Source: Rhodospirillales bacterium BBD 1991-14 (GTDB lineage Bacteria; Pseudomonadota; Alphaproteobacteria; Kiloniellales; Kiloniellaceae). Taken from it: 64,000 nt of DNA. The DNA lies in assembly GCA_001657395.1 (NCBI GenBank), contig LYSY01000001.1, positions 434,001 to 498,000 of the forward strand, in the 5' to 3' direction. The position numbers and the translations under genes were made by a program. Below, in pieces: positions 1 through 64,000 of this stretch. The notes beneath the pieces are model-generated. The model did no database searches. It had not been told where the DNA came from and worked only from the letters and a program-made list of their open reading frames with translations. Each line of letters begins with the position of its first letter. Position 1 is the first letter of the stretch.

Positions 1-2
1 TC

Positions 3-2171
<2,169 letters not shown>

Positions 2172-2277
2172 CCCCTCTCCTTTTTCGGATGAACCGCCGG
2201 CTGGACTTGGATTATAGTGGTCTGGAAGGTGCTGCTGCGCGCGCGCCTGCGCCGGAAACAGGGCGGGGCTGGTTGAG

Positions 2278-2550
2278 ATGCATGGTCTCAAGAACTACAA
2301 CCTCGTTGTCGAGCCTTGGCCCGGAAATCCCGGGCCGCTCAGGCCGGTGGGCAGACCCGGATACCGCTGGCGCGTCACCTGGGAGTTGAACGGCGAGTTC
2401 TACGCCGAAGGCTTCGAAGACACCCATTCCACAGCCCGTGCCGCGGCGGAAGCCTATCTCACCCAGCAAGGCATCAAGGTGATGTCGGCCTATCGCCCGG
2501 CGCTGCGCGCAATCGCGGAGAAAGCCAGGGCCGAGAAATCCGTTGAGTGA
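2278..2550 (+). CDS. Small hypothetical protein (90 aa)
   Basis: I do not recognise a family. The predicted protein starts MHGLKNYNLVVEPW and has a short segment that reads like a beta-sheet (YRWRVTWELNGEFYAEGFE), followed by an alanine-rich helix with many charged residues (STARAAAEAYL ... AIAEKARAEKSVE). The shape suggests a small soluble alpha/beta protein. It has no signal peptide or membrane segment. Third-position GC looks coding, and no better frame exists on either strand. It stands alone between the copper ATPase and the TRAP operon, with no strong ribosome-binding site directly before the ATG. A real gene is likely but not certain. Confidence 0.5.
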   Translation: MHGLKNYNLVVEPWPGNPGPLRPVGRPGYRWRVTWELNGEFYAEGFEDTHSTARAAAEAYLTQQGIKVMSAYRPALRAIAEKARAEKSVE

Positions 2551-2673
2551 GGCCCGAAGGAGCGCTCACCGCTGGTCCTGGCGCTTGTTGGCTGCCTCCT
2601 TCTTTCAGCAAAGCGCCTTGCCGCCAGCCGGTTGAGTTGACCGGCGGCAGTCGCCGCAGGCTGCCGTAACCTG

Positions 2674-2702
2674 TTGTCGCCCTTTGCACTTTGCCCTAGG
2701 CT
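2674..2702 (+). promoter_or_regulatory. Probable sigma-70 promoter of the TRAP operon
   Basis: A -35-like TTGTCG (2674-2679) and a -10-like TAGGCT (2697-2702) are separated by 17 bases, about 80 bases before the dctP start. Spacing is ideal and each hexamer has moderate matches. This is the best match in the 230-base gap upstream of dctP; the rest of that gap shows nothing else I can name. Confidence 0.45.
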
Positions 2703-2781
2703 AACGCCCGAAGGCGCGGAAACTCGTGCCGAGAGCCGCGCGGCGATGCTTCGCGCAAGAGAGATAAAACGGGAGGAACCC

Positions 2782-3798
2782 ATGCGTTCATTGAAAATCG
2801 CCGCCCTGGCGGCGGCCACCTCGGTGTTTGCCGTCTCATCGGCTTTCAGCGCAGAGCACACTCTGCGCATTCAGACCCACTACGCACCTGAGACGGTTTC
2901 GGGCAAGCTCGCCCAGCAATTCGTCGACGATGTCGAAACCATGTCCGGCGGCCGGCTGGATATCGAGATGTTCTTTTCCGCCTCGGTGGTGAAGCCGACG
3001 GAGACCTTCGACGCGGCGGCCAGCGGCATCCTCGATGGCGACATGACCGGTGGGGCCTATCAGACCGGCAAGAACCCGGCCTTCCAGTTCGTCGGCGATA
3101 TCATGGGCGGCTATGACACGCCCTGGCAGCAGTATGCCTGGTTCTACTACGGCGGCGGCGAAGATGCGGCCAACGAACTCTACAACGAATACAACATGCA
3201 GCTCATCGGCTGGTGGATTTACGGCCAGGAATCGATGTCTTCCTCCAGGCCGATTGCCGGGCCGGAAGATCTGAAGGATTGGAAGTTCCGTTCACCGCCG
3301 GGTCTGGAGACCGAGATCTTCGCCAACCTGGGCGCCAAGCCGGTGGTGATGGACTTCACCGAGATCTTCACCGCGCTGGAGACCAAGATCATCGACGGCG
3401 CGGATGCCTCCGGTCTCGCCAACAACGTCGGCCTCGGCCTTTATGACCTTGTCAGCCACGCGACCTATCCCGGCTTCCACTCCATGCCCTCGGACCACCT
3501 GGCAATCCGTAAGGACGCCTGGGATGCCTTGCCGGAAGACCTGCAGCGCATCGTCGAGGTCGCAATGCAGAAGCTGGCCTTCCAGACGGCCCTGACCTTC
3601 GAGGTCAAGAACAACGAGGCTGCGGCAATGCTGCGCGAGAAGGGCGTCACTCTCCACGACTGGTCGGCGGAGGACCGCGCCACATTCCGTCAGGCTGCGC
3701 AGCAGGCCTGGCAGGGCTGGGCCGACAAGACCCCGGAGGCTCGCGCTCTGGTCGACAGCCACACCACCTTCCTGAAGACCCTCGGCCTGGTGCAGTAA
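2782..3798 (+). CDS. dctP: TRAP transporter periplasmic substrate-binding protein (DctP family)
   Basis: Captures an organic anion in the periplasm and hands it to the DctQM permease. The 338-aa product starts MRSLKIAALAAATSVFAVSS and has a Sec signal peptide with likely cleavage after AFSA. The mature start (EHTLRIQTHY) is typical of DctP proteins. The LKDWKFRSPPGLE segment carries the conserved arginine that pairs with the substrate carboxylate, followed by GAKPVVMDFTEIFTALE. This ATG was chosen over an earlier in-frame start because it gives a clean signal peptide and sits behind GGGAGG at 2771-2776. The substrate cannot be read from sequence; the YGGGEDAANELYNEYNMQ stretch resembles DctP members annotated for diverse 2-oxo acids. 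A hairpin follows before dctQ. Confidence 0.93.
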   Translation: MRSLKIAALAAATSVFAVSSAFSAEHTLRIQTHYAPETVSGKLAQQFVDDVETMSGGRLDIEMFFSASVVKPTETFDAAASGILDGDMTGGAYQTGKNPAFQFVGDIMGGYDTPWQQYAWFYYGGGEDAANELYNEYNMQLIGWWIYGQESMSSSRPIAGPEDLKDWKFRSPPGLETEIFANLGAKPVVMDFTEIFTALETKIIDGADASGLANNVGLGLYDLVSHATYPGFHSMPSDHLAIRKDAWDALPEDLQRIVEVAMQKLAFQTALTFEVKNNEAAAMLREKGVTLHDWSAEDRATFRQAAQQAWQGWADKTPEARALVDSHTTFLKTLGLVQ

Positions 3799-3821
3799 GC
3801 GCCGGCGCCTTAGTCCATAAT

Positions 3822-3855
3822 CGGGCCCCTGGCTGCGGAACGCGGCAGGGGCCCG
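3822..3855 (+). terminator. Intercistronic hairpin between dctP and dctQ
   Basis: A perfect 10-bp GC-rich stem (CGGGCCCCTG at 3822-3831 with CAGGGGCCCG at 3846-3855) encloses a 14-base loop, 24 bases after the dctP stop. No T-run follows. It is best read as a partial terminator or 3'-end stabiliser that makes dctP more abundant than the permease genes, a common need for binding-protein operons. Confidence 0.6.
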
Positions 3856-3940
3856 AACTCTCTCAGGGCCTTACCGTAGACTGTGCACTTCGTAGACTAT
3901 GCACCGCAACGGAGCATGAAGCGGAGAAGGGAGCCGGGTG

Positions 3941-4480
3941 ATGGTTGAGCATGAGGTCGAAAACTGGATGGACCGCATCAGCATTGCGATCAGCCGGGTC
4001 GCGATGTTTCTCGTCGCCTTTATCGTCGCCATCATGTTCTTCGAAGTGGTGATGCGCTACGTCTTCGAGGCACCCACCCTCTGGGTTAACGAGATGTCGA
4101 TGTGGCTGGCCGGCTGCGTCTACCTGTTGGCCGGCCTTTATGTCATGCAGCAGCGCGGCCATATCCGCATCTTCATTCTCTACGACATGGTCCCGCGGGG
4201 CTGGCAGCGTCTCTTCGACGTGATCTCCGTGCTGCTGATCTGCATCTTCGCGGGGGCCGTTGTCTATGGCGGCTTCAACGAGGCCTGGGTCAAGATGCTG
4301 CGCTGGGAGACCTTCGGCACCGCCTGGGATCCGCCCATCCCGGCGACGATGAAACCCTTGATCCTCGTGGCGGTGGTGCTGATTGCCCTGCAGTCGGTGA
4401 CCAACCTGATCGCCGATTGGAACAAGAAGAAAGAGGTTCACGACCTCGCTGAAGAAGTGAAAGAAGAGCACATCGACTGA
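3941..4480 (+). CDS. dctQ: TRAP transporter small permease (DctQ family)
   Basis: Small membrane subunit of the TRAP transporter, about 179 aa. It has four predicted helices: VAMFLVAFIVAIMFFEVVMR near residue 18, MSMWLAGCVYLLAGLYV near 48, VISVLLICIFAGAVVYGG near 92 and LILVAVVLIALQSVTNLI near 140. The conserved ISRVAMFLV and FEVVMRYVF features of DctQ proteins are present. A GTG directly before the ATG could also serve; the ATG at 3941 is preferred because of the GAGAAGGGAG segment about 7 bases upstream. It lies between dctP and dctM in the usual TRAP order. The C-terminus is charged and cytoplasmic. Confidence 0.92.
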   Translation: MVEHEVENWMDRISIAISRVAMFLVAFIVAIMFFEVVMRYVFEAPTLWVNEMSMWLAGCVYLLAGLYVMQQRGHIRIFILYDMVPRGWQRLFDVISVLLICIFAGAVVYGGFNEAWVKMLRWETFGTAWDPPIPATMKPLILVAVVLIALQSVTNLIADWNKKKEVHDLAEEVKEEHID

Positions 4481-4563
4481 CCCGGGCGCCAATCGGGTAA
4501 TAGGGGGTAGCGGGGCCAGGGCCCGCGCTTGGCAGTTTCAGGGTCTTTGGGGGGCCAGGTTTT

Positions 4564-5937
4564 ATGGATATCGGAACGATCTCGCTGATCCTGCTCATCG
4601 GATTGTTCGTTCTGCTGGCAATCGGTATGCCGCTGGGCTTCGCGTCGGGGTTTCTGGCGGTTGCCGTCCTGGTGATGAAGTTCGGGCCGGACATCTTGTT
4701 CCGCTCCTTCGGGACCGGTCCGTTGAACATCCTGGCCCAGCGCATGTACGGCCTCATGACGGACTATGTCCTGATATCCGTGCCGCTGTTCATCTTTATG
4801 GCCTGTCTGATGGAACGATCGGGCATCGCCAAGGCGATGTTCGACAGTCTCAACGTCTGGCTGAGCCGCACCCGCGGCGGCATCGCTATCGTCACCGCCA
4901 TCATGGCCATCATCATGGCCGCCATGTCCGGCATCATCGGCGGCGAGGTCGTGCTGCTGGGGCTCATCGCGCTGCCGAACATGCTGCGCCTCGGCTACAA
5001 CCAGGATCTCGCCATCGGCACGATCTGTGCCTCCGGCAGCCTCGGCACCATGATCCCGCCCTCCATCGTGCTGATCATCTACGGCCTGGTGACCGAGACC
5101 TCGATCCATGCGCTCTTCAAGGCGGCCTTCGTGCCGGGCTTCATCCTCGGCGGCTGTTACATCGCCTACATCATGTACCGTACCCGCAGGTACCCGGAGC
5201 AGGCGCCCCTGCCGGAAGGCGGCGGCGATGTAACCATGGCCGACAAGCTGCGTGCCTTGCCCGGCCTGATTGCGCCTCTGCTCATCGTCTTTGTGGTGCT
5301 GGGCTCGATTTACGGTGGAATCACCGCCATCACAGAAGCTGCCGGCATGGGGGTGGTCGCGGTGCTCATCCTCATCACGCTGCGCGGCGAGCTGTCTTGG
5401 TCGCTGGTCAAGGAAGCGCTGATGCGGACCTGGAAGTCGACCGGCACCATTCTCTGGATCACCTTCGGGGCAACGGCCCTGGCCGGCGCCTACACCATTG
5501 CCGGCGGTCCCACCTACGTCGCCAACCTGATCATCGGGACCGAGTTTCCGACCTTCGGTATCCTGCTGCTGATGATGCTGATCTTCCTGTTGCTGGGCGC
5601 GGTGATGGACTGGGTCGGCATCGTTCTCCTGGTCATGCCGGTCTTCCTGCCCATCGTCTTGAAGCTCCCTGTGGAGGAACTCGGGCTGACCGGGGCGCTG
5701 GTGGCGGCGCCCAGCTTCGTTGCCGTCTGGTTCGGTATCCTGTTCTGCGTCAACATGCAGGTGAGTTTCCTCAGCCCGCCCTTCGGCCCCGCGGCCTTCT
5801 ATCTGAAGTCGGTGGCGCCGCCCCATATCACCCTGCCGGAAATCTTCCGCGGCTTCCTGCCTTTCATCGTCCTGCAGCTCTTTGTGCTGGCGCTGGTCCT
5901 GCTGTTCCCGGAGATCACCATGATCTTCCGCAGCTAG
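4564..5937 (+). CDS. dctM: TRAP transporter large permease (DctM family)
   Basis: Main transport subunit of the TRAP system, 457 aa with about a dozen hydrophobic segments. It uses a sodium gradient to import the solute delivered by DctP. Typical family features are the N-terminal LILLIGLFVLLAIGMPLGF, the SGIIGGEVVLLGLIALP region near residue 120, the ASGSLGTMIPPSIVLIIYG loop (residues 154-173) that resembles the ion-binding hairpin of the elevator domain, and a second MDWVGIVLLVMPVFLPIV repeat near 345. Length is normal for the family. It completes the dctP-dctQ-dctM operon; a hairpin follows the stop. Confidence 0.94.
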   Translation: MDIGTISLILLIGLFVLLAIGMPLGFASGFLAVAVLVMKFGPDILFRSFGTGPLNILAQRMYGLMTDYVLISVPLFIFMACLMERSGIAKAMFDSLNVWLSRTRGGIAIVTAIMAIIMAAMSGIIGGEVVLLGLIALPNMLRLGYNQDLAIGTICASGSLGTMIPPSIVLIIYGLVTETSIHALFKAAFVPGFILGGCYIAYIMYRTRRYPEQAPLPEGGGDVTMADKLRALPGLIAPLLIVFVVLGSIYGGITAITEAAGMGVVAVLILITLRGELSWSLVKEALMRTWKSTGTILWITFGATALAGAYTIAGGPTYVANLIIGTEFPTFGILLLMMLIFLLLGAVMDWVGIVLLVMPVFLPIVLKLPVEELGLTGALVAAPSFVAVWFGILFCVNMQVSFLSPPFGPAAFYLKSVAPPHITLPEIFRGFLPFIVLQLFVLALVLLFPEITMIFRS

Positions 5938-5952
5938 GACGCAGATGAGGTA

Positions 5953-5971
5953 GCGAACCGCCGCGGTTCGC
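5953..5971 (+). terminator. Hairpin after dctM
   Basis: An 8-bp perfect stem (GCGAACCG / CGGTTCGC) with a 3-base loop begins 15 bases after the dctM stop. It lacks a T-run, so it may only mark or stabilise the end of the TRAP transcript. A -10-like TATGAT (5982-5987) follows directly and could begin the rhamnose operon transcript, though no good -35 is visible. Confidence 0.35.
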
Positions 5972-6053
5972 CCTGGCCCCGGCGATTGCAGTATGATGCC
6001 GGGGCGACTCCGGTCATCCAACCTGCTGCCCGCAACCCTGAGAGCCTCTTTTC

Positions 6054-6614
6054 ATGGACGTGACAAGCCTGGCCATTCCCGAGGTGCGCCTGATCAAGGC
6101 GGTAAAGCATGGCGACCATCGGGGTTTTTTCTCGGAGACCTACAGCAAGCGCGACCTGGCCGCTGCGGGGATTGAGGCCGACTTCGTGCAGGACAACCAG
6201 TCGCTTTCGGCGGCCGTCGGGACGGTGCGCGGGCTCCATTTCCAGGTCCCGCCGCGGGCCCAGGCCAAGCTTCTCAGGGTCGTGCGGGGCGCCGTCTTCG
6301 ACGTCGCGGTCGACCTGCGCCGGGGGTCGCCAAGCTACGGCCGCCACGTGGCGGCGACGGTCTCCGCCGCCGACTGGAACCAGATCTTCATTCCCGTCGG
6401 CTTTGCCCATGGGTTCTGCACCGTGGAACCCGACACCGAAGTGATCTACAAGGTGAGCGACTACTACGCGCCGGAGACCGAATGCGGTGTGCTCTGGAAC
6501 GATCCTGAACTGGGGATCGACTGGCCGGTTGCGGCGGGGGAGGCGGTGCTTTCGCCCCGCGACAGCCAGTGGCCGCCGCTAAGGGAATTGTCAGGATTTT
6601 TCGATTATGGGTGA
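6054..6614 (+). CDS. rfbC: dTDP-4-dehydrorhamnose 3,5-epimerase
   Basis: Third step of dTDP-L-rhamnose synthesis: epimerises dTDP-4-keto-6-deoxyglucose at C3 and C5. The 186-aa product has the RmlC cupin signature. HRGFFSETYS is near residue 22, the catalytic-histidine segment VRGLHFQVPP is near 60, the catalytic-aspartate segment VFDVAVDLRRGSPSYG is near 81, and the C-terminal block includes HGFCTVEPDTEVIYKVSDYY and PELGIDWP. Length is the family norm. It is first in an rmlC-B-D-A cluster, followed by a 72-base gap before rmlB. The product feeds O-antigen or other surface polysaccharide, but no glycosyltransferase is in the window. Confidence 0.96.
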   Translation: MDVTSLAIPEVRLIKAVKHGDHRGFFSETYSKRDLAAAGIEADFVQDNQSLSAAVGTVRGLHFQVPPRAQAKLLRVVRGAVFDVAVDLRRGSPSYGRHVAATVSAADWNQIFIPVGFAHGFCTVEPDTEVIYKVSDYYAPETECGVLWNDPELGIDWPVAAGEAVLSPRDSQWPPLRELSGFFDYG

Positions 6615-6686
6615 GCGGCTTAGATCGTTTCGTGAACAGGGTCCGGCAGCCGCCCGCGGCGCCGGATCTGCTTTAGGGGTCGCTTC

Positions 6687-7757
6687 ATGAAGGTTCTGGT
6701 GACCGGCGGAGCCGGTTTCATCGGCTCGGCGGTGATTCGCGAACTGCTGTCCGGCAAGACCGCCCAGGTGGTCAATCTCGACAAGCTGACCTATGCGGCG
6801 ACGCCGGAGGCCATCGAGCACTGGGCGGAGGATGCCGGCTACGCCTTCGAACAGATCGATATCTGCGACGGCCCGGCCCTGCGGGCGGCCTTCGCCCGGC
6901 ACCGCCCCGATGCGGTGATGCATCTGGCGGCGGAGTCCCATGTCGACCGCTCCATCGACGACGCCGGTGACTTCATCCAGACCAACGTGGTCGGGACCTA
7001 CCGCCTTCTGGAAATCGCGACGGCCTATTGGCGCGAGCTGGAGGGAGAGGCGGCCGCGCGCTTCCGCTTCCACCACATCTCCACCGACGAGGTTTACGGC
7101 GCCCTGGGGGCGGAAGGGCATTTCACCGAGGAGACGCCGTACCAGCCCAACTCGCCCTATTCGGCCAGCAAGGCGGCTTCCGATCATCTGGTGCGCGCCT
7201 GGAACCGGACCTACGGGCTGCCCGCCGTTACCTCCAATTGCTCGAACAACTACGGGCCCTACCAGTTTCCCGAAAAGCTGATCCCTCTGATGATCATCAA
7301 CGCGCTGCAGGAGAAACCGCTGCCGGTCTACGGCAAGGGGGCGAACGTGCGCGACTGGCTGCATGTGGAAGATCACGCGCGCGCTCTGGTGACGATCCTG
7401 ACCGAGGGCCGCATCGGCGAGACCTACAACGTCGGCGGCGACAGCGAGGAACGCAACATCGACGTGGTGGGCAGGATCTGCGATCTGGTGGACGCCGCAC
7501 GCCCGCGCAGCGGCGGTGCATCGCGCCGCGACCTGATCACTTTCGTTGCCGACCGGCCGGGCCATGACCTGCGCTATGCGGTCGATTCCTCAAAACTCCG
7601 CGCCGCCCTGGGCTGGCAGCCGCGCGAGACCTTCGACAGCGGCCTGAGCTCGACCGTTAACTGGTATCTGGAGCACGAAACCTGGTGGCGGGGCATTCTG
7701 GAGCGCCGCTATCAGGGCGAACGGCTGGGACTCTCGAGCCCGAAGAAGGCCGGGTAG
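6687..7757 (+). CDS. rfbB: dTDP-glucose 4,6-dehydratase
   Basis: Second step of dTDP-L-rhamnose synthesis: NAD-dependent dehydration of dTDP-glucose. The 356-aa short-chain dehydrogenase fold shows the Rossmann motif TGGAGFIGS (residues 6-14), [12 protein letters not shown] (about 80-91), the catalytic T-D-E triad in [12 protein letters not shown] (about 130) and YSASK (about 158-162), then the family block [25 protein letters not shown] at 6674-6680 supports the start. The gene ends exactly where rmlD begins, so the two are probably translationally coupled. Confidence 0.97.
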
Positions 7758-8675
7758 ATGGCGGACGCGCCAGGGCCTGGAAAGATCCTGCTGCTGGGCG
7801 CCGGCGGCCAGCTCGGCTTCGAGGTTGAGCGCCTGGCCCGCTCGCGAAATCTGGACTTGGCGGCGATGGGTCGCCGGGAGCTCGATATCACTCACCGCCT
7901 TGCCTTGCGCTCCGTGATCGGCCGCGGCTTCGACCTGATCATCAACACGGCCGCCTATACCGCTGTCGACCGGGCCGAGACGGAGGAGGGGCGTGCGCTG
8001 GCCGTCAACCGCGATGGGGCGCAGTTCGTCGCAGAGGCCTGTCAGGACGCCGGGGCGGCCCTGATCCATATATCCACCGACTATGTTTTCGACGGCCGGA
8101 AGGGCAGTCCCTATGACGAGGACGACCCTGTTTCCCCTATCAACGTCTACGGCCGCAGCAAAGCCGCGGGCGAAGCCGCCATCCGGCAGGCCTGTGCGCA
8201 GCACGTTATTCTGCGGACGTCCTGGGTCTTCGGCGTCCAGGGGCAGAACTTCGTCAAGACGATGCTGCGCCTGGGGCAGGAGCGCGACGAGATCCGCGTG
8301 GTCGCCGATCAGTTCGGCTGCCCCACCCCCGCGCAGGGTCTGGCCACCGCGGTGCTGGCGGTGGCCGGCCGGCTCGCGGAAAAGCCCTGGGGAACCTATC
8401 ACTGCAGCGGTGGGGAGCGGACGACCTGGTTCGACTTCGCCAAGACGGTCTTTGCCGAGCAGACTGCCCTGACCGGCGCCACTGCGCCCGCACTGGTGCC
8501 GATCGGTACTGAGGACTATCCCACCCCGGCGCGGCGTCCGATTGATACGACCCTGAACTGCAAGGCTTTTCAGGAGCGCTTCCGTCAGGCGGCCCTGGAC
8601 TGGCGGCTGGGGCTGCGCGATGTCCTGCGCGAGCTGCAGGCGGGCGACCGGCTGAGCTCGGCCGGTGGGGCCTGA
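7758..8675 (+). CDS. rfbD: dTDP-4-dehydrorhamnose reductase
   Basis: Last step of dTDP-L-rhamnose synthesis: NAD(P)H reduction of the 4-keto group. The 305-aa product has the nucleotide-binding motif [12 protein letters not shown] near residue 10, the signature [18 protein letters not shown] near 105, the catalytic YGRSK near 131, and [15 protein letters not shown]. The ATG directly abuts the rmlB stop. The C-terminus is slightly longer than in many homologues and alanine/glycine-rich. The operon position makes the role secure. Confidence 0.96.
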
Positions 8676-8698
8676 AAGGGAGAGGGGAAGCACGGACG

Positions 8699-9571
8699 AT
8701 GAAGGGGCTCATTCTCGCAGGCGGCGCCGGCACGCGCCTTCACCCCGTCACCCTGGCGGTCAGCAAGCAGCTCCTGCCTGTTTACGACAAGCCGATGATC
8801 TTTTATCCGCTGTCGGTGCTCATGATGGCGGGGATCAGAGACGTGCTGATCATCACCACGCCCCAGGATGCGCCTCTTTTCCAGGCGCTCCTGGGTGACG
8901 GCGCGCGCTGGGGCATCTCCATCAGCTACACCGTTCAGCCCAAGCCGGAGGGGCTGGCCCAGGCCTTCCTCCTTGGCCGCGACTTCATCGCCGGCCAGAA
9001 GTCGAGCCTTATTCTCGGTGACAACATCTTCTACGGTCAGGGCCTGCAGGAGGTGTTGATGCGCGCCGCAGGCCTGCGCGAAGGCGCCACGGTGTTCGGC
9101 TATCAGGTTTCCGATCCGGAGCGCTACGGCGTCGTCGAGTTCGACGCCGCGGGCCGGGCGGTCAGCCTGGAGGAGAAACCCGCTCAGCCGAAGTCGCGCT
9201 TCGCCGTGACGGGCCTCTACTTCTACGACGAGCAGGTCTGCGACCTGGCGGAGAGCCTCGAACCCTCGGCGCGGGGCGAACTGGAGATCACCGACCTGAA
9301 CCGGCTCTATCTGGAAGCCGGCAATCTGAACGTCGAGCGCTTCGGCCGCGGCTATGCCTGGCTCGACACCGGTACCCACGACAGCCTGATCGAGGCGGCG
9401 CAGTTCGTGCAGACCATCGAAAAACGCCAGGGCCTCAAGATCGCCTGTGTCGAAGAAATTGCCTACCGCAAGGGTTTCATCACGGCCGAAGATCTCTGCC
9501 GCCTTGCCGAACCGCTGCGCAAGAACGACTACGGCGACTACCTGCTGCGCATTGCCCAGGATCCCGTCTAG
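8699..9571 (+). CDS. rfbA: Glucose-1-phosphate thymidylyltransferase
   Basis: First and feedback-controlled step of dTDP-L-rhamnose synthesis: joins dTTP and glucose-1-phosphate. The 290-aa product shows the nucleotidyltransferase signature [13 protein letters not shown] (residues 5-17), [20 protein letters not shown], the metal-binding GDNIFYGQ (about 109) and the [15 protein letters not shown] block near 197. Length and motifs are canonical. It ends the rmlC-B-D-A set and converges on the ComJ-like gene 28 bases downstream. GAGAGGGGAAG before the ATG is a strong ribosome-binding site. Confidence 0.97.
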
Positions 9572-9599
9572 GGCCTGACCGTCAAAAGAGCCGGCGAAG

Positions 9600-10106
9600 C
9601 TACTCCAGGTCCTTGATTCGCCCTGTTTCTGCGGGAATCCCAGGCACCAGGACGATACGGTACCATTCCAGGTCTTTGCGGGTTGCCAGCTCGGCGTCTG
9701 AAAGCGTCTGCTCTTCGCCCAGGCTCAGCAGGTCCGTGCCGATGTTCTGGCCGGCAACGAAGACCGCATAATCGCCGGCGCCGACCTCCGCGGAGATCAC
9801 CGGTTCCGTATCGACCACGGACAGGATGTGAATCCAGCCGCTTGCTGAGTGAAACGGCAGGCAAAGGACCCTTTCCCAGTCGTCCGGTTCGGGGCCGGTG
9901 TCCGCGGCCACCAGTTCCACCCAATGGTCGTTGAGGTCGGCCTCCGTCCCCACCATGCGAAAGGACGCTCCGCCGGCAAAGCCTCGGTCCATGGCGTCGT
10001 CGTCCCAGTTGTCGTCGTCGATCAGCAATCTTGAGGGGTCGTCGCAGATGGCGATCTGGTAGTCGCTTGCGAAGACGCGCCCGGCGCCGAGTGCCTTTTC
10101 CGCCAT
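9600..10106 (-). CDS. ComJ/Nin-like protein (tentative), 168 aa
   Basis: Soluble 168-aa acidic protein that I match only loosely to the ComJ family, whose Bacillus member Nin inhibits the competence nuclease NucA. The shared order of segments is SDYQIAICD near residue 14, a short acidic linker with NWDDDAMDRGFAGGASF, a central ERVLCLPFHSASGWIHILSV and a C-terminal GAGDYAVFVAGQ. The start at 10106 (MAEKALGAG) was chosen because AAGGG lies about 10 bases upstream; longer in-frame starts have none. No nuclease gene lies beside it, so a partner is unknown. It converges on rmlA. The gene is likely real; the family call is tentative. Confidence 0.6.
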   Translation of the reverse strand: MAEKALGAGRVFASDYQIAICDDPSRLLIDDDNWDDDAMDRGFAGGASFRMVGTEADLNDHWVELVAADTGPEPDDWERVLCLPFHSASGWIHILSVVDTEPVISAEVGAGDYAVFVAGQNIGTDLLSLGEEQTLSDAELATRKDLEWYRIVLVPGIPAETGRIKDLE

Positions 10107-10333
10107 TTTCGTTTTCCCTTGTCTGGTGGTGATGTTCCCGTGGCTTTCCAGTGCTGATCCTCGGCCACATTTGGCGCCCAAACAGTGTCAGGACCGTCGG
10201 ACATGCAGCGATTTCTGCTCCCCTGTGGGTCGGTTGCATCCGGCCAACGGTTCTCGTTTTTGCCGTCCGTCCCTTCGAGGCAATTGAGTTTTTTGCCGGG
10301 CCGGGGCAGGCTCTATAGCCAGGAGCGACAGCG

Positions 10334-10603
10334 ATGCCACGCGTCACCTTCACGGCCAACCTGCAGCGTCATCTCGACTGCCCGACAATCGAGGTGGGGG
10401 CCGGGAATGTGGACCAGGTGCTGGCGGCCGTCTTCGCGCGGCGCCCCGTCCTGCGCTCCTATATCGTCGATGACCAGGGACGGCTGCGCCGTCATGTGAA
10501 TGTATTCATCAATGCGGCGATGATCGCGGATCGCGAAGGCCTGAGCGACGCGGTGGGAGAAACCGACGAGGTCTTCGTGTTCCAGGCACTTTCCGGGGGA
10601 TAG
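10334..10603 (+). CDS. MoaD/ThiS-like small ubiquitin-fold protein
   Basis: An 89-aa protein of the beta-grasp sulfur-carrier superfamily. It begins with a strand (PRVTFTANLQRHLDCP), continues with a helix (NVDQVLAAVFARRPVLRSYI), has VNVFINAAMIADREG near the middle and ends ALSGG. The terminal Gly-Gly is what an E1-like enzyme would adenylate and thiocarboxylate or conjugate. AGGAG at 10321-10325 supports the start. It is followed after 5 bases by a beta-propeller gene, a pairing I recall in other proteobacteria and actinobacteria. No moa or thi genes are nearby, so molybdopterin or thiamine synthesis is not implied. Confidence 0.82.
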   Translation: MPRVTFTANLQRHLDCPTIEVGAGNVDQVLAAVFARRPVLRSYIVDDQGRLRRHVNVFINAAMIADREGLSDAVGETDEVFVFQALSGG

Positions 10604-10608
10604 GCAAG

Positions 10609-11685
10609 GTGGGCGGATTCACGCTGGTGGCGACCCGCAAGGGGCTTTTTGACGTCAACGTCGACGGCGACCCACAGCCGCGCTGTATCGGCTTTCTCGG
10701 CGATCCGGTCTCTGCTGTGTTGCAGAACGAGCATGACGGCGCGATCTACGCCGCCCTCAACCTCGGCCACTTCGGGGCCAAGCTGCACCGTTCGGAGGAC
10801 TTCGGCGCCACCTGGCAGGAGCTTTCGGTTCCCGCCTATCCGCCCGGAGAGGGGGAAGATGCGCCGAGCCTCAAGTTCATCTGGACCCTGGCCCGCGGCG
10901 GCCCGCAACAGCCGAAGCGTCTTTGGGCCGGCACGCTGCCGGGCGGCCTCTTCCGCTCTGACGATCGCGGTGAGTCCTGGGCGCTGGTGGAGTCCCTCTG
11001 GAACCAGCCTTCGCGCAGCGAGTGGTTCGGCGGTGGATACGACGAGCCGGGGATCCATAGTGTCATCGTCGATGATCGAGACAGGATGATCGTCGGGATC
11101 TCCTGCGGCGGCGTCTGGATCAGCGAGGACGATGGCGCAAGCTGGTTGCTGGGCGGGAAGGGGCTGGCCGCCGACTACATGCCCCCGGACCGCAAGGACG
11201 ACCCCCGCATCCAGGACCCTCACTGCCTGGCCATCTGCCAGGATGCGCCGGATGTTGTGTGGTGCCAGCACCACTGCGGTATCTTCCGTTCGGAAGACGG
11301 CGGCCGCTCATTTGTGCAGATCAAGGACGTGGTCCCCTCGGCCTTCGGATTTGCGGTAGCGGCCCACCCCAGCGACCCCAAAACCGCCTGGTTCGTGCCG
11401 GCGGTGAAGGACGAGTGCCGGGTGCCGGTCGACGGACGCTTCGTGGTGACGCGGACCCGCAACGGCGGGGCGACCTTCGAAACCCTGCGCCAAGGCCTGC
11501 CACAGAACACGGCCTACGACCTCGTCTACCGCCATGCCCTTGCCGCCAATGCCGATGGCCGCAGTCTGGTCATGGGCTCGACCACCGGGGCGCTGTGGTT
11601 CAGCGGCGATGCCGGCGAGACCTGGTCGCTGCTATCAGCCCATTTGCCGCCGATCGCCCAGGTCTGCTTCGCCGAGCGAGCTTGA
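10609..11685 (+). CDS. Asp-box (BNR) repeat beta-propeller protein
   Basis: A 358-aa cytoplasmic propeller with at least six Asp-box motifs of the S-x-D-x-G-x-x-W/F type: SEDFGATW, SDDRGESW, SEDDGASW, SEDGGRSF, RTRNGGATF and SGDAGETW. Databases often name such proteins exo-alpha-sialidase, but I see no signal peptide, no arginine triad and no catalytic tyrosine/glutamate pattern to support that. It starts with GTG, 5 bases after the MoaD/ThiS-like gene, so the two are cotranscribed and probably act together. The function of the pair is unknown. kynA follows after 58 bases. Confidence 0.82.
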   Translation: MGGFTLVATRKGLFDVNVDGDPQPRCIGFLGDPVSAVLQNEHDGAIYAALNLGHFGAKLHRSEDFGATWQELSVPAYPPGEGEDAPSLKFIWTLARGGPQQPKRLWAGTLPGGLFRSDDRGESWALVESLWNQPSRSEWFGGGYDEPGIHSVIVDDRDRMIVGISCGGVWISEDDGASWLLGGKGLAADYMPPDRKDDPRIQDPHCLAICQDAPDVVWCQHHCGIFRSEDGGRSFVQIKDVVPSAFGFAVAAHPSDPKTAWFVPAVKDECRVPVDGRFVVTRTRNGGATFETLRQGLPQNTAYDLVYRHALAANADGRSLVMGSTTGALWFSGDAGETWSLLSAHLPPIAQVCFAERA

Positions 11686-11743
11686 TCGCCGCAGCGAATC
11701 GCGCTTGGCTGGCGCGAGCCGTCCACAGACAGGGGTGCGGGCC

Positions 11744-12844
11744 GTGAGCCAAGACTCCAAGCCGCTCTACTACGCGGATTATCTGCAACTCGACCGGCTG
11801 CTGTCGGCGCAACAGCCTGAGAGCGAGCGGCGCGGCCGGCCGGCCCACGACGAGATGCTGTTCATCATCGTCCACCAGGCCTACGAACTCTGGTTCAAGC
11901 AGATCCTCCACGAAATGGCGCTGGTGGACCGGATCTTCGCCAGCGACAGGGTGGCCGACCGCGACATCGGCGCGGCGGTTGCCGCCCTGCAGCGGATCCA
12001 GCGCATCCTGAAGCTGGTGACCGAGCAGCTCGATGTGCTGGAGACCATGACTCCGCTGGATTTCCTCGAATTTCGTGATCTTCTGTTTCCGTCCTCCGGG
12101 TTTCAGTCGCTGCAGTTCCGCCTTATCGAGATCGGCCTGGGCTTGCGGCGCGGACAACGCGTGAGCCCGGACGAGCGGCCCTACGACAGCCGTCTGAACG
12201 AGACCGACCGCCTGCGGGTGCAGGAAGCGGAGGCGGTTCCGAGCCTCAGCGACCGGGTGGAGGCCTGGCTGGGCCGCACCCCCTTTGTCGAGCTGGGCGG
12301 CTATCGTTTTCAGGAAAGCTACCGCAGCGCGGTGGCGCGGATGCTGGCGCAGGACAGCGCGACCCTGCGCGACAACACGGCAATCGGCGTGAAGGAACGC
12401 GATGCCGGCCTCGCCGCCCTGGAGGCGGCGCAGGAGCGTTTCGAGGCGATCTACGACGAGGCGCGCCACGCCGACCTGGCAGCCCAGGGGGTGTGGCGCT
12501 TCTCCTGGCGGGCGCTGCAGGCGGCCCTCTTTATCACCCTCTATCGCGACGAGCCGGCCCTGCAACTGCCTTTCCGGCTGCTCAGCCTGCTGATGGACAT
12601 CGACGAGACCATGACGGCCTGGCGCTACCGCCATGCCCTGATGGCACAGCGCATGATCGGCATGAAACTCGGCACCGGCGGGTCTTCGGGCCATGACTAC
12701 CTGAGCGAAGCGGCGCGCCGCTACCGGGTCTTCGGCGACCTTTTCGCGCTCTCCACCTTTCTGATCCCCCGCTCGGCCCTGCCGCCGCTGCCCGAAGACG
12801 TGCGCCGGGCGATGGGCTACGGCTACAGCGCCGATGAAGGCTGA
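11744..12844 (+). CDS. kynA: Tryptophan 2,3-dioxygenase
   Basis: Haem enzyme that opens the indole ring of tryptophan to N-formylkynurenine, the first step of the kynurenine pathway. Family blocks are DEMLFIIVHQAYELWFKQI near residue 36 (containing the proximal-pocket histidine), TPLDFLEFRDLLFPSSGFQS near 103 and the C-terminal TGGSSGHDYLSEA. The 366-aa product is longer than many bacterial homologues because of a middle insert. The GTG start at 11744 is preferred because it follows the propeller stop and has AGGGG about 8 bases upstream; earlier in-frame starts run into the preceding gene. The next gene, 9 bases on, is a kynureninase-like enzyme. Confidence 0.94.
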   Translation: MSQDSKPLYYADYLQLDRLLSAQQPESERRGRPAHDEMLFIIVHQAYELWFKQILHEMALVDRIFASDRVADRDIGAAVAALQRIQRILKLVTEQLDVLETMTPLDFLEFRDLLFPSSGFQSLQFRLIEIGLGLRRGQRVSPDERPYDSRLNETDRLRVQEAEAVPSLSDRVEAWLGRTPFVELGGYRFQESYRSAVARMLAQDSATLRDNTAIGVKERDAGLAALEAAQERFEAIYDEARHADLAAQGVWRFSWRALQAALFITLYRDEPALQLPFRLLSLLMDIDETMTAWRYRHALMAQRMIGMKLGTGGSSGHDYLSEAARRYRVFGDLFALSTFLIPRSALPPLPEDVRRAMGYGYSADEG

Positions 12845-12853
12845 GCCTGCAGC

Positions 12854-14065
12854 ATGAGCCACGCGACCGTGAGCCGCCCAACCGTGAGCTACAAGGAACA
12901 CTTCAGCCGCTTCTTTGCCGCGGCGCCCGGGCGCCTGCACTTCGCGGCCCACAGCCACCATCTTTGGCCCGACGTCACCTATGATGCCCAGGTCGCCTGC
13001 TGGCAGGATGCGGCGCGGCTTGCCGACCGGAAGTGGGACACCGTCTTCGGCGAGGTCCTGCCGGAGACGCAGCGGCGGATCGCCGAGGTGCTTGGGCTCT
13101 CCGACCCGGCGAGCCTGGCCTTCGCGCCCAACACCCACGACTTCCTGCGCCGGCTCCTGTCCTGCCTGCCGCCCGCGCGCAGCGCGCGGATTCTTTGCAG
13201 CGACGGCGAGTTCCACAGCTTCACGCGGCAGGTGGCCCGCCTGGAGGAGGACGGCCTCGTGGAGGTAACCCGTGCGCCGGTGGAGCCCTTCGCCGACTTT
13301 GCCGAACGCTTTGTCGAGACTGCCGCCCGGGGAACGCCCGCAGGCGGCTTCGACATGATCTATGTGAGCCAGGTGTTCTTCAATTCCGGCTTCGCGATTG
13401 ACCCCTTGGACAGCGTTGTGGACCGCCTTCCGGCCGAGGATGCCCTTCTCGTCATCGACGGCTACCACGGCTTTCTCGCGCGGCCGACCGATCTCTCGGC
13501 GATCGAGGGCCGAGCCTTTTACCTGTCGGGGGGCTACAAGTACGCCATGGCGGGGGAGGGCGTCTGCTTTCTGCACGCGCCACCGGGCCTTGGGCTGCGA
13601 CCGCGCGACACCGGCTGGTACGCCGCCTTTGGCGCCCTCGAGCAGCCGGGTGGCGGCGAAGTCGCCTATGCCGCCGACGGGGGTCGCTTTCTCGGTGCGA
13701 CCTTCGATCCCGTCGGCCTCTATCGCCAGCGCGCGGTCCTGGTATGGCTGGCGGAACTGGGCCTGACCGCCGCCGGCATTTACGATCACGTCCGTGGTCT
13801 TCAGCAGCTTTTCCTCGAGGCCTTGGAGTGGAAGGCCCCGTCCTGTCTGCCTCTGCGCGCGCTGCTGCTCGATCCGCGCCATGAGCCCTGTGGCAACTTT
13901 CTGACCTTCGATCTGGGTGAGGCAGCGGCCGGCGCCCTGCAAGGCCGCCTTCTGGATTTGGATGTCATCACAGACTACCGCGGCGCACGGCTGCGCTTCG
14001 GCTTCGGTCTTTACCAGGATGCGGAGGACGTCGAGCGGCTGGTGGACCGCTTGGCCGGCTTCTAG
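12854..14065 (+). CDS. kynU: Kynureninase-like PLP enzyme (class V aminotransferase fold)
   Basis: A 403-aa fold-type I PLP enzyme. The Schiff-base lysine is in SGGYKYAMAGEG near residue 230, comparable to the SYKY-N-GPG motif of kynureninases. VIDGYHGFLARP near 200 holds the aspartate/histidine pair that contacts the cofactor. Directly following kynA, it most likely hydrolyses (formyl)kynurenine to anthranilate and alanine. The sequence is divergent from textbook KynU, so the substrate is inferred mainly from context. No kynurenine formamidase gene is present in the window. It ends in a 4-base convergent overlap with the PAS gene. Confidence 0.78.
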   Translation: MSHATVSRPTVSYKEHFSRFFAAAPGRLHFAAHSHHLWPDVTYDAQVACWQDAARLADRKWDTVFGEVLPETQRRIAEVLGLSDPASLAFAPNTHDFLRRLLSCLPPARSARILCSDGEFHSFTRQVARLEEDGLVEVTRAPVEPFADFAERFVETAARGTPAGGFDMIYVSQVFFNSGFAIDPLDSVVDRLPAEDALLVIDGYHGFLARPTDLSAIEGRAFYLSGGYKYAMAGEGVCFLHAPPGLGLRPRDTGWYAAFGALEQPGGGEVAYAADGGRFLGATFDPVGLYRQRAVLVWLAELGLTAAGIYDHVRGLQQLFLEALEWKAPSCLPLRALLLDPRHEPCGNFLTFDLGEAAAGALQGRLLDLDVITDYRGARLRFGFGLYQDAEDVERLVDRLAGF

Positions 14066-14643
14066 CTCGCTTCCTCGATCGGTTCCGAACCGTCCAGCGG
14101 AACGATGCAGGTGATGCGTTTGGCGCGCTGTTCTGCGAGGGCGCGGTCGGGGAAGGTCTCGCGGTACACGGTGATGCCGATCAGCCCTTCGGCATTGCCC
14201 TCGCCATCCATCAGCGGCAACAACAGGCGCTCGCCGTAGCCCGGTTGCTGCCATTCGTGATAGAGGCGGCCGATCACCATGGATATGGCCGGCGTTTCGA
14301 TGCAGGCCTGGAAGTAGTGCCGCACACGGGGCAGGGCCTCTTCGGCGACGGTGTCCTCCAGGGTGCGCCCGACAAGCGAGCGGTCGTAGCGTGCCCGGAT
14401 GTGCTCGCCTTCCAGACGATACCGGAGCTGGCCCGTCTCGGCCTCGAACTCCATGAGCCAGAGGTCCGGTAGCAGCGCTGGAAACTGCTCCGGCTTCAGA
14501 TCTTCCCGGCGCGGTGGCCGCTCTGCCGTGCCCAGCGCACTCCAGGCGTCCAGCAGCGTGATCGCCTCGGCGCTGGCCAAATAGTTCTTCGCCTTCTGGG
14601 CGGATTTTCGCCAGCTCGGAAAGATCAGCATAGAGAGGAACAC
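14062..14643 (-). CDS. PAS domain protein (PAS_5 type)
   Basis: A 193-aa single-domain PAS protein. It shows the PAS_5 hallmarks common in alphaproteobacteria: PPRREDLKPEQFPALLPDLW near residue 42, then a core with RYRLEGEHIRARYDRSLVGR and a C-terminal strand pair around ERLLLPLMDGEGNAEGLIG. It has no output domain, so it may sense a small molecule or redox state and act through a partner. The GTG at 14643 and an ATG at 14631 are both possible; neither has a clear ribosome-binding site. It converges on kynU with a 4-base overlap. Confidence 0.85.
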   Translation of the reverse strand: MFLSMLIFPSWRKSAQKAKNYLASAEAITLLDAWSALGTAERPPRREDLKPEQFPALLPDLWLMEFEAETGQLRYRLEGEHIRARYDRSLVGRTLEDTVAEEALPRVRHYFQACIETPAISMVIGRLYHEWQQPGYGERLLLPLMDGEGNAEGLIGITVYRETFPDRALAEQRAKRITCIVPLDGSEPIEEAS

Positions 14644-14695
14644 TTGGTCGTGGATGATGCGGGGCGGATGCTTTGGCGCCCGAATCGGATCGCGC

Positions 14696-14733
14696 AGAGT
14701 CTATCGGATCGCGCGGACTCTACACCATGAAAA
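14696..14733. repeat. Imperfect 19-bp tandem duplication
   Basis: The segment starting atcggatcgcgcagagtct is immediately repeated with two or three changes. It lies between the PAS gene and the tRNA-Asn terminator. It is one of several short tandem duplications in intergenic DNA of this window and encodes nothing recognisable. Confidence 0.6.
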
Positions 14734-14785
14734 CGCCAATTCGCATTCGGGCGCCGCGGTTTTGCGCCGTCCGATCGCGCAACGC

Positions 14786-14820
14786 AAAAGGGGCGTGGAA
14801 CCAGCGCTCCACACCCCTTT
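14786..14820 (-). terminator. Rho-independent terminator of tRNA-Asn
   Basis: Read on the minus strand, a 13-bp stem (AAAGGGGTGTGGA with TCCACGCCCCTTT, one mismatch) closes an 8-base loop and runs into TTTTGCG. It lies about 9 bases after the 3' end of tRNA-Asn, as expected for a single-tRNA transcript. Confidence 0.8.
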
Positions 14821-14828
14821 CGTCGTAT

Positions 14829-14904
<76 letters not shown>

Positions 14905-14950
14905 TCAGGATTTCCACCGCATCCGGGTCGCCCCGGCGCAGCGAAGCGGG

Positions 14951-14979
14951 GTTATATCAAACCGTCCCCTCGGCTGCAA
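14951..14979 (-). promoter_or_regulatory. Promoter of tRNA-Asn
   Basis: On the minus strand a -35 TTGCAG (14974-14979) and a -10 TATAAC (14951-14956) are 17 bases apart, placing the transcription start about 40 bases before the mature tRNA 5' end. This is a strong sigma-70-type match in a position where a tRNA promoter is needed. Confidence 0.65.
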
Positions 14980-15448
14980 AGACTTTGCAACAGTGTCTGC
15001 TGCTTCGTGGCAGCGGTCCTTACGCCAGATGCGCCTGCAAATCCTAGGCGCCAGCCACCACCGCGAGCAGACACTTGGCGACATCGAGATAAGAGGAATT
15101 GGGCATGTGGAACCAGCGCAGAAACTCTGCTGTCGTCATGTCCCCGGAAAGCCAGCGCTCCAGAAACATCTGGCTGACCGGGTGCAGGCGCTCCGGCAGG
15201 CATGCGAGGACGTCTTCCCTGATCGCTACAGTCTCCGCTTCTTGGGCTGTCAGGCCTCCGGCCAGCGGATTTCCCGCCTGTCAATGGACCCGTCTCCAAG
15301 CCACAACAGTGTAGAGAGAAGCTGACAAATTGGTAAACGTTTCTTCTGTGTTCTTGTTTTGTTCTTGCCATAGATCTGGGAAGGCGCTACGGTCGGTGGA
15401 GATCGCATTGACATGGTTTTCAGGACTGACGGGGAAGGAGACCGACCT
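14980..15448. other. Intergenic region without a confident gene
   Basis: Apart from the possible frameshifted gene described at 15044-15320, this stretch holds only a T-rich tract (15340-15370, with repeated TTCTTG) that may carry the promoter of the 47-aa membrane protein. No RNA fold or repeat was evident. Open frames here on either strand have implausible composition. Confidence 0.4.
15044..15320 (-). pseudogene. Possible frameshifted small gene
   Basis: The minus strand carries protein-like text in two frames. One frame reads LWLGDGSIDRREIRWPEA and then hits TGA (15250-15252). The overlapping frame continues as LTAQEAETVAIREDVLACLP, then FLERWLSGDMTTAEFLRWFH and ends VAKCLLAVVAGA with TAG at 15044-15046. 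The second frame has no ATG, GTG or TTG before it becomes protein-like and is bounded upstream by TGA at 15281-15283. A one-base frameshift near 15250 would join them into a protein of roughly 90 aa. I do not recognise a family. It could be a decayed gene, a sequencing error or chance. Confidence 0.35.
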
Positions 15449-15592
15449 ATGGGTGACTTCGGAAACGACGCTTATCAACCGCCCCTCTGGGAACGCCTGG
15501 CAAGCGGACTCGCTGCCGTCGGTACCTTTGCTTTCTTCTTCAGTGCGGTCGGCTACGGCTGGTACAGCCTGATTGCGGCGATGGCCCATTAG
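15449..15592 (+). CDS. 47-aa single-span membrane peptide
   Basis: Short gene with a well-placed GGAAGGAG (15432-15439) before an ATG. The product starts MGDFGNDAYQPPLWERLASG, then has one hydrophobic helix (GTFAFFFSAVGYGWYSLIAA), ending AMAH. The aromatic residues and helix length fit a single inner-membrane span. I do not recognise the family. Such small membrane proteins are often subunits of larger complexes, but no partner is adjacent. The ribosome-binding site, composition and start/stop make it credible. Confidence 0.6.
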   Translation: MGDFGNDAYQPPLWERLASGLAAVGTFAFFFSAVGYGWYSLIAAMAH

Positions 15593-15626
15593 GCCGCGCT
15601 TGCATCCGGCGTTCTGACAGATCGGG

Positions 15627-15662
15627 TATGAAACCCTGGGTATGAAACCGGGGGTATGAGAG
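15627..15662. repeat. 14-bp tandem repeat, about 2.5 copies
   Basis: gggtatgaaacc recurs at 14-base spacing (two full copies and a partial third). It lies between the 47-aa gene and tRNA-Cys, downstream of both, with no coding sense. Confidence 0.6.
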
Positions 15663-15732
15663 ACCAGGGCGCTTGAGAAGCCGCAGGGCCGCAGTCCGGG
15701 CTGGCCGTCCGGCAATTGGCCGCTGGGTCGCC

Positions 15733-15806
15733 TGGAGGCCCGGGCCGGAATCGAACCGGCGTGCAAGGATTTGCAATCCTCTGGATAACCACTCTCCCAC
15801 CGGGCC
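15733..15806 (-). tRNA. tRNA-Cys (anticodon GCA)
   Basis: A 74-nt cloverleaf on the minus strand: acceptor GGCCCGG pairs with CCGGGCC, the D-arm contains GGAGAGTGGTTATCC, the anticodon loop reads TTGCAAA (GCA, Cys), the T-arm is GGTTCGATTCC, and CCA is encoded. Its promoter lies at 15824-15852 and its -35 hexamer is the first unit of a 15-bp minisatellite. Confidence 0.97.
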
Positions 15807-15823
15807 GCGGCGAGCGGGCAGAA

Positions 15824-15852
15824 GCTATACTGCCGGCCCTGACCTTGGTCAA
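15824..15852 (-). promoter_or_regulatory. Promoter of tRNA-Cys
   Basis: On the minus strand TTGACC (15847-15852) and TATAGC (15824-15829) are exactly 17 bases apart and about 18 bases before the tRNA 5' end, which is close to consensus. The -35 hexamer belongs to the promoter-proximal unit of the repeat array at 15847-15936. Confidence 0.7.
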
Positions 15853-15936
15853 GCTGGCAGGGGTCAAGCTGGCAGGGGTCAAGCTGGCAGGGGTCAAGCT
15901 GGCAGGGGTCAAGCTGGCAGGGGTCAAGCTGGCAGG
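15847..15936. repeat. 15-bp minisatellite, six perfect copies
   Basis: The unit ggtcaagctggcagg is repeated head to tail six times without a mismatch. On the minus strand each unit contains TTGACC, so the array is a ladder of -35-like hexamers at 15-base intervals whose nearest member is correctly spaced for tRNA-Cys. It is open in several frames, but only as a repeated 5-aa peptide, and I see no start signal for translation. Confidence 0.95.
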
Positions 15937-16232
15937 GGCGGGCGGTTGCCACGACCCGTCCCTCCGACCAACCGCAGGCCAGTCGCCGCGACCAATCAGT
16001 GTGGAGAGCCGCTACTGACACTCTGCTGACCCTCTGCTGACCTGGGGCCGGGGACCCATTCTGGTCCGTTGTGTTCTCAGGTCTGCGCGCCTATAAACCA
16101 ATCTTGTGGAGTAACCCATACGGACGATCCGGGAATTCGGAATCGCAGGGCGACTCCGCTGTGCGATGCTGCGCATGTTGCGTCGGCTCAACCTGTTCGG
16201 CATCGGTTTCTATTCACGGCGTAGTAGGTGAC
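15937..16232. other. Regulatory and leader region before the Pcm-like gene
   Basis: Contains a near-tandem 11-bp duplication (ctctgctgacc near 16020-16042), a good promoter at 16069-16097 and a leader of about 130 bases before the ATG at 16233. No ORF with plausible composition or ribosome-binding site was seen in the leader, and I could not identify a riboswitch. Confidence 0.5.
16069..16097 (+). promoter_or_regulatory. Promoter of the Pcm-like methyltransferase gene
   Basis: TTGTGT (16069-16074) and TATAAA (16092-16097) are 17 bases apart. It is the best promoter match upstream of the gene at 16233 and implies a long leader of roughly 130 bases. Confidence 0.6.
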
Positions 16233-16889
16233 ATGGTTGATTTCGCTGCCGCCCGCCTGAACATGGTGGACAGCCAGATCCGCACCAACAAGGTGACGGA
16301 TCTTCGGGTCATCGAGGCCTTTGAAACAGTTCCGCGGGAGCGTTTCGTCGGGGAGCATCTGCAGGGCATTGCCTACGTCGATGAAGACCTTGAAGTTGCG
16401 CAGGCCCGTTATCTGATGGAGCCCATGGTGCTGGCGCGCCTGCTGCAGGCTGCCGCCCCCGGGCCGACGGACATGGTGCTCGACGTTGCCTGCGCGACAG
16501 GTTACTCGACGGCGGTCTTAGCCGGCTTGGCCGAGACGGTCGTCGGGGTCGACAAGGACCGCGGCCTGGTCGAGAGTGCCAACCGCACCCTGAACGGCCT
16601 GGACATCGACAACGCGGTGGTCGTCGAGGGCGCGCTTGCCGACGGTTATTCGAAGCAGGCTCCTTACAACGTCGTTCTGATCCAGGGCGCGGTCACCGAG
16701 GTGCCGGCTGCAATCAAGGCGCAGATGGCCGACGGCGGGCGCCTGGTCACCGTGGTTGTGGATGAAGCGGGCATCGGCCGCGCGACCTTGATACAGCGGT
16801 CGGGCGAGGTCTATTCCGCGCGGGTTCTCTTCGATGCCGCCACGCCGGTGCTGCCGGGGTTCGAGCGCGCCCCGGGGTTTGTGTTTTAA
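16233..16889 (+). CDS. Protein-L-isoaspartate O-methyltransferase family protein (divergent)
   Basis: A 218-aa SAM-dependent methyltransferase. N-terminal ARLNMVDSQIRTNKVTD and VPRERFVGE match the PIMT family, and the SAM-binding region reads MVLDVACATGYSTAVLAGL near residue 89. The motif that binds the isoaspartyl substrate in true Pcm (GQGQTISQP) is replaced by ARYLMEPMVLARLLQ, so repair activity is doubtful. A typical Pcm is present elsewhere in the window at 43872. The ATG at 16233 was chosen over an upstream open frame because protein similarity begins there. In alphaproteobacteria this paralogue usually precedes tolC, as here. Confidence 0.85.
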   Translation: MVDFAAARLNMVDSQIRTNKVTDLRVIEAFETVPRERFVGEHLQGIAYVDEDLEVAQARYLMEPMVLARLLQAAAPGPTDMVLDVACATGYSTAVLAGLAETVVGVDKDRGLVESANRTLNGLDIDNAVVVEGALADGYSKQAPYNVVLIQGAVTEVPAAIKAQMADGGRLVTVVVDEAGIGRATLIQRSGEVYSARVLFDAATPVLPGFERAPGFVF

Positions 16890-16979
16890 CGGCCGGACGG
16901 GCCGGGTGCTGTCGCATTCCTGACGCAAGAGCGCGGTATGAGGGGGCGGCAGGAAGTGTGAAACGATACAGTTAAAGTG

Positions 16980-17066
16980 GGGATGCGGCTTCCTGGAGGC
17001 ACGTAACAACCTCACGGGACAACCTCACAGGACAGCATCACTGGCCAATGTCACTGGCCAATGTCG
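16980..17066. repeat. Cluster of short tandem duplications upstream of tolC
   Basis: Two neighbouring duplications: gacaacctcac occurs twice within about 17 bases near 17005-17030, and cactggccaatgt is repeated head to tail at about 17038-17064. They fill much of the gap between the Pcm-like gene and tolC. No coding sense. Confidence 0.55.
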
Positions 17067-17161
17067 TGGGCCAGCCTAAGTGAGGCGTCAGAAGGTTCGA
17101 TGTGATCGTGGTAAGCGGCCGGATATTGCACGGCGGCAGCAATGCAGGGAGACAGTCTGGC

Positions 17162-18613
17162 ATGACATCTTTGACCGGCGGTGAGCGCGACGGTGCCCGG
17201 GCGGGGACCCTGGTAGCGCGGACTCTGGCATCGGCCCCTGGCCGTCTTCGCGGCTTTGCCGTAATCGGGGCTGCGCTTGTGGCGCTTGTCGTCGGCGTTC
17301 AGCCGGCGGTGTCGCAGACGCTGGAGGAAGCCCTCATCCAGGCCTATCAGTCCAACCCGACCCTGAGCGCCGCCCGCGCCGAACTGCGGTCGGTGAACGA
17401 GCGGGTGCCCCAGGCCCTGTCCGACTGGCGTCCCTTGCTGGAAGCGGATGCGTCCGCCGGCCAGGCCGTAGATGACATCGAAAGGCCGACGGACAGGGGT
17501 TCGGACGGGCGCACGCCGCTGGCCACCGATCTGACCCTGACCCAGCCGGTCTATCGTGGCGGACGGACCGTTGCCGGGACCGAGCGGGCCGAGAACGAGG
17601 TGCTGGCCCAGAGGGCGCTGCTGGCGGACAGCGAACAGACTGTGCTCTTCGATGGCGTGACGGTCTTCGCCGACGTCTGGCGCGACCAGTCCGTGCTTCA
17701 GCTCAATCTGAACAATGAACAGGTGCTGGCCCGCCAGCTCGAGGCGACCCAGGACCGCTTCGAGGTCGGCGAGGTGACGCGGACCGATGTCGCCCAGTCC
17801 GAAAGCCGCCTGTCGACGGCAACGGCCGACCGCATTCAGGCGGAAGGCAATCTGACCTCAAGCCGGGCAGCCTTTGAGAACGTCATCGGCGTGTTCCCCG
17901 AGATTCTGGAGCAACCCGAACGGCCGCGTGAACTGCCGACCGACCAGCAGTCGGTGATCGATGGCGCCGAGGCCGCCAATCCTTCGGTTCTGGCCACCCA
18001 GTTCACCGAGTTGGCCGCGCTCCGCGAGGTTCGCGAGGTCGAGGGCGAACTTCTACCGGAAGTAAGCCTTCGCGGGCAGTTGAGTTATCAGAACGAGTCG
18101 GCCTCCCGCGGCAGCGAGAGCAGCACGGCCGAGGTGCTGGCCCTGGTGACCGTCCCGCTCTACCAGCAGGGGTCCGTCTCCAGCCGCGTGCGCGAGGCCA
18201 AGCAGGTCGCCAGCCAGCGCCGGCTGGAGGTCCGCGAGGCGCTGCGCCAGGCCCGTGAGGATGCCATTTCCGCCTGGGAAAGCCTGCAGACGGCCAGGGC
18301 GCAGATCCAGGCCTTCCTGGAATCGGTCCGCGCCAACGAGATCGCCCTGGAGGGTGTACGTCAGGAAAACGCCGTGGGCGCACGTACGGTCCTGGACGTT
18401 CTTGATGCTGAGCAGGAACTGCTGGACGCCCAGGTCAACCTGGTAGGCGCGCAGCGCGACGAGATCGTTGCCAGCTATCAGGTGCTCACCGCAATCGGGC
18501 GCCTGACGGCCATGGATCTGGGCCTTGAGACCGAGATCTACGATGTCGAGGCGGACTATCGCGCGGTGCGCGACAAATGGTTCGGGCTTACCGCCCCCGG
18601 CATTCCGGAGTAG
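17162..18613 (+). CDS. tolC: TolC-family outer-membrane efflux/type I secretion channel
   Basis: Trimeric outer-membrane duct for tripartite pumps and type I secretion, 483 aa. The signal region FAVIGAALVALVVGVQPAVS is followed by the mature start QTLEEALIQAYQSNPTLSAA, typical of this family. Two structural repeats are visible: the first around DLTLTQPVYRGGRTVAGTER, the second around VLALVTVPLYQQGSVSSRVR, each with the Q/PLY-x-G turn before a long coiled coil. The ATG at 17162 has AGGGAG about 10 bases upstream; a GTG at 17102 would only lengthen the leader. The order Pcm-like-tolC-popZ-valS is conserved in alphaproteobacteria. Confidence 0.93.
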   Translation: MTSLTGGERDGARAGTLVARTLASAPGRLRGFAVIGAALVALVVGVQPAVSQTLEEALIQAYQSNPTLSAARAELRSVNERVPQALSDWRPLLEADASAGQAVDDIERPTDRGSDGRTPLATDLTLTQPVYRGGRTVAGTERAENEVLAQRALLADSEQTVLFDGVTVFADVWRDQSVLQLNLNNEQVLARQLEATQDRFEVGEVTRTDVAQSESRLSTATADRIQAEGNLTSSRAAFENVIGVFPEILEQPERPRELPTDQQSVIDGAEAANPSVLATQFTELAALREVREVEGELLPEVSLRGQLSYQNESASRGSESSTAEVLALVTVPLYQQGSVSSRVREAKQVASQRRLEVREALRQAREDAISAWESLQTARAQIQAFLESVRANEIALEGVRQENAVGARTVLDVLDAEQELLDAQVNLVGAQRDEIVASYQVLTAIGRLTAMDLGLETEIYDVEADYRAVRDKWFGLTAPGIPE

Positions 18614-18777
18614 CGGCCGGAAAGCCCCGGATTCAGCCGCTGCCGGCGCTGCGCCGGCGCGATTGGGCCTGATCGGGGTTTGGTTAATAGAAAATTTCCG
18701 CTTTGTCCCTATGCAGTGTTACAAGACCGTTCTGAACACGTGACGTCCTGGGCGTCTGGGGACTTGGTGAAATAGGT

Positions 18778-19734
18778 ATGCCGGAAGAGCAAAACGAACC
18801 GACGATGGAGGAGATCCTCGCCTCCATCCGGCGGATCATTTCCGAAGACGAGCCTGACGAGGCGCAGGACGGCAAAGCCAAGGCCAAAGAGACTCCAGCA
18901 GAAGCGGCCGAGTCCGCGGCAGAACCGGAGCCGGCACCCGAACCGGAGCCAGAGCCCGAACCCGAACCGGAAGCCGCACCGGAACCGGCTCCCGAACCAG
19001 AGCCTCAAGCGGAGGCTGCGCCGGCGCCTGAGCCCGAACCCGAGCCCGCCCCCGCGCCGGCGCAGCCGCCCAGCGGCGCCGACAACATCCTGGACCTGAC
19101 CAAGATGGTGGCGGAAGACGGCAGCATCGTCGATCTGGAGGCCGAGGAGGGGGAGCCGGCAGCCGATAGCGCGCCAGAGCCGGAACCCGAGCCAGAACCA
19201 GAACCAGAACCGGAAGCGGCTGCGGAACCCGAGCCGGAACCTGAGGCGGCCGCTGAACCGGAACCCGAGCCTGAGCCAGAACCAGAACCGGAGCCCGCGC
19301 CGGAGCCGGAACCTGAAGCGGCGGCCGAACCGGAGCCCGAGCCGGAACCTGAACCCGAACCCGAGCCCGAGCCCGAGCCGGTCGAAGCCGCTGCTATTGC
19401 GGCCGATCCGGCGGAAGAGGACGCTGCCGCGGCAGAGCCTGCAGCGGATGAGACCGGAACCGAACTGGCCCCGGCGGGGCTGGACAGCGAGGTCGTTTCA
19501 GCCGCAACCGCAGCGGCGGCGACGGCGTCCCTTGCCGCTGTGACCAAGGCGGCCATGGCCAACCGTCAGCCGGACGGCATCCCATTGGGCGGCGGAAAGA
19601 CCCTGGAAGACCTGGTCCGCGAGTCCCTGGTGCCGGAGCTGAAAGGCTGGCTGGACGAAAATCTCCCCGATCTGGTAGAACGCATCGTTCGCGAGGAGAT
19701 CAAGAAGATGGTACGACGCGCCGAAGATCAGTAG
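18778..19734 (+). CDS. popZ: PopZ-type polar organising protein (DUF2497)
   Basis: Forms the polar matrix that anchors the chromosome partition complex and cell-cycle regulators in alphaproteobacteria. The N-terminal helix [20 protein letters not shown] (residues 6-25) is the client-binding segment. The C-terminal block, [19 protein letters not shown] to [15 protein letters not shown] (about 269-318), is the oligomerisation domain. Between them lies about 180 residues of acidic proline-rich linker, mostly Glu-Pro dipeptide repeats broken by AAA and by one conserved patch, [19 protein letters not shown] (about 103-121). The linker is longer and more regular than the short acidic PED region of Caulobacter PopZ (177 aa total). 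Confidence 0.9.
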
Positions 19735-19738
19735 GCCG

Positions 19739-19757
19739 GGCCGCCCCCCAGGCGGCC
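19739..19757 (+). terminator. Short hairpin after popZ
   Basis: GGCCGCC and GGCGGCC form a 7-bp stem with a 5-base loop, starting 4 bases after the popZ stop. No T-run follows, so termination is uncertain. Confidence 0.3.
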
Positions 19758-19880
19758 GATGAAGGTGGGACCTGCTGTATGGCGCAACGGCGCACCATCT
19801 GATATCCACATCCCGAAATTGTCCGCCGAAGGCGCGCCTGGCTGCGCCGAACGGCTCGTTTTTTTGAAGGATCGCCAGCG

Positions 19881-22565
19881 ATGCTGGAAAAGACCTATCG
19901 GCCTCAGGAGGTCGAAGACCGGCAGTATGCGCGCTGGGAGGCGGCCAATGCCTTTGCCGCGCAGTTCGACGAGAGCAAGCAGCCCTACACCATCATGATC
20001 CCGCCGCCCAACGTCACGGGCAGCCTGCACATCGGCCATGCGCTGAACAACACCATCCAGGACATCCTCATCCGCTACCACCGCATGCTGGGGCGCGACG
20101 TGCTCTGGCAGCCGGGCACCGACCATGCCGGCATCGCTACCCAGATGGTGGTCGAGCGCCAGCTCGGCGAGCAAGGGATCGAACTGGACCGCGGCATGCC
20201 GCTGGCGCCCGGCAACACGAAGCAGATCGGCCGCGAGGAGTTCATCGAGCGGGTCTGGGAGTGGCGCGAGGAGTCCGGCGGCACGATCCTGAAGCAGCTC
20301 CGCCGCCTCGGCGCCTCCTGCGACTGGTCGCGCGAGCGCTTCACCATGGACGAAGGCCTCTCAGAGGCCGTTTTGAAAGTCTTTGTAACGCTTTACCGCA
20401 AGGGGCTCATCTACCGCGACAAGCGGCTGGTGAACTGGGATCCGCGCTTTCACACGGCGATCTCCGATCTGGAGGTGGAGCAGAAGGAGATCGACGGCCA
20501 TCTCTGGCACTTCAAGTACCCCATCGAGGGTGAGGAGGGCCGCTTCATCACCGTCGCGACCACGCGGCCGGAAACCATGCTGGGCGACACCGCCGTTGCC
20601 GTGCACCCCGACGACGAGCGCTACCGCGATCTGGTGGGCAAGCACGCGATCCTGCCGCTGGTCGGGCGGCGCATCGTCATCGTTGCCGACGACTATGCCG
20701 ACCCGGAGCAGGGCTCCGGCGCGGTGAAGATCACCCCGGCGCACGACTTCAACGACTTCGAGGTCGGCAAGCGCCACGGGCTGGAGATGATCAACGTCTT
20801 CGACCGCGATGCGCGCATGAATGACAGCGTGCCGGAGGCCTACCGCGGCCTCGACCGCTTTGAGGCGCGCAAGCGGGTGGTTGCCGATATGGAAGCCGCC
20901 GGCCTGCTGGAGAAGATCGACCGGCACCGCCACACGGTGCCGCACGGCGACCGCTCCCACGTGGCGATCGAGCCCTACCTGACAGACCAGTGGTACGTCG
21001 ACGCGGCGACCCTGGCCAAGCCGGCCATCGAAGCGGTGGAGCAGGGGCGCACGGTCTTCGTGCCCAAGCAGTGGGAAAAGACCTATTACGAATGGATGCG
21101 CAACATCCAGCCCTGGTGCATCTCGCGCCAGCTCTGGTGGGGTCATCAGGTGCCGGCCTGGTACGGACCGGACGGGGAGGTCTTCGTCGCCCACGACGAG
21201 GGCGAGGCGGCCAAGGCCGCCGAGGCCCACTACGGCAAGGCGGTGGAGATCACCCGCGATCCCGACGTGCTGGACACCTGGTTCTCCTCGGCGCTCTGGC
21301 CCTTCTCGACCCTCGGCTGGCCGGAGGAGACGGAGGCGCTGAAGCGCTACTATCCCGGCGACGTGCTGGTCACCAGCTTCGACATCATCTTCTTCTGGGT
21401 CGCCCGCATGATGATGGACGCGCTGGAGTTCATGGACGGCGAAGTGCCCTTCCACACCGTCTACATCCACGCCCTGGTCCGCGACGAAAAGGGCCAGAAG
21501 ATGTCGAAGTCCAAGGGCAACGTGGTCGACCCCCTGGACCTGATCGACCGCTTCGGTGCCGATGCGGTGCGCTTCACGCTGACCGCCTTGGCGGCGCAGG
21601 GGCGGGACATCAAGCTGGCGGAAAGCCGGATCGAGGGTTACCGCAACTTCTGCACCAAGATCTGGAATGCGGCGCGCTTCTGCGAGATGAACGACTGCGC
21701 CTATGGCGCGGACTTCGACCCGGCGGCCAACAGCCAGCGGGTCAACCGCTGGATCGTCAGCCAACTGGCCCAGGTCGAGCCCAGGGTGCGCGGCGCCATC
21801 GAGAGCTACCGCTTCAACGAGGCGGCCCAGGCGCTCTACCAGTTCATCTGGCATACCTACTGCGACTGGTACCTGGAGTTCGCCAAGCCGCTGTTCCAGG
21901 GCGATGACGAGGCGGCCAAGGCGGAAACCCGCGCGACAGCCCTCTGGGTGCTGCACAAGGCGCTGTTCCTGCTGCACCCGATCATGCCCTTCCTGACCGA
22001 AGAGCTCTGGCAGCAGAGCGGCAACGGCGACGACGCCCTGATGACCACCTCGGCCTGGCCGAGCTTCCCGGCAAGCCTGGTCGACGAAGACGCCGACAGC
22101 GCGCTCAACTGGGTGGTCCGCATGATCGGCCAGATCCGCGCCGTGCGCTCGGAGATGAACGTGCCGCCGGGCGCGCGCGTGGCGCTGATCGTCAACGACG
22201 CGGCCGAGACGTCGAAGGGGCGGCTTGCCGATCACGAGGCGCTCATCAAGACCCTGGCACGGGTCGAGACCATCGCCTTCGACCAGCCGGTTCCGAAGGG
22301 CTCCGTGCAGGATGTGGTGGACGAGTGCACCCTGGTCCTGCCGCTGGCCGAGGTGATCGACCTGGCACAGGAACAGGCGCGGCTGAAGAAGGAGATGGAG
22401 AAGCTGAAGGGCGAAATCGGCAAGCTCGACAAGAAGCTCTCCAACGAGCAGTTCCTCGCCAAGGCGCCGGAAGAGGTGGTTGCAGAACAGCGCGAGCGCC
22501 TGGCCGATAGTCAGCAGACCATGGACAAGCTGCAGACGGCCCTGGACCGGCTGGCCTCCGCATAA
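19881..22565 (+). CDS. valS: Valine--tRNA ligase
   Basis: Charges tRNA-Val with valine; class I synthetase of 894 aa, a normal length. The HIGH motif is in NVTGSLHIGHALNN near residue 48, the editing domain holds the TTRPETMLGDTAVAVHP block (about 228), the KMSKS motif is GQKMSKSKGNVVDP near 538, and a C-terminal coiled-coil arm reads LAQEQARLKKEMEKLKGEIG near 825. The start follows AAGGATCGCCAGCG. Its position after popZ is the usual alphaproteobacterial arrangement. Confidence 0.98.
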   Translation: MLEKTYRPQEVEDRQYARWEAANAFAAQFDESKQPYTIMIPPPNVTGSLHIGHALNNTIQDILIRYHRMLGRDVLWQPGTDHAGIATQMVVERQLGEQGIELDRGMPLAPGNTKQIGREEFIERVWEWREESGGTILKQLRRLGASCDWSRERFTMDEGLSEAVLKVFVTLYRKGLIYRDKRLVNWDPRFHTAISDLEVEQKEIDGHLWHFKYPIEGEEGRFITVATTRPETMLGDTAVAVHPDDERYRDLVGKHAILPLVGRRIVIVADDYADPEQGSGAVKITPAHDFNDFEVGKRHGLEMINVFDRDARMNDSVPEAYRGLDRFEARKRVVADMEAAGLLEKIDRHRHTVPHGDRSHVAIEPYLTDQWYVDAATLAKPAIEAVEQGRTVFVPKQWEKTYYEWMRNIQPWCISRQLWWGHQVPAWYGPDGEVFVAHDEGEAAKAAEAHYGKAVEITRDPDVLDTWFSSALWPFSTLGWPEETEALKRYYPGDVLVTSFDIIFFWVARMMMDALEFMDGEVPFHTVYIHALVRDEKGQKMSKSKGNVVDPLDLIDRFGADAVRFTLTALAAQGRDIKLAESRIEGYRNFCTKIWNAARFCEMNDCAYGADFDPAANSQRVNRWIVSQLAQVEPRVRGAIESYRFNEAAQALYQFIWHTYCDWYLEFAKPLFQGDDEAAKAETRATALWVLHKALFLLHPIMPFLTEELWQQSGNGDDALMTTSAWPSFPASLVDEDADSALNWVVRMIGQIRAVRSEMNVPPGARVALIVNDAAETSKGRLADHEALIKTLARVETIAFDQPVPKGSVQDVVDECTLVLPLAEVIDLAQEQARLKKEMEKLKGEIGKLDKKLSNEQFLAKAPEEVVAEQRERLADSQQTMDKLQTALDRLASA

Positions 22566-22576
22566 GCCGGTGAATA

Positions 22577-23044
22577 ATGGCAGTGAGCAATCCTGAAAAG
22601 GCGTTTTCTATTAATAACTTGAAGGGATTTCTTCAGGGTTCGTGGAGCTTGGCGCGAAGCATCGACGACCGCCGCGCCCGTCAGGGCGGCGAACTCACCG
22701 GCACGGCCAGCTTCACCGCAGCGGGCGCGGATCTGATCTATCGCGAGGACGGCCGACTGGTCATCGGCGATCCTGCCGCCCCCGTTTACGCCGGGCCCGT
22801 GCTGCAGTCCTATCGCTATGTCTTTCCGGCGCCGCCGAAGGCCGAGGTGCATTTCCGTGATGGCCGATTCTTTCACGAACTGGATCTCTCGAACGGCCTT
22901 TGGGCCTGTACGCACCTCTGCGATCCCGACCGCTACGAGGGCGCGTTCACGGCGCTGGACGCCGACCGCTGGCGCGTGGTCTGGACCGTGACCGGGCCGC
23001 GCAAGGAGCAGAGACTTGACAGCACCTATCGTCGGGCGCTGTAA
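22577..23044 (+). CDS. DUF6314 family protein
   Basis: A 155-aa protein that I match to DUF6314. Features are FLQGSWSLARSIDDRRARQG near the N-terminus, AGADLIYREDGRLVIG, then FRDGRFFHELDLSNGLWACT near 94 and the C-terminal WTVTGPRKEQRLDSTYRRAL. The alternating hydrophobic strands and the conserved H, D and W residues suggest a small beta-barrel of the lipocalin type, with no signal peptide. Function is unknown. It is 11 bases after valS and about 75 bases before bioY, so it may share the valS transcript. Confidence 0.8.
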   Translation: MAVSNPEKAFSINNLKGFLQGSWSLARSIDDRRARQGGELTGTASFTAAGADLIYREDGRLVIGDPAAPVYAGPVLQSYRYVFPAPPKAEVHFRDGRFFHELDLSNGLWACTHLCDPDRYEGAFTALDADRWRVVWTVTGPRKEQRLDSTYRRAL

Positions 23045-23119
23045 GATGGGCCGGCGTGGTTGATCCGGACTACGAGAACATCTTGCCGAAACATCTTTGA
23101 TGAAGGGGAAGCGCACGAC

Positions 23120-23731
23120 ATGACGGCTTTGCAAGCACGGCACGCGACCTTGGCGGCGGCCTTGTGGCCCAGCCAGGGCAGACTGGCGGAAATGAACGGC
23201 CTCCTGCGGGCCTCCCTGCTGGCGGTGGCCGGTTCGCTGTTTCTCTGGCTCTGCGCCAAGATCCAGGTTCCGTTCTATCCGGTACCGCTCACCATGACCA
23301 CGTTCGGCATATTGGCCATCGGCATGGCCTTCGGGTGGCGCCTCGGCGCGGCGACCGTGCTGCTTTACCTGGCGGAAGGCGCCATGGGCCTGCCGGTTTT
23401 CGCCGGGACCCCGGAAAAAGGCATCGGCCTCGCCTACATGGCCGGCCCGACCGGCGGCTATCTGCTCGGCTACGTGCTGGCGGCGGCAGCCTGCGGCTGG
23501 CTGGCCGAGCGCGGCTGGGACCGCAACGTGGTCACCGCAGCGCTGGCGATGCTGGTCGGCAACGTCGTGCTCTACGTTCCGGGCCTGCTGTGGCTGGGCG
23601 TGCTGTTCGGCTGGGACAAGCCGCTCCTGGAATGGGGTCTCATCCCCTTCATCACCGGCGATCTGCTGAAGCTGGCCCTGGTGGCCCTCAGTCTGCCGCT
23701 GGCCTGGAAACTGCTCTCCAGGCTCCGCTAG
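23120..23731 (+). CDS. bioY: Biotin transporter S-component BioY
   Basis: Membrane protein (203 aa) that binds biotin with high affinity for ECF-type uptake. The family signature is clear: [20 protein letters not shown] near residue 50, [16 protein letters not shown] near 84, and [20 protein letters not shown] near 112, with about six hydrophobic segments. The ATG at 23120 gives the normal N-terminus; an earlier in-frame start adds unrelated sequence. No ATPase (bioM) or T-component (bioN) lies nearby, so it works alone or with a shared module. A strong terminator follows. Confidence 0.95.
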
Positions 23732-23757
23732 CCGGCAATTCAGCTTCACACCTTACG

Positions 23758-23784
23758 GGGGCCGGCTTTCGCCGGCCCCTTTTC
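23758..23784 (+). terminator. Rho-independent terminator after bioY
   Basis: A 9-bp stem (GGGGCCGGC with GCCGGCCCC) and a 4-base loop are followed at once by TTTTC. It lies 26 bases after the bioY stop and separates bioY from ilvD. Confidence 0.85.
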
Positions 23785-23919
23785 GGTTGCGGGCCCGGTT
23801 GCGCGTTGATTTGCGCATGGCGGCATGCAGAATTCGCGGTGGTGGGGCCGCTGTGGCGCGGCTATCCTCGCCGACAACCATCAAGAACGAGACAGATGTC
23901 AGAGAGGGAGCCCGCGTCC

Positions 23920-25659
23920 ATGCCGCTCGATTCCAAGTCCAAGCCGGTCTTCGACAAGTCCAAGCTGCCCAGCCGCTACGTTTCGGTCGGCCCGGAGAGT
24001 GCGCCCCATCGCTCCTACTACTACGCCATGGGCATGACCGATGAAGAGATCGCCCAGCCCTTTGTCGGCGTGGCGACCTGCTGGAACGAGGCTGCGCCCT
24101 GCAACATTGCGCTCTCGCGCCAGGCCCAGGCGGTGAAGCTTGGCGTCAAGGCCGCTGCCGGCACGCCGCGGGAGTTCTGCACCATCACCGTCACCGACGG
24201 CATCGCCATGGGCCACCAGGGCATGAAATCGTCGCTGGTGAGCCGCGACCTGATCGCGGATTCCGTCGAGTTGACCATGCGCGGCCACTGCTACGACGCG
24301 CTGGTCGGCCTGGCCGGCTGCGACAAGTCCCTGCCGGGCATGATGATGGCCATGGTCCGTTTGAACGTGCCTTCGGTCTTCATGTACGGCGGCTCCATTC
24401 TGCCGGGCCGCCACAAGGGCAAGGACATCACCGTGCAGGACGTCTTCGAGGCGGTGGGCGCACATTCCTCGGGCAAGATCTCCGACGAGGAACTGCGCGC
24501 GGTCGAGTGTGCTGCCTGTCCCTCCGCCGGTTCCTGCGGCGGCCAGTTCACCGCAAACACAATGGCCTGCGTGTCGGAAGCCATGGGCCTGGCGCTGCCG
24601 GGCTCCGCCGGCGCCCCGGCGCCCTACGAGTCCCGCGATGCGTACGCCGAGGCTTCGGGCCGTGCGGTGATGAACGCCCTGGCCAAAGGCATTCGTCCGC
24701 GCGACGTCGTGACGCGGCGGTCGCTGGAAAATGCGGCCCGTATTGTCGCCTGTTCCGGCGGCTCCACCAACGCCGGGCTGCACCTGCCGGCCATCGCCCA
24801 CGAGGCGGGGATCGACTTTGACATGGAGGCGGTGACCGATATCTTCCGCTCCACTCCCTACATCGCCGACCTGAAGCCGGGCGGACGCTATGTCGCGAAG
24901 GACCTTTACGAGATCGGCGGCGTGCAGGTCATCATGCGGGCCCTGCTGGACGGCGGCTACCTGCACGGCGACTGCCTGACCGTGAATGGCAAGACCATCG
25001 AGGAGAACCTGGAGGGCATCACCCTGCCGGAGGACCAGGACATCGTCCGGTCCTGCTCCAACCCGCTGTCGCCCACCGGTGGCGTCGTCGGCCTGCGCGG
25101 CACCCTGGCGCCGGAAGGGGCCGTGGTGAAGGTCGCCGGCTTGACGAACCAGCAGTTCCGCGGCCCGGCCCGGGTCTTCGACTGTGAGGAGGACTGCTTC
25201 AGGGCCGTGGAAAACCGCGAATACGAAGAGGGCGAGGTTCTGGTCATCCGCTACGAAGGGCCCAAAGGCGGCCCCGGCATGCGCGAGATGCTCTCGACCA
25301 CCGCCGCGCTCTACGGCCAGGGCATGGGCGACAAGGTGGCGCTGATCACCGACGGGCGTTTCTCCGGCGCCACCCGCGGCTTCTGCATCGGCCACGTCGG
25401 GCCGGAGGCGGCGGTCGGCGGGCCCATCGGCCTGCTGGAGAACGGCGACGTCATCGTCATCGACGCCGAGACCGGGGTGCTGGACGTCGAACTGTCGGAG
25501 GAGGAACTGGCGGCCCGCAAGGCCAAGTGGCAGCCCCGCGAACACGACTACCAGTCCGGCGCGATCTGGCGCTACGCGGCGACGGTGGGCCCGGCCTTTC
25601 TGGGCGCGGTGACCCATCCCGGCGGCAAGGCCGAGACGCACGTCTTCGCGGATATCTAG
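23920..25659 (+). CDS. ilvD: Dihydroxy-acid dehydratase
   Basis: Iron-sulfur dehydratase of branched-chain amino-acid synthesis, giving the 2-keto acids for valine, leucine and isoleucine. Cluster-ligand cysteines lie in CWNEAAPCN near residue 54, [15 protein letters not shown] near 131 and [20 protein letters not shown] near 198. [17 protein letters not shown] and [10 protein letters not shown] are further family blocks. The 579-aa product belongs to the IlvD type that begins [13 protein letters not shown]. The start at 23920 (MPLDSKSK) is favoured because GAGGGAG lies 9-15 bases upstream; an ATG at 23896 would add eight residues. Confidence 0.95.
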
Positions 25660-25680
25660 GGCGGACCTTCAGGCAAGGCC

Positions 25681-27204
25681 ATGGCGCGCATCGCAGTCGG
25701 CGGGTTTCAGCACGAAACCAACACCTTTGCTCCCTCCAGGGCGACCTACGCCGACTTCGCCGCCGCCAGTGCCTGGCCCGGCCTGACGCGCGGCGAGGGG
25801 CTGTTCGAGGCGGTGGCCGGTATCAACATCGGCATCGCCGGCTTTGTCGAGGCGGCTACGGTGGCGGGCCACGACCTGCTGCCGCTGTCCTGGAGCCAGG
25901 CCACGCCCTCCGCCCAGGTGACCGAGGACGCCTTCGAGCGCATCGTTGGTCAGATGGCGGACGACCTGGCGGCCATGGAGGACCTCGACGGCCTCTACCT
26001 CGACCTGCACGGCGCCATGGTCGCCGACCATGTCGACGACGGGGAAGGGGAGATGCTGCGGCGCTTCCGCGATGTCGTCGGGCCGGACCTCCCCATCGTC
26101 GTCAGCCTCGACCTCCACGCCAACGTCACGCCGCAGATGGTCGCGCTCTCCGACTGCCTGGAGATTTACCGCACCTATCCGCATGTCGACATGGCGGCGA
26201 CGGGTAAGCGCGCGGCGGCGCAACTGCATGCCCTGATCGCCGGCCGGGGTGGGCGCTTCAAGGCCTACCGCCAATTGCCCTTCATGATCCCGCTGTCCAG
26301 CGGCTGCACCTACGAGGGGCCGGCGAAGGAGATTTACCGCGAGGTGAAGCTGCTGGCGCAGGAGCCGGGCGTCACCGGTGTTTCCTTTGCCTGCGGTTTC
26401 TGCCCGGCGGATTTTCCCGATGCCGGGGCGTCGCTGGTGGCCTACGGCGACTCCCAGAGCGCCGCCGAAGGGGCGGCCGACAGTCTCTATGCGGCCGCGG
26501 TCGAGCGGGAGTCGGCTTTCGCGCTCGAGGTGCTCTCGCCGGTCGAGGCGGTGCGCGAGGCCAAGCGCATCGCAGCGCATGCCGACAAGCCGGTGATCCT
26601 GGCCGACGCCCAGGACAATCCGGGCGGCGGCGGCAATGCCGACACCACCGGCCTGCTGCGCGCGCTGCTGTCGGAGCAGGCGGAGGGTGCCGTCATCGGC
26701 AACGTCTTCGACCCCCAGGCCGCCGAGGCCGCCCATGCGGCGGGCGAGGGGGCCGTGGTGGCGCTGTCTTTGGGCGGGCACTCGGGCATCTCCGGCGACG
26801 CGCCCCTCGACGCAGCGTTCCGGGTCCTGCGCATCGGCGATGGCCGTCTGACGGGCACCGGCCCCTTCTACAAGGGCGCGCAGATGCAGCTCGGCCGCAC
26901 GGCCCTTCTGGAGTTGAACGGGGTGAGGATCGCTGTCGCCTCCAGCAAGGTCCAACTGGCCGACCAGGCGATGCTGCGCCACCTGGGCGTCGAGCCGGCC
27001 GCCGAGAAGATCCTGGCCCTGAAGTCGACCGTTCACTTCCGTGCCGACTTCCAGCCCATTGCCGAGACGGTGCTGGTGGTGGTGGCGCCGGGCCCTGTCA
27101 TCCTCGACAACCGGGAGCTGCCGTTCCGGCGCCTGCGGCCGGGGCTCAGGATCATGCCGATGGGGCCGGCTTTCGGCACGGAAGGCGGGCGCGCCGCCTC
27201 CTGA
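25681..27204 (+). CDS. M81 family metallopeptidase (MlrC-like)
   Basis: A 507-aa zinc-dependent hydrolase related to MlrC, which finishes microcystin breakdown. The N-terminus ARIAVGGFQHETNTFAPS is characteristic. Candidate zinc-site segments are DLHGAMVADHVDDGEGEML near residue 108, SLDLHANVT near 142 and YRTYPHVDMAATG near 162; the domain end carries ADAQDNPGGGGNADTTGLL near 306. Members are widespread in soil and marine alphaproteobacteria that never meet microcystin, so the natural substrate is probably another small peptide or amide. It is 21 bases after ilvD. Confidence 0.9.
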   Translation: MARIAVGGFQHETNTFAPSRATYADFAAASAWPGLTRGEGLFEAVAGINIGIAGFVEAATVAGHDLLPLSWSQATPSAQVTEDAFERIVGQMADDLAAMEDLDGLYLDLHGAMVADHVDDGEGEMLRRFRDVVGPDLPIVVSLDLHANVTPQMVALSDCLEIYRTYPHVDMAATGKRAAAQLHALIAGRGGRFKAYRQLPFMIPLSSGCTYEGPAKEIYREVKLLAQEPGVTGVSFACGFCPADFPDAGASLVAYGDSQSAAEGAADSLYAAAVERESAFALEVLSPVEAVREAKRIAAHADKPVILADAQDNPGGGGNADTTGLLRALLSEQAEGAVIGNVFDPQAAEAAHAAGEGAVVALSLGGHSGISGDAPLDAAFRVLRIGDGRLTGTGPFYKGAQMQLGRTALLELNGVRIAVASSKVQLADQAMLRHLGVEPAAEKILALKSTVHFRADFQPIAETVLVVVAPGPVILDNRELPFRRLRPGLRIMPMGPAFGTEGGRAAS

Positions 27205-27388
27205 ACGACCCGTTCCAGCCTCAGCCGCCCCGATGCGCCGCAAGGATACACGGATTTCCGGGGTTTTTGTCGAATGCGTGCCTTTGTCAGTTGTTAACGG
27301 ACGGCACGTCATAGTGGGGCCTGAATTCATTCCGGGTGCCTGCCGTGCTTCGGCTGCGCCCGATTGAGCAACCCAGGCGGGCAGGGTC

Positions 27389-28000
27389 ATGACAGAGCTG
27401 CGGCTTGTCGAACAGCAGATTGCCGTCATGCAACCGGGCAAGATTCACAGCCCGGACGGCATCGTCGATTGCGAGGTGCTCTCCGTCTCGCGCAGCGGCG
27501 CGCGTGTACGCCCGCTGGGCGAGCTGCCGGAGCTTGGCCGCCTTTACCTGGCCATTCGCGGTTTTGGACAGCTGGAATGCCGGCTTGAGCGTACGGAAGC
27601 CGACGCCGCCGACCTGGTCTTCACCGGCGACGCGCAGAGCCTGGACGCCATGTTTCAGGACATGCTCGACCGCTTCGGCGATGCGGAGGGGCGCCGCCGC
27701 TACCTGCGCCGCTCGGTGCTCTGGCCGGGCAGCCTCAAGGGCGATGGCGCCACCGTCGACTGCACGATCCTCAACATGTCCCTCGGCGGCGCCAAGGTCG
27801 CCCTGGTCGAGGAGCGAAGCTTCACCGGGACGGTCACGCTGGTGGGGGACCGCTTCGAGGGCCTGGCGGCGACCATCGTCTGGAAAAGCGGGCGCGTGCT
27901 GGGGCTGCAGTTCAGGGCCGACACCGCCCAGGTCGCCGATGCTCTGGGCGCGGTTCTGCCCGCCATCAAGGAAAGCATGCTTGTCGGTGCGGCCCGCTAG
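27389..28000 (+). CDS. PilZ-domain protein
   Basis: A 203-aa protein with a C-terminal PilZ domain, a receptor for cyclic di-GMP. The ligand motif is complete: RRRYLRRSV near residue 108 supplies the arginines and NMSLGGAKVAL near 130 the (D/N)xSxxG part. The N-terminal half (DCEVLSVSRSGARVRPLGEL) looks like a degenerate second PilZ or YcgR-N fold. No output domain is attached, so it probably acts by binding a partner. CAGGGTC directly precedes the ATG. It stands between the M81 gene and the convergent rhomboid gene. Confidence 0.88.
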   Translation: MTELRLVEQQIAVMQPGKIHSPDGIVDCEVLSVSRSGARVRPLGELPELGRLYLAIRGFGQLECRLERTEADAADLVFTGDAQSLDAMFQDMLDRFGDAEGRRRYLRRSVLWPGSLKGDGATVDCTILNMSLGGAKVALVEERSFTGTVTLVGDRFEGLAATIVWKSGRVLGLQFRADTAQVADALGAVLPAIKESMLVGAAR

Positions 28001-28027
28001 GGCCTGAGGCGCGTTACCCTAAGAGGA

Positions 28028-28801
28028 CTATCCCCAAGGCCCCCGGCGCGTGCCATCCCGGCCCTGCTGCTCGCGCTGCCAGCCGACGCCACGGCGCAGC
28101 GTCACACCGCCGGGCGGGTCGCCCAGCCCGAACAGCGGCACGGCCCGGTACCGGAAAATCGGAATCAGGGCCGCCCCCGCGACGAACCCCCCGATATGGG
28201 CCCACCAGGCCACGTTGCTCCCGCCGCCGTCCGCCAGGGCGACGAACTGAAATCCGAACCAGAAGACCAGCAGCAGCCACGCCGGCAGGTAGAGCGGGAT
28301 CACCACCACCGGCACCAGCACCTTCGCCTTCGGATGAAGGATCAGGTAGGCGCCGAGAACGCCGGAGATGGCACCGCTGGCGCCGATCAGCGGGGTGGTG
28401 GAGGCAGGGTCGATCCCCAGCTGCGCCAGTGCGGCCAACACCCCGCAGAGCAGATAGAACAGCAAAAAGCGGACATGGCCCATGGCGTCCTCGACGTTAT
28501 CGCCGAAGACCCAGAGATAGAGCATGTTGCCGAAGAGATGCATGAAGTCGCCGTGCAGGAACTGGTAGGTGAGGAGGGTCACCCAGGGGTCGACCAGGAC
28601 CAGTGCTTCGGCCAGTTGAGCTTCGCCCGTCAGGGTCGCGGGGATCGTGCCGAGGCCGTAGACCATCCGGATGAAGCCCTCTTCGCCCGCCAGAACCTGG
28701 ATCAGAAAGACAAAGGCGCTGACGGCCAGCAGGCTCCAGGCGGTGAGCGGCTTGGCGATCAGATAGCGAGGCGTGGTGTCATGCAGGGGAATGAACGGCA
28801 T
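28028..28801 (-). CDS. Rhomboid family intramembrane serine protease
   Basis: A 257-aa integral-membrane protease with about six helices. The catalytic serine is in LIGASGAISGVLGAYL near residue 142, the paired histidine in WWAHIGGFVAGA near 205, and HLFGNMLYLWVFGDNVE near 90 provides the conserved loop. The start at 28801 (MPFIPLHDTTPRYL) matches common alphaproteobacterial homologues; an upstream open frame of 33 residues is not similar to anything. A charged C-terminal tail of about 30 residues follows the last helix. It lies 28 bases after xth on the same strand. Confidence 0.9.
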   Translation of the reverse strand: MPFIPLHDTTPRYLIAKPLTAWSLLAVSAFVFLIQVLAGEEGFIRMVYGLGTIPATLTGEAQLAEALVLVDPWVTLLTYQFLHGDFMHLFGNMLYLWVFGDNVEDAMGHVRFLLFYLLCGVLAALAQLGIDPASTTPLIGASGAISGVLGAYLILHPKAKVLVPVVVIPLYLPAWLLLVFWFGFQFVALADGGGSNVAWWAHIGGFVAGAALIPIFRYRAVPLFGLGDPPGGVTLRRGVGWQREQQGRDGTRRGPWG

Positions 28802-28829
28802 GGCGGCGGCCCCGTCCCGGCGTCCGCGG

Positions 28830-29609
28830 TCAGGCCGCGTCGCGCAGCCGGCAGACCACCGGCGTGTGGTCGGAGGCCTTCTTTTCCCCCCGAGGTCCAC
28901 GGTCGATCTCGCAGCTCTCCAGCCGGTCCGCGGCCTGCGGCGACAGCAGGAAGTGATCGATCCTGAGACCGTGATCGTTCTGCCAGGCGCCGCCCTGGTA
29001 GTCCCAGAAGCTGTATTGGTGCGGTTCGCCGTGGAGGGTGCGGAACGCTTCCGTATAGCCCTGGTTCAAGAGGGCGCGGAACCGTTGGCGGCTTTCCGGC
29101 TGCGCCAGCGCGTCGCCGGCGAAGGCCCTGGGGTCGTAGACGTCCTCATCCTGCGGGATGATGTTGTAGTCGCCGCCCAGGACCACCGGCGCCTCGCTTT
29201 GCAGCAGCGCGCGGCCATGGTCCAGCAGGCGGTCCATCCAGGCCAGCTTGTAGGTGAACTTCTCGGTCTTGATGGGGTTGCCGTTGGGCAGATAGATGGA
29301 GGCGACACGCAGGCCGAAGGTGGTGGCCTCCAGGTAGCGCGCCTGTTCGTCTTCCGGGTCGCCCGGCAGACCGGTCATCACGTCCTCCAGCGGCGCTTTG
29401 GAGAGGATCGCAACGCCGTTATAGCTCTTCTGCCCGTGAACCGCGACGCTGTAGCCGAGGGCCTCGATCTCCAGCCGCGGGAAGTTCTCGTCGACGGTCT
29501 TCAATTCCTGCAGCAGAGCAACGTCGGGGCGGGCGCTCTCGAGCCAGGCGAGAACGTTCGGCAGGCGGGCCTTGATGGAATTGACGTTCCAGCTTGCGAT
29601 ACTGGTCAT
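28830..29609 (-). CDS. xth: Exodeoxyribonuclease III
   Basis: AP endonuclease/3'-exonuclease of base-excision repair, 259 aa. Motifs in order are ASWNVNSIKARLPNVLAWL (residues 5-23), LLQELKTVDENFP near 33, GVAILSKAP near 65, GGDYNIIPQDEDVYDPRAF near 148, and the catalytic LRIDHFLLSP and KKASDHTPVVCRLRD at the C-terminus. Asn7, Glu35, the GDxN pair and the terminal DH fit an active Mg-dependent enzyme. The start at 29609 (MTSIASWNVN) is where family similarity begins. Confidence 0.96.
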   Translation of the reverse strand: MTSIASWNVNSIKARLPNVLAWLESARPDVALLQELKTVDENFPRLEIEALGYSVAVHGQKSYNGVAILSKAPLEDVMTGLPGDPEDEQARYLEATTFGLRVASIYLPNGNPIKTEKFTYKLAWMDRLLDHGRALLQSEAPVVLGGDYNIIPQDEDVYDPRAFAGDALAQPESRQRFRALLNQGYTEAFRTLHGEPHQYSFWDYQGGAWQNDHGLRIDHFLLSPQAADRLESCEIDRGPRGEKKASDHTPVVCRLRDAA

Positions 29610-29660
29610 GGCAGGGCTGGTCCTGGCCGGGCGCACCCGGTCGCTGCTTGCGCCGTCCGC

Positions 29661-30014
29661 TCAGATCGCAAAGGAGGAGCCGCAGCCGCAGGACGAGCTG
29701 GCATTGGGGTTGCGGATCTGGAAGGAAGACCCGCCGAGGTCTTCGACAAAGTCGATTTCCGAGCCGGCCAGAAGCTCCAGCGAGGTTTCGTCGATGACCG
29801 CGACCACGCCGTCGCGCTCAAAGGTGCGGTCGTCCGGGTTGACGGCCTTGTCGAAGGAGAAGCCGTACTGGAAGCCGGAGCAGCCGCCGCCGGACACCGA
29901 GACGCGCAGCATCAGGCTGCTGTCGTCTTCCTGCTCGATGAGCCAGGCGACGCGCTTCGCGGCGTTTTCCGTCAGGGCCAGTGCGGGGGCGGTCTCTACG
30001 TCCATCGCAGGCAT
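29661..30014 (-). CDS. erpA: Iron-sulfur cluster insertion protein ErpA/IscA
   Basis: A-type carrier that delivers Fe-S clusters to apoproteins, 117 aa. The three ligand cysteines are in SVSGGGCSGFQYGF near residue 46 and SSSCGCGSSF at the C-terminus. Intervening NPDDRTFERDGVVAVID matches the family. It is divergent from dgt; a perfect TGGTTAACCA palindrome (30031-30040) lies 17 bases upstream of its start and may be part of its promoter. Xth follows on the same strand. Confidence 0.95.
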   Translation of the reverse strand: MPAMDVETAPALALTENAAKRVAWLIEQEDDSSLMLRVSVSGGGCSGFQYGFSFDKAVNPDDRTFERDGVVAVIDETSLELLAGSEIDFVEDLGGSSFQIRNPNASSSCGCGSSFAI

Positions 30015-30202
30015 CGTTCCCGTTCATGATTGGTTAACCATAGGCGCCATGGGCTTTTTGGCCGCCGGCGCGCCACTGTCTCCCAAGATGTAGGGACTCC
30101 CGCGGCCTTGTCAAACCGTGCTTGTCCTTCGTTCGGGCAGCGGTCCGAAAACGGCGGAAAACCGCCATTGCCAGCGGCTGGGGGAGGTCTTAGGGTCGCG
30201 CC

Positions 30203-31390
30203 ATGGCCGAGCCGATTCCCGCTGCCCCCTTCGCCTGCCGTCCGGACGAGACCCGGGGCCGGGACCATCCGGAGCCGGAGAGCCCGACCCGGTCGTGCTT
30301 TCAGCGGGACCGCGACCGCATCGTCCATGCCGCCGCCTTCCGCCGCCTGAAGTACAAAACCCAGGTCTTCGTCTACCACGAAGGCGATTACTATCGGACC
30401 CGGCTGACCCATTCCATCGAGGTCGCCCAGATTGCACGCTCCATCAGCCGCCGCCTCGGCCTGAACGAGGATCTGGCCGAGGCCATGGCGTTGGCCCACG
30501 ACCTTGGCCACACCTGTTTCGGCCATGCCGGTGAGGACGCCCTGAACAAGGCGATGCAGCCTTACGGCGGCTTCGATCACAACGAACAGACCTTCCGGAT
30601 CCTCACCCTGCTGGAGCGCCGCTACGCCGATTTCGATGGCCTCAACCTGACCTGGGAGACGCTGGAGGGAATCGTCAAACACAACGGGCCGCTGACCGGG
30701 CCGGGCGCGCGCAACGATGCGGTCCCGGAAACCATCGCCCGCTACTGCCGCGCGGTGCGCGACCTGGAGGTCGACACCTTTGCCGGGGCGGAGGCCCAGG
30801 TGGCGGCGCTGTCGGATGACATCGCCTACAACAACCACGACATCGACGACGGTCTGAGGGCCGGCCTCTTTCCCCTGGAGGAGCTGCGCGATCTGCCGCT
30901 GGTCGGTCCCGTCCTGGCCGAGGTCTCGCGCCGCTACCCGGATCTGGAAGAAAGCCGCCTGATCCACGAGACCATCCGGCGTATGATCGATCTCATGGTC
31001 AACGACCTGCTGGAGGAAACCCGCAGCCGCATCGACGCCCATACGCCGGCCTCGGCGGAAGAGGTCCGTCTCATGGACCGGCCCTTGGTTGCCTTTTCCG
31101 ACGAGATGCGCCAGAACGACCGCGCGCTGCGGGCGTTCCTGTTCCAGCGCATGTACCGCCACTACAAGGTCAACCGCATGACCAGCAAGGCCAAGCGGGT
31201 GGTGCGGGAGCTCTTCGACCACTATCTCGAGCGGCCGGACTGCCTGCCGGACGAGTGGCGCGCCGCGGCCGAAGGCGTCCGCGGGACGGCCCGGGCCCGG
31301 CTGGTCGCGGACTACATTGCCGGCATGACCGACCGCTACGCGCTGGTCGAGCACGCTAAGAACTTCGATCTTCGAGTTGGAAACGCATGA
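30203..31390 (+). CDS. dgt: Deoxyguanosinetriphosphate triphosphohydrolase-like protein
   Basis: HD-domain dNTP triphosphohydrolase, 395 aa, which trims deoxynucleotide pools. Metal ligands are in [18 protein letters not shown] near residue 70 and [20 protein letters not shown] near 98, with [16 protein letters not shown] near 210 completing the HD...D set. [20 protein letters not shown] near 35 is the typical N-terminal block. It belongs to the shorter Dgt class common in alphaproteobacteria. Its TGA overlaps the argS ATG by four bases (ATGA), so the two are coupled. Confidence 0.94.
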
Positions 31391-33144
31391 ATCTTTTCAA
31401 GGAGTTCCGGGGCATCGTCATCGAGCAGCTTGAGGCGCTGACGGCAGAGGGCCGGCTGCCGCCCGGGCTCGACCTCGCGCGCGTCGCGGTGGAGCCGCCG
31501 CGCGACCCGGAGCATGGCGACATGGCCACCAATGCGGCCATGGTGCTGGCCAAGGCCGCCGCCTCCAAGCCGCGGGACCTTGCCGAGGCCCTGGCGGACA
31601 AGCTCTCCGCCGTCGATCACGTCAGCGAGGCCACGGTGGCCGGGCCCGGCTTCATCAACCTGCGGCTCGAAGGCGAGTTGTGGATGGAGCAGCTTCGCGA
31701 GATCCTCAGGACCGGCACCGCCTATGGCGCCAGCACCCTGGGGCAGGGCCAGGCGGTCAATGTGGAGTACGTTTCGACCAACCCGACCGGCCCGCTCACC
31801 GTCGGCCATGCGCGCGGGGCGGTGGTCGGCGATGCCCTGGCTGCACTGCTGGCCAAGGTGGGTTACGCCGTCACGCGGGAGTACTACATCAACGACGCCG
31901 GCGGGCAGGTGAATGTGCTGGCACGCTCGGCCTATCTGCGCTACCGCGAGGCCCTGGGCGAGGACATCGGGGAGATCCCCGAGGGTCTCTACCCCGGCGA
32001 CTATCTGAAGGAGACCGGCAAGGCCCTGGCCGAGCGCGACGGCGACAAGTGGATGGCCGCGGAGGAGGCGGACTGGCTGCCGGTCCTGCGGCGCTTTGCC
32101 ATCGATTCCATGATGGATCTTATCCGCCGCGACCTGGCGGCGCTCGGTGTCCACCAGGACGTCTTCTCGTCGGAGAACGATCTCGTGCAGGCGGGCGGTG
32201 TCGATGCCGTGCTTGCGCAGCTCGAAGACCAGGGGTTGGTCTACACCGGTACCCTGGAGCCGCCGAAGGGCAAGCCGCCGCCCGATGATTGGGAACCGCG
32301 TCCCCAGCTTCTCTTCAAGGCGACCGAGTTCGGCGACGACGTCGACCGGGCCTTGAAGAAGTCGGACGGCAGCTGGACTTATTTCGCCAACGACATGGCC
32401 TATCATCTCGACAAGTTCCGCCGCGGCTTTCCGACGATGATCGATGTCTGGGGCGCCGATCACGGCGGCTACGTCAAGCGCATGCAGGCCGGCGTGAAGG
32501 CCCTGACCCAGGGCGACGGCGAGCTGGACGTGAAGATCTGCCAGCTGGTCAACCTGAAGCGCGGCGGCGCGGCGGTGAAGATGTCAAAGCGGGCCGGGAC
32601 CTTCGTGACCCTGCGCGAGGTGATCGACGAGGTCGGCAAGGACGTCGTTCGCTTCATCATGCTGACCCGCAAGAACGATGCGTCACTGGATTTCGATCTT
32701 GAGAAAGTGGTCGAGAAATCCCTCGAAAACCCCGTCTTCTACGTGCAGATGGCCCATGCCCGCTGCCGCTCCGTGCTGCGGCTGGCGGCGCAGGAACTGC
32801 CGGATGTGGATCTAGATCCTGTGTCTTTGGCGGGTGCAGACCTCAATCTCTTGACCGACTCGGGAGAGCTGGGTCTGATTAAACAGTTGGCGGAGTGGCC
32901 GCGGCTCTTGGAAGCGGCGGCGGAAGCGCATGAGCCACATCGGGTCGCATTCTATCTCTACGATGTGGCCGCGGCGCTTCATGCGCAATGGAACCGCGGG
33001 CAAAACCAGGCGCTGTTGCGTTTTCTGCTCCCTGACGAACCGCAGGTCACCCGGGCGCGCTTGGCGCTGCTGCAGGCCGTGGCCTTTGTGATCGCATCCG
33101 GGCTCGAGGTCTTTGGCGTTGAGCCGGTGGAGGAGTTGCGCTGA
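31387..33144 (+). CDS. argS: Arginine--tRNA ligase
   Basis: Class I synthetase of 585 aa that charges tRNA-Arg. The N-terminal additional domain is intact ([20 protein letters not shown]). The HIGH-type motif is in [19 protein letters not shown] near residue 137, the KMSKS-type motif in [18 protein letters not shown] near 400, and the DALR anticodon-binding domain ends the protein. It starts inside the dgt stop codon and abuts the SPOR gene with no gap, making dgt-argS-SPOR one transcription unit. Confidence 0.98.
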
Positions 33145-34287
33145 ATGGCACCGAGCGACGGTCGGAACAACGCTGGTCCGGGCGGCCGGGAGTCCGATCT
33201 ATCGGTTGATCCTTCCGATGGCCCGGAGCGGGCCGCGTTCAGTGACGAGGGGATGCGGCGCATCATCTATGCCCAGGACCGCGAGCCGCGCAGCTCTGCC
33301 TTCGGAGAGGATACGGCGGAGCTGGAGGCCGACCTGCAGGGACGGCGGCGTCTGATCCCCGTGGTGGTGGCGCTCGCCGCGCTGGTCTGCTTCGGCGGCA
33401 TCGTCTGGTACGCCTATTCCTGGGGTACGGGCGAGGTGGCGGAGGACCGCCTGCCGGTGGTTGAAGCAGACCCCGGGCCGGAGAAGACGCGGCCCGAGCA
33501 GCCCGGCGGCCTGGAGGTTCCCCACCAGGACAAGCTCGTCCTCAATGACGGCGAACCGGAGGGCGGAACGGCGCGGGTCGAGCAGCTCTTGCCGCCGCCG
33601 GAAACGCCACAACCTCCCGAACCGCTGCCGGCACAGCCCTCCGCCGGAGCCACGGCCACTGTGCCGCCGGAAAGCGAACTGCCGGACCTTCCGGCGCCGC
33701 CGGCGGGTGTTGCAGACGGCAGCGACGTCGCGGCCGCCGGTGTTCCGGCTGCGGGGGGCCAGACCGAGGCGCCCGAGGTTGCGGCGATCCCGGAGATTCC
33801 CCAGATCCCGGAAATACCGCAAGCGCCCGGCAGCGATGCGCCGGGCACGGCTGAGGCGCCGCCGCCGGTGGCCGAAGGGGGGATCGCCCTGCCGCAACGC
33901 AAGCCCGAAGCGCCGGAGACCGGCGCCAGCAGCGGCGAGGATCAGATCGCCCGTCTGCTGGAAACTGTGCCGCTGGAGACTGCCGCTGGCGAGCCTGCTC
34001 CTCAATCCGCCGCTTTGCCAGCTGGCCAAAGCCCGAGCGCGGGCGACATCGTTCTGCAGCTGTCTTCGGTAAAGTCCGAAGCGGCGGCGGCGCGCGAATG
34101 GGCGCGGCTGCAAGGCGAGCATCCGGCATTGCTGGGGGGCCTTTCCTTGGCGCTCGACACCGCCGATGTGCAGGGCACCACCTACTACCGGGTCCAGACC
34201 GGCCCCTTTCCCAGCCGCAGCGCCGCCAACGACCTCTGCGGCCAGCTGAAAAGCAGGAACCAGGACTGCCTTGTCAAACAGCGCTAG
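33145..34287 (+). CDS. SPOR-domain cell-division/envelope protein
   Basis: A 380-aa bitopic membrane protein. A cytoplasmic N-terminus of about 70 residues precedes one helix (LIPVVVALAALVCFGGIVWY). A long periplasmic linker rich in Pro, Ala and Glu follows (PEIPQIPEIPQAPG repeats). The C-terminal SPOR domain, from about 300 onward, contains IVLQLSSVKSEAAAAREWAR and YYRVQTGPFPSRSAANDLC, and binds glycan strands stripped of stem peptides at the septum. It sits between argS and nagZ, its usual place in alphaproteobacteria. A short direct repeat (gtcaaacagcg) spans its stop codon. Confidence 0.9.
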   Translation: MAPSDGRNNAGPGGRESDLSVDPSDGPERAAFSDEGMRRIIYAQDREPRSSAFGEDTAELEADLQGRRRLIPVVVALAALVCFGGIVWYAYSWGTGEVAEDRLPVVEADPGPEKTRPEQPGGLEVPHQDKLVLNDGEPEGGTARVEQLLPPPETPQPPEPLPAQPSAGATATVPPESELPDLPAPPAGVADGSDVAAAGVPAAGGQTEAPEVAAIPEIPQIPEIPQAPGSDAPGTAEAPPPVAEGGIALPQRKPEAPETGASSGEDQIARLLETVPLETAAGEPAPQSAALPAGQSPSAGDIVLQLSSVKSEAAAAREWARLQGEHPALLGGLSLALDTADVQGTTYYRVQTGPFPSRSAANDLCGQLKSRNQDCLVKQR

Positions 34288-34356
34288 GGGGTCAAACAGC
34301 GTCAGGGCGGCAGAGCGTGCCAGGCAGAACAGCATAGTCGCCGAGGTCTTCGCGCA

Positions 34357-35382
34357 ATGAGCGACCGCGCCGCGCCCCGGGCGGTCATCTACGGTTGCGC
34401 CGGTCCGACGCTCTCGGCAGCGGAAGAGGCCTTCTTCAGGGATGCCGATCCGCTGGGCTTTATTCTCTTCGCGCGCAACTGCGAGTCCCCGGATCAAGTC
34501 CGCGGCCTGGTCGCTGCGCTGCGCGCCTCGGTCGGGCGCGCTGATGCGCCGGTCCTGATCGACCAGGAAGGCGGCCGCGTGGCACGCCTCAAGCCACCGC
34601 AGTGGCGCGCGGTCCCGCCGCCCAGCTTTTTCGGCCGGCTGGCGACCCATGACCGCGACCGTGCCGCCGAGGCGCTAGGCCTCAACACCCGTCTCCTGGC
34701 GATGGAGCTCTGCGATCTCGGGATCGACGTCGACTGCGTGCCGGTTCTGGACCTGCAGTTCCCCGGCGCCAGCGACGTCATCGGCGACCGCTCCTTCGGC
34801 GGCGATCCGGCGCTGGTCGGGGACCTCGGGCGCATCGTCTGCGACACCATGCTGGCCGAGGGCGTGATGCCGGTGGTGAAGCATATCCCTGGCCACGGGC
34901 GGGCGCGCGTCGACAGCCACAAGGAACTGCCGGTGGTCGGCACCGGTCTCCCCGAGCTTTCCGCCACCGACTTTCAACCCTTCGAGGCCCTGGCGCAGGC
35001 CCCCTGGGGCATGACCGCCCATGTCGTCTACACGGCGCTCGACGGCGAGCGGCCGGCGACGACCTCGGCAAAGGTGATCTCGGAGGTCATTCGCGGGCAG
35101 ATCGGGTTCCAGGGCCTGCTGTTGTCCGACGACCTGTCCATGGAGGCGCTGAAGGGCGGCCTGGATGCGCGGGCGTCGAAGGCCTTGGAAGCCGGGTGCG
35201 ACATCGCGCTGCACTGCAACGGCAAGCCTGAGGAGATGGAGGCGATTGCCCGCATCGCCCCGGCGATGACGGCGGCGGCGCAGGACCGCTTTGCGGCAGG
35301 GCGGCAGCGCCTGGGACGACCGGAAGCCGCCGACCGGGAGCTTCTGCAGCGGCGGCTTGACGTTCTTACGAGTGTCGGCTAG
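34357..35382 (+). CDS. nagZ: Beta-N-acetylhexosaminidase NagZ
   Basis: GH3 cytoplasmic enzyme of peptidoglycan recycling that removes GlcNAc from anhydro-muropeptides, 341 aa. DPLGFILFARNCESPDQVRG near residue 30, LIDQEGGRVARLKPP near 67, the catalytic loop VVKHIPGHGRARVDSHKELP near 173 (with the His of the Asp-His dyad) and the nucleophile loop LLLSDDLSMEALKG near 249 are all intact. It stands directly before the site-2 protease and condensin genes, as in many alphaproteobacteria. Confidence 0.96.
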   Translation: MSDRAAPRAVIYGCAGPTLSAAEEAFFRDADPLGFILFARNCESPDQVRGLVAALRASVGRADAPVLIDQEGGRVARLKPPQWRAVPPPSFFGRLATHDRDRAAEALGLNTRLLAMELCDLGIDVDCVPVLDLQFPGASDVIGDRSFGGDPALVGDLGRIVCDTMLAEGVMPVVKHIPGHGRARVDSHKELPVVGTGLPELSATDFQPFEALAQAPWGMTAHVVYTALDGERPATTSAKVISEVIRGQIGFQGLLLSDDLSMEALKGGLDARASKALEAGCDIALHCNGKPEEMEAIARIAPAMTAAAQDRFAAGRQRLGRPEAADRELLQRRLDVLTSVG

Positions 35383-35391
35383 GCGCTGGTG

Positions 35392-36099
35392 ATGGATTTC
35401 GATCTTGCCGAACTCGCCTACATCGCCTCCGTCTGGGCGCTGCCGGTCTTGCTGGCGATCACCCTGCACGAGGCGGCGCATGGCTTCATCGCCTGGTCCT
35501 ACGGTGATGACACCGCCTACAAGCTGGGACGGGTCACGATGAACCCGCTGAAGCACATCCACCCGATCGGAACGATCCTGCTGCCTTTGGCGCTGATCGT
35601 TCTCAAGGCGCCGTTTCTGTTCGGCTACGCCAAACCGGTTCCCGTGGCCACCCACCGCCTGCGCAAACCGCGGCGCGACATGGTCTATGTCGCCGCAGCC
35701 GGACCCATGGCGAACCTCATCCTGGCGACCATCTCGGCGGTGCTCTACAACCTCGTCCCGCTGCTGCCGGACGCGGCGGCGCTCTGGCTGGCACAGACCC
35801 TGCGGATCTCCATCGTCGTCAATCTGGTGTTGGCGGTGCTCAACCTGCTGCCGCTGCCGCCGCTGGACGGCGGGCGCATCGCCGTGGGCATCCTGCCGAT
35901 CTCGCTCGCCGTTCCGCTGGCCCGCCTGGAGCGTTACGGGATTTTCATCCTACTGGGTGCGTTTTTCCTGCTGCCCTACCTGGGCCGGGAACTGGGCCTG
36001 GACATCCGCGTGTTTGATTGGCTCATCCGTGCCCCTGTAAACTGGATGCTGCCGTTCTTTTCGGGCTTGGCCGGTCTGCCGGAGGCAATGCGACTGTGA
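35392..36099 (+). CDS. Site-2 (M50) protease family protein
   Basis: A 235-aa intramembrane metalloprotease homologue with about six helices. The zinc motif HEAAHGF is near residue 25 and the second ligand segment NLLPLPPLDGGRIAVGILP near 155. MNPLKHIHPIGTILLPLAL and PRRDMVYVAAAGPMANLILA are group-3 M50 signatures. It has no PDZ domain, so it is not RseP. A GTG directly before the ATG could also start it. Its stop overlaps the scpA GTG (GTGA), which ties it to the condensin genes. Confidence 0.92.
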   Translation: MDFDLAELAYIASVWALPVLLAITLHEAAHGFIAWSYGDDTAYKLGRVTMNPLKHIHPIGTILLPLALIVLKAPFLFGYAKPVPVATHRLRKPRRDMVYVAAAGPMANLILATISAVLYNLVPLLPDAAALWLAQTLRISIVVNLVLAVLNLLPLPPLDGGRIAVGILPISLAVPLARLERYGIFILLGAFFLLPYLGRELGLDIRVFDWLIRAPVNWMLPFFSGLAGLPEAMRL

Positions 36100-36902
36100 G
36101 CGATGTGATTCCCTTTGAAGAAGGTGTCGAGGGTGCGCGCAGCGCCACCCGCGACCGCCTGTTGCTGGAACTGGACGGCTATGCCGGGCCCATCGACGTG
36201 TTGCTGGAACTGGCGCGCGACCAGAAGGTCGACCTGACCCAGATCCGTATCCTGGATCTCGCCGAGCAGTACCTCGACTTCGTGAAGGAGGCGCGGGCCA
36301 TCCGGTTGGAACTGGCGGCCGACTATCTGGTCATGGCTGCCTGGCTGGCCTACCTCAAGTCGCGCCTGCTGCTGCCGGAGGTGGGCGGCGAGGAGGAACC
36401 GACCGGCGCCGAGATGGCGGCGGCGCTGAAATTCCAGATGCAGCGCCTGCAGGCCATGCGCGACGCCGGCCAGAAACTGATGGCGCTGCCGCAGCTGGCG
36501 CACGACATTTTCGCCCGCGGCACGCCGGAGCGGCTGCGCACCCGCACCACCACCACCTACGACGCCAGCCTCTACGACCTCCTGAAAGCCTATGGGCGGA
36601 ACAAGTCCCGCGCCACCGTCACCAACCTGGAGATCAAGGCGACCGAGCTCTACTCGGTCGACGAAGCCATGTCGCGCCTGTCCTCGCTGTTCGGGATGGC
36701 GGTTCCGGGCTGGCGGTCGCTGTCGTCGTTCCTGCCGCCGGAACTGCGCGGCGATCCGCTGCTCACCCGCTCGGCCCTGGCCTCGACCTTCGCGGCCAGC
36801 CTTGAACTCTGCAAGGCGGGCAAGCTGCGCATTCGCCAGGACGGCACCTTCGGCACAATCTATCTGCGCGGCACCGATGAGGAGCAACAGGAACATCCAT
36901 GA
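36096..36902 (+). CDS. scpA: Segregation and condensation protein A
   Basis: Kleisin subunit of the SMC-ScpAB condensin, 268 aa. LLLELDGYAGPIDVLLELAR near residue 18 and KVDLTQIRILDLAEQYLDF near 40 form the N-terminal SMC-neck-binding domain. ADYLVMAAWLAYLKSRLLLP near 72 is the most conserved family block, and the C-terminal winged helix ends the protein. The GTG start at 36096 overlaps the preceding stop; earlier in-frame starts would lie inside the protease gene. scpB overlaps its stop (ATGA). Confidence 0.95.
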   Translation: MSDVIPFEEGVEGARSATRDRLLLELDGYAGPIDVLLELARDQKVDLTQIRILDLAEQYLDFVKEARAIRLELAADYLVMAAWLAYLKSRLLLPEVGGEEEPTGAEMAAALKFQMQRLQAMRDAGQKLMALPQLAHDIFARGTPERLRTRTTTTYDASLYDLLKAYGRNKSRATVTNLEIKATELYSVDEAMSRLSSLFGMAVPGWRSLSSFLPPELRGDPLLTRSALASTFAASLELCKAGKLRIRQDGTFGTIYLRGTDEEQQEHP

Positions 36903-37879
36903 GCGCTGATTTTGACAACGTGCGGCTGGTCGAGGCCCTGCTCTTTGCCTCCTCCGAGCCGCTGGCGCCGGCCCAGTTGGCCCGCTTCCTGCCGGAAGAC
37001 ACCGATCTGGATGCGATCCTGAGTGATCTGGAAACGCTCTACGCGAACCGCGGCGTGAACCTGGTCAAGCGCGGCGGGCGCTGGGCCTTTCGCACCGCGG
37101 TGGACCTTGCGCCGCGCATGGAACTGGAGACCAAGGTCGTCCGCAAGCTCTCGCGCGTGGCCCTGGAGACCCTGGCGGTGATCGCCTACCACCAGCCGGT
37201 GACCCGCGGCGAGATCGAAGAGATCCGCGGCGTCGCGCTCTCCAAAGGAACCCTCGACACGCTGTTGGAAATCGGCTGGATCCGCCCCAAGGGCCGGCGC
37301 AAGACGCCGGGCCGGCCGGTCACCTGGGGGACCAGCGAGGCCTTTCTCGACCACTTCGGCCTGGACTCCCTCGATGCCCTGCCGGGCGCCGAGGAGCTCA
37401 AGGCGGCCGGGCTGCTGGACAGCCGGCCGGCGATCACCGCGCTGGGCGACCGCGGTCTGCTGCCCGGCGTTGGCGAAGTGGCGCCGGAGGCGGTCGACGA
37501 GGACGAGGAAGAAGACGAGAACGAAAACGGCGAGGGCAGCCTCGCCGAGGGCGACGATGGTGTTCTCGATCCGGCGTTCGGCGAGAACCTGCTGCCCCAG
37601 GAGGTCGACCTCGCCGCGCTCTCCGCTGAGGATCAAGACGGCGCCGAGGCGCCTGACGCGGAGGACCTGCCCGCAGAGTACGAACCCACGGAGGAGCAGA
37701 CCGCGGCAGAGCCGGATAACCGGGACGGGGAGGTCGGCGCGGCGGACGATGCGGAGGCCGGTGACCCGCAAGAGCATGACCCGGACGAGGATGAGCCCGA
37801 AGAAGAGGGGCCGGCGGACGAAGAGGTGGGCGAACTCGTCGACCTGAACGCAGAGGGGGCCAAACGCGGCCACGGCTGA
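36899..37879 (+). CDS. scpB: Segregation and condensation protein B with long acidic tail
   Basis: ScpB binds the ScpA linker as a dimer in the SMC condensin. The first 190 or so residues are canonical: VRLVEALLFASSEPLAPAQL, WAFRTAVDLAPRM, LSRVALETLAVIAYHQPVTR, and GRPVTWGTSEAFLDHFGL near 139. The remaining 130 residues are an acidic tail (runs such as EDEEEDENENGEG and EDEPEEEGPADEEVGEL). The total of 326 aa is well above the roughly 200-240 usual for the family. The tail has no recognisable fold. ATGA overlap with scpA indicates coupled translation. Confidence 0.94.
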   Translation: MSADFDNVRLVEALLFASSEPLAPAQLARFLPEDTDLDAILSDLETLYANRGVNLVKRGGRWAFRTAVDLAPRMELETKVVRKLSRVALETLAVIAYHQPVTRGEIEEIRGVALSKGTLDTLLEIGWIRPKGRRKTPGRPVTWGTSEAFLDHFGLDSLDALPGAEELKAAGLLDSRPAITALGDRGLLPGVGEVAPEAVDEDEEEDENENGEGSLAEGDDGVLDPAFGENLLPQEVDLAALSAEDQDGAEAPDAEDLPAEYEPTEEQTAAEPDNRDGEVGAADDAEAGDPQEHDPDEDEPEEEGPADEEVGELVDLNAEGAKRGHG

Positions 37880-37937
37880 CGGCTCGGCACAGCGGCAAGC
37901 CGTTGCGAACGGCTTGCAGAACCGGCGGCAAGTCAGT

Positions 37938-39059
37938 ATGGCAGGGGCGGTCCAATCCGCCGGAATGTCGATGCAAGCGCCAGTCCCATCAGCCCTCGTT
38001 CTTGAACACGTCAGTCATGCCTTTGGCGACCTCCAGGCTGTCGACGACCTGAGCCTCTCCCTATCTCCGGGCGAGGTGGTGTGCCTGCTGGGTCCCTCCG
38101 GTTGCGGGAAGACGACGGCCTTGAGGGTGGCGGCGGGGCTGGAAGCGCTGCAGCGCGGCCGGGTTCTGATCGGCGGCGAGGAGGTGGCCGGCGCGGGCCG
38201 GGAGATGCCGCCGGAGGACCGCTCCGTCGGCCTGGTTTTCCAGGACTATGCGCTTTTTCCCCATCTGACGATTGCCGCCAACGTGGCCTTCGGGCTCAAG
38301 GGCCTGCCGGCGGCAGAGCGCCGGTCAAGGGTGCTCGAGGCGCTGGAACGGGTCGGCATGGCCCAGTCCGCAGAGGCCTATCCCCACACGCTTTCCGGCG
38401 GGCAGCAGCAGCGGGTGGCGTTGGCCCGGGCCCTGGCGCCGCGGCCGCGGGTGATGCTGCTGGACGAACCCTTCTCCAACCTCGATGCCCGGCTGCGCCA
38501 GAAGGTGCGCGACGAGACGCTGCACGTTCTGAAGGAAAGCGGCACCACCACCCTGATGGTGACCCACGATCCCGAGGAGGCCATGTTCATGGCCGACCGC
38601 ATCGCCCTGATGCGGGAGGGGCGTGTCGTGCAGGAGGGGACGCCGGCGGAACTCTACTACCAGCCTGTGGACGCTTTTGTGGCCTCTTTCTTTGGCGAAA
38701 TCAATATCTTGGAGAGCGTTGTTAACACAGGACAGGTATCCACACCCTTCGGCCCGGTGGACGCCGGCGGGTTGGCGGAGGGCACCGCGGTGGAGGTTCT
38801 GATCCGTCCGGAGGCGCTGCATCTGCGCCCCTTCGCCGCCGCCAACGGCAGCGCGGCACCCCAGCAGGCGGTGGAGGTGATGGCGGCGCGGCTGATGGGG
38901 CGGACCAGCCTCATCCATATCCGCGCGCTTGACGTAACCGATCAAGAGACACACTTCCATGCTCGGGTGCCCGGGCGTTTCTTGCCGCCCGAGAACGAGC
39001 GCCTGCGGGTTGAGCTCGATCGCTCGCAAGCCTTTGTTTTTCCGCGGGAGACGGATTAA
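37938..39059 (+). CDS. Orphan ABC transporter ATP-binding protein (Fe3+/polyamine type)
   Basis: A 373-aa ATPase of the PotA/FbpC group. Walker A GPSGCGKTT is near residue 51, the Q-loop in VFQDYALFPHLTIAANVAFG near 101, the signature LSGGQQQRVALARALAP near 152 and Walker B VMLLDEPFSNLDARL near 172. A C-terminal OB/TOBE region follows (VEVLIRPEALHLRP, then GRTSLIHIRAL). No permease or binding protein is adjacent, and it interrupts the usual scpB-tatA neighbourhood. The start is uncertain: TTG at 37914 and ATG at 37938, 37965 or 37971 are in frame; none has a strong ribosome-binding site. Confidence 0.88.
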   Translation: MAGAVQSAGMSMQAPVPSALVLEHVSHAFGDLQAVDDLSLSLSPGEVVCLLGPSGCGKTTALRVAAGLEALQRGRVLIGGEEVAGAGREMPPEDRSVGLVFQDYALFPHLTIAANVAFGLKGLPAAERRSRVLEALERVGMAQSAEAYPHTLSGGQQQRVALARALAPRPRVMLLDEPFSNLDARLRQKVRDETLHVLKESGTTTLMVTHDPEEAMFMADRIALMREGRVVQEGTPAELYYQPVDAFVASFFGEINILESVVNTGQVSTPFGPVDAGGLAEGTAVEVLIRPEALHLRPFAAANGSAAPQQAVEVMAARLMGRTSLIHIRALDVTDQETHFHARVPGRFLPPENERLRVELDRSQAFVFPRETD

Positions 39060-39077
39060 CCCTTTTGGCCAGGATCG

Positions 39078-39106
39078 TTGCGGCGCACGGGCCTTTTTGC
39101 CATAGT
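39078..39106 (+). promoter_or_regulatory. Promoter of the tat operon
   Basis: TTGCGG (39078-39083) and CATAGT (39101-39106) are 17 bases apart and about 45 bases before the tatA ATG. It lies in the 90-base gap after the ABC ATPase gene. Confidence 0.5.
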
Positions 39107-39148
39107 CCGCGACAAGAGGCCTCACGACAAAAGTAAGGAGATCCCGGA

Positions 39149-39397
39149 ATGGGAACCTTTAGTATTTGGCACTGGCTCATTGTGCTGGTGGTTGTTCTTG
39201 TCCTCTTCGGCGGGGGTGGAAAGATCCCCAAGCTGATGCGTGACATGGGACAGGGAATCAACGCCTTCAAAAAGGGCCTGAAAGAAGACCAGAAGGCCAA
39301 GGACAAGGCCGCCGACGGGGACGACACCAAGGTGATCGACCAGGAGGCGCCGGCCATGGCGTCCACCGAGGAAAAGGACAAGGCTGCAAACGGCTGA
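39149..39397 (+). CDS. tatA: Sec-independent translocase subunit TatA
   Basis: Pore-forming Tat component, 82 aa. [20 protein letters not shown] is the single N-terminal membrane helix, followed by the hinge [10 protein letters not shown] and the amphipathic helix [20 protein letters not shown]; the tail is charged. TAAGGAGA at 39134-39141 is a strong ribosome-binding site. First gene of tatA-tatB-tatC-like-tatC. Confidence 0.96.
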
Positions 39398-39450
39398 GGG
39401 TTTTCCCTCACGCCGTTCCTTGAGTCTTTTCCCTGAAATGACGGGCGGCC

Positions 39451-39954
39451 ATGTTTGATATCGGCTGGACCGAGATGATGGTGATCGCGTTGATCGCCCT
39501 CATCGTCATCGGACCGAAAGATCTTCCCGGAACGCTGAAGACCGTCTCGCAGTGGGTGCGCAAGGCGCGCTCGCTGACGCGCGAGTTTCAGTCGGGGATC
39601 GACGACATGGTCCGGGAGGCCGAACTCGACGATGCCCGGAAGATGCTGGAGGAAACCCGGCGCGGCAATCTCGAGAAAACGATCAGCAACGCGATCGACC
39701 CGACCGGTGACGTGGCCGACGAAGTCCGTGACATCGAACGCGAGGCACGGCGCGAACAGCCCGCCGACGGCACCGCTGGCGAAGCCGAGCCCTCCGACGA
39801 CAGCAACGCGGCCAAGGCATCGGTTCTGATGTCCAAGCCGGCGGCGCCGGTCGCACCGCCCCATTCGCTGGACACGGGCAAACCGGCCGAGACCGAAGCC
39901 CCATCCACAGAACCGGCGCCGGCACCAAAGCAGGACAGTAAGCAGTCGGCATGA
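39451..39954 (+). CDS. tatB: Sec-independent translocase subunit TatB
   Basis: TatB forms the signal-peptide receptor with TatC, 167 aa. MFDIGWTEMMVIALIALIVI with the GPKDLPGTLKTV hinge is diagnostic, including the conserved Glu8. The amphipathic helix and a long acidic, proline-containing tail follow (KPAAPVAPPHSL, TEAPSTEPAPAPKQ). Its stop codon overlaps by four bases (ATGA) the start of the divergent TatC-like gene rather than that of tatC. Confidence 0.95.
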   Translation: MFDIGWTEMMVIALIALIVIGPKDLPGTLKTVSQWVRKARSLTREFQSGIDDMVREAELDDARKMLEETRRGNLEKTISNAIDPTGDVADEVRDIEREARREQPADGTAGEAEPSDDSNAAKASVLMSKPAAPVAPPHSLDTGKPAETEAPSTEPAPAPKQDSKQSA

Positions 39955-40583
39955 CCACGGTGACCGAGGCGCAAGACTCAAAAAGAAGGCTCCGGGCTGG
40001 GCCGCTTCGTCGCGTGGCCTACTGTTCGGCAGCGCTCTTGGGCGTTTTTCTGATCTGCTTCTTTTTGGCTGAACAGATACTCGGATTTCTGTTGCAGCCG
40101 GTGCTCTCTGTTCTGATCGAAAACAACATGATCGAAGCGCATAGCGCTTACCAGTTCACCTCCCTCAAAGCGCTGTTCGGGATGTATGTGGCGGTAGCCC
40201 TCTTTGCGGCTGTTTTCTTATGCACTCCTTTTTTCTTGTACCAACTCCAGGCGTACTGGGCCGGGCGGCACGGCGAACCGTCGAACCTGGGAGAGGGCAC
40301 CACGATTGCGGTCTTGGCGCTGCCCATTCTGCTTGGGGGAGCGCTGGCCTATCACGTTGTTTTTCCCTTGGTCGCAGGCCCCATTGCTGAGCTGCAAGGG
40401 CCGATTTCCGAGTTTGACCGGATCGTATGGGCGGACCTTTGGGTCGAGGGGCACCTGTATCTGCTGATGAAGGTTATTGCCGCCACTGCACTTTGCTTTG
40501 CGCTGCCGGTAACCTTGTTTGTCTTGAGTCGTGTGAGTAAGGCCGTGAGGCTTTCCGGCGGCAGCTCCGGTAGGTACGAATGA
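39951..40583 (+). CDS. Truncated, divergent TatC paralogue
   Basis: A 210-aa membrane protein aligned with the first two-thirds of the next gene, tatC. Its first seven residues (MTTVTEA) are identical to TatC and come from a 20-bp perfect direct repeat (39951-39970 and 40580-40599). Helices 1-4 match: LLGVFLICFFLAEQILGFLL with LLVVFLVCFFFAEQIFDFLA, AVFLCTPFFLYQLQAYWAG with AAFICAPVFLMQLWLFVAP, and LYLLMKVIAATALCFALPV with FSLMMKLIFAFGLCFQLPV. HLIELR (E. coli Glu15) and the YKHE loop (Glu103), which contact signal peptides, are lost, and helices 5-6 are absent. Base composition is visibly more AT-rich than neighbours. The frame is intact and coupled at both ends (ATGA). Confidence 0.88.
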   Translation: MTTVTEAQDSKRRLRAGPLRRVAYCSAALLGVFLICFFLAEQILGFLLQPVLSVLIENNMIEAHSAYQFTSLKALFGMYVAVALFAAVFLCTPFFLYQLQAYWAGRHGEPSNLGEGTTIAVLALPILLGGALAYHVVFPLVAGPIAELQGPISEFDRIVWADLWVEGHLYLLMKVIAATALCFALPVTLFVLSRVSKAVRLSGGSSGRYE

Positions 40584-41470
40584 CCACGGTGACCGAGGCC
40601 CCCGACGAGAAGAAGATGCCGTTGCTCGATCATCTGATCGAGCTGCGCCAGCGCATGCTGTGGAGCGTCGCGTCGCTTCTGGTGGTCTTCCTGGTCTGCT
40701 TCTTCTTTGCCGAACAGATCTTCGACTTCCTCGCCAGGCCGTTGGCCGACGTCCTGCTCGAGGGGCGGGAGGACAACCGCCCGCCGCGCCTGATCTTCAC
40801 CAATCTGACCGAGGTCTTCTTCACCTACGTCAAGGTTGCCTTCTTCGCCGCCGCCTTCATCTGCGCGCCGGTCTTTCTCATGCAGCTCTGGCTGTTCGTC
40901 GCGCCCGGCCTCTACAAGCACGAGAAGGCGGCCTTCGCGCCCTTCCTGGCGGCGACGCCCTTCCTGTTCTTCCTCGGCGGCGGCCTGGTCTACTGGATCA
41001 TCTTCCCTTTCGTCGTGGAGTTCTTCATCGCCTTCGAGACGTCAGGCGGCGACGGCAACCTGCCCATCGAACTGGAACAGCGGGTGGCAGAGTACTTCTC
41101 GCTGATGATGAAGCTGATCTTCGCCTTCGGGCTCTGCTTCCAGCTGCCGGTGATCATGACCCTTATGGCAAGGGTCGGCCTCGCCACCTCCAAGGGCATG
41201 GCGGCCAAGCGCAAGTACGCCATCGTCGGCGTCTTCATCTTCGCGGCGATCTTCACCCCGCCGGACCCCATCAGCCAGCTCTCCCTGGCGATCCCCATCG
41301 TGCTGCTCTACGAGGTCTCCATCTACATGGCCAAGTGGGTCGAGCGCAGCCGTCCGAAGGACGAGTACGACGATCTGGATGACGACGAACTGGGCGGGGA
41401 CGACGGCGGCGGAGACAGTGGCCCGGAGAGCGACGGGCAGAGCGGCGGCACCTCACCGGCGGCGACCTGA
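40580..41470 (+). CDS. tatC: Sec-independent translocase subunit TatC
   Basis: Core Tat receptor with six helices, 296 aa. Key elements are present: PLLDHLIELRQRMLWSVA (residues 14-31, with the Glu equivalent to E. coli Glu15), APGLYKHEKAAFAPFL near 112 (equivalent to Glu103), FPFVVEFF, the helix-4 block LIFAFGLCFQLPVIM and the C-terminal IFTPPDPISQLSLAIPI. The acidic tail (DDLDDDELGGDDGGGDS) is common in alphaproteobacteria. Its ATG overlaps the stop of the TatC-like gene. It is the functional receptor on motif grounds. Confidence 0.97.
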   Translation: MTTVTEAPDEKKMPLLDHLIELRQRMLWSVASLLVVFLVCFFFAEQIFDFLARPLADVLLEGREDNRPPRLIFTNLTEVFFTYVKVAFFAAAFICAPVFLMQLWLFVAPGLYKHEKAAFAPFLAATPFLFFLGGGLVYWIIFPFVVEFFIAFETSGGDGNLPIELEQRVAEYFSLMMKLIFAFGLCFQLPVIMTLMARVGLATSKGMAAKRKYAIVGVFIFAAIFTPPDPISQLSLAIPIVLLYEVSIYMAKWVERSRPKDEYDDLDDDELGGDDGGGDSGPESDGQSGGTSPAAT

Positions 41471-41527
41471 CGGCCGGCAGGCACGCGGGCGGCAGCCCGG
41501 CGGTCTTCTTCACAGATCACTTTACCT

Positions 41528-41564
41528 TCGGCGAAATTGCCGAATCGGGCGAAGGGCTTCGCCC
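41528..41564 (+). terminator. Paired hairpins after tatC
   Basis: TTCGGC/GCCGAA and, directly after, GGGCGAAG/CTTCGCCC form two adjacent stems about 60 bases downstream of tatC. A GGTTTT tract lies further on. They may end the tat transcript. The remaining gap to serS shows a -10-like TATAAG near 41667 and nothing else clear. Confidence 0.35.
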
Positions 41565-41714
41565 CGAAGGCTGCGGTTTTCCGTGAAGGGCCCGGCGGTC
41601 CGGCGATGACATTTGTTGGGCGAATCGGGCCAGTCGGGCGTGGACAGGCGCCGCGCGGGGACCGTATAAGTCCTTCGATTCGCTTAGCAACAGACCCGAT
41701 TCGACTGACCGCCC

Positions 41715-42992
41715 ATGCTGGACATCAAATGGATTCGCGACGAGCCTGAAGCCCTCGACGCCGCGCTGAAACGCCGCGGCCTCGATCCGCTGTCGGAGGC
41801 CGTGCTGTCCATCGACTCCCGGCACCGGGCAACCCAGGCCGAGTTGCAGGCCATGCAGACGCGCCGCAACGAAGCCTCCAAGGCTATCGGCGAGGCCAAG
41901 CGCAAGGGCGAGGACGCGGCGGCCCTGATGGAAGAGGTCTCCGGGCTCAAGACCCGGATGGCCGAAGCGGAGGACGCGGAGCGCCGCCTCAGCGCCGAGC
42001 TCGGCGATCTTCTGAGCGGCATCCCCAACCCGACACTGCCGGACGTGCCCGAAGGGGCTGACGAGGATGCCAACGTCTGCCTGCGCGAGCACCTGGCGCC
42101 GACCGACTTCGCCTTTCCGCCCAAGGAGCACTACGAGCTGGGCGAGGCGCTCGGCTTCCTGGATTTCGAGACCGCGGCCAAGCTCTCCGGCTCGCGCTTT
42201 GTGGTGATGCGCGGACAGATCGCCCGGCTGCACCGGGCGCTGGCCCAGTTCATGATCGACCTGCACACCACCGAGCATGGCTATGAGGAGGTCGCGCCGC
42301 CGCTGCTGGTGCGCGACCACGTCCTCTACGGCACCGGGCAGTTGCCGAAGTTCGCCGAGGACCAGTTCCGCACCACCAGCGATCACTGGCTGATTCCGAC
42401 GGCGGAGGTGCCGCTGACCAATCTGGTGGCGGGCGAGATCCTGCAGTCCGAGGCGCTGCCGATCCGGGTGACGGCGCTCACGCCCTGCTTTCGTTCGGAA
42501 GCGGGCTCGGCCGGGCGCGACACCCGCGGCATGCTGCGCCAGCACCAGTTCGAAAAGGTGGAGCTGGTCTCCATCACGCGGCCCGAGGACTCCGCTGCCG
42601 AGCACGAGCGCATGGTGGGCTGCGCCGAAGAGGTCATGAAACGCCTCGGCCTGCCGTACCGCGTGATGGTGCTTTCCACCGGGGACATCGGCTTCGGGGC
42701 GGCCAAGACCTACGACGTGGAGGTCTGGCTGCCGGGGCAGAAGGCCTATCGCGAAATCTCGAGCTGCTCCAACTGTCTGGACTTTCAGGCGCGGCGCATG
42801 AAGGCGCGCTACCGGCCCGTGGATGAAAAGGGCACCCGCTTCGTACACAGCCTTAACGGCTCCGGCGTCGCGGTGGGCCGCGCCCTGATCGCGGTCATGG
42901 AGAACTACCAGCAGGGCAACGGCAGCATCACCGTGCCGGAAGCCCTGCGGCCCTACATGGGCGGGCTGGAGGTGATTGGCGATCATGGCTAA
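41715..42992 (+). CDS. serS: Serine--tRNA ligase
   Basis: Class II synthetase of 425 aa. It has the N-terminal coiled-coil arm for the long variable loop of tRNA-Ser ([20 protein letters not shown] near residue 38), motif 2 [20 protein letters not shown] near 260 and motif 3 [19 protein letters not shown] near 385. Length and motifs are canonical. The last eight bases overlap the surE start. Confidence 0.98.
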
Positions 42993-43872
42993 GAGCAGCA
43001 AAGGCAAGTCCGGCCCCGGCAAATCTGGGCCCGGCAAATCTGGGCCCGGCAAATCTGGGCCCGGCAAATCTGGGCCCGGCAAATCTGGACCCGGCAAATC
43101 CGGCATCGATCTGAAGCGTGCGCGCATCCTCGTCACCAACGACGACGGCATCAACGCGCCGGGCCTGAAGGTGCTGGTGAAGCTCGCCAAGACCCTGAGC
43201 GACGACGTCTGGGTGGTGGCTCCGGAAAGCGAGCAGTCGGCGACCAGCCACTCGCTGACTCTGCGCCGGCCACTGCGGGAACGGCGTCTGGGCAGCAAGC
43301 GCTTTTCTGTGGACGGCACGCCCACCGACTGCGTGCTGGTCGCCCATCACCGGATCCTTGCCGACCGGCTGCCGGACCTCGTGCTGTCCGGCATCAACGA
43401 CGGCGGGAATCTGGCCGAGGATGTGACCTACTCGGGCACCATCGCCGCGACCATGGAGGCGGCCCTGCTGGGCATCCCTGCCATCGCCTTTTCCCAGCAG
43501 CGGGGCGAAGACGGCATCGCCCGCTGGAAGGTGCCGGAGGTCTTTCTGCCTGATATCGTGCGCAAGCTGGTGAAGATGCGCTGGACCAAGGACCTGCTGG
43601 TCAACGTGAACTTTCCGGCGGTCGCGCCGGAGGACGTCACCGGCATCGAGGTCTGTCGCCAGGGGCGCCGCGACGAGGGGACGACCGTCAACGAGACCTT
43701 CGATCCTTCGGGACGGCGCTTCCTGTGGATCGGCGGCTACCAGCTGGACACCTCCGAGGAGCGCGACAGCGATCTGGCGGTGACGGCCAAGGGCGGGATC
43801 TCGGTCACGCCCCTTCATCTGGACCTGACGCACCGGGCAAGCATGAAATCCCTGAGGGAGCTCTTCGGCTGA
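42985..43872 (+). CDS. surE: 5'/3'-nucleotidase SurE with repeat-encoded N-terminal extension
   Basis: Metal-dependent nucleoside monophosphatase. The SurE core starts near residue 46 with [18 protein letters not shown] (the DD metal ligands), then [13 protein letters not shown] near 78, the [12 protein letters not shown] block, and [20 protein letters not shown] near 136. Before it lies an extra N-terminus of about 45 residues made of KSGPG pentapeptides, coded by a perfect 15-bp minisatellite. SurE normally begins at the core, so the extension is unusual. The ATG at 42985 overlaps serS by eight bases. The total is 295 aa against roughly 250-265 usually. Confidence 0.95.
43003..43104 (+). 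repeat. In-frame 15-bp minisatellite inside surE
   Basis: Unit ggcaaatctgggccc: four identical copies (43018-43077) flanked by single- or few-base variants at 43003-43017, 43078-43092 and a partial unit to about 43104. Each unit codes GKSGP, so gain or loss of copies keeps the surE frame. Confidence 0.95.
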
Positions 43873-44543
43873 TGGTGGCGTCGCGCAAGATACGGCTGAT
43901 CATGGAGCTGCGGCGCGGCGGCATCGCCGACACCGACGTGCTCTCGGCCATCGAGCGCATTCCGCGGGAGTCCTTTACGCCCGATAGCTTCCGCCATCAG
44001 GCTTATGAAAACGTCGCGATCCCCATCGGTCAGGGCCAGACGCTCAGTCAGCCGCAGGTGGTCGCGCTGATGACCCAGGCGCTTGGTGCCAGCCGCCGCA
44101 CCAAGGTGCTGGAAATCGGCACCGGCTCCGGCTACCAGGCCGCCGTGCTCTCACGGCTCTGCCGCCGGGTCTATACCATCGAGCGCTTCAAGGACCTGCT
44201 GGAGACGGCGGAGCGGCGCTTCCTCGATCTGCGCCTGCACAACATCACCACGCGCCACGGCGACGGCTGGAAGGGTTGGCCCGAACAGGCGCCCTTCGAC
44301 CGCATCATGATCACCGCGGCGGCGGCCGACGTGCCGGCGGCCCTGGTCGATCAGTTGGCGGAGGGCGGGCGCATGGTGCTGCCGGTCGGCCGGACGTCGC
44401 GCGACCAGGCCCTGCTGTCCCTGCGGCGCGAGGGCGGCGACATCGTCGAGGAGCACCTGGGCGATGTGCGTTTCGTGCCCCTGGTCGAGGGGGTCCCCGA
44501 GGAGGAAGCCTACTTTGCCCAGAGGGGCGGGAGCCTGGCATGA
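43872..44543 (+). CDS. pcm: Protein-L-isoaspartate O-methyltransferase
   Basis: Repairs isoaspartyl residues in aged proteins using SAM, 223 aa. The substrate-binding motif IPIGQGQTLSQPQVVALMTQ near residue 52 and the SAM loop VLEIGTGSGYQAAVLSRLC near 79 are canonical, unlike the paralogue at 16233. The ATG shares its first base with the surE stop (TGATG), and the pcm stop overlaps the nlpD start (ATGA), so surE-pcm-nlpD are coupled, the usual alphaproteobacterial trio. Confidence 0.96.
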   Translation: MVASRKIRLIMELRRGGIADTDVLSAIERIPRESFTPDSFRHQAYENVAIPIGQGQTLSQPQVVALMTQALGASRRTKVLEIGTGSGYQAAVLSRLCRRVYTIERFKDLLETAERRFLDLRLHNITTRHGDGWKGWPEQAPFDRIMITAAAADVPAALVDQLAEGGRMVLPVGRTSRDQALLSLRREGGDIVEEHLGDVRFVPLVEGVPEEEAYFAQRGGSLA

Positions 44544-45838
44544 AGCTGCACAAGATCGCCATTCTGACTTCGGTGGCGCTGGCGCTTTCGGCCTGCAACC
44601 TGACGCCGGTTTACCGGGACGCCAGCTTCCAGACGCCGAAGGATCCGCCGAAGCTGCCGCAGCGAAAGCCGTCACCGCCGGCCAGCTTCGCGGCCTTGAG
44701 CGCGCCCTTGGAGACCAGGCCCTTGGAAACCGCGGCAGCCCCGCGGGCCGGCACAACGGTTACCGTGGAAACCCTAGCGCCCCTGGGTGCCGCGCCGCAG
44801 GTCCAGGCGGCCCCGCAACCCTTGGCCCCGCAACCCTCGGCGCAGCAGCCTCCGGCACAGCAGCCCCTGGTGCAGCCTGCGGCGGCCCAGAGGCAGCCTG
44901 TCGCCCAACCGGCGGCGGCTCAGGCGATTCCGGCCGATGGCCGCTATGTGGTCGCGCAGGGTGACAGCCTCTACGGCATCGCCCGCCGCTTCGGGCTGCC
45001 GATCCGCGCGGTGATCGACGCCAACGGCCTGCAGCCGCCCTACCGTCTGGCCCTGGGGCAGAGCCTCACGATCCCTCAGGCGAAGGTGCACGTCGTGGCG
45101 CCCGGCGACACCGTCTTCAACATCGCCCGGCGCTATCAGGTGGACCGCAGCGAACTGGTGCGTCTGAACGGCATCGACGCGCCCTATACCATCCCGCTCG
45201 GTCAGAAACTGATCCTGCCGCAGCCGGGCAGCAGCCCTGCGGCCTCGGTCGTCGCGACGACGGCGCAGCCGCGGGCCGGCGGCGGCGCGGCGGCTGCCAG
45301 CCCGGCAGCCCCGGGACGCCAGACCGCCGCCCTGCCGAAGCCTCCGCCGGGCAAGACACTGGCGCCGGCTCCGCAGAGGGCGCAGCCCGCCATCGCCAAG
45401 CGCGGCACCACCGACAAGCCGCCGCCGCGGGCGCAGTCGACCTTCCTCTGGCCCGTGCAGGGGCCGGTGCTGTCCTCCTTCGGCGGCAAGGCCGACGGTG
45501 TCCACAACGACGGCATCAACATCGCAGCGCCGCGCGGCACGCCGGTCCGCGCCGCCGAAAACGGCGTCGTGGCCTACGCCGGCGAGGAACTGAAGGGCTT
45601 CGGCAAGCTGCTGCTGGTCAAGCATGCCGACGGCTGGATCACCGCCTATGCCCACAATGAGAAGCTCTTGGTCGTGGCCGGCGACGTGGTCAGCCGCGGG
45701 CAGACCATTGCCCGGGTCGGGTCCAGCGGATCGGTCGGCCGCCCGCAGCTTCATTTCGAGGTGCGCCGCGGCACGCGTGCGGTCAATCCGGAGACCATGC
45801 TGGGGCCGCGCCCGACGACGGCTGAAAGATCCGACTGA
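44540..45838 (+). CDS. nlpD: NlpD-type lipoprotein with two LysM and a degenerate LytM domain
   Basis: A 432-aa outer-membrane lipoprotein: lipobox LALSAC near residue 17, Pro/Gln-rich linker, two LysM repeats (YVVAQGDSLYGIARRFGLP near 135 and VHVVAPGDTVFNIARRYQVD near 182), then an M23/LytM domain near 310-425. The zinc-site positions are changed: NDGINIAAP replaces the HxGxD motif and TAYAHNEKL replaces the HxH motif; only LHFEVRRG is kept. E. coli NlpD has the same SAYAHN pattern and works by activating an amidase, so activation rather than hydrolysis is likely here. Coupled to pcm by ATGA. Confidence 0.93.
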   Translation: MKLHKIAILTSVALALSACNLTPVYRDASFQTPKDPPKLPQRKPSPPASFAALSAPLETRPLETAAAPRAGTTVTVETLAPLGAAPQVQAAPQPLAPQPSAQQPPAQQPLVQPAAAQRQPVAQPAAAQAIPADGRYVVAQGDSLYGIARRFGLPIRAVIDANGLQPPYRLALGQSLTIPQAKVHVVAPGDTVFNIARRYQVDRSELVRLNGIDAPYTIPLGQKLILPQPGSSPAASVVATTAQPRAGGGAAAASPAAPGRQTAALPKPPPGKTLAPAPQRAQPAIAKRGTTDKPPPRAQSTFLWPVQGPVLSSFGGKADGVHNDGINIAAPRGTPVRAAENGVVAYAGEELKGFGKLLLVKHADGWITAYAHNEKLLVVAGDVVSRGQTIARVGSSGSVGRPQLHFEVRRGTRAVNPETMLGPRPTTAERSD

Positions 45839-45868
45839 CCCGCTCCGGCGGCAGCCAATCGCGCGGAG

Positions 45869-46606
45869 TCAAATCGCCGGAAGGTCGTAGCCAAACCGAT
45901 CTGCCGTCGGACCGACAATGGGCAGGGCAAGGGCTATGTCTTGTTCGGAAAGGTTCTCGCGCCAACGCCCGACCCTGACGGTATGATCGGCCCGGGAAAG
46001 GGATCGCGAGGTCTTCGCCTCTTTGAAGCTGGCGTTATTTGTATTCTGCACCCGCTTTGCCCAGCTGGTGAGGGATCGCTCCTCGCGCGCCAGACCCAGG
46101 TTGTCGCAGATCCCCTCCGCGAAGGCGTAGGGGTCATGTATCATGTCCTCGAAACGCAGAACCGCGGCGATCGTTGCCACCTGTGAGAACCCTCGGGAAT
46201 TGATGAAGGTCCAGTGGTGGGCGCAGCGCTCGACCAACGGGCGATCCAGCCAGCCCCGCCAGTCCGGCGGACGCGGGTGATGCTTCCAGTTCCTTGAAAT
46301 TCCGACGCGAAGGGAGCTGATGGCATCCAGCGGGTGCCGAACGATCCAGAGAAAGCGCATGTTCGGCGCTCTATCGCGCAGGGCGGCGAGGGGAAAGGAA
46401 AGCCCGCTGTCAGGTTTGAAGCCTTCGCTCTCACAGGGAACCTTGAAGGCCAGCGGACTTGAAAAGTCGGCCCCGAAAACCTCCGCGAAGGGCGGTTCGC
46501 TACGGTAGCGATACTCCGGCTGGTGTTCGAAGAATTCTCCCAAGATCGATGTGCCGCTTCTGCCACAGCCGAGAACCATGATGGGAGGTGGAGGCTTGCC
46601 TTTCAT
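45869..46606 (-). CDS. Sulfotransferase family protein
   Basis: A 245-aa PAPS-dependent sulfotransferase. The 5'-phosphosulfate loop is IMVLGCGRSGTSILGEFF near residue 10, and the 3'-phosphate segment is FLWIVRHPLDAISSLRVGIS near 88. RWRENLSEQDIALALPIVG near the C-terminus is typical. The acceptor could be a polysaccharide, lipid or small molecule; none is indicated. It faces the opposite way to the surrounding backbone genes and interrupts the conserved nlpD-to-secDF neighbourhood, suggesting later insertion. The start at 46606 (MKGKPPPPIM) has only a weak ribosome-binding site. Confidence 0.88.
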   Translation of the reverse strand: MKGKPPPPIMVLGCGRSGTSILGEFFEHQPEYRYRSEPPFAEVFGADFSSPLAFKVPCESEGFKPDSGLSFPLAALRDRAPNMRFLWIVRHPLDAISSLRVGISRNWKHHPRPPDWRGWLDRPLVERCAHHWTFINSRGFSQVATIAAVLRFEDMIHDPYAFAEGICDNLGLAREERSLTSWAKRVQNTNNASFKEAKTSRSLSRADHTVRVGRWRENLSEQDIALALPIVGPTADRFGYDLPAI

Positions 46607-46813
46607 CGGATGGCTCTTGGGTAGCTGTAACCGTGCGGGAGATACGCTGTCAGTTCGGCAGCCTGTCAGCCCCTGTTGGCAGGGCGAAGACTCCCGTGGA
46701 GAGTGCCGCCGCTCACGGCCACAGTTCGACGCAGACCTGAGAGTGACGTCTGGCATTGTAGCGATTTGGCTGTGATTGTGTTCGCAAACTTGACCACTGG
46801 TAGGAGCAATAGG

Positions 46814-47140
46814 GTGCACGTCGTAATCTTCGAGGTGCGGCCGAAGGAGGGCCGCAAGCAGGACTATCTGGACATCGCCGCCTCGCTGCGCAGCGAGTTG
46901 GAGAAGATGGACGGCTTCATCTCGATCGAGCGCTTCGCCAGCCTGACCGACGAGGGAAAGATCCTGTCCCTGTCGTTCTGGCGCGATGAGGAGTCCCTGG
47001 TCCGCTGGCGCCACCACGCCGAACACCAGGCCGCCCAGGGCCGCGGACGCAACGAGATCTTTCAGGACTACCGCCTGCGGATCGCCTCGGTCATCCGCGA
47101 CTACGGCATGCACGACCGCAAGGAAGCGCCGCAGCCCTGA
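46814..47140 (+). CDS. Antibiotic biosynthesis monooxygenase-fold (ABM) protein
   Basis: A 108-aa ferredoxin-like alpha/beta protein of the ABM/dimeric barrel group. HVVIFEVRPKEGRKQDYLDI forms the first strand and helix, MDGFISIERFASLTDEGKIL the central strands, and SFWRDEESLVRWRHHAEHQA the characteristic W-x-D-x-E-x-x-x-x-W-x-x-H-x-x-H segment. The GTG start has AGGAG at 46802-46806. Function may be a small monooxygenase or only structural. It lies next to the sulfotransferase, divergently, and is followed by a palindromic repeat. Confidence 0.85.
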   Translation: MHVVIFEVRPKEGRKQDYLDIAASLRSELEKMDGFISIERFASLTDEGKILSLSFWRDEESLVRWRHHAEHQAAQGRGRNEIFQDYRLRIASVIRDYGMHDRKEAPQP

Positions 47141-47147
47141 CCCTCCA

Positions 47148-47243
47148 CCATGCTTCGAGACGGGCCTGCGGCCCTCCTCAGCATGAGGCCAAGTTGAAGC
47201 CTCACCCTGAGGAGGCGCGGCAGCGCCGTCTCGAAGGGTGCGG
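47148..47243. repeat. Intergenic palindromic repeat element
   Basis: Two arms of about 42 bases (47148-47188 and 47200-47243) are imperfect inverted copies: one reads tgcttcgagacgg ... cctcctcagcatgagg, the other cctcaccctgaggagg ... ccgtctcgaaggg. I recall this sequence type as a frequent dispersed palindrome at the ends of alphaproteobacterial genes. It lies just after the monooxygenase stop and at the 3' end of the DUF815 gene, so it probably terminates or protects both transcripts. Confidence 0.85.
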
Positions 47244-48119
47244 TCAGCCCTCCAGGCGTTTGCCGAGGCGGCCGGCGAGGTCCTGGATGAACTGCCAGGC
47301 GACGCGGCCGGAGCGCCCGCCGCGGGTGACCGCCCATTCCTTCGCCTCCGCACGCAACTGCTCCGGCGGCATCTCCAGGCCGTAGTGCTCGGCGTAGCCT
47401 GCGATCATCGCGAAGTAGGTATCCTGGTCGCAGTTGTGAAAGCCGAGCCAGAGGCCGAAGCGGTCGGAGAGGCTGACCTTTTCCTCCACCGCCTCGGAGG
47501 TATGGATGGCCGTGGAGCGCTCGTTCTCGATCATGTCCCGCGGCATCAGGTGGCGGCGGTTGGAGGTGGCGTAGAAGATCACGTTGGCCGGCCGGCCTTC
47601 GATGCCGCCCTCCAGCACCGCCTTCAGCGACTTGTAGCTCGCATCCCCGCCATCGAAGCTGAGGTCGTCGCAGAACAGCACGCAGGGTCGCTCGGTGCCG
47701 CGGAGCAACTGCAGGAGCCGCGGCAGGCTGGGAATGTCTTCTCGGTGGATTTCCACCAGAGCCAGCCGAGGGCCTGACGATGCCTCGGCGTTGACCCGGG
47801 CGTGGACGGCCTTGACCAGCGAGGACTTGCCCATGCCCCTGGCACCCCAGAGCAGGGCATTGTTGGCCGGGAGGCCCTGGGCGAAGCGGCGGGTGTTCTC
47901 GTACAAGGTCTCGGCCTGCCGCTCTATCCCTTGCAGAAGGACGAAGTCGACCCGATTTATCTGCAACACCGGCTCCAGCCGGTCGGCCTCGGGCTGCCAG
48001 ATGAAGCCGTCGGCAGCGCCGAGATCTACGCGCGAAGAAGGCGCCGGAGCGATTCGCTCCAAAGCCTCGGCGATGCGCTGGAGCAAGGGATCGAGGCGCT
48101 CACTGTCGGGTTTGTTCAT
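47244..48119 (-). CDS. DUF815 family AAA+ ATPase
   Basis: A 291-aa P-loop ATPase. Walker A ALLWGARGMGKSSLVKAVHA is near residue 88 and Walker B PCVLFCDDLSFDGGDASYKS near 130. SNRRHLMPRDMIENE near 168 and RFGLWLGFHNCDQDTYFAM near 202 are strong DUF815 blocks. Its biochemical role is not known. The start at 48119 (MNKPDSERLD) is chosen over a longer open frame because that is where charged, DUF815-like sequence begins. It normally lies near yajC-secDF in alphaproteobacteria, as here, divergent from yajC. Confidence 0.9.
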   Translation of the reverse strand: MNKPDSERLDPLLQRIAEALERIAPAPSSRVDLGAADGFIWQPEADRLEPVLQINRVDFVLLQGIERQAETLYENTRRFAQGLPANNALLWGARGMGKSSLVKAVHARVNAEASSGPRLALVEIHREDIPSLPRLLQLLRGTERPCVLFCDDLSFDGGDASYKSLKAVLEGGIEGRPANVIFYATSNRRHLMPRDMIENERSTAIHTSEAVEEKVSLSDRFGLWLGFHNCDQDTYFAMIAGYAEHYGLEMPPEQLRAEAKEWAVTRGGRSGRVAWQFIQDLAGRLGKRLEG

Positions 48120-48230
48120 GAATTTTCCAAAGAAATGCGGGCAAGAGATTGAATTTTTGCGCAAAAGCTAATACCTGCTTCGCGTGGGGTCAATCGGGTC
48201 CCGGCAGTTCTGAGCCTATCCCGGGTGGCG

Positions 48231-48258
48231 TTGCAATTCGCGGGCTTGCGGGTATAGT
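48231..48258 (+). promoter_or_regulatory. Promoter of yajC-secD-secF
   Basis: TTGCAA (48231-48236) and TATAGT (48253-48258) are 16 bases apart and about 35 bases before the yajC ATG. Both hexamers are close to the sigma-70 consensus. Confidence 0.6.
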
Positions 48259-48292
48259 CCGCCGGTCTGACTGCTCGGAAAAGGTCTAAATC

Positions 48293-48721
48293 ATGCTCAT
48301 TTCACCGGCCTACGCCCAGGCCGCAGGTGGCGGTGGAGCCGATCTCTTCACGTCCTTCCTGCCCATCATCCTGATCTTCGTGGTCTTCTACTTCCTGCTG
48401 ATCCGGCCTCAGCAGAAGAAGGTGAAGATGCACCGTGAAATGGTGCAGGCGCTGCGCCGCGGCGACAAGGTGGTCACCGCCGGCGGGTTGATCGGCACCG
48501 TGACCAAGGTTCTGAGCGATACCGAGGTTCAGTTGGAACTGGCGGAAGGGGTGCGGGTTCGGGCCATGCGCCATACAATCCAGGACGTGATGAGCCGCAC
48601 CGAGGCGGCGCCCAACAAGGGCGGCGCGCCGAAGGCGGCAAACGACGCGGGGGGCGACAAGCCGAAAAGCATCCTCGGCGGCCTCTTCGGCGGGGCCAAG
48701 CGGCCCAACGACAAGTCCTGA
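48293..48721 (+). CDS. yajC: Preprotein translocase subunit YajC
   Basis: Small single-span partner of SecDF, 142 aa. FLPIILIFVVFYFLLIRPQQ followed by KKVKMHREMVQALRRGDKVV and TAGGLIGTVTKVLSDTEVQL is fully diagnostic. The C-terminal 40 residues (APNKGGAPKAANDAGGDKP) are a flexible extension. First gene of yajC-secD-secF-Mth938. Confidence 0.97.
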   Translation: MLISPAYAQAAGGGGADLFTSFLPIILIFVVFYFLLIRPQQKKVKMHREMVQALRRGDKVVTAGGLIGTVTKVLSDTEVQLELAEGVRVRAMRHTIQDVMSRTEAAPNKGGAPKAANDAGGDKPKSILGGLFGGAKRPNDKS

Positions 48722-48778
48722 GAGACGCTTCCGCCGCAGTGCCTTAGAAGCCGCGACCCCTAGAAAGCGACGACGGTC

Positions 48779-50338
48779 ATGGTCAACATCCCACGCTGGC
48801 AAGTCATCCTGGTCATTCTGGTCGTTGTGGCGGGTTTCGCCTATGCCTCGCCCAATCTCCTGGGCGCCAGGGATGCGGAGAGCCTGCCGGGCTGGGTGCC
48901 GCACCAGCAGGTGAACCTGGGGCTCGATCTGCGCGGCGGCTCCTACCTCCTGCTTGAGGTCGATCTGCCGACGGTCTTCGAGGAGGACCGCGAAAACCTG
49001 GTCGAAGAACTGAAGGGCGCCCTGGCCCAACGCGGCGTCGAGGCGACGGACTGGGGGCTTTTCGGCCTGGCGGCAGGCTTCACGCTGGTCAATCCGGACG
49101 ACTCCGGGCGCGCGCGCCAGGCCATCGCCGAGACCATCCTGCGCAGTCTGGACATCGACAACAGCAGCGGCACCTTCCGGGTGACGATCTCCGAACAGGG
49201 GATCCGCGAGCGCGCCACCAACGTCGTCAACCAGGCGATGGAGGTGATCCGCCGGCGTATCGACGAGACCGGCACCAAGGAGCCCTCGATCCAGCGCCAC
49301 GGCGACGACCGTATCCTGATTCAGCTTCCCGGCGTCGAGGACCCGGAGCGCATCAAGGCACTGATCGGCGAGACGGCGGTGCTGAGCTTCCGCTTCGTCC
49401 ACGACAGCTTTACGACGGGCGGGCGTGTCCCGCCCTCGGTCGAGGTGCTGCCGGCCGACGAACCGGGGCCGGGTGAGCCCGATGCCTATCCGGTCAGCAA
49501 GCGCGTCATGGTCAGTGGCGACCGTCTGGTCGATGCCCAGCAGACCTTCCAGGACGGCCTGCCGGTCGTCAGTTTCCGCTTCGATACCCAGGGCGCCAAG
49601 CGCTTCGGCGACGCCACGACCGATAACGTCGGGCGGCTTTTCGCCATCGTTCTCGACGAGCGGGTGATCTCCGCGCCGCGGATCCGCGAGCCGATCATCG
49701 GCGGCAGCGGCGTGATCTCCGGCACCTTCACGATCCAGGAAGCGCAGGATCTGGCTCTGCTGCTACGGGCCGGCGCGCTGCCGGCGCCGATCAACTATCT
49801 GGAGGAGCGGACCGTGGGTCCGGGCCTGGGCGCCGACTCGATCCTGGCCGGCGAAATCGCCGCCGTGCTCGGCATGATCTTCGTGGTTGTCTTCATGGCG
49901 ACGATCTACGGCCTCTTCGGGGCCATGGCCAGCGTTGCGCTGCTGATCAACCTGGTGCTCATGCTGGCGGCGCTCTCGGTCCTGCAGGCGACGCTCACTC
50001 TGCCGGGGATTGCCGGCATCGTGCTGACCATCGGCATGGCGGTCGACGCCAACGTGCTGATCTTCGAGCGTATCCGCGAGGAGATGCGCAACGGCCGCGG
50101 ACCGGTCACGGCGGTCGACGCCGGCTACCGGCGCGCGCTGACCACCATCATCGACTCCAACGTGACGACGCTCATCGCCGCGCTGCTGCTGTTCAACTTC
50201 GGCTCCGGCCCCATCAAGGGGTTCGCTGTGACCCTGGCCATCGGGCTTCTGACCTCCATGTTCTCGGCCATCATGCTCACCCGCTCGCTGGTCATCCTCT
50301 GGCTGCGCCGGCGCCGGCCGCAGGCCCTGGCGATATAG
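48779..50338 (+). CDS. secD: Protein translocase subunit SecD
   Basis: Proton-driven partner of SecYEG that helps pull proteins through the membrane, 519 aa. GLDLRGGSYLLLEVDLPTVF near residue 42 begins the periplasmic P1 domain. RRRIDETGTKEPSIQRHGDD near 158 is conserved, and six helices follow from GEIAAVLGMIFVVVFMATIY. The proton-path segment AVDANVLIFERIREEMRNGR near 420 is intact. GAAAGCGACGACGGTC precedes the start. secF follows after 13 bases. Confidence 0.98.
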   Translation: MVNIPRWQVILVILVVVAGFAYASPNLLGARDAESLPGWVPHQQVNLGLDLRGGSYLLLEVDLPTVFEEDRENLVEELKGALAQRGVEATDWGLFGLAAGFTLVNPDDSGRARQAIAETILRSLDIDNSSGTFRVTISEQGIRERATNVVNQAMEVIRRRIDETGTKEPSIQRHGDDRILIQLPGVEDPERIKALIGETAVLSFRFVHDSFTTGGRVPPSVEVLPADEPGPGEPDAYPVSKRVMVSGDRLVDAQQTFQDGLPVVSFRFDTQGAKRFGDATTDNVGRLFAIVLDERVISAPRIREPIIGGSGVISGTFTIQEAQDLALLLRAGALPAPINYLEERTVGPGLGADSILAGEIAAVLGMIFVVVFMATIYGLFGAMASVALLINLVLMLAALSVLQATLTLPGIAGIVLTIGMAVDANVLIFERIREEMRNGRGPVTAVDAGYRRALTTIIDSNVTTLIAALLLFNFGSGPIKGFAVTLAIGLLTSMFSAIMLTRSLVILWLRRRRPQALAI

Positions 50339-50351
50339 GGGAGGGCGCAGC

Positions 50352-51299
50352 ATGGCACTGATCCGCAAGCTTCCTCTCGATCTCGGCCTCAACTTCGTCG
50401 GCAAGCGGGGCATGTTCCTGGTGATGTCGGCCTGTCTGATGCTGGGCTCGATCGGTCTCTTCTTCACCCAGGGGCTCAACTTCGGCGTCGATTTCCGCGG
50501 CGGCATCCTGATGGAGGTGCGCACCGACGGTCCTGCCAATCTGGCCGACCTGCGCAGCCGCGTCTCCGGCTTGGGGCTGGGCGAAGTCACGCTGCAGGAG
50601 TTCGGCGAACCGACCGACGTGCTGATCAACATAGAACGCCAGGAGGGCGCCCAGGAGGAGCAGATCCGGGCCATTGAACTGGTGCGCGGAGCCCTCGGCG
50701 AAGGGGTCGAGATCCGGCGTCAGGAGTTCGTCGGCCCGAAGGTGGGCGACGAACTGAAGCAGGCCGGCATTTTGGCCACCCTGCTGGCCCTGGCGGGGAT
50801 CGGCCTCTACATCTGGTTTCGGTTCGAGTGGCATTTCAGCGTGGCCGCGCTCGTCGCCCTGGCGCACGACGTGATCGCCACAATCGGCTTCTTCGCGCTG
50901 ACCCAGCTGGAGTTCAACCTCGCGACGCTCGCGGCCGTTCTGACCATTGCGGGCTACTCGATCAACGATACCGTCGTGATTTTCGACCGCGTGCGCGAGA
51001 CCCTGCGGCGCTACAAAAAGCTGCCGCTGGGCGAGGTTCTGAACCGCGCGCTCAATCTCACGCTGTCGCGCACCATCCTGACCTCGATGACCACGCTGCT
51101 GGCCCTGGGGGCGCTGTTCTTCTTCGGCGGCGCTGTCATCCAGGGCTTTACCTCCGGACTGATCTGGGGCGTGGTGATCGGCACCTATTCCTCCGTCGCT
51201 CTGGCGGTACCGCTGCTGTCCTACATGAAGCTGCGCCGCGGCGGCGAGGAGGACGAGGCCGAAGCCAAGCGCGAGGCCGCGCAGACCTCCACGTCCTGA
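50352..51299 (+). CDS. secF: Protein translocase subunit SecF
   Basis: Partner of SecD, 315 aa with six helices. LNFGVDFRGGILMEVRTDGP near residue 36, LAHDVIATIGFFALTQLEF near 172, and the SecD-like transmembrane segment AGYSINDTVVIFDRVRETLR near 200 are canonical. The C-terminal tail is charged. Directly downstream of secD, it is upstream of the Mth938-like gene. Confidence 0.98.
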   Translation: MALIRKLPLDLGLNFVGKRGMFLVMSACLMLGSIGLFFTQGLNFGVDFRGGILMEVRTDGPANLADLRSRVSGLGLGEVTLQEFGEPTDVLINIERQEGAQEEQIRAIELVRGALGEGVEIRRQEFVGPKVGDELKQAGILATLLALAGIGLYIWFRFEWHFSVAALVALAHDVIATIGFFALTQLEFNLATLAAVLTIAGYSINDTVVIFDRVRETLRRYKKLPLGEVLNRALNLTLSRTILTSMTTLLALGALFFFGGAVIQGFTSGLIWGVVIGTYSSVALAVPLLSYMKLRRGGEEDEAEAKREAAQTSTS

Positions 51300-51352
51300 C
51301 GCCGGGCCCAGGCGGGCGGTTCGGTAGTCGAGAGGAAAAGCTGAGGACAGCC

Positions 51353-51730
51353 ATGGACGTCACCCCTCTGGTCCCGGAGGGCCTTCAGATCATCGAGAGC
51401 TATGGCGGCGGCGGGTTCCGCGTCTCCGGCAAGCACTACAGCGGCCACACGCTGGTGCTGCCGGACCGCACGCTGGCCTGGACGCCGGGGGACATTGCCG
51501 CCCTGTCTCTGTCGGACTTCTCTGCTGTTGTGGCGGAGGGCACCGCCATCGAGGTCTTGCTTGTCGGCTGCGGGCCGGCGATGGTCTTCATCGACCCGGA
51601 CCTGCGCGAAGCGGTTCGGGCCCGGGGGCCGGCGCTGGAGCCCATGGATACCGGGGCCGCCTGTCGTACCTACAACGTCCTTGCCGCCGAAGGGCGCCCG
51701 GTTGCCGCGGCGCTGATCGCCGTCGACTGA
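51353..51730 (+). CDS. Mth938-like domain protein (DUF498)
   Basis: A 125-aa protein of the MTH938/NDUFAF3-type family. IIESYGGGGFRVSGKHYSGH near residue 13, the central EVLLVGCGPAMVFIDPDLRE near 66 and ALEPMDTGAACRTYNVLAAE near 90 are characteristic. The mitochondrial relative NDUFAF3 is a complex I assembly factor, and bacterial copies often follow secF. GAGGACAG precedes the ATG. Its exact bacterial role is unclear. A shared terminator separates it from sodB. Confidence 0.9.
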   Translation: MDVTPLVPEGLQIIESYGGGGFRVSGKHYSGHTLVLPDRTLAWTPGDIAALSLSDFSAVVAEGTAIEVLLVGCGPAMVFIDPDLREAVRARGPALEPMDTGAACRTYNVLAAEGRPVAAALIAVD

Positions 51731-51762
51731 TTGGGCCTGTCCTTAGCCGTCCAGCACACAAA

Positions 51763-51790
51763 AAGGGGCCCCGCAGGGCCCCTTGTCTTT
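51763..51790. terminator. Bidirectional terminator between Mth938-like gene and sodB
   Basis: AAGGGGCCC and GGGCCCCTT form a perfect 9-bp stem with a 4-base loop. On the minus strand it runs into TTTTTGTG, a good terminator for sodB; on the plus strand TGTCTTT follows, weaker but usable. Confidence 0.8.
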
Positions 51791-51813
51791 ACGGCACGGA
51801 AGCCTGAGGGCGG

Positions 51814-52416
51814 CTACTCGGCTGCGGCGCTCGCCACGTCCTCGAAGTTCGCGGCTGCGAAGTCCCAGTTCACCAGGTTGTCGAGGAACGCCTGGATGAA
51901 ATCCGGCCGCCGGTTCTGGTAGTCCAGATAGTAGGCGTGCTCCCAGACGTCGCAGGTCAGAAGCGGCGTCTGGCCGTTGGTCAGCGGCGTTTCCGCATTG
52001 CCCGAGGTGACGATCTTCAGGCCGCCGTTGTCTTTCACAAGCCAGACCCAACCGCTGCCGAACTGGCCGACGCCAGCGGCCTTGAACTGCTCCTTGAAGG
52101 CATCCAGGCTGCCGAAGGCTGCATCGATGGCTTGCGCCAGAGCGCCGTCCGGCGCACCGCCGCCGGCGGGCTTCATGGAATTCCAGAAGAAGGTGTGGTT
52201 CCAGATCTGCGCGGCCTGGTTGAAGAGCCCGCCCGTGCTGGAGGCAATGATTTCCTCCAGGGTCTTTTCCTCATCGGCGGTGCCGGCAATCAGCTCGTTC
52301 AGCTTGTTCACATAGGCCGCATGGTGCTTGCCGTGGTGGAAGCTGAGGGTGTTTGCGGAGTAGTGCGGCTCCAGGGCGTCCTGGGCGTAGGGCAGGGGGG
52401 GAAGCTCGAAGGCCAT
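51814..52416 (-). CDS. sodB: Superoxide dismutase (Fe type)
   Basis: Detoxifies superoxide in the cytoplasm, 200 aa. Metal ligands are in TLSFHHGKHHAAYVNKLNEL near residue 24, NQAAQIWNHTFFWNSMKP near 68 and TCDVWEHAYYLDYQNRRPDF near 158. The Gln two residues before IWNH, rather than a Gln in the FGSGW segment alone, points to the iron form. GAAAGAAAGAGAG precedes the ATG. A 7-bp dyad lies about 60-80 bases upstream. Confidence 0.96.
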   Translation of the reverse strand: MAFELPPLPYAQDALEPHYSANTLSFHHGKHHAAYVNKLNELIAGTADEEKTLEEIIASSTGGLFNQAAQIWNHTFFWNSMKPAGGGAPDGALAQAIDAAFGSLDAFKEQFKAAGVGQFGSGWVWLVKDNGGLKIVTSGNAETPLTNGQTPLLTCDVWEHAYYLDYQNRRPDFIQAFLDNLVNWDFAAANFEDVASAAAE

Positions 52417-52475
52417 GCCGTCTCTCTTTCTTTCGGTCGCTTGTGACTTTGAAGTTTGGCGTTCGTTCGTACAGG

Positions 52476-52495
52476 CGTGATCTCTCCTGATCACG
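52476..52495 (-). promoter_or_regulatory. Inverted repeat upstream of sodB
   Basis: CGTGATC and GATCACG form a perfect 7-bp dyad around six bases, 60-80 bases upstream of the sodB ATG. It could be an operator or a leader hairpin. No regulator can be named from sequence. The remaining gap to 52702 shows nothing else clear. Confidence 0.35.
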
Positions 52496-52702
52496 AGAGC
52501 CCTGATACTCGGTGAATTAGGAATCGCTGACGGGATTTCCAGCGGAATCGGCCACAAAAGCCGACAATCAACGCGACCGGATCAGTGACCAGACCAAAGG
52601 CCGGTCTGAAGGTTTCGCGCGGTCGGAGTCACCGCATCAACGGTGCGTTTTCGTGACGGCTCTGTGACGGTCCCGGCAGGCCGACGCGTCAGAAGGCGCC
52701 GG

Positions 52703-53371
52703 TCAGTCGGTCGGTTCTGCCGAAGCGGGCAGGCTGCTCAGATAGGTAGCCACGGCATCGCGTTCCGGGCGGACGCGCTCGCCCGGCGGCTCGGCCGCCG
52801 TGCCGATGTAAATGAAGCCGATGATGTGCTGGTCGCCGGGGACGCCGAGCGCTGCCTTGACGGCGTCGTTGTAAGCCGGCCACTCGGTCAGCCACTGTGC
52901 GGAGAAGCCCAGCGCAACGGCGGCATTCAGAATGTTGGTGCAGACGGCGCCGCAGGACAGCAGCTGCTCGATCTCCGGGACCTTGTGCTGCCGGTTGAGC
53001 CGGCTGCTGACGACGATAAAGCCCGGCGCCCGCTGCGGGCGGTTGCGCTCGAAGGCCACCTGCTTCTCGTTCGCCTCTGGAAACCTGGCCAGGAACTCGC
53101 CCGCCAGGACCTCGCCGAGCTCAGCCTGCGCCTGCTTGTCGAGCACTTGCAGGCGCCAGGGGCCGATCTTGCCGTGATCCGGCACGCGGATGCCTGCCGT
53201 GAGGATCAGGTCCATCTGGTCCCGGCCGGGACCCGGCTCTCCCAGCTGGTTGGCGACCACCGACCGCCGGGTCAGCAGCAGGTCGATCAGATCCCGCTCC
53301 AAAGTGATGCGGCCCGCTGTCAGGCTGTCGTTCTTGCTGTCCTGGTCCTCTGCAATGCTTGCACCCGCCAT
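52703..53371 (-). CDS. Nitroreductase family protein
   Basis: A 222-aa FMN-dependent oxidoreductase. LLLTRRSVVANQLGEPGPGR near residue 30 provides the FMN-phosphate arginines, DLILTAGIRVPDHGKIGPWR near 53 the family core, and SCGAVCTNILNAAVALGFSA near 133 the second FMN segment; DQHIIGFIYIGTAAEPP closes the fold. It is of the short YdjA type and may reduce quinones, nitro compounds or flavins. It is transcribed toward sodB. Substrate is unknown. Confidence 0.9.
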   Translation of the reverse strand: MAGASIAEDQDSKNDSLTAGRITLERDLIDLLLTRRSVVANQLGEPGPGRDQMDLILTAGIRVPDHGKIGPWRLQVLDKQAQAELGEVLAGEFLARFPEANEKQVAFERNRPQRAPGFIVVSSRLNRQHKVPEIEQLLSCGAVCTNILNAAVALGFSAQWLTEWPAYNDAVKAALGVPGDQHIIGFIYIGTAAEPPGERVRPERDAVATYLSSLPASAEPTD

Positions 53372-53522
53372 GGGTCCTCACTCTTTCCTGCCGTTCCTGG
53401 GGCTCGGACGCCTGCCGGGCCGCCTCCGTTGCTTGACAAGATAGGGACGCCGCCCAGTTTTGCAATTGCGAATGATTCGCAAATGGTCGCTTGGCCAGGG
53501 ATATCGGGCGATGCCGCAGAGT

Positions 53523-53550
53523 GCCGGGGCCGGGACTGTTCAGCCCCGGC
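53523..53550 (-). terminator. Hairpin after the PuuD-like gene
   Basis: GCCGGGGC and GCCCCGGC form an 8-bp stem with a 12-base loop about 35 bases after the PuuD-like stop (minus strand). No T-run follows. Confidence 0.35.
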
Positions 53551-53584
53551 CTCGGAAACAAGACGCTTTGCAGAAAAGAGGCCT

Positions 53585-54181
53585 CTAGAACAGGTTCTGC
53601 GCCGACACCATGGCAAAGAGCATGGGCACCGACAGCAGCGTGTTGGTGCGTGAGAACAGCATGGCGGTGCGGGCTGACTTGGCCTTGGTGTCCGCATCCG
53701 CCTCGACGATGCCGAGGGCGCGCTTCTGGTTCGGCCAGATGACGAACCAGACGTTGATGAACATGATGGTGCCCAGCCACATGCCGATGCCGATCATGGT
53801 GTGCTTGGGCACGCCGTCGGTGAGGCCCAGCAGGTAGGCCTCGACGAGATAGCCGTTGAAGCCGGCCAGGATGATGCCGGTGACGATGGTCGCCATCGCG
53901 CCCCAGCGGAACCACCAGAGCGCGGCCGGGGCAATCACCTTGCCGATTGCCGGCTTCTGTTCGTCCGGGATGTTCGGCATATTGGGGATCTGAACGAAGT
54001 TGAAGTACCACAGCAGTCCGATCCACATGACACCGCTGATCACGTGAAGCCAGCGGAACACAAAAGCACCGAAGCTATATCCGTCGTAGCCCTGCATGCC
54101 GGCATAGATCAGCGCCAGGATGACCGCCAAGACAAAACCCGAAATCACCGTGTTGCGTAAAGACGTCAGTATGCCAGCCAT
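53585..54181 (-). CDS. PuuD-like membrane protein (urate oxidase N-terminal domain only)
   Basis: A 198-aa membrane protein with about five helices: NTVISGFVLAVILALIYAGM, FVFRWLHVISGVMWIGLLWY, WWFRWGAMATIVTGIILAGF, KHTMIGIGMWLGTIMFINVW and the final hydrophobic stretch. The RWLHVISGVMWIGLLWYFNF segment matches the N-terminal membrane domain of PuuD urate hydroxylase. The C-terminal cytochrome c part of PuuD is absent, and no purine genes are nearby, so urate oxidation is not assured. It may instead be a haem- or quinone-binding membrane protein. Divergent from the NDUFAF6-like gene. Confidence 0.75.
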   Translation of the reverse strand: MAGILTSLRNTVISGFVLAVILALIYAGMQGYDGYSFGAFVFRWLHVISGVMWIGLLWYFNFVQIPNMPNIPDEQKPAIGKVIAPAALWWFRWGAMATIVTGIILAGFNGYLVEAYLLGLTDGVPKHTMIGIGMWLGTIMFINVWFVIWPNQKRALGIVEADADTKAKSARTAMLFSRTNTLLSVPMLFAMVSAQNLF

Positions 54182-54388
54182 AGGGTCCCCTCCATATTTC
54201 CGCCGGGCAGACCTGCCGCGAGGCAGAGATCAGCATGGTTCTTTACTTGAAACGACTAAGCAACTTGTTGCCCAGCCATTTGGATTCGCTGTGAAAAATA
54301 TTAGAGCCCGCTTGAACCCTTGCCAAGAGGCGCCCCGAAGTGCCCGCCAAAGCGCCGACCGAAGGCTTGCCCGACCGGCCCGCCGGCC

Positions 54389-55228
54389 ATGGTAGCGGCG
54401 CTGCCGGGCCATGTTGCCAGTCTCCGCCAGCACGACCGCGACCGTTACCAGACATGCCTCTTCGCGCCGGCGGCGTCGCGCGATCATCTTTTTGCGCTCT
54501 ATGCCTTCAACTACGAGGTCGCCAAAACCGCCGAGGTGGTGAGCGAGGCAATGCTGGGTCAGATCCGCCTGCAGTGGTGGCGCGAAAGCCTGGAGGGGAT
54601 TTACGCCGGCACACCGCGCGCGCATGAAGTGGTCGAGCCGCTGGCCCGGGCGGTTGCGGCGACGGATCTGCCGCGCGATGGGCTGGAAGCCCTCATCGCC
54701 GCGCGTGAGTTCGATCTGGAGGGTGAACCGCCGCAGACGCTGGACGCGCTTGAAAGCTATGCAATCGGCACGTCCTCCCAGCTCCTGCGCCTTGCCCTGA
54801 AGGTGCTCGGGGTCGAGAGCGCGGCGGCGGAAACCGCGGCGCATCACCTTGGGATCGCCTGGGCCTACCTGGGCCTGCTGCGGGCCGTGCCCTTTCACGC
54901 CCGGCAGAAGCGTCTCTATCTGCCGGTCGACCTCTGCCATGCGGCCGGTGTCGATTATGGCGATCTCTTCGAACTGCGCGGGTCGGAAGCGCTGAGCGCC
55001 GTGGCGCGGGATATCGCAGCCGCTGCGGCGGAGCATCTGCACCAGGCAAGGGCGGCCGGTGCCGTGCCGCGCGCGGCACGGGCGCCGCTCCTGCTGGCGA
55101 CCCTGGGGGACGCGCACCTGCGCCGTCTCGAAGCGGCCGGTCACGACCCCTTTCATGCGGACCTGCAGGCAGAGGCGCCCGGCCAGATCTGGCGTCTGGC
55201 CTGGGCCTACTGGCGCGGGCGCAACTAG
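54389..55228 (+). CDS. Squalene/phytoene synthase family protein, NDUFAF6-like
   Basis: A 279-aa all-helical protein. The prenyl-synthase fold is evident (FALYAFNYEVAKTAEVVSEA near residue 33, IRLQWWRESLEGIYAG near 56, HHLGIAWAYLGLLRAVPFHA near 155 and RLYLPVDLC near 179). The first Asp-rich metal motif is replaced by EVAKTAE, so synthase activity is unlikely. This pattern, and the lack of carotenoid or hopanoid genes here, fits the NDUFAF6 group of complex I assembly factors. The ATG at 54389 follows an in-frame stretch of low-complexity sequence not conserved in the family. Confidence 0.82.
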   Translation: MVAALPGHVASLRQHDRDRYQTCLFAPAASRDHLFALYAFNYEVAKTAEVVSEAMLGQIRLQWWRESLEGIYAGTPRAHEVVEPLARAVAATDLPRDGLEALIAAREFDLEGEPPQTLDALESYAIGTSSQLLRLALKVLGVESAAAETAAHHLGIAWAYLGLLRAVPFHARQKRLYLPVDLCHAAGVDYGDLFELRGSEALSAVARDIAAAAAEHLHQARAAGAVPRAARAPLLLATLGDAHLRRLEAAGHDPFHADLQAEAPGQIWRLAWAYWRGRN

Positions 55229-55243
55229 CGAAGCCGGGTTCGG

Positions 55244-56620
55244 CTACTCGGCGGCTGCAGCCGGTGTGGTCAGCCAGGCGGCAAGATCGGTGAGCGCGCG
55301 GGCCGACATGGCGGGCTTGCGATCCTTCTTGCGCACCTTGCGCTTGCCCTCCGGCGGAGTGAGCGGCGGGAAGAGCCCGAAGTTCACGTTCATCGGCTGA
55401 AACGTCGACGCATCGGCGCCGCCTGTGATGTGGGCCAGCAGGGCGCCGTGGGCGGTGGTCGGCGGCGGCGGGGCAAAAGCCTGACCCTGGTACTCGGCCG
55501 CGGCGAAGCGCCCGGCCATCAGGCCGACGGCGGCGGACTCCACGTAGCCCTCGACCCCGGTGATCTGGCCGGCGAAGCGCATCCGCGGCATGGCCTTCAG
55601 GCGCAGCTCCTTGTCGAGGAGTTGCGGCGAGTTGATGAAGGTGTTGCGGTGCAGGCCGCCGAGGCGGGCGAACTCCGCCTGCTCCAGGCCGGGGATGGTG
55701 CGGAAGATGCGCACCTGCTCGCCGTACTTCAGCTTGGTCTGGAAGCCGACGATGTTGTAGAGCGTGCCCAGGGCGTTGTCCTGGCGCAGCTGCACCACGG
55801 CATAGGGGCGCTCGTTGCGGTGCGGGTCGTGCAGGCCGACCGGCTTCATCGGCCCGAAGCGCAGCGTCTCCGGCCCGCGGCTGGCCATCACCTCGATGGG
55901 CAGGCAGCCCTCGAAGTAGGGGGTCGAGGTCTCCCAGTCCTTGAAGTCGGTCTTCTCGCCCTCCAGCAGCGCGGCGATGAAGGCCTCGTACTGGGCCTCG
56001 TTGAGGGGGCAGTTGACGTAGTCTGCGGTGCCGCCACCCGGGCCCGGCTTGTCGTAGCGCGACTGGAACCAGGCCTTGGAGAAGTCGATGGAGTCCTTGT
56101 GGACGATGGGGGCGATGGCGTCGAAAAAGGCGAGATACTCCTCGCCGCTCAGCCGGCCCACCGCCTCTGCCAGTTCGGGCGAGGTGAGGGGGCCTGTGGC
56201 GACGATGACCTGATCCCAGTCCTCGGGCGGCAGCCCCGCTACCTCGCCGCGCTGGATGGTGACCAGGGGATCGGCCTCCAACTGCGCCGTGACCCGGTCG
56301 GAGAAGGCGACCCGGTCGACTGCCAGCGCGCCGCCGGCGGGCAGCTTGGTGGCATCGCCGCAGGCCATGATGAGGGAGCCGAGGCGCCGCATCTCCTCAT
56401 GCAGCAGGCCGACGGCGTTGTTCTCCGCATCGTCGCTGCGGAAGGAGTTGGAGCAGACCAGCTCCGCCAGACCGTCGGTCAGATGGGCCTCCGTGCCGCG
56501 CTCCGGGCGCATCTCGTGCAGCACCACCGGAACCCCGGCGCGGGCGATCTGCCAGGCCGCCTCACTGCCGGCGAGCCCGCCGCCGACGACATGGATGGGT
56601 TTCTGGTTTGTCTCGGTCAT
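55244..56620 (-). CDS. trmFO: tRNA (uracil-5-)-methyltransferase, folate/FAD-dependent
   Basis: Makes ribothymidine at position 54 of tRNA using methylenetetrahydrofolate and FADH2, 458 aa. The FAD-binding N-terminus [19 protein letters not shown], the [20 protein letters not shown] block near 48, [20 protein letters not shown] near 175 and [10 protein letters not shown] near the C-terminus are diagnostic. The final 40 residues ([20 protein letters not shown]) are basic and probably contact tRNA. It converges on the NDUFAF6-like gene 15 bases away. Confidence 0.96.
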
Positions 56621-56705
56621 GATCCGACCTTTCGTCTCTCTGACCCCTCGGGTGGGTTCCGGGGCCCGGTCCTGCCGGAGCAGATAGCCCCGCCAGCCGG
56701 AATCA

Positions 56706-57950
56706 TCAAGCCGGGGGATCAGTCAGGGTAAACACTTCCTGCGCCTCGGCGATCCCCTTGAGGGCGTGGACCCCGAGGCTGCGGCTCTCGCCGCCCCAAT
56801 GCGCCGCAAAGGCAGCGGAGTAGATCAGCGAGAGTCCGAGCGTGCTGTTGAGACCCTCGATCCGGCTCACCAGGTTCACCGCCGGCCCGATCACGGTGAA
56901 ATCCAGCCGGTCGGCAGCGCCGATGTTGCCGTACATCACCTCGCCGACGTGGAGGGCCATCCCGATCCCGTAGGTCTGCAGGCCCGCGGCCCGGCGGCGC
57001 TCCTGCAGCTTGCCGATGTTCTCCAGGGCTTGCTGCGCGGCGTCCATCGCCGCTGCACAGGCGCTGTCCGTCGCCGTCTCGCCCTGATGGTCAGTAGGAT
57101 AGATGGCAAGCAGGCCGTCGCCGATGAACTTCAGAATTTCCCCGCCCGTATCGACGATCGCCGTGCCCATGATCTCGAAATACTCGTCCAGCAGTTCGAC
57201 GATCTCCTGCATCGGCAGGCTTTCGGACAGCGCGGTAAAGCCGCGCACGTCGGAGCAGAGCAGGACCGCCGAGATCTGCTCGACATCGCCGCGCTTGACG
57301 GTACCGCTCAAGACGCGGTCGCTGGTTCGCGCGCCGATGTAGGTCTGCAACAGCGTGCGGGCCGTGCGGTAGACGTTGCGCAGTTCGAGCACCGTGGCGA
57401 AGGCCGGCAGGCAGGCATCGATGGTGGCGATGTCCAGGTCATCGAAACCGCTTTCGCTTTTGCTGGCGAAAGTGATGGTGTTGATCTGCTTGTTGCTGAA
57501 GGGCAGGGGGCGTGCCGTGTAATCGCTGAAGCCCGCCGTGTGCAGATCCCTGACGATGGGGAAGTCGATCGGACAGTCGGGCTCGCTGAGCCGCCGCCGG
57601 ATTGCCGGGCCGCCCTCGTTCACCAGCCGTACGGGACTGGCCATGAAGAAATCCGTCCGCTCGACGCCGTGGGCGCGGGGGATCTCCATGGCGCCGCCGG
57701 CCTCTGCCTCCCAGAGCACGGTGATGGCCCGCATCTGCGGGTGAAGCTGCGGCAGGTGCAGGGTGGAGCGGTCGATGGGGATGCCGATGGCGGTGAGCTG
57801 GCGAACAAAGCCGTCGTGCAGCATGGTTATGCGGCTGCGGCGCATGCCCATGTCGGTCAGCCAGTCGATCACCGGCTGGGCCTTCAAGCGGGCCTGGGGT
57901 TGCAGCTCGGCTGCCTGCAGGCTGTCGCGCCCGGGGTCTGCAAGCGTCAT
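56706..57950 (-). CDS. Class III adenylate cyclase
   Basis: A 414-aa cytoplasmic protein with a C-terminal cyclase homology domain. Metal aspartates are in [18 protein letters not shown] near residue 232 and the [14 protein letters not shown] loop near 280. The Lys of that loop and the Asp of [20 protein letters not shown] near 360 are the adenine-specifying pair, and the Asn and Arg of PAVNLVSR complete the active site. The first 180 residues are a separate, partly degenerate sensor domain, with no membrane helix. A 14-bp direct-repeat array lies 36 bases upstream of its start. Confidence 0.92.
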
Positions 57951-57986
57951 AGCGGGAGTGTGGAGGGCCGGGCGTCCGCTGGCAAG

Positions 57987-58042
57987 GCCCGGCTGGTATG
58001 GCCCGGCTGGTATGGCCCGGCTGGTATGGCCCGGCTGGTATG
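57987..58042. repeat. 14-bp minisatellite, four perfect copies
   Basis: Unit gcccggctggtatg is repeated four times head to tail. It lies between the GNAT stop (58053) and the cyclase start (57950), thus in the upstream region of the cyclase. On the minus strand each unit reads CATACCAGCCGGGC. It is untranslated as far as I can see. Confidence 0.95.
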
Positions 58043-58052
58043 GATTGGCCCG

Positions 58053-58552
58053 TCAGTCGCCTTCCGCGAAGCGCCGCAGGGCCTCACCGTCGAAGCGGTA
58101 GTAGACCTTGTTGGCCACCTGCTGCGCGCCGATGTGCGCGTAGAACTCCATGGCGCGGGGGTTGTTCTCCTCCGCCGTCCAGTCGAAGCGCACGCAGCCG
58201 CGTTCCAGTGCCGTCGCGGCAAGGTAGCGCATGAGGATGAGGCCGACGCCCTTGCCGCGGGCCCGGTCGAGCACGAAGAGATCCTTGAGGTAGAGCTGAC
58301 CGCCCAGGTCCGGGGCCGGATACATGATGGTGAAGGTGGCAAAGCCCAGGGCGTCGCCGTCCTCCTCGGCCAGCACGATCTCCACCGCCGCGTTCTCGGC
58401 CATCACGCGCTCGCGCACATGGGCGGCCATGGCATCGGCAGCGGGCGCCTTGTCGCCCCAGTAGTGCAGGTCGCAGCGATAGAACAGTTCGCCGACCGTC
58501 GCGGCGTCTGCCTTGCCGGCAAAGCGGCAGAGGATCGAGCCGTCTACGCCGC

Positions 58553-58556
<4 letters not shown>
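58053..58556 (-). CDS. GNAT family N-acetyltransferase
   Basis: A 167-aa acetyltransferase of the spermidine/diamine-type GNAT branch. The acetyl-CoA region is [20 protein letters not shown] near residue 91, with the R-x-x-G-x-G/V pattern. [20 protein letters not shown] at the C-terminus is the family's terminal block, and [19 protein letters not shown] near 23 resembles known SAT-like enzymes. The acceptor is unknown. Its ATG overlaps the uvrA stop (ATGA), so it is translated downstream of uvrA. Confidence 0.88.
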
Positions 58557-61480
<2,924 letters not shown>

Positions 61481-61646
61481 GGTCGTCGAGCGACCGGCAG
61501 GAAGCAATATGGAGGATGGGCGCGCGAAAATCGACCCCCTGATGGCGCCACCGGCCTTGCGGAGACGGCATTGCTGACATAGACCTGCCAGACGCGCTAG
61601 AGTCGCGCGCTTCTAGGAAAAACCTCTGAAATTGGAGACAGTCGGT

Positions 61647-62144
61647 ATGGCGGGGAGCGTCAACAAGGTCATTCTGGTCGGCAACCTGGGGCGCGATCCG
61701 GAAATCCGCAGCACCCAGGACGGGACCCGCATCGCCAACCTCTCGCTGGCCACCTCCGAGACCTGGCGCGACCGCAACAGCGGCGAACGGCGCGAGCGCA
61801 CGGAATGGCACCGGGTGGTGATCTTCAACGAGCGGCTTTCCGAGGTGGCGGAGAAGTATCTGCGCAAGGGCTCCAAGATCTACATCGAAGGCCAGCTTCA
61901 GACCCGCAAGTGGACCGACCAGTCCGGGCAGGACCGCTACACGACCGAAGTGGTTTTGCAGCGTTTCCGCGGCGAGCTGACGATGCTGGACGGCCGCCAG
62001 GACGGCGGCGGCTTCGGCGGCGGCGATCAGGGCGGCTACAGCGGCGGCGGGGGCGACTTCGGCGGCGGCTCGGGCGGCGGTTCCGGCGGCGGCTCTGGCG
62101 GTCCGGGCCCGGCCGGCGACCTGGACGACGAGATCCCGTTCTAG
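61647..62144 (+). CDS. ssb: Single-stranded DNA-binding protein
   Basis: Essential ssDNA-binding protein of replication and repair, 165 aa. The OB-fold begins [20 protein letters not shown] and includes [20 protein letters not shown] and [21 protein letters not shown] Gly-rich linker ([13 protein letters not shown]) leads to the acidic partner-binding tip DLDDEIPF. The ATG at 61647 matches the family start; an upstream TTG in frame adds five residues. A -10-like TAGAGT near 61601 may be its promoter. Divergent from uvrA. Confidence 0.97.
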
Positions 62145-62544
62145 GCTCCTGTCCGGATGCTGCAGGGCCTGTCTCTAAAGGCGTGAATTCCCTGCTTCCA
62201 CACAACCAAAACGCGGGTTCTGCGGCGCTTTCGGCGCCGCCGCGCGCCCGCTGGCCTGTGTTTTACGTCGGTCGCTGAAGCCCCCTGATAAGTATCTGAA
62301 ATAAAGGGATTTTTCGTCACCCTTTCGCAGGCGCGAGAGTTGTCGCGCCGGGGCTGCATTGCTATAGTCTTACAAGCGACTCGCGGGGGCCCTCCCGGGC
62401 TTCGGACCATCCTCGGTCAGAGACGTCGGGAGACAAGGGGATCGCCCGGCGTGTTGTGCGAATTTAGTCCCTTCGCGGCCTTCTCCGGCTGCCCGTTCTC
62501 TACCCGGACACTGGGGTCCGGGACCGTCTCAAGGCCTTGATAAC
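62145..62544. other. Intergenic region between ssb and gyrA
   Basis: About 400 bases without a credible gene. A 7-bp hairpin (GCGGCGC / GCGCCGC, 62222-62240) could end the ssb transcript. The gyrA promoter is at 62340-62368, and the remaining 175 bases would be an unusually long gyrA leader. Open frames here on either strand have implausible composition. Confidence 0.5.
62340..62368 (+). promoter_or_regulatory. Promoter of gyrA
   Basis: TTGTCG (62340-62345) and TATAGT (62363-62368) are 17 bases apart, about 177 bases before the gyrA start. It is the strongest promoter match in the gap. Confidence 0.6.

Positions 62545-64000
<1,456 letters not shown>

Follow-up and report, generated by a model that had tools for sequence, protein, structure and literature searches.

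What is a shortened relative of tatC doing between tatB and tatC in the tat operon of Rhodospirillales bacterium BBD 1991-14? We analysed the whole stretch of 64,000 nucleotides that contains this operon, referred to here as the window. An earlier note on this DNA had described an intact frame of 210 amino acids between the two genes, joined to each of them by an ATGA overlap and sharing with tatC an exact start of 20 bp. The open reading frame at 39951-40583 (+), which we call tatX, bears out all three points. By coordinates both overlaps measure 4 bp, and the first 20 nt of tatX and tatC are equal at 20 of 20 positions in the window, against 17 of 20 in the sister genome described below. The features of the locus are as follows.

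39149..39397, + strand: tatA (82 aa; PF02416, E 8.1e-14)
39451..39954, + strand: tatB (167 aa; PF02416, E 4.1e-5, 23.2 bits against a cut-off of 21), its TGA stop lying within the ATGA common to tatX
39951..40583, + strand: tatX, truncated TatC paralog (ATG start, 210 aa, TM1-4), assigned from PF00902, predicted fold, orthologue and dN/dS
39951..39970, + strand: 20-nt start of tatX, identical to the tatC start by sequence comparison
39951..39954, + strand: ATGA overlap of tatB and tatX, the same kind of junction as between tatB and tatC in the six genus genomes that lack tatX
40580..40583, + strand: ATGA overlap of tatX and tatC, also present in the sister genome
40580..40599, + strand: second copy of the 20-nt start, that of tatC, by sequence comparison
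40580..41470, + strand: tatC (296 aa, full-length; PF00902, E 1.6e-69; TIGR00945, 213.4 bits against a cut-off of 132.7)
41715..42992: gene after tatC read as serS, named from its sequence without a family search

The odd base composition claimed for tatX holds in part. Its GC content (56.9%) lies below that of tatB (64.7%), tatC (63.7%) and serS (67.8%) and its GC3 of 0.678 is the lowest among the six genes measured, but the GC content of tatA is similar (57.4%). Elsewhere in the window, at 42976-43110, the start of a SurE-like frame carries six GPGKS repeats ahead of the SurE-like domain. Its match in the sister record (NZ_JANQKD010000026.1) begins only at residue 30; the frame may have been given a wrong start (the listed TTG), or the repeat tail may be unusual.

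By profile and predicted fold, tatX is a TatC homologue that covers TM1-4 only. Its PF00902 match spans profile positions 8-168 of 208 with 60.5 bits (E 2.6e-16) against a cut-off of 25.1, a homology well beyond chance that agrees with the alignment to TatC helices 1-4 proposed earlier. The predicted fold corresponds to TatC over TM1-4 and among the compared structures TatC alone stands out, rather than any unrelated membrane family. Compared with the TatC of TatABC systems (PF00902, TIGR00945; E. coli TatC), tatX is thus homologous over TM1-4 and lies in the same operon, but it scores under the TIGR00945 equivalog cut-off (46.3 against 132.7 bits), is without the six-TM architecture and has lost the receptor residues. 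These were mapped via an alignment of the window TatC, in which they are present, to E. coli TatC. The signal peptide in E. coli is described as contacting H12, E15, F94, Y100 and E103 of TatC (PMC13323110, available portion). In the two tatX copies the corresponding columns hold a gap, a gap, Y, G or R, and S, the placement of the N-terminal gap that affects the H12 and E15 columns being uncertain. The stretch bearing HLIELR is deleted or replaced, APGLYKHE is replaced, and the last residue of tatX aligns with tatC A214 (near E. coli residue 196), ahead of TM5, so that TM5-6 including the TatB polar-cluster site are absent. The earlier note had listed the E15 and E103 sites and helices 5-6 as missing; all five contact residues are in fact gone.

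The part of TatC that tatX retains is unevenly conserved. We compared it with 47 TatCs. Of these, 46 come from the order, out of 58 genomes there with a PF00902 match, and the last belongs to a named alphaproteobacterial record. At positions that 90% or more of these proteins conserve, and with segment borders of our own choosing, either tatX copy keeps 5 of 7 in TM1, 8/14 in TM2 and 10/20 in TM4, against 1/11 in TM3 and 2/8 in the TM2-3 loop; P1 keeps 4/9, P2 3/10 and the N-terminal stretch 3/11. Identity of tatX to tatC within TM1 is 14/20 in the sister genome, compared to 46/149 in the rest of the helices and loops (p 0.001), and 12/20 compared to 47/149 in the window (p 0.022), p-values that serve as guides only because TM1 was singled out post hoc. 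Different synonymous codons are used at 7 of the 14 identical TM1 residues in the sister genome and at 7 of the 12 in the window. Lysines and arginines number six in the first 22 residues and four in the last 19 of the window protein (five and three in the sister), and these charges together with hydropathy, as opposed to a dedicated predictor, fit an N-in/C-in topology.

The earlier note had proposed a search for the protein in related genomes, and this returned an intact orthologue in one of the other seven genomes of the genus (named member: Pelagibius). tatX is therefore present in 2/8 genus genomes, the window genome (G000) and its sister (G001; NZ_JANQKD010000026.1, MAG: Pelagibius sp. 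isolate PL25a_bin.145). The two copies are 88% identical and agree in length, place and both ATGA junctions. The remaining six genomes have a single PF00902 match each, and in all six tatB ends within the ATGA that opens tatC, leaving no room for tatX. In all, the genus included, we searched 791 genomes (G000-G790) with PF00902, the phylum draw of 396 and the class draw of 387 being samples and seven candidates at most being scored per genome in those two runs. At least two matches were found in 22 genomes, among the matches listed. Apart from the two carriers this leaves 20 genomes, 19 of which were re-examined, while G008 (one match short at the N-terminal end and a second, weak one within a frame of 625 aa) was judged from the first search alone. 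In none of these 20 does a full tatC follow an N-terminal copy, nor was such an order seen elsewhere in the 791 among the matches listed. Likewise, the literature on second, duplicated, truncated or Pelagibius tatC held, in the portions available to us, no description of a tatB-tatX-tatC layout. The gene is rare in what was searched.

The survey also turned up arrangements of other kinds. Two near-full-length TatC matches lie on different contigs in G123 (L074, L084), G149 (L076, L083), G629 (L093, L103) and G752 (L092, L102). A TatC profile split into two pieces 130-180 nt apart within one frame of 322-432 aa occurs in G319, G382, G588 and G759 (L079, L080, L100 and L099, respectively) and suggests a periplasmic insert at profile positions ~130 to 136. 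A C-terminal tatC fragment (~1441-1600) beside a full tatC (~1945-2680) in L107 (G782), with repeated flanks containing N, resembles an artefact of assembly or of tandem repeats.

Is tatX then simply a duplicate in decay, its frame held open by coupled translation of tatC while a protein without a role drifts? The two carriers allow this to be weighed. Their tatX copies differ at 63 nucleotides and at 26 of 210 residues, giving dN/dS of 0.24 (NG86) and 0.385 (YN00). This is higher than for tatC, the comparison that the earlier note had suggested, yet well under 1. The corresponding values (NG86/YN00) are 0.166/0.057 for tatC, 0.069/0.055 for tatB, 0.029/0.014 for serS and 0.246/0.20 for scpB, and tatA has zero amino acid changes, which makes its YN00 value incalculable. 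Among nine genes tatX ranks highest by YN00 (computed for 8 of the 9) and second by NG86, after scpB; because of this rank we regard the constraint on it as weak, and weaker than on tatC and tatB, for the single species pair measured. (The scpB-like gene itself, window 36899-37879, is only 85% identical to its sister counterpart and outpaces the other non-tat neighbours in the comparison.) Faster amino acid change than in tatA, tatB and tatC, the lowest GC3, the lost receptor sites and the absence from most of the genus are all what decay would produce. Against it, neutral simulations in which stops were forbidden, run 1000 times for each of four kappa values, yielded means of 39.7-42.9 amino acid changes, and 26 or fewer arose in 0/1000 runs at each kappa. 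Such a bias to silent changes beyond a neutral stop-free model indicates constraint at the protein level, weak and measured on one pair. Moreover, length and both junctions are equal in the two carriers, 12 of 14 replacements in the stretches assigned to TM helices keep a hydrophobic or small residue, and neither copy contains a stop or frameshift. Pure decay is thus unlikely, and of the two readings in the earlier note, that of a decaying copy whose frame is preserved by coupling is disfavoured as the whole story. We give decay in general a minor though appreciable share of the probability; past constraint may be mixed with recent relaxation.

Another possibility is that tatX acts as a spacer whose coupled translation sets the TatB:TatC ratio, with selection keeping its four-TM protein merely harmless. 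The two ATGA overlaps that flank the gene and the mostly conservative changes in its TM stretches would suit such a device, but a contrast between a TM1 that preserves its TatC residues and a TM3 that has shed nearly all of its own is not what it predicts. We consider it rather unlikely.

From an evolutionary point of view, one tandem duplication confined to roughly the first 200 codons of tatC would give the observed gene order, as we infer from sequence comparison. Ranked by identity to the window copy, the eight genus TatCs fill the first eight places among the 47, at 34.0-37.9% against 32.8% for the ninth. With the sister copy the first seven places go to genus TatCs, and the eighth of these (G002) ties with an outsider at 33.5%. 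tatX begins with MTTVT, the genus tatC start, at the ancestral tatB-tatC junction. These observations support the tandem paralogy suggested by the earlier note. Timing is harder to fix. A 49-row tree gave a tatX stem of ~10 substitutions per site, and one-clade tests rejected none of four groupings (p 0.134-0.266). A 17-row test likewise rejected none of five constrained placements (AU p 0.22-0.84), the best of which under LG+F+G4 puts tatX at the base of the subclade to which the carriers belong. At the 27 sites that separate the two genus subclades the picture is mixed, tatX matching its own at 4 and the other at 8. Since the trees cannot place tatX, its timing rests on presence, absence and rates only. 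Under LG+F+G4 the stem is ~3.1 substitutions per site, a saturated and rough value, compared to a path of 0.164 between the two tatX copies. The latter exceeds the 0.020 of the tatC pair by a factor of 8, which is not enough for the stem if the copy postdates the G002/G006 split (tatC branch ~0.08). This mismatch would call for an early burst of change or for an older origin followed by loss. Presence in two of eight genomes is compatible with an old duplicate, as the earlier note had it, that some lineages lost without a scar, as well as with a young one that changed in a burst. Relatives that lack tatX give no date for the duplication, because recombination between the common 20-nt starts could remove the gene cleanly.

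A large burst of change, read from a stem so much longer than the path between the copies, could also mean that TM1-4 were exapted for a new function outside the Tat complex. We find this improbable given that tatX still lies within the tat operon with its overlaps and that its predicted fold singles out TatC. A foreign tatC fragment transferred into the operon, for which the lower GC3 and the unsettled tree placement could be cited, is highly improbable in view of the nearness of the genus TatCs to the window copy, the genus-type start and tatB junction and the best (though not exclusive) placement at the base of the carriers' subclade, and no relative of tatX in another genus closer than the genus TatCs was seen among the homologue matches.

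The reading we favour, if with somewhat less than even confidence, is that tatX has been kept because its product would join the TatBC core as a TatC-like partner that is no receptor, a blank or capping protomer. A non-receptor subunit or regulator of the Tat complex, the other reading of the earlier note, is thereby possible. We are far more confident of the paralogy itself. The E. coli core is described as a TatBC trimer in which every TatB helix has TM5 (and the TM5-6 loop) of a first TatC on one side and TM1 of the adjacent TatC on the other (PMC13323110, available portion). TatX would be made as a four-TM, N-in/C-in membrane protein with its translation linked to that of TatB and TatC, and it would offer a TatC-like TM1 face, the one that packs on the neighbouring TatB helix in E. 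coli TatBC. Without the TM5 polar-cluster site it would flank one TatB and hold none through TM5, and without the signal-peptide site it would bind no substrate. It is this combination, TM1 present and TM5 and pocket absent, that favours a blank or capping protomer, by which the number of receptor sites would be lowered. More doubtfully, TatX could fill one of the three TatC places and so hard-wire an asymmetric core with fewer TatB and substrate sites. For E. coli a native complex TatA1B2C3 that has a single full site has been inferred (PMC13323110, same portion), and we would only hesitantly call such a TatX the genetically encoded counterpart of the asymmetry inferred there for TatA. Several observations count against a protomer: the periplasmic loops, which make TatC-TatC contacts, are poorly and not specially preserved in tatX, TM3 has only 1 of its 11 conserved sites left, the gene is absent from six of the eight genus genomes, and the constraint measured on the one pair is weak.

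Known truncated and multiple TatCs resemble tatX in part. An E. coli screen recovered tatC stops after TM4 (among them S185, E187, L189, K191, Y195) in TatB-TatC fusions (PMC5102672), truncated at nearly the same point as tatX (Y195 compared to ~196). Unlike tatX these are laboratory mutants whose dominance needed the fusion to TatB, and a loss of receptor residues is not described in the portion of that source available to us. Its authors suggest that truncated TatC alone cannot stably join the complex, which by analogy would argue against stable, easy incorporation of TatX. TatCd/TatCy and other multiple TatCs (PMC3827258, in its accessible part) likewise comprise two TatC-family genes per genome, some from internal duplication, but they are described as TatC isoforms or loci whereas tatX shares its operon with tatC and is incomplete and receptor-less. 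In Halobacterium, TatC1 and a double TatC2 are encoded in direct vicinity and a structurally asymmetric complex with one working site has been proposed (available text of PMC13186574); TatC2, however, consists of two fused TatCs and tatX is a separate truncated protein.

Whether all three TatC protomers are needed as receptors, and where asymmetry comes from, is debated (PMC13323110, PMC13186574, as far as the available portions go). A natural operon that encodes a full TatC together with a receptor-less TM1-4 TatC would offer a genetic test of Tat asymmetry. If TatX stays outside the complex, it would still be a clear case of a partial duplicate under selection inside a conserved membrane operon.
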